Position numbers and translations under genes: made by a program. The notes beneath the pieces were generated by a model that searched no databases, had not been told where the DNA came from, and was given only the letters and a program-made list of their open reading frames with translations. A DNA stretch of 34,556 nt from Deltaproteobacteria bacterium (GTDB lineage Bacteria > Myxococcota_A > UBA796 > JAFGLY01), in the NCBI GenBank assembly GCA_016927815.1, contig JAFGLY010000212.1:1-34556 (forward strand), read 5' to 3'. Below are positions 1 through 34,556 of this stretch, one piece after another (position 1 is the first letter of the stretch; each line of letters starts with the position of its first letter).

Positions 1-1
1 C

Positions 2-91
2 AACCTGCCCGGCCGGCGTGTCGAGGCTGCGGCCGGCCTGTTCCTCCTCCTGCTCGGCTGGTGCGGCATCCGGCGCAGGATCCAGGGCTAG
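2..91 (+). CDS. C-terminal end of a probable membrane protein (partial)
   Basis: The window opens inside a reading frame that runs to a TAG at 89-91. The 29 visible residues contain the hydrophobic stretch AAAGLFLLLLGWCGI followed by a basic tail RRRIQG, which looks like a last transmembrane helix with a positively charged end. The family cannot be named from so short a piece. It converges on the leftward protease gene, whose stop is 25 bases further on. A chance open frame is possible, but the hydrophobic-then-basic ending is typical of a real C-terminus. Confidence 0.4.
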   Translation, partial: NLPGRRVEAAAGLFLLLLGWCGIRRRIQG

Positions 92-116
92 GACGCTGTA
101 GGCGACAGACTGCAGG

Positions 117-1625
117 CTACCGGGGCGGAGAGGTGCGGTCCGCGTAGCGGACGGCGCTCCAGGGGCCCGTGCGGACCGAGAGGACACCCGAGTCCTTCAG
201 GCTCGGCAGGCTGGAGAAGAAGGCGTCCACCTCACCGAGGATCCGGCCGTCCGGGAGGACGAGGTCCACGGTGACAGGCACGCCGCTGGGCTGGCCGACG
301 AACGTGCGATCCTGGCCCCAGGCCATGGACCCGTCGGGAAGGACCCAGAGGGTGGACCAGCTGAGGGGCGTGCCCTGGGCCAGGACGCCGTTGACGATCG
401 CGATCCGGGTGGCGAGGCGATCGAAGGTGAACCCGCTCACCCAGTAGGGCTGGCAGTACGACATGAAGTCGAAGTAGACGTCCGGGCTCTTCAGACTGTC
501 GTCCCGGAGATCGAGGCCCGAGACATCGATGTGCCCGGTGGCGTTGGGGTAGGTGGGGTCGGGGTCGGCCGCTCCGCAGCCCGGCGAGTGCATCCGTCCG
601 TGGGCGTGGCCCAGCTCGTGGACCATGGTCTCGGCGCTCGTGATGCCGGGGTAGCCCACGCCGATGCTGGATCGGAAGTAGGGGTCGGACGCGTTCGAGG
701 CGAGGTTGGACATCCCGGTCACGCAGCCGCCGCTGCAGTAGCCTTCGAAGGTGTCGGTGGGCTCGAAGACGCCGTACACGTACTGGTCGTCGTCGGCTCC
801 GTACTCCTCCCGGGCCTCGCTCACCCGCATGAGCAGGCTCGCCCAACCGCTGGTGTCCATGGCGGTGATCGAAATCTCGCTCTCCATGGGCTCGTCGGCC
901 ACCTCGATCTCCACGAGGGGCGTGGGGAAGAACGCCCACACCGTCTCCTCGTAGAGGGCAATCTGGGTCGGGCTGGTGTCCGGGAGACGCCCCGAGAGGT
1001 CGGCGGTGTACTCGATGGGGATGAGCAGGATGCGGATGGAGTCTCCCAGGTCCTCGGGGCTCAGGACACCGTAGTCGCCCTCCGGAAAGGTCGGAACGCC
1101 GTCCAGGGCCTCGTGGGTCTCGTAGTCGGGGTCCTTCTCGACCAGCTCGATCTTGAAGAGCACGCCCGTCGTGAACACAGAGCCCGGGAGCCGCACGTTG
1201 ACGGTACTGGCCAGGTCGCTGGCGATCGAGGAGCCCGCGATGTGGGCGTCGGACTGGAATGCGGCGAGCAACTCTCCGTCCCGGTAGAGGTACACCCGGC
1301 CCGTCACGTCCCGTGCGTCCCAGTCGTTGTGGGCGGTGACGAAGATCCGGAACTCGGCATCGCGATGCAGCACGATCGGCCATTCGGGCGTGACGTCCTG
1401 GCCGGCCCAGAAGAGCTGGTTCTCGACGCCCTGGTAGAGGTACAGCCCGGTGATGTCGAGGCCACGGGTGAGCGGACGGGGGTCGGCGAGGACCTCGATC
1501 GTCTGGCAGAGCGGCTCGTCGTGGATGCACTCGAACTCGGCGATCGGGGGTGCGCAGCCCGCAAGACCGGACAGGGCCAGAAGCGCCGGGAAGAAGGGAA
1601 CGTTTCTCGACAGGTTGGGGGACAA
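117..1625 (-). CDS. Metzincin-type zinc metalloprotease lipoprotein
   Basis: Predicted secreted, lipid-anchored zinc protease of 502 residues. The zinc-binding consensus HExxHxxGxxH is seen as HELGHAHGRMH at residues 336-346, and a Met-turn sequence FMSYC follows with the Met at about residue 388, the pair that defines metzincins. An N-terminal hydrophobic segment ends in the lipobox LAGC (Cys24), so the mature protein should be on the envelope. The frame stays open upstream to 1778, but that extension is Arg/Pro/Gly-rich and would bury the signal peptide. I chose the TTG at 1625, which puts the signal peptide first and has GGAGGG a few bases upstream. Resemblance to M66-like proteases of myxobacteria is an impression only. 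It probably follows the lipoprotein gene at 1795-2718 in one leftward unit. Confidence 0.8.
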   Translation of the reverse strand: MSPNLSRNVPFFPALLALSGLAGCAPPIAEFECIHDEPLCQTIEVLADPRPLTRGLDITGLYLYQGVENQLFWAGQDVTPEWPIVLHRDAEFRIFVTAHNDWDARDVTGRVYLYRDGELLAAFQSDAHIAGSSIASDLASTVNVRLPGSVFTTGVLFKIELVEKDPDYETHEALDGVPTFPEGDYGVLSPEDLGDSIRILLIPIEYTADLSGRLPDTSPTQIALYEETVWAFFPTPLVEIEVADEPMESEISITAMDTSGWASLLMRVSEAREEYGADDDQYVYGVFEPTDTFEGYCSGGCVTGMSNLASNASDPYFRSSIGVGYPGITSAETMVHELGHAHGRMHSPGCGAADPDPTYPNATGHIDVSGLDLRDDSLKSPDVYFDFMSYCQPYWVSGFTFDRLATRIAIVNGVLAQGTPLSWSTLWVLPDGSMAWGQDRTFVGQPSGVPVTVDLVLPDGRILGEVDAFFSSLPSLKDSGVLSVRTGPWSAVRYADRTSPPR

Positions 1626-1634
1626 AGGCCCTCC
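1626..1634 (-). promoter_or_regulatory. Ribosome binding site deciding a TTG start
   Basis: Read on the minus strand, GGAGGG (1634-1629) lies three bases before TTG at 1625-1623. It is the only purine-rich Shine-Dalgarno-like stretch near the start of the lipoprotein signal peptide of the metzincin gene and supports the unusual TTG start. The spacing is shorter than ideal. Confidence 0.45.
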
Positions 1635-1682
1635 GAGGGCTGGCGGGGCAGAGCAATCTAGGCCGAGGTTCCCGCTCTGGCA

Positions 1683-1750
1683 ACGGGATCTCCCGTGACG
1701 AGGCAAGCCCTGGGCACCTCCAACGCGGCTATCCCGGGCCCGTTGCCCGG
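1683..1750. other. Two short hairpins between leftward lipoprotein genes
   Basis: Two perfect inverted repeats lie in the 169-base gap between the two lipoprotein genes: ACGGGA-TC-TCCCGT (1683-1696) and CCGGGC-CCGTT-GCCCGG (1734-1750). Neither has a T tract, so they are not classical intrinsic terminators. They could be transcript-processing or partial termination structures, or chance in GC-rich DNA. Confidence 0.3.
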
Positions 1751-1794
1751 ACCCGGGTGAGCCGTCAAGAGGATGCAAGACCAGGGTGGATCCG

Positions 1795-2718
1795 TTACCG
1801 CACGACGCCGAGGAAGAGCGGGGCGGGATTGGTACACGTGGAGCAGCGCAGGGCGACGAGCCACGTCCACCCCGCTTCGAAGGAGGACCACCCGAGGCCC
1901 TCGTCGGTTTCGAGCGTGGTCAGGTCCCAGCGGCCCCGTCCCTCCACGTCGGCCTCCCATGCGGGGTCGGCCAGCGCGGGGAGATCGAAGAACGAGGTCT
2001 CCAGCTCCCCGATGGAGGGTTCGTACCGGCCCACCAGGAGCCCGTCCACGTTGGACACGGGGAACTCGTTGCCGAGGCCATCGGTGCGAAGACCGGTCCA
2101 GTCCACCTCCGAGCCGTCCTCGGGAATCGGTTCCCCGGCGTCGATGTCCACCTCGAAGGTCAGGACCGCCGAGTCGGGGAGGAGGCGCACCGTGGTCGGC
2201 TCAGCGCCCGTCTCGGGGCAGAAGAACGTGAGCATCCGGTACTCGTAGAGGCCGGTGATCGCGGCCACCAGGTACGTGCGCCCATCGTCCAGGACGTGCT
2301 TCTCCGGGACGACGGGCGTGCCGAAGAAGTCGAACTCGGTCAGCCAGGCGCTCGTCTGGCCGGAGACCGGGACGTAGGAGGCGGTCTCCAGGATGTCGGC
2401 CATATCGATGCCGTTCATGGAGATGCGCTCGAGCACCTCCTCTTGCGTGAGGGAGAGGAACCGGACCAGGCGCACCTCGCTGACCTGGGTGGTAGGGTCC
2501 ATGGCATGGTGCTGGAGGTCCGTCGAAAGACCCGACCAGTCCACGAGGCTGTCCTCGCCTGCGGGCACCGTCTGGCAATCGGCGGTGAGATCGGTGGTGA
2601 ACGCGTAGTTCTGGGCGTCCTCGAGGACGATCACGCCCGGCCCGCAGGCCGCGAGGAGCAGCAGCGTGGTTCCGGCGAGGCAGCGGGGAAGCAGGACAAC
2701 GGGCTCGGTACGGTGCAC
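1795..2718 (-). CDS. Lipoprotein with an internal tandem duplication, unknown function
   Basis: A 307-residue predicted lipoprotein; the leader TTLLLLAAC puts the acylated Cys at residue 25. Start is GTG at 2718, with GGGAGGGTGA a few bases upstream. I do not recognise a family. The protein looks like two copies of one domain: VDWSGL (59-64) and VDWTGL (205-210) are each preceded by an acidic run containing AGE and followed 80-90 residues later by TYLVA (148-152) or TWLVA (285-289). There are no obvious catalytic motifs, and the composition (acidic, beta-rich) suggests an extracytoplasmic binding or structural protein. It sits upstream of the metzincin lipoprotein in the same direction, so a joint envelope role is possible but not shown. 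Confidence 0.75.
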   Translation of the reverse strand: MHRTEPVVLLPRCLAGTTLLLLAACGPGVIVLEDAQNYAFTTDLTADCQTVPAGEDSLVDWSGLSTDLQHHAMDPTTQVSEVRLVRFLSLTQEEVLERISMNGIDMADILETASYVPVSGQTSAWLTEFDFFGTPVVPEKHVLDDGRTYLVAAITGLYEYRMLTFFCPETGAEPTTVRLLPDSAVLTFEVDIDAGEPIPEDGSEVDWTGLRTDGLGNEFPVSNVDGLLVGRYEPSIGELETSFFDLPALADPAWEADVEGRGRWDLTTLETDEGLGWSSFEAGWTWLVALRCSTCTNPAPLFLGVVR

Positions 2719-2832
2719 GGATCACCCTCCCGAAGAGTGGTGCTTCCAGGATGCGCCGATCCGCGACCAAGGGCAAGGGGCCTGCGAGACGCCGCGGCCG
2801 GTGGGGAGGGTTCGCTCGGGGTCGAGGACCTC

Positions 2833-5800
2833 CTACCGGGTGGTCTGGGGCGTCGGGCGGGGCGGCGGCGAGCGCGGCTCGGCGTGGATGCGGTCCATGA
2901 CCACCTCCACGGCCTTCATGAGCTGGGTGTCGATCCCCCGTACGAAGTCGGCCGGCGTGAGGTCCACCTCCACGTCGGGCGTGATGCCCTCGTTCTCGAT
3001 GACCCATCGCCCGTCCGTGGAGTACACGCGGTAGTCGGGTGCCGTGATGCCGCCTCCGTCCACCAGGGGCGTGAACATGGAGACGCCCACGAGCCCGCCC
3101 CAGGTCCGGGTGCCCACCACGGGTCCCATGCCCTTCAGGCGGAACTCCGCGGGGAGCATGTCCCCGCCCGAGCCCGCCTGCCGGTTGGTGAGCAGGACCC
3201 TGTGCGCCAGGGTGGCCACGAGCGGGGTGGCATAGTCCCGGGAGTGGCGCCGGGTCCACCAGAAGAGGATGGGCCGGTCGAGCCGGTCCAGGAACACGTC
3301 CGGATCCAGGCCGCCTGCGTTGAACCGGCCGTCCACCACGAGCCCCTCCTTGCGCGTCTGGCCGTACCAGTACTGGGGGAACATCTCGGCCGCGCCCGTG
3401 TACGTGTCGGGGAGGTGGAGGTAGCCCACACGGCCGCCGGAGGCGGCTTCCACCGCCTTCCGGTTGCGCTCCAGCCAGTCCAGGTAGCGGAACCGCCGCT
3501 CGTCCGCGCAGGGCACCACCACGACGTCCCGGGGGCGCGCGCCCCTCTCGCCGGACACCACGGTGAGCCGCACCGCCCGGCCGGCGAGTCCCTCGAACCA
3601 GGCGTACGCCTCCCGCGTGGTGCGGATCTCCCGCCCGTCGACCGCCACCAGAAGATCCCCCTCCCGCACGTCCAGGCCCGGCAGCGCCAGCGGGGGCAAC
3701 GTGCCGCTGGTCCAGTCGGCGGACTTGAGGATGCGGGCGATGCGCCAGCGGCCCGAGGCCGGGTCGGGTTCCAGGTCGGCTCCGAGCATCCCCACGGACA
3801 CCCGATCGGCCTGGCGGCGCCGATCGCCGCCGTAGACGTAGGTGTGGGACGTGGCCAGCTCGCCGATGAACTCGCCGATCACCCAGCGCACCTCGGCACG
3901 GCTCGAGGCGGCTTCGAGGAGCGGGAGGTACCGCGCGTACGTTGCCTCCCAGTCGAGACCGTGCATGCCGGGATCGTAGAAGAAGTCCCGTTCGATGCGG
4001 TACACCTCTCGGAAGATCTGCCGCCACTCGGCCCGGGGGTCCAGCCGCAGGACGAGGCCGGAGAGGTCCATGGGTTCGGCCTTGGCATCGGTAGCCGAGG
4101 CCTCGACCCGGCCGATCCGGTTCCCCTTCCGCCACACGACCGTGTCCCCATCCGCGCTGACGGCGTAGTCCTCGACCTCGTCGAGGAGCGTACGGACCTC
4201 ACGATCCTCGAAGTCGAACGCCTTGAGGCGCCGGGGACCGGGCTCCCGGATGTCGAACCGGTTGAAGTCCCCCTCGTCCGCGTCGAGGAAGAGCAGGCTC
4301 GCCGAGGTCACGGCGAGGTCACGGTAGTTGCCCCGTGGCACCGGCAGCGGTTCCACGCGATCCTCGATGCCCGGAAAGTCCACGACCACGCGCGGCAGAT
4401 CCTTCCGGGCCTGCTTCCTGTCCTTCCTGCTCGACCCGTCGGCCTCCTCCTCCGTCGGCGACCCGTCGCCGGTCGGCGGGGGGATCAGGGGCGGATCGCC
4501 GGCACGGAGGGCCAGCGCGTACAGGCCCGCCACCTTCTTGTAGACCAGCTCGAACTCCATGTCCGAGTAGGTGGGGTCGAAACGGCGGTTGGACACGAAG
4601 AACAGGCGACGGCCATCCGCGGAGAACACCGGTTCGAAGGCGTCGAGCGGACCTCCGGTGACCGGGTGCGCCTCGTGGCTGGCCAGGTCGTGGATCCAGA
4701 TCCGGTTCACCAGGTCGTCGCCCATCTTGGTGTAGGCGAGGAACCGGCCATCCGGAGACCAGGTCGGGTCGGAGATGGGCTTGGCGTCGATCCCGAGGTC
4801 CATGGCCTCGTTGTGGGCCTTGTCCACGCGGGTGACGGCTTTCGTGCCGACGTCCAGCACGTAGAGCGCGAGCGTCTGGTCCGTGAAGGCGAGCTGCTTC
4901 GCGTCCGGCGACCAGGACAGCGCCGTGCGGTAGCCCTCGCCGAGACGGGTCATGGGCTCGGGAGGGGTCCGTCCGGACGGATCGGCGAGCCAGATCTCGT
5001 ATTCGCCCGTCTTGTCCGAGAGGAAGGCGATCCACCTCCCGTCGGGCGACCAGACGGCGTCCTTCTCCCGGGATCCCGGGTCGCGCGTGAGGTTGCGGGT
5101 GATGCCCTCCTTCGCGGGCACGGTGAAGACGTCGCCCCGGGCCACGAGGACGGCCCGGCTCCCGTCGGGGGAGACCCCCAGGCTGGTGATCCGGTCCCGC
5201 ACGTCCTTCAGATACGGTCGGGTCTCGGTGGGGTCCGCACGGATCTCCACGGGGATCGCCTCCACCCGCCCGGTGGCCGGGTCGAGCATTTCCAGGCGGC
5301 CGGCCCGATCCCACACGATCCGGTCGTCGCCGTCGGAGGGGCGGCCAGCGTCGAAGTCGGTGAACCCGGTGTGGCGGGTGACCTCGCCCGTGGTGGGGTC
5401 CATGGAGAAGAGGTTGAGCACGCCGTCCGGATCGGCCTGGTAGTAGAGCCTGTCCCCGATCCACATGGGGAACCGCTCGCTGCCGCGGGCATCGGTGAGT
5501 CGGCGGTCCTCCCCGGTGGCGAGGTCGTACAGGTAGAGGTCGGGCGCAAGTCCGCCCCGGTATCGCTTCCAGGTGCGGTCCTCGGTGGCGGTGCGGGTGT
5601 AGGCGAGCCTCCGGCCGTCGGGGCTGTACGCGCCCCATCCGGCCTCGGGCAGGGGCACCGCCTCGAGTCCCGTGCCGTCCCCGTTCACGAGGTGGAGGCG
5701 CGTAAACCGGCTCCACGCGTTCCGAGTGGACCGGAAGAGGATCTTCCCGCTCACCGGGTGCCACCCTACGACCTCGTCGTCGGCGGGGTGCCAGGTCACC

Positions 5801-6117
5801 CGCCGGATGTCGCCGCCCGCCGGATCCATCGTGAAGACGTCGGTGTTTCCGTCGTACTCCGCGGTGAAGGCGATGCGGCTGCAGTCGAGGGAGAACTTGG
5901 GAAAGCGCTCGATGCCCTCGTGCACCGTGACGCGCTGGGCCACGCCGCCCGAGGCGGGCACGGTCCAGATGTCCTCGCCGGACACGAACGCCACCAGCCC
6001 TCCGCACAGGTCGGGCTGGAGCGCGAGGCGGCCGGGCGGGGGCGCCGCGGACCGGGCGGGTGGGACGGCGAGCAGCGCGAGGAGCGCGACGAGCGGGGGC
6101 AACCGGGCGGCGGGCAT
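2833..6117 (-). CDS. Tricorn-like S41 serine protease, exported
   Basis: A 1094-residue protein with a cleavable signal peptide (hydrophobic to about residue 22, then ARSA). Residues about 30-640 are beta-propeller repeats with many SPDGR/WSPDG blades (WD40-like PD40), then a core domain, a PDZ segment (REGDLLVAVDGREI) and an S41 catalytic domain. SHT at 757-759 matches the tricorn Ser/His pair, RQAGSGGD carries the nucleophile Ser983, and ENEGITPDVEV (Glu1041/1043) matches the late acidic region. Spacing agrees with archaeal tricorn (His746, Ser965) to within 20 residues. The ATG at 6117 follows AAGGAG and starts the signal peptide; the frame is open further upstream without support. The role is likely peptide or protein degradation in the periplasm or outside the cell. 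A Lys/Arg/Glu-rich insert lies between propeller and core. Confidence 0.92.
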   Translation of the reverse strand: MPAARLPPLVALLALLAVPPARSAAPPPGRLALQPDLCGGLVAFVSGEDIWTVPASGGVAQRVTVHEGIERFPKFSLDCSRIAFTAEYDGNTDVFTMDPAGGDIRRVTWHPADDEVVGWHPVSGKILFRSTRNAWSRFTRLHLVNGDGTGLEAVPLPEAGWGAYSPDGRRLAYTRTATEDRTWKRYRGGLAPDLYLYDLATGEDRRLTDARGSERFPMWIGDRLYYQADPDGVLNLFSMDPTTGEVTRHTGFTDFDAGRPSDGDDRIVWDRAGRLEMLDPATGRVEAIPVEIRADPTETRPYLKDVRDRITSLGVSPDGSRAVLVARGDVFTVPAKEGITRNLTRDPGSREKDAVWSPDGRWIAFLSDKTGEYEIWLADPSGRTPPEPMTRLGEGYRTALSWSPDAKQLAFTDQTLALYVLDVGTKAVTRVDKAHNEAMDLGIDAKPISDPTWSPDGRFLAYTKMGDDLVNRIWIHDLASHEAHPVTGGPLDAFEPVFSADGRRLFFVSNRRFDPTYSDMEFELVYKKVAGLYALALRAGDPPLIPPPTGDGSPTEEEADGSSRKDRKQARKDLPRVVVDFPGIEDRVEPLPVPRGNYRDLAVTSASLLFLDADEGDFNRFDIREPGPRRLKAFDFEDREVRTLLDEVEDYAVSADGDTVVWRKGNRIGRVEASATDAKAEPMDLSGLVLRLDPRAEWRQIFREVYRIERDFFYDPGMHGLDWEATYARYLPLLEAASSRAEVRWVIGEFIGELATSHTYVYGGDRRRQADRVSVGMLGADLEPDPASGRWRIARILKSADWTSGTLPPLALPGLDVREGDLLVAVDGREIRTTREAYAWFEGLAGRAVRLTVVSGERGARPRDVVVVPCADERRFRYLDWLERNRKAVEAASGGRVGYLHLPDTYTGAAEMFPQYWYGQTRKEGLVVDGRFNAGGLDPDVFLDRLDRPILFWWTRRHSRDYATPLVATLAHRVLLTNRQAGSGGDMLPAEFRLKGMGPVVGTRTWGGLVGVSMFTPLVDGGGITAPDYRVYSTDGRWVIENEGITPDVEVDLTPADFVRGIDTQLMKAVEVVMDRIHAEPRSPPPRPTPQTTR

Positions 6118-6207
6118 GGCACTCCTTCCCTGTGGCCGCACCCTGCGACGGCGCGGACCGAGACGAGGGTCGCGGCAGGTTAGCATGCCCCGAGGCCTGG
6201 AGGCGGC

Positions 6208-6834
6208 ATGATGTGGATGGGCGTGGACGAGGCGGGCCGGGGTTCGGTGCTCGGACCCATGGCCGTGGGAGCCTACATGCTCGTCGAGTCCCGCCTCCCC
6301 GAGCTGGTCGCCACCGGGGTCACCGATTCCAAGGCACTCACGCAGCGCCGTCGCGAGGCCCTGATCCCGGCGCTCGAGGCGTTGGGTGAACCCCGGGTGC
6401 GGCTCGTGCCCGCCCAGGCCATCGATCGAGGCAACCTCAACGAGATCACGCTCGACGTGGTCGCGGATCTCGTCCGCGAGGCACGGCCCGATCGCGTGTG
6501 GGTGGACGCGCCCTGCAATCCCCGGGGCATTCCGACCTGGATTCGACGGTTGTACGCTCGCCTGCCCTATCGGCCTCAGCTCGTGGTCGAACCCAAGGCA
6601 GACGCCCGTTATCCTCTGGTTGGAGCCGCCTCGGTGTGTGCCAAGGTGGCCCGCGACGCGGCGGTTCGTGCCCTGGGCCCGGTGGGGAGCGGCTACCCCT
6701 CCGATCCCACCACGCGGGCCGTGCTCACCCGCCTGCTCCAAGAGGGCAGGCCGCTGCCCCCCTGGGTGCGCTCGCGTTGGGGCACGCTCGCGATCCTCGC
6801 CGGGCAGGCCGTCCTCGCCCCTCGAGCCGGATGA
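6208..6834 (+). CDS. rnhB: Ribonuclease HII
   Basis: Cleaves the RNA strand of RNA-DNA hybrids, including single ribonucleotides left in DNA. The 208-residue protein has the metal-binding motif GVDEAGRGSVLGP at residues 5-17, VTDSKAL near residue 40, the helix ASVCAKVARD near residue 145, and GSGYPSDP. The last motif and the overall order look closer to archaeal-type RNase HII than to the usual bacterial RnhB; this is an impression. Two adjacent ATG codons (6208 and 6211) follow GGAGGCGGC, and the second has the better spacing. The stop overlaps the next start by four bases (ATGA), so it is translationally coupled to the SGNH hydrolase gene. It diverges from the tricorn-like gene across 90 bases. 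Confidence 0.93.
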   Translation: MMWMGVDEAGRGSVLGPMAVGAYMLVESRLPELVATGVTDSKALTQRRREALIPALEALGEPRVRLVPAQAIDRGNLNEITLDVVADLVREARPDRVWVDAPCNPRGIPTWIRRLYARLPYRPQLVVEPKADARYPLVGAASVCAKVARDAAVRALGPVGSGYPSDPTTRAVLTRLLQEGRPLPPWVRSRWGTLAILAGQAVLAPRAG

Positions 6835-8315
6835 GGCCGGACGTGCGGCGCGGTCTGGAACGGCTGGCCGCCCTCCTGGCCGGGCTCCTCCTGGTGCTCC
6901 TCGCCCTGGAGGCGGGCACCCGCGTGGCGAGCCACCTCGTCTACCCTCGGACCGATCCCGGCCGCTCCGTGGCCGGCCTGCCCGAGGGAGCCCCTCGGGT
7001 GCTCACGGTGGGGGACTCCTTCACCGCGGGCCGGGTGGACGCCTCCTGGCCTCGGGCCTTCGCGGAGATCGAGACCGCGCGCCAAGGCCGTCCGGTGGCG
7101 GTGGTGAACGCCGGGCTGGGCGGGCAGAACTCGCGCATGGTCCTGGAGGGCCTGGGCCCCCTCCTCCGGGCGGCGAATCCCCACCTCGTGGTGATCTGCG
7201 CCGGCGCCGTCAACCTCACGAACTGGTACGGCTTCAACGACTGGGCCGGCAGGCGATCCTGGACCTCCCGACTGGACGACGCCCTGGCCGCGCGCCTGGC
7301 CTCCTGGCGCCTCCTCCGTCACCTGACCGTCGCGTGGCGCCGGAGCCCCTCGGTGGTGCCCGGCGATGCCGTAAAGGGGTACGCCACGTGGCAGACCACC
7401 TTCCGGCGGGACGGACGGCCGATCGCCCGGGTGGACTCCGACGATCCCGGCTTCCAGGCTGCCAAGGCGCTCCTCGACGCCGGTCGGGCGCCCGAGGCGT
7501 ACGTGGCCTTCCACGCGGCGGCCCGGTCCCACCCGGAGCAGGCGCCGCTCTGGTGGGGTGCGGGCATGGCGGCGGCCTACGCGGGCGACCAGGCCGCCGC
7601 GGTGCGCGCCTACGAGTCCTGCCTCACCGCGGCGCCCCGGCACGCGGCCTGCACCTTCGGGCTCGGCATGGTGCTTTCCGACATGCCGGGCGGCCGGGAT
7701 CGGGCCGAGGCCGTCCTCGCCGCGGGCGTCGCGGCCTGGCCGGAGGATCCGCTCCTCAGGTGGGCGCTCGGCCGGGTGTACGGCCTCAAGGCGCGGCAGG
7801 ATCTCGCCCTCGAGCAACTGGCGGCCTGCGTCCGGCTCGATCCCGAGCGATACTGCTGCTACGAGACGATGGTGGGGATGGTGCGCGGACCCCGCTACCA
7901 GGGGGAGGTACGCAAGCTCCTGGAGGAGATGGCGCCGCAAAGCGCCATGGCCCGGGACACGCTGGCAGCCCTCCTCATCCCCGGGCCCGGCAACCGTGCG
8001 CGGGATGCAGCCCTCGCCGCGTGGGCCCGCGACGACCTCGAGGCGATGGTGGACCTGTGCCTCGACCGGGGTGCAGGCGTGCTCCTCCACTCCTACCCCG
8101 AGGAGAACCCCGTGAACGACGTACTGCGCGAGGTCGCAGCCACGCGGGACGTGCCCTTCGTGGACCACGTCCCGGCGTTCCGGGCCGCCCTCGTCACGAC
8201 CCCCCGCAGCGACCTCTTCGTGCCCGACGGACACCCGAACGATGAGGGGTATCGCCGGATGGCCGAGGCGATCGCGGAGGCCGTGGACGCTGCCGGCCTG
8301 CTCCCGGCCCCGTAG
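6831..8315 (+). CDS. Membrane-anchored SGNH/GDSL hydrolase with TPR-like insert
   Basis: A 494-residue protein with one N-terminal transmembrane segment (about residues 10-30). SGNH blocks are visible: block I VGDSF with nucleophile Ser63, block II NAGLGGQNS, block III AGAVN, and block V DGHPNDEGY with Asp466 and His468. Between blocks III and V lie about 200 residues of helical repeats with TPR-like Ala/Leu/Gly spacing, roughly residues 220-370. The family deacylates or acylates envelope sugars or lipids; the substrate here is unknown. It begins by ATGA overlap with rnhB. The last 122 bases overlap the end of the leftward alcohol dehydrogenase gene. The hydrolase motifs lie inside that overlap, so its own end is secure. 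Confidence 0.85.
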   Translation: MRPDVRRGLERLAALLAGLLLVLLALEAGTRVASHLVYPRTDPGRSVAGLPEGAPRVLTVGDSFTAGRVDASWPRAFAEIETARQGRPVAVVNAGLGGQNSRMVLEGLGPLLRAANPHLVVICAGAVNLTNWYGFNDWAGRRSWTSRLDDALAARLASWRLLRHLTVAWRRSPSVVPGDAVKGYATWQTTFRRDGRPIARVDSDDPGFQAAKALLDAGRAPEAYVAFHAAARSHPEQAPLWWGAGMAAAYAGDQAAAVRAYESCLTAAPRHAACTFGLGMVLSDMPGGRDRAEAVLAAGVAAWPEDPLLRWALGRVYGLKARQDLALEQLAACVRLDPERYCCYETMVGMVRGPRYQGEVRKLLEEMAPQSAMARDTLAALLIPGPGNRARDAALAAWARDDLEAMVDLCLDRGAGVLLHSYPEENPVNDVLREVAATRDVPFVDHVPAFRAALVTTPRSDLFVPDGHPNDEGYRRMAEAIAEAVDAAGLLPAP

Positions 8316-9300
8316 GTCGCGGCACGAGGACCGCGGCGCCCTCGAAGCGGCCCACGCGTAGATCCTCCAGCGCCTGGGCCCCGCGTTCGAGCGGGTAGCG
8401 GTGCACGGTCGTCTTGAGGGGGATGTCTGCCACCCGCGCAAAAAACTCCAGCCCGTCCCGCCGGGTGAGGTTGGCCACCGACCGGATTCCCCGTTCCTCC
8501 CAGAGGATCCGGTAGGGGAACGACGGGATGTCGCTCATGTGGATACCCGCGGCCACCACCACGCCGCCGGGCGCGACGTGGCCGAGCGCCCGGGGGACGA
8601 GCGCACCCACGGGGGCGAAGAGGATGGCTGCGTCGAGCAACTCGGGCGGATCCTCGTCGCTCCCCCCTGCCCAGCAGGCACCCAGCGACCGTGCGAACGC
8701 CTGCTTGCGGCGGTCGCCGGGCTTCGTGAAGGCATACACCTTCTGACCCTCGTGCACCGCGACCTGGCACAGGATGTGGGCCGAGGCGCCGAAGCCGTAG
8801 AGCCCGATCCGGTCCGCGGGTCCCGCCATGCGCCAGGCGCGGTACCCGATGAGACCGGCGCAGAGGAGAGGCGCAAGCGCAGCCGGATCCCAGCCGCTGG
8901 GGAGGGGCAGACAGAAGCGGGCGTCGGCCACGCAGGTTTCGGCGAATCCGCCATCCCGGGTGCACCCCGTGAACTCGGGCGATCGACAGAGGTTCTCCCG
9001 GCCTTCGAGGCAGGCGCGGCAGGCCCCGCAGGTCCGGCCGAGCCAGGGCACGCCGACGGAATCCCCCGGGGCCAGGCCGGTCACGCCTTCCCCTACCGAC
9101 ACGACCCTCCCCACCACCTCGTGGCCCGGCACCACGGGGTATCGGGTTTGGGGGAGGTCCCCGTCCACCACGTGCAGATCCGTGCGGCACACCCCGCAGG
9201 CGCGCACGGAGAGGAGCACCTCGCCGGCACCCGGCACGGGCACCGGCCGGGTGACCAGGCGGAGCGGGCGACCCGGGGCCTCGGCCACCAGGGCACGCAT
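8194..9300 (-). CDS. Zinc-dependent alcohol dehydrogenase (MDR family)
   Basis: An NAD(P)-linked medium-chain alcohol dehydrogenase. Catalytic-zinc residues are in CGVCRTDLH and GHEVVGRV; the structural-zinc loop is CGACRACLEGRENLC; the dinucleotide-binding region contains GLYGFGASAH. It resembles the zinc-binding ADH family with LYGFGASAH-type Rossmann loops. The start MRALV at 9300 matches the family, while an in-frame ATG at 9348 would add 16 residues and lie just after the cytochrome stop. The family-like sequence ends at AAVLVP. The remaining 40-odd residues are Arg/Pro/Gly-rich and lie over the hydrolase gene on the other strand, so the normal stop seems to have been lost. Confidence 0.88.
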   Translation of the reverse strand: MRALVAEAPGRPLRLVTRPVPVPGAGEVLLSVRACGVCRTDLHVVDGDLPQTRYPVVPGHEVVGRVVSVGEGVTGLAPGDSVGVPWLGRTCGACRACLEGRENLCRSPEFTGCTRDGGFAETCVADARFCLPLPSGWDPAALAPLLCAGLIGYRAWRMAGPADRIGLYGFGASAHILCQVAVHEGQKVYAFTKPGDRRKQAFARSLGACWAGGSDEDPPELLDAAILFAPVGALVPRALGHVAPGGVVVAAGIHMSDIPSFPYRILWEERGIRSVANLTRRDGLEFFARVADIPLKTTVHRYPLERGAQALEDLRVGRFEGAAVLVPRPTGPGAGRQRPRPPRSPRPSGDTPHRSGVRRARRGRCGGS

Positions 9301-9351
9301 GTGCGTCCGCGGGCCGGGGGGGGAGCGAGGCGGGCGGGCAGGAACCATGGA

Positions 9352-9699
9352 TCAGCCGGGGTGGCAGGCCTGGCAGGCCGACGGGTCCGGGAACTCGGAC
9401 CCGGGGCAGGTGTGGGGGAGGCCGTGGCACGTGCCGCACGGCGTCGCGGCGCCGTGGCCCGGGGGCGCACCGTTCGTGCCATGGCAGGGTGCGCACTCGT
9501 AGGGTGCGTACCCCGTGCGGTGACCGAAGTCTCCGTGGCAGTCCAGGCAGCAGGGGTTCCGCCAGCCCTCGTGCGCGTCGACGTCCGTGTCCGCATCCAC
9601 GTCGCTGTCCGTGTCGGCCTCGGGGCTCGAGTCGTCTTCTTGGCCGTCGCAGGCCGGAAGGCAGAAGAGCACCAGGAGGCCCAGACAGGCGATGCGCAT
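9352..9699 (-). CDS. Tetraheme c-type cytochrome lipoprotein
   Basis: A 115-residue lipoprotein: lipobox LPAC gives acylated Cys17, then an acidic spacer of alternating Asp/Thr/Ser/Val/Ala (about 22-44), then a compact heme domain. Four CXXCH heme-attachment motifs are present: CLDCH (51-55), CAPCH (69-73), CGTCH (88-92) and CQACH (109-113), with further His residues (60, 82, 96) that could be distal ligands. It should be anchored in the envelope and carry electrons outside the cytoplasm. It lies directly upstream of the ADH gene in the same direction, so co-transcription is likely. The start ATG at 9699 follows GGAAG. Confidence 0.88.
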   Translation of the reverse strand: MRIACLGLLVLFCLPACDGQEDDSSPEADTDSDVDADTDVDAHEGWRNPCCLDCHGDFGHRTGYAPYECAPCHGTNGAPPGHGAATPCGTCHGLPHTCPGSEFPDPSACQACHPG

Positions 9700-9725
9700 G
9701 AACGTCTTCCGGATAGGGGGTCCGC

Positions 9726-11792
9726 ATGCAGCCTAACGCCTGGCCGATCCGTCTGGTGCCCGTGAGCCTCTTCGTCGGCCTCGCCGAAGCCCTGGCGGCC
9801 TTCGGCTGGGGCCACGTCCACCTGCGCCGCGAAGCCTCGATCGCGGACCTGGCTTGGGAGGCGGGGATCGCGATCCTCGTGGGCACCCCCCTGTGCGCCG
9901 TGCCGGTGTTCCTGCTGGGCCTGGTCCTCTGGGGAATCGCTCGGGCCTTCCACAAGCCGACGTCCCTCGCTGGCCCTCCGAGCCGGGCGATCGATCGGCT
10001 GCCCACGGTGTCCGTGCTGATCGTGGCCTGGGTCGCGTTGCGGATCGCCACCTCCGAGAGCCCGCTCCAGGTCCGCGTGGGCGTGGCAGTCGCGGCGCTC
10101 GCGATCGCCGGCCTGTTCCTCTGGGTGCCCTTCGCTCGAGGCGCTCGGGCATGGCCGGCCCTTGCGGCCCCGGTCCTCGCCCTCGTGTCCTGCTTCGGGG
10201 TCGGAGCGGGCGGCCGTGCGTCTCCCACGGAAACACGCTGGGTGTTCCTCGCTGCGGGGCTGCCCGTGCTCGTGGTGGGCGTCGGCTGGGCGCTGGGCAG
10301 GTGGCGTCCGGCCGTGGGCGTGCTGGCGTGCGCGACGGGGCTCGTGGGCTGGGGGGTGTGGATCCTGCCCGCCGGAGCGAACCCCCCCATCGAGGACCGG
10401 CCCAACGTGATGCTCGTGGTGGTGGACACCCTGCGGGCGGACCGGGTGGTGGGCCTCACGGCCCGGATGCCCAACCTCTCGGCGTTCGCCGAGGGCGGCA
10501 CCACGTTCACACGCGCCTACACGGTCATCCCCAAGACCCAGCAGTCCGTGTCGTCCCTGATGACGGGCCTGTACCCCTGGCACCACGGCGTCCGGACCCT
10601 GCACCAGCGGCTCCGGGATCGGCACACCACGCTGGCCGAGCGCTTTGCGCGGGCGGGCTACCACACCGCGGCCTTCATCCAGAACCCCTGGCTCGGGTAC
10701 GGGATGGGCCACGAGCAGGGATTCGGCGAGTACTACGACTACGACGCGATCACGAGCCTTTCGGACCGCTTCTGGCGGACCTGGCCGATCCGGCTCCTGG
10801 ATCGCCTCGCCGGGCGCAGGCCGAAGCACACGGTCTACCAGGTGGACGGCCGCATCCTGACCGATCGGGTCACGGCCTGGCTGGAGGATCCTCCGGATCG
10901 GCCCTGGTTCGTGTGGGTCCACTACTTCGACCCCCACTGGCCCTACCTCCCCCCCGCCACGGCGGTGGGGGCCCCCCCCGAGGACTACGAGGCCGCGCGG
11001 GTCATCAACGACCAGCACAGCCGCACCATCCGCAGGGGCAACCTCATCTTCCACGCTCTGGAAAACGGCATCACGCTCGACCAGGTGGCTGCGGCCCGCC
11101 GCCTGTACGATGGCGAGGTCCGCTACGTGGACCAGCAGCTCGATCGGATCCTGGATCGGATCCCCGGTGATGGGTCCACCCTGGTGACGGTCACCGCGGA
11201 CCACGGCGAGAGCCTCGGGGAGCACGGCTACTTCTTCCACCACGGCGAGTACACCTACGAAGACTCGCTCCGGATCCCCCTCGTGGTGTGGTGGCCCGGC
11301 CACGTGGCTGCGGGTCGCGTGGAGGACGCGCCGGTCGTGACCGTGGACCTGGCCCCCACCCTGCTGACCCTGGCGGGGCTGGAGCCCGGTCGAACGGACG
11401 GCCTCGTCCTGCCGGGGCTCGCCGGGGCGGATCCACCACCGGCCAGCCGCGTGATCCCCTTCGAGAGCGACGTTCGCATGTTCTCCCAGAACCGTCGGAT
11501 CCACCTTCAGGGGGTCCCGGGCAAGTGGCGCGGCGTCGTCCAGGACGACCGCAAGCTCATCGTCATCCCCACGCGGTCGGATCCCGAGATGGAACTCTAC
11601 GAACTGTCCGCCGATCCCGGAGAGCTGTTCGATCTCCACGCGGACGACGCGGACGGGGTCCAGGCGCTCCTGGGCACCTTCTCCGACGCCGGGCTCAACC
11701 TGGGGGGTCGCACGGAGAAGCGGCAAGGCTCGAACCCGGCGCCATCGGCGGCCGAGACCGAGCGTCTCCAGGCGTTGGGGTACGTGGACTAA
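9726..11792 (+). CDS. Membrane-bound sulfatase/alkaline phosphatase superfamily enzyme with Thr nucleophile
   Basis: A 688-residue protein. The first 225 residues carry several hydrophobic helices; the rest is a sulfatase-fold domain. Metal-binding sequences are seen: VVVDTLRADR with Asp234 and VTADHGESLGEHG with Asp492/His493. The sulfatase nucleophile motif CxPSR is replaced: TQQSVSSLMTG aligns Thr271 with the formylglycine cysteine. This is known from phosphoethanolamine or phosphoglycerol transferases and related hydrolases, so a classical formylglycine sulfatase is unlikely. The substrate is unknown; envelope polymer modification is a fair inference. It starts at ATG 9726 after AGGGGG, diverging from the cytochrome gene by 26 bases, and ends 15 bases from the convergent gene of the same superfamily. 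Confidence 0.85.
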   Translation: MQPNAWPIRLVPVSLFVGLAEALAAFGWGHVHLRREASIADLAWEAGIAILVGTPLCAVPVFLLGLVLWGIARAFHKPTSLAGPPSRAIDRLPTVSVLIVAWVALRIATSESPLQVRVGVAVAALAIAGLFLWVPFARGARAWPALAAPVLALVSCFGVGAGGRASPTETRWVFLAAGLPVLVVGVGWALGRWRPAVGVLACATGLVGWGVWILPAGANPPIEDRPNVMLVVVDTLRADRVVGLTARMPNLSAFAEGGTTFTRAYTVIPKTQQSVSSLMTGLYPWHHGVRTLHQRLRDRHTTLAERFARAGYHTAAFIQNPWLGYGMGHEQGFGEYYDYDAITSLSDRFWRTWPIRLLDRLAGRRPKHTVYQVDGRILTDRVTAWLEDPPDRPWFVWVHYFDPHWPYLPPATAVGAPPEDYEAARVINDQHSRTIRRGNLIFHALENGITLDQVAAARRLYDGEVRYVDQQLDRILDRIPGDGSTLVTVTADHGESLGEHGYFFHHGEYTYEDSLRIPLVVWWPGHVAAGRVEDAPVVTVDLAPTLLTLAGLEPGRTDGLVLPGLAGADPPPASRVIPFESDVRMFSQNRRIHLQGVPGKWRGVVQDDRKLIVIPTRSDPEMELYELSADPGELFDLHADDADGVQALLGTFSDAGLNLGGRTEKRQGSNPAPSAAETERLQALGYVD

Positions 11793-11807
11793 GCCGCGAA
11801 GGGCTCC

Positions 11808-13769
11808 TCAAGGCCGGCATCCGCTTCCGTCGAGAAGGACCTGGTACTCCTCGACGAGACGGGTGGAGAACGCCTCGGCCAGCCTCACCCGTTCGCGGGC
11901 CGCGTCGGCGAACTCGGGGCGATCCTCGATCAGGTCGTGCTGCTCGCCGGGATCCGCCGCCACGTCGAAGACCCAGTCTTGCCGGTCGTTCTCGATGATG
12001 TACTTGAGGCCTGCGTCCACGAGCCCGAGCCGGAACCGAGGCGGCCGCCCGCCGAAGAGCGCCACCCGCGCCGGACCCGGCCGGGTCAGGTCCCGTCCCT
12101 TCATGGTGCAGGGAATCGGCAGGTCCAGGAGCGCAAGGACGGTGGGCGCCAGATCGAGGTGCGAGGTGGTGAACCCGACCCGGCCCTGCACCCCGGCGAG
12201 CTGGGGCCCGAGGATCACGAGGGGCACCCGGATGACCTCCTCGTAGGGATTGCGGGCCCGGGCCGTGGTGCACCCCTCGCCGTGATCCGCGGTGATCACG
12301 ACCAGGGTGTCGTCGAGCCGGTCCAGGCGCCGCAGGCCCTCCACGAGGTCCCGGATGCGGTCGTCCACGACGCCCAGGGCCCGGACCTGCCGATCCCGCA
12401 CCCTATGCAGCCGTTCGCTCGCGTGCTCGGGAGCCACCGTCCAGGGATGGTGGGCCGCGAAGAAGAGGGTTGCCGCAAAGAAGGGGCGCTCGTCCTGCCG
12501 ATCCACCCAGTCCAGGATGGCCTGCACGGTGATCCGGTCGTCCAGGCCCCACTTGCCCTTCCAGGCGCTCGCGTGGCCGGGCAGGGTGTGCATGTCCTCG
12601 ACGAGGTCGAACCGGCGGTATTGCAGGAAGCGCATCTGCCGATCGAAGTTCAAATCCTGGCTCGTGAACCACGCGGTGGCGTAGCCCGCGTCGTGGAGCG
12701 TCTCGGGCAGGCTCCTGCAGGGGATGGCCGGGTTGACCATCGTGATGGAGCGATAGGACGGGTACGGCCACTCGGAGCACAGCAGGGAGAAGAGGACCTG
12801 CGTGGTGAGGGTCCAGGTGGTGTAGTGCGCGTCGAAGGCCACTTCTCCCGGCTGGTCTCCGAGTGTGGTCAGGTATGGAAAGGGGTTCTCCTCCCAGTCC
12901 AGCGTGGGCCGTCCCACGGACTCGGCGATCACCAGAAGGAGGCTCGTGCGCCGGGGTTCGGCTCCCACGAGGGGAGTGACGACCTCCTGCCCGGGTGCCA
13001 CGATCGAGGAGAAATCGAAGCGGAAGGGGTCGCCCGTCCAGTCGGGGCCGGGCGCCACGGCGCGGATCCACGGCGCGGCGCAGGAGGCGACGAACTCGGG
13101 GAGCGGGCTCTTCTCCAGGCCGTTCAGGTAGCGGTACCGGCGCGGTCCCACCTCCCCGCGCATCATCCGGGGCAGAACGAACAGCGCGAAGCCACCGAGG
13201 ACGACCAGGAGGAGCACCACGGGCCGTCGCACCCACCGGTGGAGACGGGCCCAGCCGCAAGGCAGCCACGCCCCGGCCGCCAGGGCCACCCCCGGGAGCA
13301 CCACGAGGGGAGCCACGTTCCAGAAGGTGAGGCTCTGGGTGAACGAGTCCCAGATGGCCGGCGCCCAGTCCAGGGCAGACCCCTGCTGGTCCACCACCGT
13401 GGCGAGCAAGGCGTTGCGGGTCAGGTAGCCCCCGGCGTCGAGGAGCAGACCCGTGCTGAAGGCCGCGAAGAACGCGTGGAGGACCTGGAGCCCGCACGAC
13501 GCCCCTCGGACCACGCGGGGTCGACCCGCGGCCGTGAGGGGCCACACCACCAGGGTGGCCAGCACGGCGGCGAGTGCGGCACCCACGACGTCGTTGCCCA
13601 CGTAGAGCGGCATCTCGGCCAGCTGCCTGCTCGGCGTCTTGAACCCGGCGCCGAGCAGGTCGCGGACGACCAGGCCTCCCTTGAGGAGGAGGAGCACCGT
13701 CAGGGCCGCCAGGAACTGGGCCGTGAACACGGCGCGGAGGGAGGCGGCGAGGGGGGGACGATCGGGCAA
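11808..13769 (-). CDS. LtaS/EptA-like membrane phosphotransferase or sulfatase-like enzyme
   Basis: A 653-residue protein with about five transmembrane helices in the first 220 residues and an extracytoplasmic alkaline-phosphatase superfamily domain. LLLVIAESVGRP is the first metal-binding strand. TTQVLFSLLCS is the likely nucleophile region with a Thr, as in phosphoethanolamine/phosphoglycerol transferases. ITADHGEG provides the Asp/His metal ligands, and TSHLDLAPTVLALL is the typical following helix. The predicted job is transfer or removal of a polar head group on an envelope lipid or glycan. The annotated start is TTG at 13769 without a clear Shine-Dalgarno sequence, so the true start is uncertain by some codons. 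It converges with the other superfamily member and diverges from korD. Confidence 0.82.
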   Translation of the reverse strand: MPDRPPLAASLRAVFTAQFLAALTVLLLLKGGLVVRDLLGAGFKTPSRQLAEMPLYVGNDVVGAALAAVLATLVVWPLTAAGRPRVVRGASCGLQVLHAFFAAFSTGLLLDAGGYLTRNALLATVVDQQGSALDWAPAIWDSFTQSLTFWNVAPLVVLPGVALAAGAWLPCGWARLHRWVRRPVVLLLVVLGGFALFVLPRMMRGEVGPRRYRYLNGLEKSPLPEFVASCAAPWIRAVAPGPDWTGDPFRFDFSSIVAPGQEVVTPLVGAEPRRTSLLLVIAESVGRPTLDWEENPFPYLTTLGDQPGEVAFDAHYTTWTLTTQVLFSLLCSEWPYPSYRSITMVNPAIPCRSLPETLHDAGYATAWFTSQDLNFDRQMRFLQYRRFDLVEDMHTLPGHASAWKGKWGLDDRITVQAILDWVDRQDERPFFAATLFFAAHHPWTVAPEHASERLHRVRDRQVRALGVVDDRIRDLVEGLRRLDRLDDTLVVITADHGEGCTTARARNPYEEVIRVPLVILGPQLAGVQGRVGFTTSHLDLAPTVLALLDLPIPCTMKGRDLTRPGPARVALFGGRPPRFRLGLVDAGLKYIIENDRQDWVFDVAADPGEQHDLIEDRPEFADAARERVRLAEAFSTRLVEEYQVLLDGSGCRP

Positions 13770-13936
13770 AGGGACAGGCGAGGTGCAGTTTTTAGCTGGT
13801 CCCTCTACCCGTGCCCTCCATTGGGTGCAAGGCGGAGCCGGACGGGCGACCGTCGGGTTAGCCCCTCCTCCTGCCCCGGGCTCACAGTCGCCCTCGAGGG
13901 ATCCGTGGGTCAGCCGCGTTCCCTCCGGAGTCTCCG

Positions 13937-14221
13937 ATGAAGTACTGGCGAACGCCCCTGGACCTGGACCGCATCACGGTCCCGCACGGCGAGATTCACA
14001 TCCTCAAGGATCGGTGCAAGGGATGCGGCTTCTGCGTGGAGTACTGCCCAAAGGGGGTCCTGGCGATCTCCAAGGAGTTCAACCACAAGGGCTACCACCC
14101 ACCTGAGGTGGTCAAGCCCGAGGAGTGCGTCAACTGCAACCTCTGCGAGATGATCTGCCCCGACTTCGCGATCTACTCGGTGGCCCTGCCCCCGGCGCCG
14201 GCCACCACCACGTTCCGGTAG
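13937..14221 (+). CDS. korD: 2-oxoacid:ferredoxin oxidoreductase, delta (ferredoxin) subunit
   Basis: A 94-residue dicluster ferredoxin. Two CxxCxxCxxxC motifs are visible: Cys27/30/33/37 followed by Pro, and Cys64/67/70/74 followed by Pro, binding two [4Fe-4S] clusters. Order and size match the D subunit that opens oorDABC/korDABC operons, where it passes electrons from the thiamine-diphosphate enzyme to ferredoxin. ATG 13937 follows CCGGAG. It is the first gene of the Kor-Hdr operon. The 167 bases upstream, shared with the divergent gene, should hold the promoter, but I see no convincing -35/-10 or -24/-12 element. Confidence 0.9.
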   Translation: MKYWRTPLDLDRITVPHGEIHILKDRCKGCGFCVEYCPKGVLAISKEFNHKGYHPPEVVKPEECVNCNLCEMICPDFAIYSVALPPAPATTTFR

Positions 14222-14233
14222 GCGTACCGATCG

Positions 14234-14249
14234 GCACCCGCCCGGGTGC
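14234..14249 (+). other. Intercistronic hairpin between korD and korA
   Basis: GCACCCG (14234-14240) and CGGGTGC (14243-14249) form a perfect 7-base-pair stem around two bases, ending 18 bases before the korA GTG. There is no T tract. It may protect or process the mRNA and set the korD:korA ratio; chance is possible. Confidence 0.4.
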
Positions 14250-14267
14250 TCCAACGAGGAGGAACAC

Positions 14268-15425
14268 GTGACCGCGGAACCATCTGGAGTGCTCACCGGC
14301 ATCCACTACCTGGACGGCGACTTCGCCTGTGGCGAGGGCGCGATGGCCGCCGGGTGCCGATTCGTGGCCGGCTACCCGATCACGCCGTCCACCGAGGTCG
14401 TCGAGCGCATCGGACGTCGCTTCCCGATGATGGGGGGCATCTTCATCCAGATGGAGGACGAACTCGCCAGCATGGCCGCCATCGTGGGGGCAGCCTGGAC
14501 CGGCACCAAGACCATGACCGTCACCAGCGGACCGGGGTTCAGCCTGATGATGGAGAACATCGGTCTTGCGGCCATGATGGAGGTCCCGTGCGTGGTGGTG
14601 AACGTCCAGCGGGGAGGACCCTCCACGGGCCTGCCCACCATGGTGGGCCAGGCCGACGTGATGCAGGCTCGCTGGGGTTCCCACGGTGACTACCCGATCA
14701 TCGCGCTCTGCCCCCAGTCCCCGCAGGAGGCCTTCGACTTGACGGTGGAAGCCTTCAACCTCGCGGAGACGTGGCGCACGCCCGTGTTGCTCCTCATGGA
14801 CGAGTGCGTGGGCCACATGACCGAAAAGGTGGTCATCCCTCCCGCCTCGGAGATCCGGGTGGTCAACCGCCGCCTCACGGACAAGAAGCCAGAGGCGTAC
14901 CGCCCGTACGAGCCGGACGAGCGGGGCGTGCCCGAGTTCGCCCGTGTGGGCGATGGCTACCGCTTCCACGCCACGGGCCTCACCCACGACGAGCGCGGGT
15001 ACCCGATCATGACTGCGGAGTGCCAGGCCCGGACCGTCCGCCGCCTCGTGGACAAGGTCCGGAAGAACGCCGATCGGATCGTCCGGTTCGAGGAGCAGGA
15101 CGTGGAGGGGGCCGACGTGGTGGTTCTGGCCTACGGCATCACCGCCCGGGTGGCCCGGGCGGCCATCGACATGGCCCGCGCCCAGGGGGTCAAGGTCGGG
15201 TTTCTGCGCCTCGTGGTGTTGTGGCCCTTCCCGGAGGCGAAGATCCGGGAGCTGGCGGCCAGGATCCGGGCCTTCGTGGTGCCGGAGATCAACCTGGGCC
15301 AACTGGTGCTCGAGGTGGAGCGCTGCGCGGGCGGACAGGCCCGGACCTGCGGCGTGCCCCACGCCGGCGGCGGCGTGCACGACCCCGAGGAGATCTGCCG
15401 CGTCATTTTGGAGGCCGCGCAATGA
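14268..15425 (+). CDS. korA: 2-oxoacid:ferredoxin oxidoreductase, alpha subunit
   Basis: A 385-residue alpha subunit of a CoA-dependent 2-oxoacid:ferredoxin oxidoreductase (2-oxoacid + CoA + oxidised ferredoxin to acyl-CoA + CO2 + reduced ferredoxin). Typical sequences are GEGAMAAGCRFVAGYPITPSTE near residues 23-44, IQMEDELASMAAIVGAAWTG, TVTSGPGFSLM and NVQRGGPSTGLPT. These form the pyrimidine-binding half-site and the trans-membered dimer interface; the C-terminal transketolase-C domain includes VLAYGI and VVPEINLGQL. Start GTG 14268 has GAGGAGG six bases upstream. 2-Oxoglutarate is the most likely substrate from the DABC order, but branched-chain or other 2-oxoacids cannot be excluded. It overlaps korB by four bases. 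Confidence 0.93.
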   Translation: MTAEPSGVLTGIHYLDGDFACGEGAMAAGCRFVAGYPITPSTEVVERIGRRFPMMGGIFIQMEDELASMAAIVGAAWTGTKTMTVTSGPGFSLMMENIGLAAMMEVPCVVVNVQRGGPSTGLPTMVGQADVMQARWGSHGDYPIIALCPQSPQEAFDLTVEAFNLAETWRTPVLLLMDECVGHMTEKVVIPPASEIRVVNRRLTDKKPEAYRPYEPDERGVPEFARVGDGYRFHATGLTHDERGYPIMTAECQARTVRRLVDKVRKNADRIVRFEEQDVEGADVVVLAYGITARVARAAIDMARAQGVKVGFLRLVVLWPFPEAKIRELAARIRAFVVPEINLGQLVLEVERCAGGQARTCGVPHAGGGVHDPEEICRVILEAAQ

Positions 15426-16312
15426 GCACCGAGCCCGCACCGCGCTCCACCGAGGAGCAGCACCCCATCACCCCGTACGTCCGCATGGATCGCATGCCCC
15501 ACATCTGGTGCCCCACCTGCGGCATCGGAACGGTGGTGAAGTGCTACGTGCAGGCCCTCGTGGAGGAGAAGCTCGATCTCGACAAGGTGGCGGTGGTGTC
15601 CGGCATCGGCTGCACCGGTCGCGTGGCCGGGTACGTCAAGCTCGACTCCTTCCACACGACCCACGGGCGGGCCATCCCGTTTGCCACGGGTCTGAAGCTC
15701 TGCCGGCCCGAACTTCTGGTCACGGTGTTCTCCGGAGACGGCGATCTCGTCGGCATCGGGGGCAACCACTTCATCCACGCCGCCCGGCGCAACCAGGACG
15801 TCCTCGTCATCCTGGTCAACAACTTCATCTACGGCATGACCGGCGGCCAGAACGCCCCAACCACGCCACTGGGGGCGAAGTCGTCCACCATGTTCTTCGG
15901 GAACTTCGAACGCCCCTTCAGCCTGCCCCACCTGGCGGCCTCCAGCGGGGCCACCTACGTGGCCCGCTGGACGTCGCTGCACATCCGGCGCCTGACCCGC
16001 TCCATCCGGGAGGCCGTCCGTCGCAAGGGCTTCCGGTTCATCGAGGTGGTCGCGCCCTGCTCCACCTTGTACGCCCGCCTCAACAAGCTGGGGACAGGGT
16101 ACGATCTCATGAAGTTCTACCACGACTTCTCCGAGATCCGAAACGACGCGGACACCAGCGAGCTGGACATCGAGTTCCAGTCCCGCATCGTGTGCGGGAG
16201 GTTCGTCGACAAGGAGAGACCCACCTACAAAGAGTCCATGGACGCCCATTACGAGAAGATTCTCGGGTCCAGGTACGTACCCATGAAACCCGAAGGAGGG
16301 TGGATTCCATGA
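15422..16312 (+). CDS. korB: 2-oxoacid:ferredoxin oxidoreductase, beta (TPP) subunit
   Basis: A 296-residue thiamine-diphosphate subunit. The TPP/Mg motif is GDGD (105-108) followed by NNFIYGMTGGQ (133-143). Cys30 and Cys33 (WCPTCGIG), Cys64 (GIGCTGR) and a later Cys in VAPCSTLY are the expected ligands of the proximal [4Fe-4S] cluster. It forms the catalytic unit with KorA. It starts at ATG 15422 inside the korA stop (ATGA) and itself overlaps korC in the same way, so subunit synthesis is coupled. Confidence 0.94.
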   Translation: MSTEPAPRSTEEQHPITPYVRMDRMPHIWCPTCGIGTVVKCYVQALVEEKLDLDKVAVVSGIGCTGRVAGYVKLDSFHTTHGRAIPFATGLKLCRPELLVTVFSGDGDLVGIGGNHFIHAARRNQDVLVILVNNFIYGMTGGQNAPTTPLGAKSSTMFFGNFERPFSLPHLAASSGATYVARWTSLHIRRLTRSIREAVRRKGFRFIEVVAPCSTLYARLNKLGTGYDLMKFYHDFSEIRNDADTSELDIEFQSRIVCGRFVDKERPTYKESMDAHYEKILGSRYVPMKPEGGWIP

Positions 16313-16893
16313 CACGGACCGAGATCCGGATCACGGGCTTCGGCGGTCAGGGCGTGGTGCTGTGCGGCTACGTCATCGGCCGGGCCTGTGCGATCCATGC
16401 CGGCCAACATGCCACGATGATCCAGTCCTTCGGCCCCGAGGCCCGAGGATCGTCCTGCAGCGCCACCCTGGTCGTGTCGGACGCGCCGGTGTTGTACCCC
16501 TACATCCGGCGCCCGGACGTCTTCGTGGTGATGTCCAACGACGGCTACGAGAAGTACGCCGAGGAGATCAAGGACGATGCGGTGATCGTGTACGAGCAGG
16601 ACCTCGTCCATCCCACGCCCAAGCCGGGCCAGCGGACCTACGGCGTGCCCAGCACCCGCATCGCCGAGCAGTTGGGGCGCGCCCTCATCCAGAACATCGT
16701 CATGCTGGGCTTCTTCGGGGCCGTCACCCGAATCGTTCCCCGCCAGGAGATGCGGGAGGCGGTGCGGAACTCGGTGCCGGCCGGCACCGAGGAGCTCAAC
16801 CTGAAGGCCTTCGAGGCGGGGTGGACCTGGTACGACGAGCAGTACGGAACCCGGGGATCCGCCGCGATGGCGGCCCCCGCGAGCACGGGGTGA
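16309..16893 (+). CDS. korC: 2-oxoacid:ferredoxin oxidoreductase, gamma subunit
   Basis: A 194-residue gamma subunit. The N-terminal ITGFGGQGVVLCG and the following SFGPEARGSSCSATL are characteristic of the CoA-associated gamma domain of the 2-oxoacid:acceptor oxidoreductase superfamily. ATG 16309 lies within the korB stop and has GAAGGAGGG upstream. Only three bases separate its stop from the first HdrA gene, which ties the ketoacid enzyme physically to the Hdr genes and suggests that the reduced ferredoxin is used by, or the enzyme complexed with, Hdr. Confidence 0.92.
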   Translation: MTRTEIRITGFGGQGVVLCGYVIGRACAIHAGQHATMIQSFGPEARGSSCSATLVVSDAPVLYPYIRRPDVFVVMSNDGYEKYAEEIKDDAVIVYEQDLVHPTPKPGQRTYGVPSTRIAEQLGRALIQNIVMLGFFGAVTRIVPRQEMREAVRNSVPAGTEELNLKAFEAGWTWYDEQYGTRGSAAMAAPASTG

Positions 16894-16896
16894 ACC

Positions 16897-19800
16897 ATGA
16901 CGCCCGACCCGACAGCTCCCCGGCGCGCCCTGGTGATCGGGGGTGGGATCGCTGGGATCCAGGCTGCCCTCGATCTCGCGGGGGCACGCGTCCGGGTCAC
17001 GCTGGTGGAGACGTCTCCGTCCCTCGGAGGACGGATGGCCCAGCTGGACAAGACCTTCCCCACCATGGACTGCGCGATATGAATCCTCGGCCCTAAGGCC
17101 ATGGATGCCGGTCGGCATCCCCTCATCGATGTGGTCACGAACGCCCAGGTCGTGGCCTGCAGCGGCGAACCGGGGGCGTTCCGGGTCCGGGTGCGAAAGC
17201 GGCCGCGCTACGTCAGGGAGGATCGATGCGTGGCGTGTGGGCTGTGCGTGGAGGCCTGCCCTCAGGTGGGCGGCAACGAGTTCGACATGGGGATCAAGGC
17301 CCGAAAGGCCATCTACCGGCCGTTCCCCCAATCCGTCCCCGCGACGTACGTGGTGGATCCGGACGCCTGTTTGAACTTCCTCAACTTCCTGACCCCCAAG
17401 CAACGCGATCGGCTCGAGCGGATCCGCGCCATCAAGGCCCGAAAGGACCCGGCGTACCGCACCGACTTCCTGGTGTGCGGGCACTGCGTGTCGGCCTGCG
17501 AGGTCCAGGCCATCGACTTCGACATGCAGCCGGAGGAGACGGACCTCGAGGTGGGGGCCATCCTCGTCGCCACCGGCTTCCAGGAGTTCGACGCCCGTTC
17601 GCTGCGCACCTATGGCTACGGCCGGCTGCCCAACGTGGTGACGAGCCTGGAACTGGAGCGCATGCTCAACGCCTCCGGGGTCACCCAGGGGCACGTGGTC
17701 CGGCCCTCCGACCTCCGTACGCCTCGGCGGATCCTGTTCGTGCAGTGCGTGGGGGCCCGGGGCGAGGGAGGCCGCCCCTACTGCAGCCGCTTCTGCTGCA
17801 TGAACGCGGTGAAGGACTCGCTCCTCATCCGGCAGCACGACCCGGCGGTGGAGGAGGTCACCATCCTCTACACGGACATGCGGGCCTTCGGAAAGGGCTT
17901 CGACGACTTCGTCGAACGCGCCCGCAGCGAAGAGAGCGCGATCTTCCTGCGCGGTCGCCCCGCGACCATCCGCCACGACCCCACGGACGACACCCTCGAG
18001 GTCTTCGTGGAGGACACGCTCGCCCACGAGCCGCGGCGGATCCGCGTGGACCTGGTGGTCCTCTCGGTGGCCGCCGCCCCCAACGAGGGGGCGGTGGAGC
18101 TGGCCCGCATGCTCGGCATCGAGACCGATGCCTACGGGTTCATCGCCCGGCGCGATCCAGCGGTGTCGGCGGTGGAGACCTGCCGGGAGGGCATCTTCGT
18201 GGCCGGCAGCGCGGTGGGACCGCAGGTCATCCCGGACTCCGTGGCCCAGGCCTCGGCGGCCGCCGCACGAGCCGCGCGCTTCCTGTCCGCGGAGCGGGTC
18301 ACCCTCGACCCCGAACCCCCGCCACCGCTCGATCTCTCCGGGCCGCCCCGCATCGGCGTGCTGGTGTGCCACTGTGGCATCAACATCGCCGGCCTCCTCG
18401 ACGTCTCGAACCTGGTCGACCACGCCGCGGCCCAGCCCGGAGTGGTGGCCGCGGTGGACGATGCGTTCGCCTGCTCCTCGACCGGGCAGGAAACGCTCGC
18501 CCGGCTGGTGGCCGAGCATCGGCTCAACCGCGTGGTGGTGGCCGCGTGCACGCCTCGCACCCACGAACCCATCTTCCGCGAGACGCTGGCCCGCCTGGGA
18601 TTCAACCCCTACCTCCTGGAGATGGTCAACATCCGCGACCAGTGCTCCTGGGTCCACGCCCACCACCCGACCGAGGCGCAGGAGAAGGCCCGCGCGCTCC
18701 TCCGCATGGGCATCGCACGAGCCGGTCACCTCGAGCCCCTCGAGGAAGGGCGGGCCCCGGTCACCCGGAGCGCCCTGGTCATCGGGGGGGGCATCGCGGG
18801 CATCCAGGCGGCCACCGACCTCGCCGAGCAGGGCTTTCCGGTCACGCTCGTGGAGCGTTCCTCCGAGTTGGGGGGCCGGCTCGCCGCGCCCCGCCTGTGG
18901 CACCTGTACCCCACCGACCGCCCGGCCGTTGAGGTCCTCGCCCGCAAGGTCGAGCGCCTCCGTGCCAGCGGCGCCCGGATACTCACGGACACCGAGGTCA
19001 CCGGCATCGTCGGCTGCGTCGGATCCTTCCAGGCCACCCTCCAGGGCGCCGTGACCGAGATCCTGCCCGTGGGCGCGATCATCCTGGCCTTCGGTGCGGA
19101 CCTGGCGGATCCGGCCGGCGCGTACGGCCATGGACGGCTGTCCAACGTGATCACCAGCGAGGATCTCGAGCGGGCGTTCTTCGAGGGGGGACCTCGCGTG
19201 GAGGGGAAGCCGCTTCGCAGCGCGGCCTTCGTGCTCTGCGTGGGATCGCGCGATCCCGAGGGGTTCAGCGGCTGCTCTCGATACTGCTGCCCCACCGCCG
19301 TCAAGCAGGCCCTCGCCCTGGCGCGCCAGGGCGTGGACTGCACGGTGTTCTACCGGGACATGCGTACCGTGTCGTCCGGAGCGGAGGAGATGTACCGGGA
19401 GGCCCGCGGCGCGGGCGTGCTCTTCGTGCGGGTCCCCTCCGGCTCGCACGCCCAGGTGCTGGGCGAGACGCGCGCCGAGCGGGTCCGTTGCCGGGACGAG
19501 CTCCTCGACCGGGTCATCGAGGTGCCCGCCGACCTGGTGGTCTTGAGCGTGGGGATGCGCGCCCGCCAGCCCGAGACCGCTCGTTTCCACGACATCCTGA
19601 AGATCACCGTGGGGCTGGACGGGTTCTTCCTGGAGCGCCACCCCGAGCTGGCCCCGGTGGAGACCGCGGTGGAAGGCGTGTTCCTCGCGGGCACCGTACA
19701 GGGTCCCAAGGACATCGTGGACAGCGTGGCCCAGGCCTCGGCCGCCGCGGCCAAGGCCTCGGTGCTGCTCGCCCACGACCAGGTCCGGCTCGACCCGGCC

Positions 19801-20046
19801 GTGTCCGTGGTGGATCCCGATCGGTGTCGCGGGTGCGGCCAGTGCGTCGAGATCTGCCAGTTCCATGCGCCGGCCTTGAAGGAGATCGAGCCGGGGACCT
19901 GGGTGGCCGAGGTGAATCCCTCTCTGTGCAAGGGCTGCGGCACCTGTGCCTCCTGGTGCCCCTCCGGGGCCATCACGGCCCGCCACTTCACGAACCGGCA
20001 GGTGGAGGCCATGGTGGACGCCCTCTTCGCGGAGGCCTCTCCATGA
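16897..20046 (+). CDS. hdrA: Tandem HdrA (HdrA-HdrA fusion) selenoprotein, TGA 17080-17082 read as Sec62
   Basis: A 1049-residue FAD/iron-sulfur protein if TGA 17080-17082 is selenocysteine. Half 1: FAD motif VIGGGIAG (13-20), then PTMDCAI-Sec-ILGPKA, the HdrA site that is usually Cys, then an inserted ferredoxin domain (Cys111/114/117/121) and CGHCVSAC. A region like the HdrA N-terminal domain (from about 485) leads to half 2, with a second FAD motif [10 protein letters not shown] near 629. Half 2 has no Cys or Sec at the equivalent site and no inserted ferredoxin. The tail has two more [4Fe-4S] motifs (Cys977/980/983/987 and Cys1011/1014/1017/1021). HdrA is the bifurcating flavin subunit of soluble Hdr complexes. 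The frame is identical on both sides of the TGA, and a SECIS-like hairpin follows. A standard caller would split it into 61- and 981-residue pieces. It overlaps mvhD by ATGA. Confidence 0.9.
17083..17120 (+). promoter_or_regulatory. SECIS-like element directing Sec insertion in tandem HdrA
   Basis: Directly after the in-frame TGA, GGATGCC (17103-17109) pairs perfectly with GGCATCC (17114-17120) around a GGTC loop (17110-17113). The loop begins 28 bases after the TGA, within the range known for bacterial SECIS elements, and GGTC matches the apical GGUC of the E. coli fdhF element that SelB recognises. The second HdrA has the same structure at the same distance. Confidence 0.85.
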
Positions 20047-20471
20047 GCGCACCCGAAGGCTGGAACCCGCGCATCGTGGTCTTCGCGTGCAACTGGTGCT
20101 CCTACGCGGGCGCCGACACGGCTGGGGTCTCGCGCATCCAGCACCAGCCCCACTTCCGCATGATCCGCGTGATGTGCTCCGGCCGCATCCAGCCGGGGTT
20201 CGTGCTCCGGGCCTTCGAGAAGGGTGCGGACGGCGTACTGGTTTCCGGCTGTCACATCGGCGACTGTCACTACCTGTTCGGCAACGAGCGGGCAGTGGAG
20301 CAGTTCGAGAAGACCCGCGCCGTCACCCGGATCCTGGGTTTGGAGGACGAGCGGCTGCGCCTGGAGTGGATCTCGGCCGCCGAGGGCGCCCGGTTCGCAC
20401 AGGTGATCGACCAGTTCACCGAGCGCGTGCGTGCCCTCGGCCCAAGCCCCCTGGCCAGGGAGGCCCGATGA
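20043..20471 (+). CDS. mvhD: MvhD-like iron-sulfur electron-transfer subunit
   Basis: A 142-residue protein of the MvhD/VhuD/FlpD family, which carries electrons from a hydrogenase or dehydrogenase to HdrA through a [2Fe-2S] cluster. Conserved cysteines are visible: [14 protein letters not shown] (Cys16, Cys19), VMCSGR (Cys45) and SGCHIGDCHY (Cys70, Cys75). All are Cys; selenocysteine, known in some relatives, is absent here. It overlaps the tandem HdrA by ATGA and the next gene by ATGA. No MvhA/MvhG hydrogenase subunit is present in the window, so its electron donor is encoded elsewhere or is the Kor complex (inference). Confidence 0.9.
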   Translation: MSAPEGWNPRIVVFACNWCSYAGADTAGVSRIQHQPHFRMIRVMCSGRIQPGFVLRAFEKGADGVLVSGCHIGDCHYLFGNERAVEQFEKTRAVTRILGLEDERLRLEWISAAEGARFAQVIDQFTERVRALGPSPLAREAR

Positions 20472-21619
20472 CCCGCGCCCACGGCGAGCGCCTCTCCGAC
20501 ATCGCGGCGCGGACCCGCGCCTGGGCCTGCTACGACTGCGGCAAGTGCTCCGCCACCTGCCCGGTCACCCGGATCGGAGGGGCGCTGTCCCCTCGCCGCA
20601 CCGTGCTCTCCACCAACCTCCTGCACGCGGACGTGGCCGTCTACGGAGCGGAGATCGCCTCCTGCCTCACCTGCGGCGCCTGCGATCGTCGATGCCCGGT
20701 CCAGGTGGACTTTACCGGTCTGGTCCGCGCGCTGCGCGAGGTCTCCCACGAGGAGGACGCCCAGCCCGAGTGCCCCCACGGCGGCGCCCTCCAGTCCCTC
20801 ATGCGGATGATGGCACGCGGAACCCTGCAACAGCAGCGGCTCGACTGGCTTGGGCCCGACCTCCACACGGATCCGGCCCACGGGGCCGTGTTCCTCTGGA
20901 CCGGCTGCACCGTCTACTACGACGCCTTCTTCCCCGAGTACGGGATGCGAACGCTGGACGTCACCCGTGCGGCCGTCCGCCTGCTCAACGCGCTCGGACA
21001 GGTTCCCGTGGTCTCCCCGGACGAGGTCTGCTGCGGCCACGACCTCCTCTGGAACGGCGACCGGGCATCGTTCGAGGCGCTCGCCCGGCGTAACGCCGCC
21101 CTCATCCAGGAAAGCGGCGCAGAGGTGGTCGTCGCGCCGTGCGCCGAGTGCGCCCGGACGCTCCGCCTCGACTACGGTCCGTTCCTCGGGTCCAGCCCCC
21201 GGATCCAGCACCTCTCCGAGTACCTCGCGGAGCGGCTCTCCGATCTCCCCCTGGTCCGGGAGACGACCCGGCGGGTCACGTTCCAGGATCCGTGCCGCCT
21301 GGGACGTCACCTGGGCGTGGTGGACGCACCGCGCAGCCTGCTGGCCGCGGTGCCTGGCCTCGAACTCGTGGAGATGGCGCACGCCGGGCTGAACGCCACC
21401 TGCTGCGCGGGTGGCACCTGGTCCGCCTGCGACCGCTACGCCAAGAAGCTCCAGGTCGAACGCCTGAAGGAAGCCAAGGCGACCGGGGCGGAGATCCTGG
21501 TGACCGCCTGCCCCAAGTGCCAGATCCACTTCCGGTGTGCCCAGAAGGACCCCAACCTGGGCCAGGACATCGCCATCGAGATGCAAGATGTCGCGCAGGT
21601 GCTGGCCGACGCCCTCTGA
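20468..21619 (+). CDS. HdrC/HdrB-like fusion (HdrD/GlpC type) iron-sulfur protein
   Basis: A 383-residue soluble protein. The N-terminus is HdrC-like, with two [4Fe-4S] motifs: CYDCGKCSATCP (about residues 18-29) and CLTCGACDRRCP (about 73-84). The C-terminal half has two CCG-type cysteine-rich domains: Cys-X40-CysCys-X35-CysXXCys, then Cys-X35-CysCys-X34-CysXXCys. That spacing is close to HdrB/HdrD, where such motifs bind noncubane [4Fe-4S] clusters that reduce disulfides, but the first gap is slightly long. The natural substrate is unknown. It sits between mvhD and the second HdrA, so it should be an HdrBC equivalent of the first HdrA module. Confidence 0.87.
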   Translation: MTRAHGERLSDIAARTRAWACYDCGKCSATCPVTRIGGALSPRRTVLSTNLLHADVAVYGAEIASCLTCGACDRRCPVQVDFTGLVRALREVSHEEDAQPECPHGGALQSLMRMMARGTLQQQRLDWLGPDLHTDPAHGAVFLWTGCTVYYDAFFPEYGMRTLDVTRAAVRLLNALGQVPVVSPDEVCCGHDLLWNGDRASFEALARRNAALIQESGAEVVVAPCAECARTLRLDYGPFLGSSPRIQHLSEYLAERLSDLPLVRETTRRVTFQDPCRLGRHLGVVDAPRSLLAAVPGLELVEMAHAGLNATCCAGGTWSACDRYAKKLQVERLKEAKATGAEILVTACPKCQIHFRCAQKDPNLGQDIAIEMQDVAQVLADAL

Positions 21620-21634
21620 CCCCTTGGAGGAACC

Positions 21635-24091
21635 ATGAACGAGCCCTCCCGGAACCGCCCGAACGACGAGGAGCTGCGCATCGGCGTCTTCGTCTGCGAT
21701 TGCGGCCTCAACATCGCCGGCGCGGTGGACTGCGAGGCCGTGGCGACGTTCGCGGCCACGCTGCCGGACGTGACCTGCGTGGTCCGCAACAAGTACACCT
21801 GCGCGGACCCGGGCCAGAACGAGATCAAGAACGCCATCCGGCAGCATCACCTCAACCGCGTGGTGGTGGCCTCCTGCACCCCGCGCCAGCACGAGCCCAC
21901 GTTCCGGCAGTGCGTGCTGGATGCGGGGCTGAATCCCTACCTCCTGGAGATGGCCAACCTGAGGGAACACTGCGCCTGGGTCCACCCCCACGACCGGGAG
22001 GCAGCCACGGCCAAGGCCAAGGACCTCGTGGCCGGCGCGGTGGCCAAGGCCCGCTTCCTCCAGCCCCAGGAAGAGATGGTGGTCCCGGTCACCCGCCGGG
22101 CGCTCGTCATCGGCGGCGGGGTGGCCGGGATCGAGGCGGCGCTCGAGCTGGCCGACCAGGGCCACAAGGTCACGCTGGTCGAGAAGCAGCCCTCCATCGG
22201 TGGGATCATGGCCCAGCTCGACAAGACCTACCCCACAATGGACTGCAGCATATGAATCCTCGGGCCCAAGGCCATTGATGCCGGTCGGCATCCCAACATC
22301 GAGCTCCTGACCTTCTCCGAGGTCGACGACGTCTCCGGCTTCGTGGGCAACTTCACGGTGCGGATCCGGAAGAAGGCCCGGTACGTGGACCCCACGGCGT
22401 GCAACGCCTGCGGAGAGTGTGCCAAGGTCTGCCCCCAGGTCCGACCCGACGAGTACCAGATGGGGCTCTCGGCCCGCAAGGCCATCTACATCCCCTTCCC
22501 CCAGGCCGTTCCCTGCTCCTACATCCTCGACATGGAGAGCTGCCTGGGCAACGTTCCCATCGCCTGTGGCAAGTGCGCCGAGGCCTGTGAGCAGAATGCC
22601 ATCAACTACGACGACCGCGACGAAATCGTCACCCGGGAGGTGGGTGCCGTCATCGTGGCGGTCGGGGCCGAGGTCTACGACCCCACCCAGGACGACGAGT
22701 ACGGGTACACGCGCTTCCGGAACGTGATCACCTCGATGGAGTTCGAGCGCCTGATCTGCGCGGGGGGACCCACCTGCGGGGAGTTCGTCCGTCCCAGCGA
22801 CCTCCAGCGGCCGAAGCGCATCGGGTTCATCCAGTGCGTGGGCTCCCGAAACCCGCGGCTGAACCGTCCCTGGTGCTCGAACATCTGCTGCATGAACACG
22901 GTCAAGGACACGCTGCTCCTCGCCGACCACTACCCCGACACCGAAAACGTGGTGTTCTACCAGGACATCCGTTCGTTCGGCAAGGGATTCGAGGACATGT
23001 TCCAGCGGTCCAAGGAGGCGGGCACCCGGTACATCCGGGGCCTGCCGGGCGAGATCGTGGAGGACCCCGCCACCGGCAACCTTCGCGTCACCGTGGAGAA
23101 CACCACGGCAGGTCGCATCGAGCGCTTCGAACTCGACATGGTGGTGCTGTCGGTGGGCGTCGAGCCTCCGAAGGACCTCGCGCGGATCTCCGGTCTCCTC
23201 ACGTTGTCCAAGACCTCCGATGGCTTCTTCATGGAGTCCCACCCCAAGCTCAAGCCGGTGGACGCGCCCACCCGGGGCGTCTTCTTCGCCGGCTTCTGCG
23301 AGTCGCCCAAGGACATCAAGGACTCGGTCTGCCAGGCGGGGGCCGCCGCATCCCGGGCCGGAGCCCTGCTCAACGCCGGCCGGATCCGGATCGAGGCCAT
23401 CACCTCCCACATCGATCCGGCCGCCTGCACGAAGTGCGGGCTGTGTGCGCAGGTCTGTCCCTACGGCGCGATCCGCTGGAAGAAGGGCGAGGTGGCCACG
23501 GTGGTGGAGGCAGCCTGCGCGGGGTGCGGTGCCTGCGGCGCGACGTGCCGCAGCGGCGCCATCACCATGCGTCACTACACCGACGACCAGTTGAACGCGC
23601 AGGTCCGGGCCATCCTGGGGGACCGCCCCCAGGACAAGGTGTGCGTGTTCGCCTGCAACTGGTGCTCCTACGCGGGCGGGGACATGGCCGGCATCTCCCG
23701 CATGGCGTACCCGGCCTCCAACCGCGTGGTCCGTACCCTGTGCTCGGCCCGCGTCTCCGAGGAGATGGTCCTCGAGGCCTTCCGGTGCGGCGCACCCGTG
23801 GTGCTCGTCTCGGGCTGCCACTACGCGGACTGCCACTACATCACCGCCAACCGCCAGACCGTGAAGCGGGTGGATCGGCTGTGGGACCGCCTCGAACGCC
23901 TCGGGATCCGGCCGGAACGCCTGCAGCTCGAGTGGATCAGCGCGGCGGAGGGGCCGAAGTTCGCCGCGGTCATGCGGCGGCTGGAGGACCTGAGACGTAC
24001 GGTCACCGCCGAGGAGATCGCCCACACGCGGGAGGCCCTCCGGCCGAAGCCCGCCGCCCGGATCGCCCGGGCTGCCGCACTCCAGGAGTGA
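21635..24091 (+). CDS. hdrA: HdrA-MvhD fusion selenoprotein, TGA 22253-22255 read as Sec207
   Basis: An 818-residue protein if TGA 22253-22255 is selenocysteine. Order: N-terminal HdrA domain ([14 protein letters not shown], residues about 10-150), FAD motif VIGGGVAG (about 155-165), the active region PTMDCSI-Sec207-ILGPKA, inserted ferredoxin Cys256/259/262/266, CGKCAEAC, C-terminal ferredoxins (Cys598/601/604/608 and 628/631/634/638), then a complete MvhD domain from about 668 ([24 protein letters not shown]). Normal HdrA is about 650 residues; the rest is MvhD. The same frame continues across the TGA. The gene starts at ATG 21635 with TTGGAGG upstream, 15 bases after the previous stop. A standard caller would split it into 206- and 582-residue pieces. 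Predicted cytoplasmic flavin-based bifurcation subunit. Confidence 0.92.
22256..22292 (+). promoter_or_regulatory. SECIS-like element directing Sec insertion in HdrA-MvhD
   Basis: After the TGA, GATGCC (22277-22282) pairs with GGCATC (22287-22292) around GGTC (22283-22286). The loop again starts 28 bases after the TGA. Over the 39 bases following the TGA, this copy differs from the one in the tandem HdrA at three positions only, and the stem-loop core is identical. Confidence 0.85.
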
Positions 24092-24094
24092 GCC

Positions 24095-24268
24095 ATGCCG
24101 ATCCTCTCCCAGCCCTTCCGGTGCATGGCCTGCGGCCACGAGTACGAGGAGCCGGTGGACGAGGAGCGGGAACGGGAGCGCCAGTGCCCCCGATGCCGCT
24201 CCAACAGCGTCCGGCGGCTCAAGCGGGTCGTCCCGACCCAGCCGAAACCCGAGGAACTCCCGACATGA
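24095..24268 (+). CDS. Small zinc-ribbon protein inside the Hdr operon
   Basis: A 57-residue protein. CMACGH (Cys10, Cys13) and CPRC (Cys31, Cys34) form a CxxC-X17-CxxC zinc ribbon or rubredoxin-like knuckle, joined by an acidic then Glu/Arg-rich linker; the tail is basic (RRLKR). It lies three bases after the HdrA-MvhD stop and its TGA overlaps the next ATG (ATGA), so it is clearly part of the operon. The function is unknown: a zinc-binding assembly factor, regulator or small complex subunit are all possible. An iron site is less likely because the rubredoxin Gly/Pro context is missing. Confidence 0.8.
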   Translation: MPILSQPFRCMACGHEYEEPVDEERERERQCPRCRSNSVRRLKRVVPTQPKPEELPT

Positions 24269-25677
24269 CCGAGGAGATGCCCGTCCTCGTGGTGGACTTC
24301 GCGTTCCGCCGCGAGCTCGCCGAGAAGGTGGAGGGCAACCTCGCCTCCTTCTGCTACCAGTGCGGGGCGTGCGTGGGCGACTGCCCGGCCGCGGCCTACG
24401 ACCCTGCCTTCAACCCGCGCCAGATCATGCTCAAGGTGCTGTACGGAGACGCCGAGTCCCTCCTGGGCCCCGCGTCGCCGCTCTGGCAGTGCACCAACTG
24501 CTACGCCTGCTACGAGCGCTGCCCCCAACAGGTGAAGCCCGTAGAGGTCATCATCGCGCTCAAGAACATGCTCCACGACCGGGGCCAGCACCCTCCGGTG
24601 GTGGACCGCGTGATCCGTACGTTCGAGGAGACGGGTCGCACCACACCGATCACGCCGGCAGTGGCGCGCAACCGGGAGACCCTGGGCCTCCCACCGCTCG
24701 AACCCGTGCCCGTGGCGGAGGTCCGTGCGCTCCTGGGGGACGAGGCCCCGGCCGAGGCGCCCCGATCCCCTCCGCTGGCCGCCCTTCCACCCGGCCAGGG
24801 CCATCGGTTCGCCTTCTTTCCCGGCTGTCTCATTCCCGCCCGCATGCCCGCCATGGAGGTCGCCATCCGGGAGGCGCTGGATCGGCTGGAGGTGGAGGTG
24901 GTGGACCTGCCCGGGGCCTCGTGCTGCCCGGATCCCATCTACTTCAAGTCCAGGGACAAGGCCGACTGGCTCGCGGTGGCAGCCCGCAACCTCTGCCTCG
25001 CCGAGGATCTCGGGCTCGACCTGTTCACCAACTGCTCGGGCTGTACCGCCACCCTGTCCGAGACCGTGCACCTCCTCGAGGATCCCGTCCTCCGGGAGCG
25101 GACCAACTCCAGGCTGGCCCGCATCGGTCGGACCTACAGGGGCACCAGCCGGGTCCGACACGTGGTCACCCTGCTGCGCGACGTGGTCGGGTACGAGGCG
25201 GTGAGGGCATCGGTCGTCCGCCCCCTGGAGGGGCTGAAGGTGGCCATCCACTACGGCTGCCACCTGCTCAAGCCGAGCGCGGTCATGAACGTGGACGACC
25301 CCGACGATCCCCATGTCCTGGAGGACCTCGTGCGCGCGATCGGGGCCGAGCCGGTGCGCCACCGCAACTGGTACCTGTGCTGCGGCAAGGCCTGCCAGGA
25401 CGAGGATCTCCCCGCGCGCATGATGCGCGACCTCTTCGCCGCGGTCCATGCGGAGGAGGCCGAACTGCTCTGCCTCATCTGCCCCACCTGCTTTGCCCAG
25501 TTCGACTACGGCCAGGCCCGCGTGGCGAAGCGTTTCGAGGAGGATTTCCACATACCTGTCGTATACTACCTCCAGCTCCTGGCCTTCGCCCAGGGTACGC
25601 CCTACGACCGGCTGGGGTTCGACCGCCAGAGGTTCAAGCCGGAGGCGCTCCGGAGGTTCGAGGCCGCCGGGCCGTGA
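24265..25677 (+). CDS. hdrB: HdrC-HdrB fusion, heterodisulfide-reductase-type catalytic subunit
   Basis: A 470-residue soluble protein joining HdrC to HdrB. HdrC part: CYQCGACVGDCP (about 30-41) and CTNCYACYERCP (about 76-87). HdrB part from about residue 180: first CCG domain FFPGC-X31-CysCys-X35-CysSGC, which matches the HdrB consensus CX31-39CCX35-36CXXC exactly; the second is YGC-X39-CysCys-X32-CysPTC. In methanogens these two motifs hold the noncubane [4Fe-4S] clusters that cleave the CoM-S-S-CoB disulfide. In bacteria the substrate is unknown. It is a better match to true HdrB than the fusion at 20468-21619, so the operon has two unlike HdrBC modules for two unlike HdrA modules. Confidence 0.92.
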   Translation: MTEEMPVLVVDFAFRRELAEKVEGNLASFCYQCGACVGDCPAAAYDPAFNPRQIMLKVLYGDAESLLGPASPLWQCTNCYACYERCPQQVKPVEVIIALKNMLHDRGQHPPVVDRVIRTFEETGRTTPITPAVARNRETLGLPPLEPVPVAEVRALLGDEAPAEAPRSPPLAALPPGQGHRFAFFPGCLIPARMPAMEVAIREALDRLEVEVVDLPGASCCPDPIYFKSRDKADWLAVAARNLCLAEDLGLDLFTNCSGCTATLSETVHLLEDPVLRERTNSRLARIGRTYRGTSRVRHVVTLLRDVVGYEAVRASVVRPLEGLKVAIHYGCHLLKPSAVMNVDDPDDPHVLEDLVRAIGAEPVRHRNWYLCCGKACQDEDLPARMMRDLFAAVHAEEAELLCLICPTCFAQFDYGQARVAKRFEEDFHIPVVYYLQLLAFAQGTPYDRLGFDRQRFKPEALRRFEAAGP

Positions 25678-25705
25678 TCGGGGCGCCCCGCCACCCGGAG
25701 GGCCC

Positions 25706-26293
25706 ATGAAACCCAAGGACGAGACCCTCAAGGACGGGACGACCGTCCACATCCGCAAGGTGACCTCCCACGACCTCGACCGCCTGATGGCGTTCTACAA
25801 CGACCTGCCTGGGGAGGATCGGCGCTACCTCAAGTTCGACGTCACGGACCGCGAGGCGGTCCGCAGGCGGCTCCGGCAGATGCGCGGCGGCCGGCTGCTG
25901 CGCATCGCCGCCCTGTCGGAGGACGCGATCGTCGGAGACGGCGTCCTCGAGTTCTCCCCGGAGAGCTGGCTGTGCGATCACGCCGAGGTCCGGGTGCTGG
26001 TGGCCCGCCCCTTCCAGCACCGGGGCGTGGGCAGCGCGCTCATGCGCGAGCTGTATTTCATGGCCATCGCCCGAGGCGTCCACAAGCTGGTCGGAATGGT
26101 GGCGCGACCCCAGCACGCGGCCATTGCGATCTGCCACAAGCTCGGCTTCCGCGAGCAGGTGTTGATCCCCGACTACGTCCGGGACACCCGGGGCGAGCAC
26201 CAGGACCTGGTCGTGCTCATCGCCGACATCCACGACCTCTGGCACGAGCTGGAGTGGCTCTACAAGGACCAGGACATGCGCCGCTACCAGTAG
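25706..26293 (+). CDS. GNAT family N-acetyltransferase
   Basis: A 195-residue GNAT-fold protein. The acetyl-CoA binding signature (R/Q)xxGxG/A is seen as RPFQHRGVGSALM near residues 98-110, followed by the usual helix and the late motif AIAICHKLGFREQ. Start ATG 25706 follows CCGGAGGG and lies 28 bases after the HdrC-HdrB stop in the same direction, so it is likely the last gene of the operon. GNAT proteins acetylate proteins, antibiotics or metabolites. Control of the acyl-CoA producing Kor enzyme by lysine acetylation is a tempting but unsupported idea. Confidence 0.8.
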   Translation: MKPKDETLKDGTTVHIRKVTSHDLDRLMAFYNDLPGEDRRYLKFDVTDREAVRRRLRQMRGGRLLRIAALSEDAIVGDGVLEFSPESWLCDHAEVRVLVARPFQHRGVGSALMRELYFMAIARGVHKLVGMVARPQHAAIAICHKLGFREQVLIPDYVRDTRGEHQDLVVLIADIHDLWHELEWLYKDQDMRRYQ

Positions 26294-26379
26294 GGGCCGG
26301 TCCGAACGACACGAGCCGGCGCTCTGGGACCGACGCGGACACCGACGCCGAGGAGTCGACGGCGGCCCCGGCGCCGGCC

Positions 26380-27720
26380 TCAGTCCGGAATGCCGTACTT
26401 GCGGAGCTTGTAGCGGAAGGCGTTGCGCTCCAGCCCGAGGGACTGCGCGGCCCTGGCCTTGACTCCGTCGTGCCGTTCGAGCGCGCGCCGCAACACCTGC
26501 TCCTCCACGGACTCCATCCAGGCCACGAGGTCGAAGTCGCCCTCGGGCACACCGGGCAGGCTGTACGCCAGCGTCGGGGCCGGGCCCTCCATGGGCAGGT
26601 CCCGGGCCGCCACCCGGTCGCCCGGTACGAGCACCGCGACCCGCTCGGCCATGTTGCCCAGTTCACGGATGTTGCCCGGCCAGGAGTAGTCGAGCAGCCG
26701 CTGCAGTGCGGACGGCTCCACGAGAGGCGGTTCGCGCCCGGCGCGCCGGCAGGCCTGGCGCAACGCGTGGCCGAAGAGCAGCAGCACGTCGTCGCCCCTG
26801 GCCCGCAAGGGAGGCAGTTCGATGGGAATCACGTTGAGACGGAAGTAGAGGTCGCGCCGAAATTCGGGGTTCGAGGTGAGGTCGCGATGGGTGGCCGCGA
26901 TGAGGCGCACGTCCACGGACCGATCTCGGGTCTCGCCGACGCGCCGGATGGTCCGCTCCTCGATGGCTCGCAGCAGCCCCGTCTGGGCCGAGGCGGACAG
27001 CTCGGCAACCTCGTCCAGGAACAGCGTGCCGCCGTTGGCTGCCTCGAAGAGCCCCGCACGGTCTCCCACGGCGCTGGTGAACGATCCCTTGGCATGGCCG
27101 AACAGCTCGGCCTCCACGAGGGTTGCCGGGATGGCTCCGGCGTTCACCGCCACCAGCGGCTTCTGGGCTCGTCTGGAGCGCTGGTGGATGCGGCGTGCGA
27201 GCAGCTCCTTCCCGGTCCCGGTCTCCCCCGTGATGAGCACGTTCGCGTCGCTCGCCGCCGCGCGGTCCGCTCGGGCCAGGGCCGCGCGCAGCGCCGCGGA
27301 GCTGCCCACGATGGGGTCGCTCTCCGGCTCGCCGGCCCGCCGTGCCGCCATCTGGAGGCGCCGCATGTCGGATGCGTTCCGGACCTGCACCTCCAGCGCC
27401 GCGAAGTGGATGGGCTTGGTGAGGAAGGAGAAGGCACCCGCTCGTGTAGCCTCCACCGCGCGGTCGATGGAGGCATAGGCGGTCACGAGGATAACTGGAA
27501 GATCCGCGTCGAAGGCGTGGACCTCCCGCATCAGGCCGATCCCGTCGAGCCCGTCCATCCTCAGGTCGGTCACGATGACATCGGGAAGTTCGTTGCCGAT
27601 CAACGTCAGCGCGGCACGGCCGTCCTCGGCCGTGGAGGTCTCGTAGCCGGCATCCGTGAGAAGCTCGGCGAGAGCCTCGGCGCTGGGCAGGTGGTCATCG
27701 ACGACGAGCACGCGGGTCAT
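26380..27720 (-). CDS. NtrC-family sigma54-dependent response regulator
   Basis: A 446-residue activator with receiver, AAA+ and Fis-type HTH domains. Receiver: acidic pocket Asp8/Asp9, phospho-acceptor Asp52 (VIVTDLRMDG), Thr80 and Lys102. AAA+: Walker A GETGTGK (165-171), the sigma54-contact loop GSFTSA (212-217) instead of GAFTGA, and Walker B GTLFLDE (231-237). C-terminus: AAQSLGLERNAFRYKLRKYGI. It starts at ATG 27720, overlapping the kinase stop by ATGA. The long open frame upstream belongs to a shadow of the kinase. The gene converges on the Hdr operon; a role in its control is plausible from position only. Confidence 0.95.
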   Translation of the reverse strand: MTRVLVVDDHLPSAEALAELLTDAGYETSTAEDGRAALTLIGNELPDVIVTDLRMDGLDGIGLMREVHAFDADLPVILVTAYASIDRAVEATRAGAFSFLTKPIHFAALEVQVRNASDMRRLQMAARRAGEPESDPIVGSSAALRAALARADRAAASDANVLITGETGTGKELLARRIHQRSRRAQKPLVAVNAGAIPATLVEAELFGHAKGSFTSAVGDRAGLFEAANGGTLFLDEVAELSASAQTGLLRAIEERTIRRVGETRDRSVDVRLIAATHRDLTSNPEFRRDLYFRLNVIPIELPPLRARGDDVLLLFGHALRQACRRAGREPPLVEPSALQRLLDYSWPGNIRELGNMAERVAVLVPGDRVAARDLPMEGPAPTLAYSLPGVPEGDFDLVAWMESVEEQVLRRALERHDGVKARAAQSLGLERNAFRYKLRKYGIPD

Positions 27721-29120
27721 GGCGCTTCCTGGCGGAGGTCGAGGCGGAAGGTGGCCGGACGGAGGCGTACGAGCACCAGGTCGCCTCCCAGCGCCCGGCA
27801 GATGCGGCGGGACTGGGGCAGGCCCAGGCCGGTGCCGGTGGCCCGGGTGGTGTGGAACCACTCGAAGATCCTGCCCACCATGGCATCCTCGATGCCCGGA
27901 CCGTCGTCCTCGACGGTGATCGCGCCGGGCTCCACCCGGATCCGGACCTGGGTCGCACCGGCCTCCTCGGCGTTGCGCAGGAGGTTCCAGAGCACCTGGC
28001 GGACGAGGTTCGGATCGGTCCAGGCGGTCACGCGCGGCCCCTCCTCGAGCCGGACCGCCGCCGGCCCCGGGCCGTCGGCAATGGCCTCGGCGACGACCGT
28101 CCTCAAGGCCACCTGGGCGAAGCGGGGTTCCACCGGCTTGGAGAGGTCCAGGAACCGTCCGACGATGTCCTCGATCTCCTTGATGTTCCGGCTGGCACGG
28201 GTCGTGAGCTTCAAGCGGCGATCGGGATCCTCGGCATGGGCCAGGGTCTCCAGGGTGAGGCTCAAGGCGTGCAGCGGGTTGCGCACCTCGTGGGCCACGG
28301 CGGCGGCGAGGGCCTGGACCTGGACGACCTGGGCGCTGTGGGCCTGCGTGAGGGCGACGTCCCGCTCGCAGATCGCGCCGAGGAGTGCGCGCACGGACAT
28401 GGCCAGCCCCCGTACCTCGACGGGTCCGTCCACGTGAATGTCCTCCGGAACGGCGCCCGGCTTCAGGCGTCGGATCTCCCGGTCGAGCCGGGCCAACGGC
28501 AACGTGACGGCCGCGGCCAGTAGAGCGCCCACGATGCTCGTCAGGAGGAGCACCAGCCCGGTCACCAGGAGCAGGATGGTCTGGACCCGATCGACCACGT
28601 CGAGAAACGCCCCGCTCCCCTCCACGCCGAGCCTCCAGCCGGGATGCCCGGGGACGGAGGTGTAGGCGGCGCGCTGGGAACGGCCCTCGGCGGTTCGAAA
28701 CATCGCGCCGACCGTGGTACCGCTCGAGACGGGCTGAGAGGGCGGCGTGCCGGAGAGCGGTGCGTGCCAGGGGTGGGTCGGGCTCACGATCGGCGGTCCC
28801 TCGGGAGGGAACAGCGCTGCCGACTGCAGGCCCGCGACTCCGATCAGGGCTGAGATCCGGGAGCCGACATCCGCACGGGCCTCCTCCGCCCCGGGCGCCG
28901 ATGCGTCCTCCAGGGGGGCCTCCTGGAGGGACGACGCCATCAACCCCGCCTGGGCGGCCAGTTTCTCTCCGAGCGCATTCACCAGCGCCACCTCGGTGGT
29001 CTGGGACCAGACCAGGACCAGCGCGATGGTGACGAGCAGGCCCACGGCAACCGTGGCCAGCCACGCCATGAGCCAGGACGTCCAGCGATGGACCTTCAGG
29101 AAGCGTTGGAGCAGGGGCAT
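27717..29120 (-). CDS. Membrane sensor histidine kinase, NtrB-like
   Basis: A 467-residue kinase: TM1 (about 15-38), an extracytoplasmic sensor of about 145 residues, TM2 (about 185-210), a HAMP-like region, then HisKA with AVAHEVRNPLHALSL (phospho-acceptor His277) and HATPase with N-box NLLRNAEEAG, G1 VEDDGPGIED and G2 GTGLGLPQS. It phosphorylates the adjacent regulator. No cysteines, heme or PAS signature are visible in the sensor, so the stimulus is unknown. ATG 29120 is the first plausible start for TM1; its Shine-Dalgarno sequence is weak. Frames further upstream are low-complexity and unsupported. Confidence 0.93.
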   Translation of the reverse strand: MPLLQRFLKVHRWTSWLMAWLATVAVGLLVTIALVLVWSQTTEVALVNALGEKLAAQAGLMASSLQEAPLEDASAPGAEEARADVGSRISALIGVAGLQSAALFPPEGPPIVSPTHPWHAPLSGTPPSQPVSSGTTVGAMFRTAEGRSQRAAYTSVPGHPGWRLGVEGSGAFLDVVDRVQTILLLVTGLVLLLTSIVGALLAAAVTLPLARLDREIRRLKPGAVPEDIHVDGPVEVRGLAMSVRALLGAICERDVALTQAHSAQVVQVQALAAAVAHEVRNPLHALSLTLETLAHAEDPDRRLKLTTRASRNIKEIEDIVGRFLDLSKPVEPRFAQVALRTVVAEAIADGPGPAAVRLEEGPRVTAWTDPNLVRQVLWNLLRNAEEAGATQVRIRVEPGAITVEDDGPGIEDAMVGRIFEWFHTTRATGTGLGLPQSRRICRALGGDLVLVRLRPATFRLDLRQEAP

Positions 29121-29285
29121 GGGGGCCGGCCGTGTCGGACGGTACCACCTTCCTCGTAAGAGGGGAACGACCGCAGGGAAGCAAGAACCGCGCCATGCGG
29201 GCCTGAAGGCCCATCGCAGCGTGGAGAAGGGGCTCCGGGAGGCTCGATCCTCTCTGGCCTGGATCGGGATTCGCCGCAAGGGGGC

Positions 29286-29340
29286 CCTGTCATGAAATCG
29301 AAAGTTTTCTTCCCTTCGACGAAAGATTTTTTTCGTCCCC
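29286..29340. promoter_or_regulatory. AT-rich hairpin in a divergent promoter region
   Basis: The 299-base gap between the leftward kinase and rightward radical SAM gene contains one conspicuously AT-rich patch in otherwise GC-rich DNA. Within it GACGAAA (29318-29324) and TTTCGTC (29331-29337) form a perfect 7-base inverted repeat around GATTTT, and a related CGAAAG-TTTTC unit lies just upstream. It could be an operator, an UP element or a terminator-like structure. I see no clear -10/-35 pair. The rest of the gap shows nothing else that I can interpret. Confidence 0.45.
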
Positions 29341-29419
29341 CTCGATCCATGCCCAGGAACGGTGGGCCTGCCTCGGGCTCGCGGGCGCCGGTCCGTTCCG
29401 TGCGAGGTAAAGGGCCTCC

Positions 29420-31087
29420 ATGCCCGAAGCCCGCGTCCTGGTGGTCCATGCCAACCCGCTGGGCGGGGCCGTGCCGCCCTACGGCGCCGAACGGGTGGCG
29501 CAGGCGCTGGTCCTCGGCGGCTGCGCCGTCCACCTCTCCATCCCGTTCCTGGCTGCTCGTCCCGTCCGGGCGTTCGTGGCGGATCTCGATTGGGATCCCT
29601 GCCTGGTGGCCCTCTCGCTGCGCAACGCGGACGACGCCCTCGTGGTCCGCTCCCCGAGCGGCCGCGGCTCCATCGACACGCGCTCCTGCCTGCCCGCGGT
29701 CCGGCCGCTCGTGGTCGCGGCCCGGGCCCGCGAGGTGCCCGTGCTCGCGGGGGGCACGGGCATCGCGGCCCTCGGCCCGGCGGGGCTCGCGGCCCTCGGC
29801 GTGGACCTCGGGGTTTCGGGCCCGGCCGACGATCTCCTGGTCCGCATGGGCCGGGCGCTCGCGGCGGGTGTGCCCTTTCCGGAGAGCCTCCCGGCCGATC
29901 CCCGGGTGATTGCGGCTCGGGGACATCCTCCCGGCCGGGGCGCGTCCACGTTGCCCGACGACGCAGGGTGCCAGGCACCCGGCCCGACCCCTCGACTCGG
30001 TGAGGGGCTCGCGCTCGCGCGATTCTGGGGCACCCGGCTGCCCGTGTCCACCTCCGCCGGGTGCGACCGGCGCTGCTGGTTCTGCGTGGAAGGCGCCGCT
30101 CTGGCGGGCCGGGTCCGGCCCCGGCCACCCGAGGAGGTGGCGGCCGAGGTCGCACGACTCGTGCGAGGCGGGTTTCCCCGGATCTGGCTCGCGGCCTCCG
30201 AGTTGAACGTTCCGGACGCGGTCCACGCCGTGGCCGTGCTGCGAGCCATCGCGCGGACCGGTGTGCGGGTCGACGTGCGCACGTTTCTGCAGGCGGGCGC
30301 GGTCGACGACGACCTGCTCTCGGCCCTCGAGGATCTGGGCGTGGATCCTGAGGATCTCGGCTTCGAGTTCGGACATCTCGATCCGGATCTCCTGGCCCGG
30401 GGGGCAGGCCCGGCCCCACGCGCCGCCGTGGATCGCGTCGTGGAGACGTGGCTGCGGCGCGGCTACCGGATGCTGGGCGGAACCGTGCTGTTCGGTGGGC
30501 ACCCGGCCGAGACCCGTGCGACCGTGGACCGGGCCCTCGAGGCCGCCCGGGCCATCGACGCCGCCCTGCCCGACGGGTTCGGGCTCGCGTTCAGCGCGGG
30601 CGCCCGGGTCTACCCCGCTGCGCCCCTCGGCCGCTGGGTGGCTTCGCAACCCGAGGAGGCCCGGCCTCACCTCTACGGAAGAGGCCCCGAGGATCTCGCC
30701 CGGCCGGTGGTCTACTGCCGCCCGATGCCGCCTCGGGCGCTCCTCGAGGTCGTACTCGAAGGCCTCCGCCCCCTCCGTGGCCCGGTCACGCCGCTCAACG
30801 CCACCGCCCCCGCCCGGCCGGCCGCGCGGCGGGCGCTCGCGCTGGTGGATCGGTCGGTCCTGGCCGCCCGTTCGGGCCGCACGGGCGCGGCCTTGCGCGC
30901 GCTCTCCGCCGCACTGCGTCACGATCCCGAGCAACGCGACGCGCTGCGTCACCGGGCGCTGCTCCTCGCGAACGTGCGCGGGGATCGCCTGGGCGCCCGC
31001 GCCGCGCTCCTCCGCTTGAGGCGCCTGGTCGACGGCGAGGCCGCCGCCGAGGTGGACGCCGCACTGGCCGTGCTGGGCCCGCCGTGA
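29420..31087 (+). CDS. Radical SAM protein with B12-binding-like N-terminus
   Basis: A 555-residue protein. The N-terminal 180 residues resemble a cobalamin-binding Rossmann domain (VLVVHANPLGG and AGGTGIAALG) but lack a clear DxHxxG cobalamin ligand. The radical SAM cluster motif is AGCDRRCWFC, with Cys215/219/222 (CxxxCxxC). The TIM barrel continues with IWLAASELNVPD and a late FGGHPAET strand; the last 100 residues are TPR-like helices (RTGAALRALSAALRHDPEQ). The reaction is unknown; family members perform methyl transfer, ring formation or thiol insertion. It is coupled to the DUF434 gene by a four-base GTGA overlap, so the two work together. Confidence 0.85.
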   Translation: MPEARVLVVHANPLGGAVPPYGAERVAQALVLGGCAVHLSIPFLAARPVRAFVADLDWDPCLVALSLRNADDALVVRSPSGRGSIDTRSCLPAVRPLVVAARAREVPVLAGGTGIAALGPAGLAALGVDLGVSGPADDLLVRMGRALAAGVPFPESLPADPRVIAARGHPPGRGASTLPDDAGCQAPGPTPRLGEGLALARFWGTRLPVSTSAGCDRRCWFCVEGAALAGRVRPRPPEEVAAEVARLVRGGFPRIWLAASELNVPDAVHAVAVLRAIARTGVRVDVRTFLQAGAVDDDLLSALEDLGVDPEDLGFEFGHLDPDLLARGAGPAPRAAVDRVVETWLRRGYRMLGGTVLFGGHPAETRATVDRALEAARAIDAALPDGFGLAFSAGARVYPAAPLGRWVASQPEEARPHLYGRGPEDLARPVVYCRPMPPRALLEVVLEGLRPLRGPVTPLNATAPARPAARRALALVDRSVLAARSGRTGAALRALSAALRHDPEQRDALRHRALLLANVRGDRLGARAALLRLRRLVDGEAAAEVDAALAVLGPP

Positions 31088-31776
31088 CGCCCGGCACGCC
31101 CGATCGCGGGGCCCACCCGGGGGATGCCGAGCTGCTGGGTCCGGCCGCCCTGCCCCGGCTCCGGGAGGCCTCGGCCGACCTCGCCTGGCTCCTGGGACGT
31201 GGCTACGCCGAGACCGCAGCCCTGGCCCTGGTGGGGGATCGCTTCCAGCTCCCGGCGCGCGCCCGGACGGCCGTCTTGCGGGGCACGTGCACGGCAGAGC
31301 ACGCCCGATCGCGGCGCGAGCGCCGGGTTTCGATCCCGAGACGGCAGGTGGTCGTGGACGGCTTCAACGTGCTCGTCACGGTGGAGTCGGCCCTCGCCGG
31401 TGCCCCCCTGGTGCGCGGCACGGACGGCCTCCTGCGCGACCTGGCCGGCGTCCACGGCGCCTGGCGGAGCATGGCCTGGACCGAACGCGCCCTCGACCGG
31501 CTCGCCGAGGTCCTCGCGCCTGCCGCGGCGGTACGCTGGCTCCTGGACCGGCCGGTCGCCCACAGCGGACGCCTGGCCTCCCGCCTGAGAGACCGGGGAT
31601 TCGATGCCGAGACCGTCTGGGACGTGGATGCCACCCTGGCGGCCACATGCGCCGAGGGGACCTGGGTGGGCGCCACGGCCGATGGTCCGCTCCTGGGCCG
31701 CCTGCCCGCGGCCGTGGACCTCGTGGGCCCCGTCGTGGTCCGCATCCCCGATGCCTGGATCGTGGACCTCGGGTGA
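31084..31776 (+). CDS. DUF434/DUF5616 protein, unknown function
   Basis: A 230-residue protein. N-terminus: LREASADLAWLLGRGY and LALVGDRFQLPARARTA, typical of DUF434. The second half has VVDGFNVLVTVESALAG, typical of DUF5616. These two domains usually occur together, often in archaea. There is no assigned activity; the Asp residues in VVDGFN and in WDVDATL could bind metal, as in PIN-like nucleases (inference). It starts with GTG 31084 inside the radical SAM stop codon, so the two are co-translated. Confidence 0.8.
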   Translation: MTPGTPDRGAHPGDAELLGPAALPRLREASADLAWLLGRGYAETAALALVGDRFQLPARARTAVLRGTCTAEHARSRRERRVSIPRRQVVVDGFNVLVTVESALAGAPLVRGTDGLLRDLAGVHGAWRSMAWTERALDRLAEVLAPAAAVRWLLDRPVAHSGRLASRLRDRGFDAETVWDVDATLAATCAEGTWVGATADGPLLGRLPAAVDLVGPVVVRIPDAWIVDLG

Positions 31777-31796
31777 CCGCCTGTCCGGGCGTCCCT

Positions 31797-31835
31797 GCGG
31801 CCCCGCCCAGGGAGGGCCAGGAGTGCCGGGGCCGC
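31797..31835. terminator. Possible bidirectional terminator hairpin
   Basis: GCGGCCCCG (31797-31805) and CGGGGCCGC (31827-31835) form a 9-base perfect inverted repeat with a 21-base loop in the 60-base gap between converging genes. A smaller TCCCTG/CAGGGA pair overlaps it. There is no T tract on either strand, so efficient intrinsic termination is uncertain. Confidence 0.4.
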
Positions 31836-31836
31836 G

Positions 31837-32268
31837 TCACGGGACGGAGGACGGGCGGAGCGAGGCCGCCCACGCTCCCAGGGCGACCCGGTCGGCCTCC
31901 CCCAGGCGGGCCTCCGGGTGGAGGCACAGGTAGAGGCCCGGGGGCATGGTGCCGTCCTGGATCTCCTCGACCATCTCGGCAGCCACCGCGGCGCGGCTGA
32001 CGGCCCCGAACTCGCCCCAGGCGGAGAGGTCCAGCGCCTGCCTGCCCTCCTTCACGTGGTGGGAGACGAGCCAGGAGACCGGAGCCACCCGGGCGTACCA
32101 GGGCCAACGGGTCTCTCGCGAGTGGCAGTCGTAGCAGGCGTGGCGGAGCCGGTCCGCGACCTCGTTCGGCCCGTCGAAATCCGCGACCACGGGTGGGTTC
32201 GATCGATCCACGGGCACGAACTGGAGGCCGATTGCGAGGAGCAGGAGGACGACGAGGAGCCACCGCAT
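31837..32268 (-). CDS. Small exported mono-heme protein (Haem_bd-like)
   Basis: A 143-residue protein with an N-terminal membrane anchor (LLVVLLLLAIGLQFVPV), then the family-typical DRSNPPV and the heme motif CYDCHS (CXXCH) followed by ETRWPWYARVAPVSWLV. It ends with a helix ALGAWAASL. This arrangement fits the Haem_bd domain of small periplasmic cytochromes. The start at ATG 32268 is set by the anchor; no good Shine-Dalgarno sequence is seen. The 264 bases upstream, to the GTPase stop, contain no gene that I can support. Confidence 0.87.
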   Translation of the reverse strand: MRWLLVVLLLLAIGLQFVPVDRSNPPVVADFDGPNEVADRLRHACYDCHSRETRWPWYARVAPVSWLVSHHVKEGRQALDLSAWGEFGAVSRAAVAAEMVEEIQDGTMPPGLYLCLHPEARLGEADRVALGAWAASLRPSSVP

Positions 32269-32532
32269 GCCGGGAGGGTACCGGCTGACCTCCGATCCAG
32301 TCAAGGCAGCCCGGATCTGGAGTTGGCCCACTCCTGGGCCCAGCGGCGGAGAGAGCCACGTGGCCGGGCCGCGGGCGGACGTGGGGCGATCCGGGTGCGG
32401 GATCGGGGACCCGGAGGCGCGACGTACGGACGGATCGGACCCCGCCGTGGAGGCGGTTCGGCGCTTCGAAGGCAAGGACCCTCGAGGAGGGGCGACGGGT
32501 TCGCGATCGACCCCTCGTACGCGCCAGCCCTC

Positions 32533-34284
32533 CTAGGGAGGGGCGCCCGGAAGACGCGTGGGAGCTTCGCACCTCAGCGCGTCCAGCGCTCGGTTCCATC
32601 GGTCGATGCGGGCGATCTCGTCCTCGACGGCCCGCGCTCCCTCGTCGTGGAGTCGCCGGGCACGGGCGAGGGCCTCCTCTCCGGACGCCCGCACACCTTC
32701 GAGCAGGTCGCGGACCCGGCGTAGGACCCGGCGGTGGCTCTCGCGCACGCGGTCGTCGAAGTCGTGCTGGATGCGGCTGGCGTTGGAGCGGATCAATCGC
32801 TCCAGGTAGGTGCCCACCTTGCGCTCGATGGCGGTGAGCGTGGCCTCCCGGTCGCGCAGGCAGGCGAGGATCCAGCCCCAGGGGCCCTGGCCGGTGAGGG
32901 TCATGATGCGCGTGTAGAAGAGCCCGCTCGGGACGCGGAACCCGGTCTCGGGCTCCAGTACGCGGGGCAGGCCGGCGAGGGGGGCGGTCCCCTCCGATGC
33001 GAGCCGTTCGAGAAAGCCGGCGGCGATGGCGGTGAACCGGTTCGTCGCCTGGAGGTAGAGGTCCTCGCACAGCGGTCGGACCTCGGCCAGCCAGGCGTCC
33101 AGCCATCGCTCGGCGATCTCCCGGGCCACCTGTTCGGCGGCGGGATGGAGGCAACGGGCGGGGAGCCCGGCCCGCTCGGGCGAGCGGAGCGCGCGGGCCA
33201 ACGCTTCCTTCGCGGCCGAGACGGCCTGTTCGAGGAACGCCTCCTTCTGGCGCTCGAACGCACGGGCGAGTCGCCGCTGCTCGGCCGCGAAGAGGGGTTC
33301 GAGGTCGCCCGTGGCGGTGACGGCGTCCTCCACGCACCGGGCGAGCGCAGCCACCCGGGCCTCGGTTTCGTGGAGGGGGCGCAAGAGCGCGTCCCGCCGG
33401 GCGGCGAGATCCGCGCCGAGCGTCGAGGCGAGGCGATGGCGGCCCCGCACAGAGGCGCTCAGCACGAGCGCACGGCCCGAGCTCAGGGCCAGGTCCGAGA
33501 GCGCGGCCTCCAGCGCGGGCCAGTCGCGCTCGGGGCCGGTGCCGGCCTGGTGCTCGGTCGCGCTCACGAGGAGCACGGGCCCCGGATCGCGCCCGAGCCG
33601 TCGGCCGAGCACGTCCCGGGCGAAGGCAGCCGCCTCGCGGGCCTCCGGCTCGGGCAGCCGGTCGGCCTTGTTGCAGGCCAAAATCAGGGAACCGTCCGCC
33701 TGTCGTGCGACCTCGGCCACGAGGTCCGCCTCCTCGGCCGTGAGGGGCGGATCGGCCCCCAGCACGACGAGGGCAGCGTCCACCTGGGGCACGAACTTGC
33801 GGGTCGTGGCCGTGTTGCCGGCGAAGACCGAGCCGACGCCCGGGGTGTCCACGAGGCAGAGCCCCGAGGCGAGGAGCGGATGGGGCAGGCGGATCTCCAC
33901 GCCCGCCACTCCCTTCACGTTCTCGGGGTTCTTGGCCTCGGTGACCCAGTCGGCGAGAGAGCCCGGATCGACCTCGGCCACCTCGCCCGAGGCAAAGCGT
34001 ACCCGGGCATCGCGGGCCGGCCCGTACCGGACCACCGTCACGGCCGCGGTGACCGGGACCACACCCACGGGAAGGAGGGGCTCGCCGACCAGCGCGTTCA
34101 CGAGGCTGGACTTGCCCCGCTTGAACTGGCCGACGCAGGCCACGAAGAAGCGGCCGTCCCCGACGCGGTCCGCGAGCGACCGCACCTCCGCGGCGACCCG
34201 CGGCGAGCCCGCCTCGTCCGCGAGGCGGGCCAGGGCGTCGAGCGTGTCCTGGGGAACGAGGTCGGGGTTGCAGGGCTCCTGCAC
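32533..34284 (-). CDS. Dynamin-like large GTPase
   Basis: A 583-residue bacterial dynamin-like protein. G1 GQFKRGKSS (52-60), G2 region VVPVTAAVT (75-83), G3 DTPGVGS (about 145) and G4 NKAD (about 204) are all present. The rest is mostly long Ala/Arg/Glu helices forming the stalk, with one less helical stretch (GLFYTRIMTLTGQGPWGW) that could be a membrane paddle. Such proteins remodel or protect membranes; the exact role is unknown. Start GTG 34284 follows GCGGAG. A short hairpin CCCTCC-TAG-GGAGGG covers the stop (32528-32542). Usually two such genes lie side by side; only one is seen here. Confidence 0.9.
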   Translation of the reverse strand: MQEPCNPDLVPQDTLDALARLADEAGSPRVAAEVRSLADRVGDGRFFVACVGQFKRGKSSLVNALVGEPLLPVGVVPVTAAVTVVRYGPARDARVRFASGEVAEVDPGSLADWVTEAKNPENVKGVAGVEIRLPHPLLASGLCLVDTPGVGSVFAGNTATTRKFVPQVDAALVVLGADPPLTAEEADLVAEVARQADGSLILACNKADRLPEPEAREAAAFARDVLGRRLGRDPGPVLLVSATEHQAGTGPERDWPALEAALSDLALSSGRALVLSASVRGRHRLASTLGADLAARRDALLRPLHETEARVAALARCVEDAVTATGDLEPLFAAEQRRLARAFERQKEAFLEQAVSAAKEALARALRSPERAGLPARCLHPAAEQVAREIAERWLDAWLAEVRPLCEDLYLQATNRFTAIAAGFLERLASEGTAPLAGLPRVLEPETGFRVPSGLFYTRIMTLTGQGPWGWILACLRDREATLTAIERKVGTYLERLIRSNASRIQHDFDDRVRESHRRVLRRVRDLLEGVRASGEEALARARRLHDEGARAVEDEIARIDRWNRALDALRCEAPTRLPGAPP

Positions 34285-34321
34285 GGTGGCTCCGCTCGCA
34301 GCCGAGGGTTGCGGTGCCGGT

Positions 34322-34356
34322 GCAGGAACCTCCTGCGGGCGGGGGCACCGCAGGAG
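34322..34356. promoter_or_regulatory. Overlapping inverted repeats before the GTPase gene
   Basis: CTCCTGCGG (34330-34338) pairs with CCGCAGGAG (34348-34356) around nine bases. TCCTGC (34331-34336) can instead pair with GCAGGA (34322-34327) around ACC. The two hairpins share an arm and are mutually exclusive. They lie 38-72 bases upstream of the GTG start. A leader switch or an operator with repeated half-sites would fit; chance is possible. Confidence 0.45.
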
Positions 34357-34520
34357 TCATTGGCCCCCCGCAGGGGTGGGAGGGCGGTTGTCGGCGGACT
34401 CCTCCGCCATCGAGAACCGGGACTACCCTGCCCGCCGCGAGGCGTCCACGCCCCCTGGGAGGCCGGTGGTGTCGCTGGAGGCCAGGTCAGGGGCGAGCCC
34501 AGGTCGAAGGAGGAGGATCC

Positions 34521-34556
34521 GTGCGTCATCGTGACCAGGGCGACGAGCGCCTCGGC
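34521..34556 (+). CDS. Start of a rightward gene (partial)
   Basis: GTG at 34521 is preceded by the strong Shine-Dalgarno sequence AAGGAGGAGGATCC, and twelve codons (MRHRDQGDERLG) run open to the window edge. The product cannot be identified. It diverges from the GTPase across 236 bases that also hold the inverted repeats; nothing else was recognised there. Confidence 0.45.
   Translation, partial: MRHRDQGDERLG

Follow-up and report, generated by a model that had tools for sequence, protein, structure and literature searches.

The window analysed here is a 34,556-nt stretch of contig JAFGLY010000212.1, and all coordinates are positions on its forward strand. Two plus-strand genes form a same-strand unit at 29420–31776, exactly the bounds given by the first-pass annotation; opposite-strand genes lie downstream and, according to the ORF list, upstream. 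The first gene (29420–31087) encodes a TsrM-like, cobalamin-type radical SAM protein of 555 amino acids and has an ATG start with GAGG upstream at 29404–29407. The second (31084–31776) encodes a 230-amino-acid DUF434/DUF5616 protein that is predicted to be a PIN/FEN-like nuclease. Its GTG start codon (31084–31086) overlaps the TGA of the radical SAM gene (31085–31087), and the two genes thus share the four bases GTGA (31084–31087), confirming the stop/start overlap that had been reported; its own stop codon ends at 31776. The GTG start is credible because residue 8 is where the N-terminal RG....D motif of the relatives begins. Each of the two frames is open and codes for protein. A four-base overlap normally indicates co-translation.

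The radical SAM protein and its relation to TsrM

The radical SAM core (approximately residues 205–420; 30032–30679) was delimited from the structural model and a Pfam match to PF04055 (46.4 bits, cut-off 29.5, residues 210–369). It contains the CX3CX2C cluster motif (Cys215, Cys219, and Cys222; 30062–30085), which is invariant in the family alignment. Approximately residues 1–150 (29420–29869) form a predicted Rossmann-like domain of the cobalamin type. Core and N-terminal domain both match the layout of class 1 cobalamin-dependent radical SAM enzymes, and cobalamin binding is predicted. The B12-like domain noted in the first-pass annotation was borne out by the alignment of this N-terminal part with that of TsrM, obtained with the family profile and again with the structural model; Pfam itself is silent, with no PF02310 (B12-binding) match in the protein at E up to 1 and no entry for it among the PF02310 matches of its own genome. 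The C-terminal tail (approximately residues 467–552; 30818–31075) is helical in the model and TPR-like. The family profile matched TPR chains in the PDB with a best whole-sequence E of 2.4e-15, which is summed over many designed-TPR repeats with no single stretch passing alone, and the single-sequence Pfam TPR match stays below its cut-off.

Orthologues share 46–54% identity (15 rows), and in a set of 58 genomes 18 have an orthologue with E no higher than 3.0e-104. Across the phylum they occur in 20 of 377 genomes, our own included, all from one order, and there were two additional distant matches. A profile scan of named genome contigs gave at least 66 loci; among the matches listed, eight belong to the family (two are pieces of one genome) and 58 are weak, at E 1e-8 or worse. 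The literature search, in the portions of text that it returned, yielded no publication on this family.

The family is related to TsrM in both sequence and fold. When the family profile was searched against the PDB, TsrM was the top match (E 4.1e-29) and the next radical SAM entry followed at 3.3e-10. The predicted structure aligned with TsrM from residue 3 onward (Z 26.2, rmsd 4.0, 447 residues); MgmA (Z 23.8) and AprD4 (Z 23.0) were also close. In a small tree the family grouped with TsrM with support of 99/97, in a set of 24 rows with long branches, in which the window's own row was flagged for composition and TsrM is the sole characterised enzyme. The NCBIfam scores were less decisive: TIGR04072 (ladderane; 60.9 bits) was marginally above TIGR04428 (TsrM; 58.8 bits), and these fall below the cut-offs of 360 bits and 500 bits (equivalog), respectively. 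Three further family rows reached at best 111.9 bits with TIGR04072.

Two TsrM residues are aligned with conserved positions in the family. Arg68 (29621–29623) directly follows a predicted strand (62–67) and aligns with TsrM Arg69, which lies beneath the cobalt in the loop that follows strand 3; of the 16 family rows 15 have Arg there, as does locus L138, and the exception (L045) has Pro. Glu261 (30200–30202) aligns with TsrM Glu273, the residue that ligates the cluster in TsrM, and is Glu in all 16 family rows and in L138; it would be the candidate for this role here. None of the 16 other radical SAM rows aligned there has Glu in this column (L228 has Asp, and L211 has Glu one position earlier). 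The sections of the published work available to us describe roles for Arg69 and Glu273 in TsrM (PMC8992657, PMC13331322, PMC9692996). They also report that the E273A variant still does not cleave SAM, and Glu273 is therefore not what blocks cleavage (PMC9692996), and that Glu is common at this position in radical SAM enzymes (PMC8992657). An SxRNxD motif is also present in L222, L021, L142, and L143, and SxRN in L020; for all five the top-scoring models are those of the ladderane type or BzaD. Judging from these alignments, Arg68 is not specific to TsrM; the comparison of residue columns drew on 20 regions taken from 30 PF02310 matches, and in the Arg column the profile left most rows of our own genome unaligned.

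We read the protein as a TsrM-type cobalamin methylase, on the basis of sequence and model, in a family without prior characterisation. The N-terminal Rossmann domain would most likely bind cobalamin in its base-off form, and Arg68 would occupy the space beneath the cobalt. A methyl group would be taken from SAM to form methylcobalamin and then passed, by a polar rather than a radical mechanism, to a substrate carbon that is nucleophilic and probably sp2. The role of the TPR-like tail may be to bring in a protein or carrier.

A competing explanation, to which we give a substantial minority share of belief, is that the enzyme resembles TsrM in fold only and is either an ordinary radical (5′-deoxyadenosyl) methylase that depends on cobalamin or no methylase at all, for example a dehydratase or cyclase. 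According to the excerpts available from two papers, TsrM stands apart from the other cobalamin-dependent radical SAM enzymes in that it forms no 5′-deoxyadenosyl radical (PMC13331322, PMC8992657). The fold-level proximity of MgmA and AprD4, the occurrence of Arg68 in related families, and the marginal lead of the ladderane model fit this explanation, but the sequence profile ranks TsrM first by a wide interval in E, and the residues in the Glu column and the column of TsrM Gln310 are common to the family and TsrM and recur in no other row aligned at those positions. A bolder version of the TsrM-type reading, which we hold only tentatively and consider rather doubtful, is that the family adds a second kind to the non-radical cobalamin methylases of TsrM type, found in one order of Myxococcota-like bacteria, and that it methylates not free tryptophan but another target, which may be protein-bound and delivered by the TPR-like tail. 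With its key Arg and Glu retained but the substrate pocket seemingly different, a family that groups with TsrM could serve to find out which residues set the choice between polar and radical transfer of the methyl group.

Domains and predicted fold of the DUF434/DUF5616 protein

The identity assigned to the second protein was upheld, with PF04256 (63.8 bits, cut-off 27) and PF18481 (94.7 bits, cut-off 27.6) both above threshold. A helical DUF434 domain (31156–31323) is followed by the DUF5616 domain (31339–31722), in which seven acidic residues are invariant in the family alignment (Asp92, Glu101, Asp114, Asp119, Asp155, Asp182, and Asp200); in the model (pLDDT 95), several of these sit at the end of a predicted strand or immediately behind it. 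In a structure comparison with VIA, the first 20 of 50 rows were, by title, FEN1, Exo1, ExoIX, T5 exonuclease, Pol I, or Rae1; the best had Z 9.5, rmsd 3.0, and 124 aligned residues, and, as the tool itself cautions, models that lack a clear match typically have a best Z of 7 to 8. Foldseek returned nothing for the model at E 0.001 or below, and its weak top rows were eIF2B-like (E 0.026). The DUF434 profile had no match in a PDB sequence search at E up to 1.

A sequence link from DUF5616 to NYN or 5′-3′ exonuclease domains was sought by hhalign (28 of 30 NYN loci, one of which was dropped for stop codons, and 25 of 25 exonuclease loci) and gave no signal above the reversed control: probabilities were 0.05% and 0.22%, respectively, compared with 0.71% and 0.29% for the reversed control. 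As a further control, the DUF434 part was aligned with the cobalamin domain and gave 10.8% over 16 columns, which was taken as chance. NYN_YacP was absent from 39 genomes, and therefore no alignment with it was possible.

The predicted FEN/PIN-like fold and the invariant acids suggest that the DUF434/DUF5616 protein is probably a nuclease. Most likely it would be a metal-dependent enzyme of the PIN/FEN-like type, with a helical DUF434 domain and a catalytic DUF5616 domain, perhaps an RNase that works apart from the methylase; catalysis and substrate are proposed from the resemblance of the model fold together with the invariant acids. A less favoured alternative, to which we give a sizeable minority share of belief, is that DUF5616 is instead another Rossmann-like, acid-rich fold, such as a phosphatase-like or nucleotide-binding domain. 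Further down the VIA ranking, at Z 5.0 to 6.3, are chains of universal-stress-type, argininosuccinate synthase, and HAD-type proteins, and both the eIF2B-like Foldseek rows and the missing sequence link to PIN families are compatible with such a fold. Against it, FEN and related nucleases occupy VIA ranks 1–20, and the predicted placement of acids after beta strands fits a metal-ion site. A literature search for DUF434 (as a whole word), DUF5616, and COG2454 found no publication; a widespread family that so far has no name would gain a function if the nuclease is real.

Distribution and neighbourhoods of the two genes

DUF434 was found in 10 of the 58 genomes and in 58 of the 377 genomes of the phylum. 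The first-pass annotation had described DUF434/DUF5616 as mostly archaeal. This agrees with a control set, in which the three matching genomes out of 14 were all archaeal, but not with the frequency in this bacterial phylum or with further family members on Bacteroidota and Spirochaetota plasmids (three plasmid records).

Both genes were present together in 3 of 58 and in 3 of 377 genomes, our own included (Fisher p = 1 in both sets), and in the two other genomes they lie on different contigs. The sample holds one other member of our genome's own family (G001, family f1), and it has neither gene. Profile searches of 29 loci around the radical SAM orthologues found no DUF434 gene (best E 0.63), and the converse search of 40 loci around DUF434 genes turned up nothing related to this radical SAM protein (best E 0.11). 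The 29 loci comprise 17 regions from 17 genomes, eight named genome contigs, and four short search loci, several of which are the same places. Weak best rows were treated as noise (E 0.11, 0.15, and 0.85 for the radical SAM profile, 0.3 for its core, and 0.63 for the DUF434 profile). The survey of adjacency and co-occurrence covered this phylum and the three plasmid records.

Gene calls in the neighbourhoods came from a simple ORF and GC-position filter, and small or shifted genes can therefore be missed. The filter missed the DUF434 gene itself in the window and in 12 of 40 loci; 11 of these were recovered by tblastn, and the last, L208, has a DUF434-like frame in cluster c0. With this filter, a same-strand gene ended within 80 bases upstream of DUF434 in 13 of 40 loci. 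Nine of these 13 upstream neighbours and that of L169 were scanned; seven had a Pfam match and three did not, and radical SAM was found in none. The upstream partners of DUF434 vary between genomes and include FMN reductase and aminotransferase, both with the same four-base overlap, FTCD, and ATP-grasp. No conserved DUF434 partner was found within the phylum, and blocks of genes recur in small groups alone: in six genomes of genus g50 (L178, L179, L182, L183, L190, and L192) and in two genomes each for L174/L176, L177/L185, L180/L181, and L189/L200, with the aminotransferase in L169/L205. A loose cluster (c1) was present at varying distance in 11 of 41 DUF434 stretches. The neighbours of the radical SAM gene are also mixed (hydrolases, asparaginase, an Era-like GTPase, a kinase, and alanyl-tRNA synthetase; eight of ten scanned had Pfam matches), and conservation of a partner was seen among close relatives alone, with at most 4 of 18 stretches per cluster, own overlapping frames aside.

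The varying partners of each gene, co-occurrence at chance, and lack of adjacency in the relatives examined suggest that the two genes are independent. Coupling of the genes had been proposed to reflect a joint modification pathway, and a neighbourhood survey and co-occurrence outside this genome had been named as the test. The outcome was mainly against the proposal: no second genome surveyed has the genes adjacent, and a joint pathway deduced from the overlap was rejected on these grounds. We favour, with a probability of roughly 0.6, two independently conserved genes, for a TsrM-like methylase and a PIN/FEN-like nuclease, that form a chance overlapping pair private to this genome. The two proteins probably do separate jobs because the genes are never side by side in the relatives examined and one product is methylase-like whereas the other is nuclease-like. 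The pairing itself looks like a local arrangement and as such would not matter, although the genes could still share a role in this one lineage. That the pair is a genuine two-protein system, in which the radical SAM enzyme modifies RNA or protein and the nuclease then processes or checks the product, is improbable: a nuclease beside a modifying enzyme is thinkable, and the four-base overlap and the opposite-strand flanks of the unit would suit it, but the pair recurs in no second genome surveyed, genome-level co-occurrence is at chance, and DUF434 overlaps equally tightly with the FMN reductase (L172) and aminotransferase (L205) genes elsewhere.

Comparison with known systems

The DUF434/DUF5616 protein is predicted to resemble the PIN-like nucleases FEN1, ExoIX, and Rae1 (YacP) in fold and in having invariant acids near strand ends. 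It differs from them in having an extra N-terminal helical DUF434 domain and in lacking detectable similarity to the NYN or 5′-3′ exonuclease alignments. Within its own family (PF04256/PF18481) it has both domains and belongs to the 29-row set from which the 18 invariant alignment columns were derived; it has PVAHSG in place of the usual PVSNSG and AWRSMAW in place of SYR.V but is otherwise ordinary.

For the radical SAM protein, the B12-binding/radical SAM lipid biosynthesis model TIGR04072 (ladderane type) and TIGR04385 (BzaD) gave best or near-best NCBIfam scores, and proteins nearer those models have SxRN(xD) in common with the family, but these proteins (L020, L021, L142, L143, and L222) lack the Glu and the Gln. 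TsrM (PDB: 6wte/6wtf; TIGR04428) differs in overall sequence, with 20–24% identity in structure comparisons, and has Tyr308 where 15 of 16 family rows have Phe. In contrast, the predicted structure could be aligned with it over residues 3–515, nearly the whole chain, and the two have in common the CX3CX2C motif, Arg at Arg69, Glu at Glu273, and Gln at Gln310 (TsrM numbers counted from the alignment).

A same-strand gene pair in the window

Four bases, GTGA, belong both to the radical SAM gene (29420-31087, +) and to the DUF434/DUF5616 gene (31084-31776, +), which confirms the stop/start overlap by which the first-pass annotation had paired them. A sigma-54 response regulator lies 5' on the minus strand, separated from the radical SAM gene by a minus-strand frame judged by eye to be histidine kinase-like, and genes for a haem-binding protein and a dynamin-type protein lie 3', also on the minus strand; because the flanking genes run in this direction, the pair forms its own same-strand unit. 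The window is one entire contig of a 4 Mb draft genome in 216 contigs.

The window holds two further features. Genes for a pyridine nucleotide-disulphide oxidoreductase with ferredoxin domains, a CCG cysteine-rich domain protein and an FlpD/ferredoxin protein form an Fe-S/flavin electron-transfer block (17101-24091, +), which we take to resemble heterodisulfide-reductase-type modules. A fluoride riboswitch match (RF01734; 34344-34417, −; 34.1 bits against a gathering score of 34) ends 59 bases ahead of the start of the dynamin-family GTPase gene (32533-34284, −). Among 57 genomes searched, only this one exceeded the cut-off (G037 reached 29.8 bits), and the stretch folded no better than shuffled versions (z −0.90); the match is a single, borderline case.

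Distribution and partners of the two genes

The coupling had been read as a sign of an undescribed modification pathway, and the distribution of the genes leaves this reading unsupported. In a set of 58 genomes that includes the window's own, 18 have a radical SAM orthologue at E 3.0e-104 or better and a further 27 have only weaker matches (E up to 0.001); DUF434 was present in 10. Both genes occurred in three genomes, compared with 3.1 predicted by chance (Fisher p = 1). Co-occurrence therefore does extend beyond the window's genome, to G023 and G033, but at chance level and on separate contigs, with differing upstream neighbours or none in reach (the G033 DUF434 gene extends into a contig end). 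In a phylum sample of 377 genomes, matches to the radical SAM protein were found in 22 (E up to 1e-30): 20 from the order, including a fragment of 130 positions, and two distant ones (G116 and G290). DUF434 was found in 58 genomes, in 57 of them above the family cut-off, and both genes in three.

The proposed survey of DUF434 neighbourhoods revealed no relative of the radical SAM protein at 40 DUF434 loci (from 40 of the 58 DUF434-carrying phylum genomes, up to 8.3 kb each), the window itself apart. The family profile reached only E 0.11 at these loci, in a search that quite different radical SAM proteins could escape, and a tblastn search that used 16 family rows, TsrM and 29 frames from fetched cobalamin-type regions as its 46 queries gave nothing else at 1e-4. 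A DUF434 profile reached only E 0.63 across 29 loci around radical SAM orthologues (17 regions from 17 genomes, eight named contigs and four short search loci; 312,689 bases, with several places counted twice and some fragments). Around three plasmid DUF434 genes (Hymenobacter, Flammeovirga and Treponema), the incomplete annotation of PLSDB shows no gene for a radical SAM protein to a distance of 4 kb.

The DUF434 gene is coupled to varied partners. An identical four-base overlap occurs at two of the 40 loci, the partner being an FMN reductase gene in L172 and a class I/II aminotransferase gene in L205. Shortly 5' of DUF434 lie a formiminotransferase-cyclodeaminase gene in G014 and G033 (loci L189 and L200; 23 and 46 bases, respectively), an ATP-grasp protein gene in L191 and, in L197, a gene whose product matches TPR and, weakly, methyltransferase models. 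In two loci of one genus, L180 and L181, a tRNA-U5-methyltransferase-like gene lies within 12 and 36 bases 3' (TRAM match over cut-off in L181 only). Any one coupling is therefore poorly informative.

The DUF434/DUF5616 protein as a predicted nuclease

An AlphaFold2 model built with 29 homologues reached pLDDT 95.0 and pTM 0.91. Foldseek alone gave nothing at 0.001, and sequence comparison with nuclease families gave no link; VIA-align of Foldseek's 1000 best placed entries with FEN1, Exo1, ExoIX, T5 exonuclease, Pol I or Rae1 in their titles at ranks 1-20 (Z 9.5 to 6.4), with the rows listed mostly covering residues 70-223. Seven acidic residues are invariant (Asp92, Glu101, Asp114, Asp119, Asp155, Asp182 and Asp200). 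In the model, Asp92 and Asp155 close strands 88-92 and 149-155, while Asp182 comes after strand 174-178 and Asp200 after strand 194-197, an arrangement that fits a PIN-like metal site. On this model the protein is probably a nuclease, with appreciable room for doubt, and it would cleave RNA or structured DNA with a divalent metal.

A TsrM-related radical SAM family

By fold, TsrM, the non-radical tryptophan methylase, ranked first for the radical SAM protein. For the AlphaFold2 model built on the family alignment (mean pLDDT 86.2, pTM 0.84), Foldseek gave E 2.8e-20 and VIA gave Z 26.2 (rmsd 4.0, 447 aligned), ahead of MgmA and AprD4 (Z 23.8 and 23.0, respectively). The profile of the 16-row family alignment matched TsrM first among all PDB sequences (4.1e-29, positions 4-424), with MgmA the next radical SAM entry (3.3e-10), and the window's sequence alone retrieved TsrM at 1.3e-11. 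In a 24-row tree (eight alignment rows, L138, TsrM and 14 others, without BzaD, HpnR or PhpK references), the family and TsrM joined at 99/97 support, with a single TsrM sequence, long branches (TsrM 1.47, family stem 1.32) and composition flags on four rows, the window's own among them. Cys215, Cys219 and Cys222 are invariant, and the N terminus is unusually conserved around NP and PYG.ER.A. The C-terminal tail (residues about 467-545) is helical in the model and TPR-like, with a best whole-sequence E of 2.4e-15 against PDB TPR proteins; this value adds up many repeats in a designed protein, none of which is significant by itself. The 4 Mb genome has thirty PF02310 (B12-binding) matches over cut-off, and most of 20 fetched regions carry a radical SAM cluster motif.

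By profile alignment (numbering counted from the printed alignment), TsrM Arg69 and Glu273 correspond to Arg68 and Glu261. Arg68 comes after predicted strand 62-67, a place comparable to that of Arg69, which PMC13331322 puts in the loop behind strand 3. PMC8992657 describes Arg69 as keeping ligands away from cobalt, its change to Lys as destroying Trp methylation while retaining cobalamin methylation, and Glu273 as binding the unique iron. According to PMC9692996, TsrM E273A still does not cleave SAM; the residue that decides is therefore not Glu. In the family, Arg is present in 15 of 16 rows and L138 (Pro in L045), and Glu in all 16 and L138. From this genome and relatives, 16 further radical SAM rows align completely around that column, and none has Glu in it; L228 has Asp there, and L211 has Glu one position earlier. 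Gln at TsrM position 310 is invariant in the family and found in none of 13 other aligned rows, eight of which have Arg. The Arg motif SxRN is less specific: five related radical SAM proteins whose best scores are with ladderane-type or BzaD models (L222, L020, L021, L142 and L143; L021 slightly above the TIGR04072 cut-off) carry it as well. They lack the Glu and could tell the roles of the two residues apart.

Beyond kinship and residues, we infer the mechanism from TsrM. Cob(I)alamin would take up the methyl group from SAM, and Arg68 would leave the lower face empty and destabilise methylcobalamin; we propose that a nucleophilic substrate carbon could therefore accept the methyl group heterolytically. 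At the position of TsrM Tyr308, all but one of the 16 family rows have Phe, a replacement that suggests a substrate other than TsrM's. We place the family among known enzymes, as an uncharacterised variant related to TsrM.
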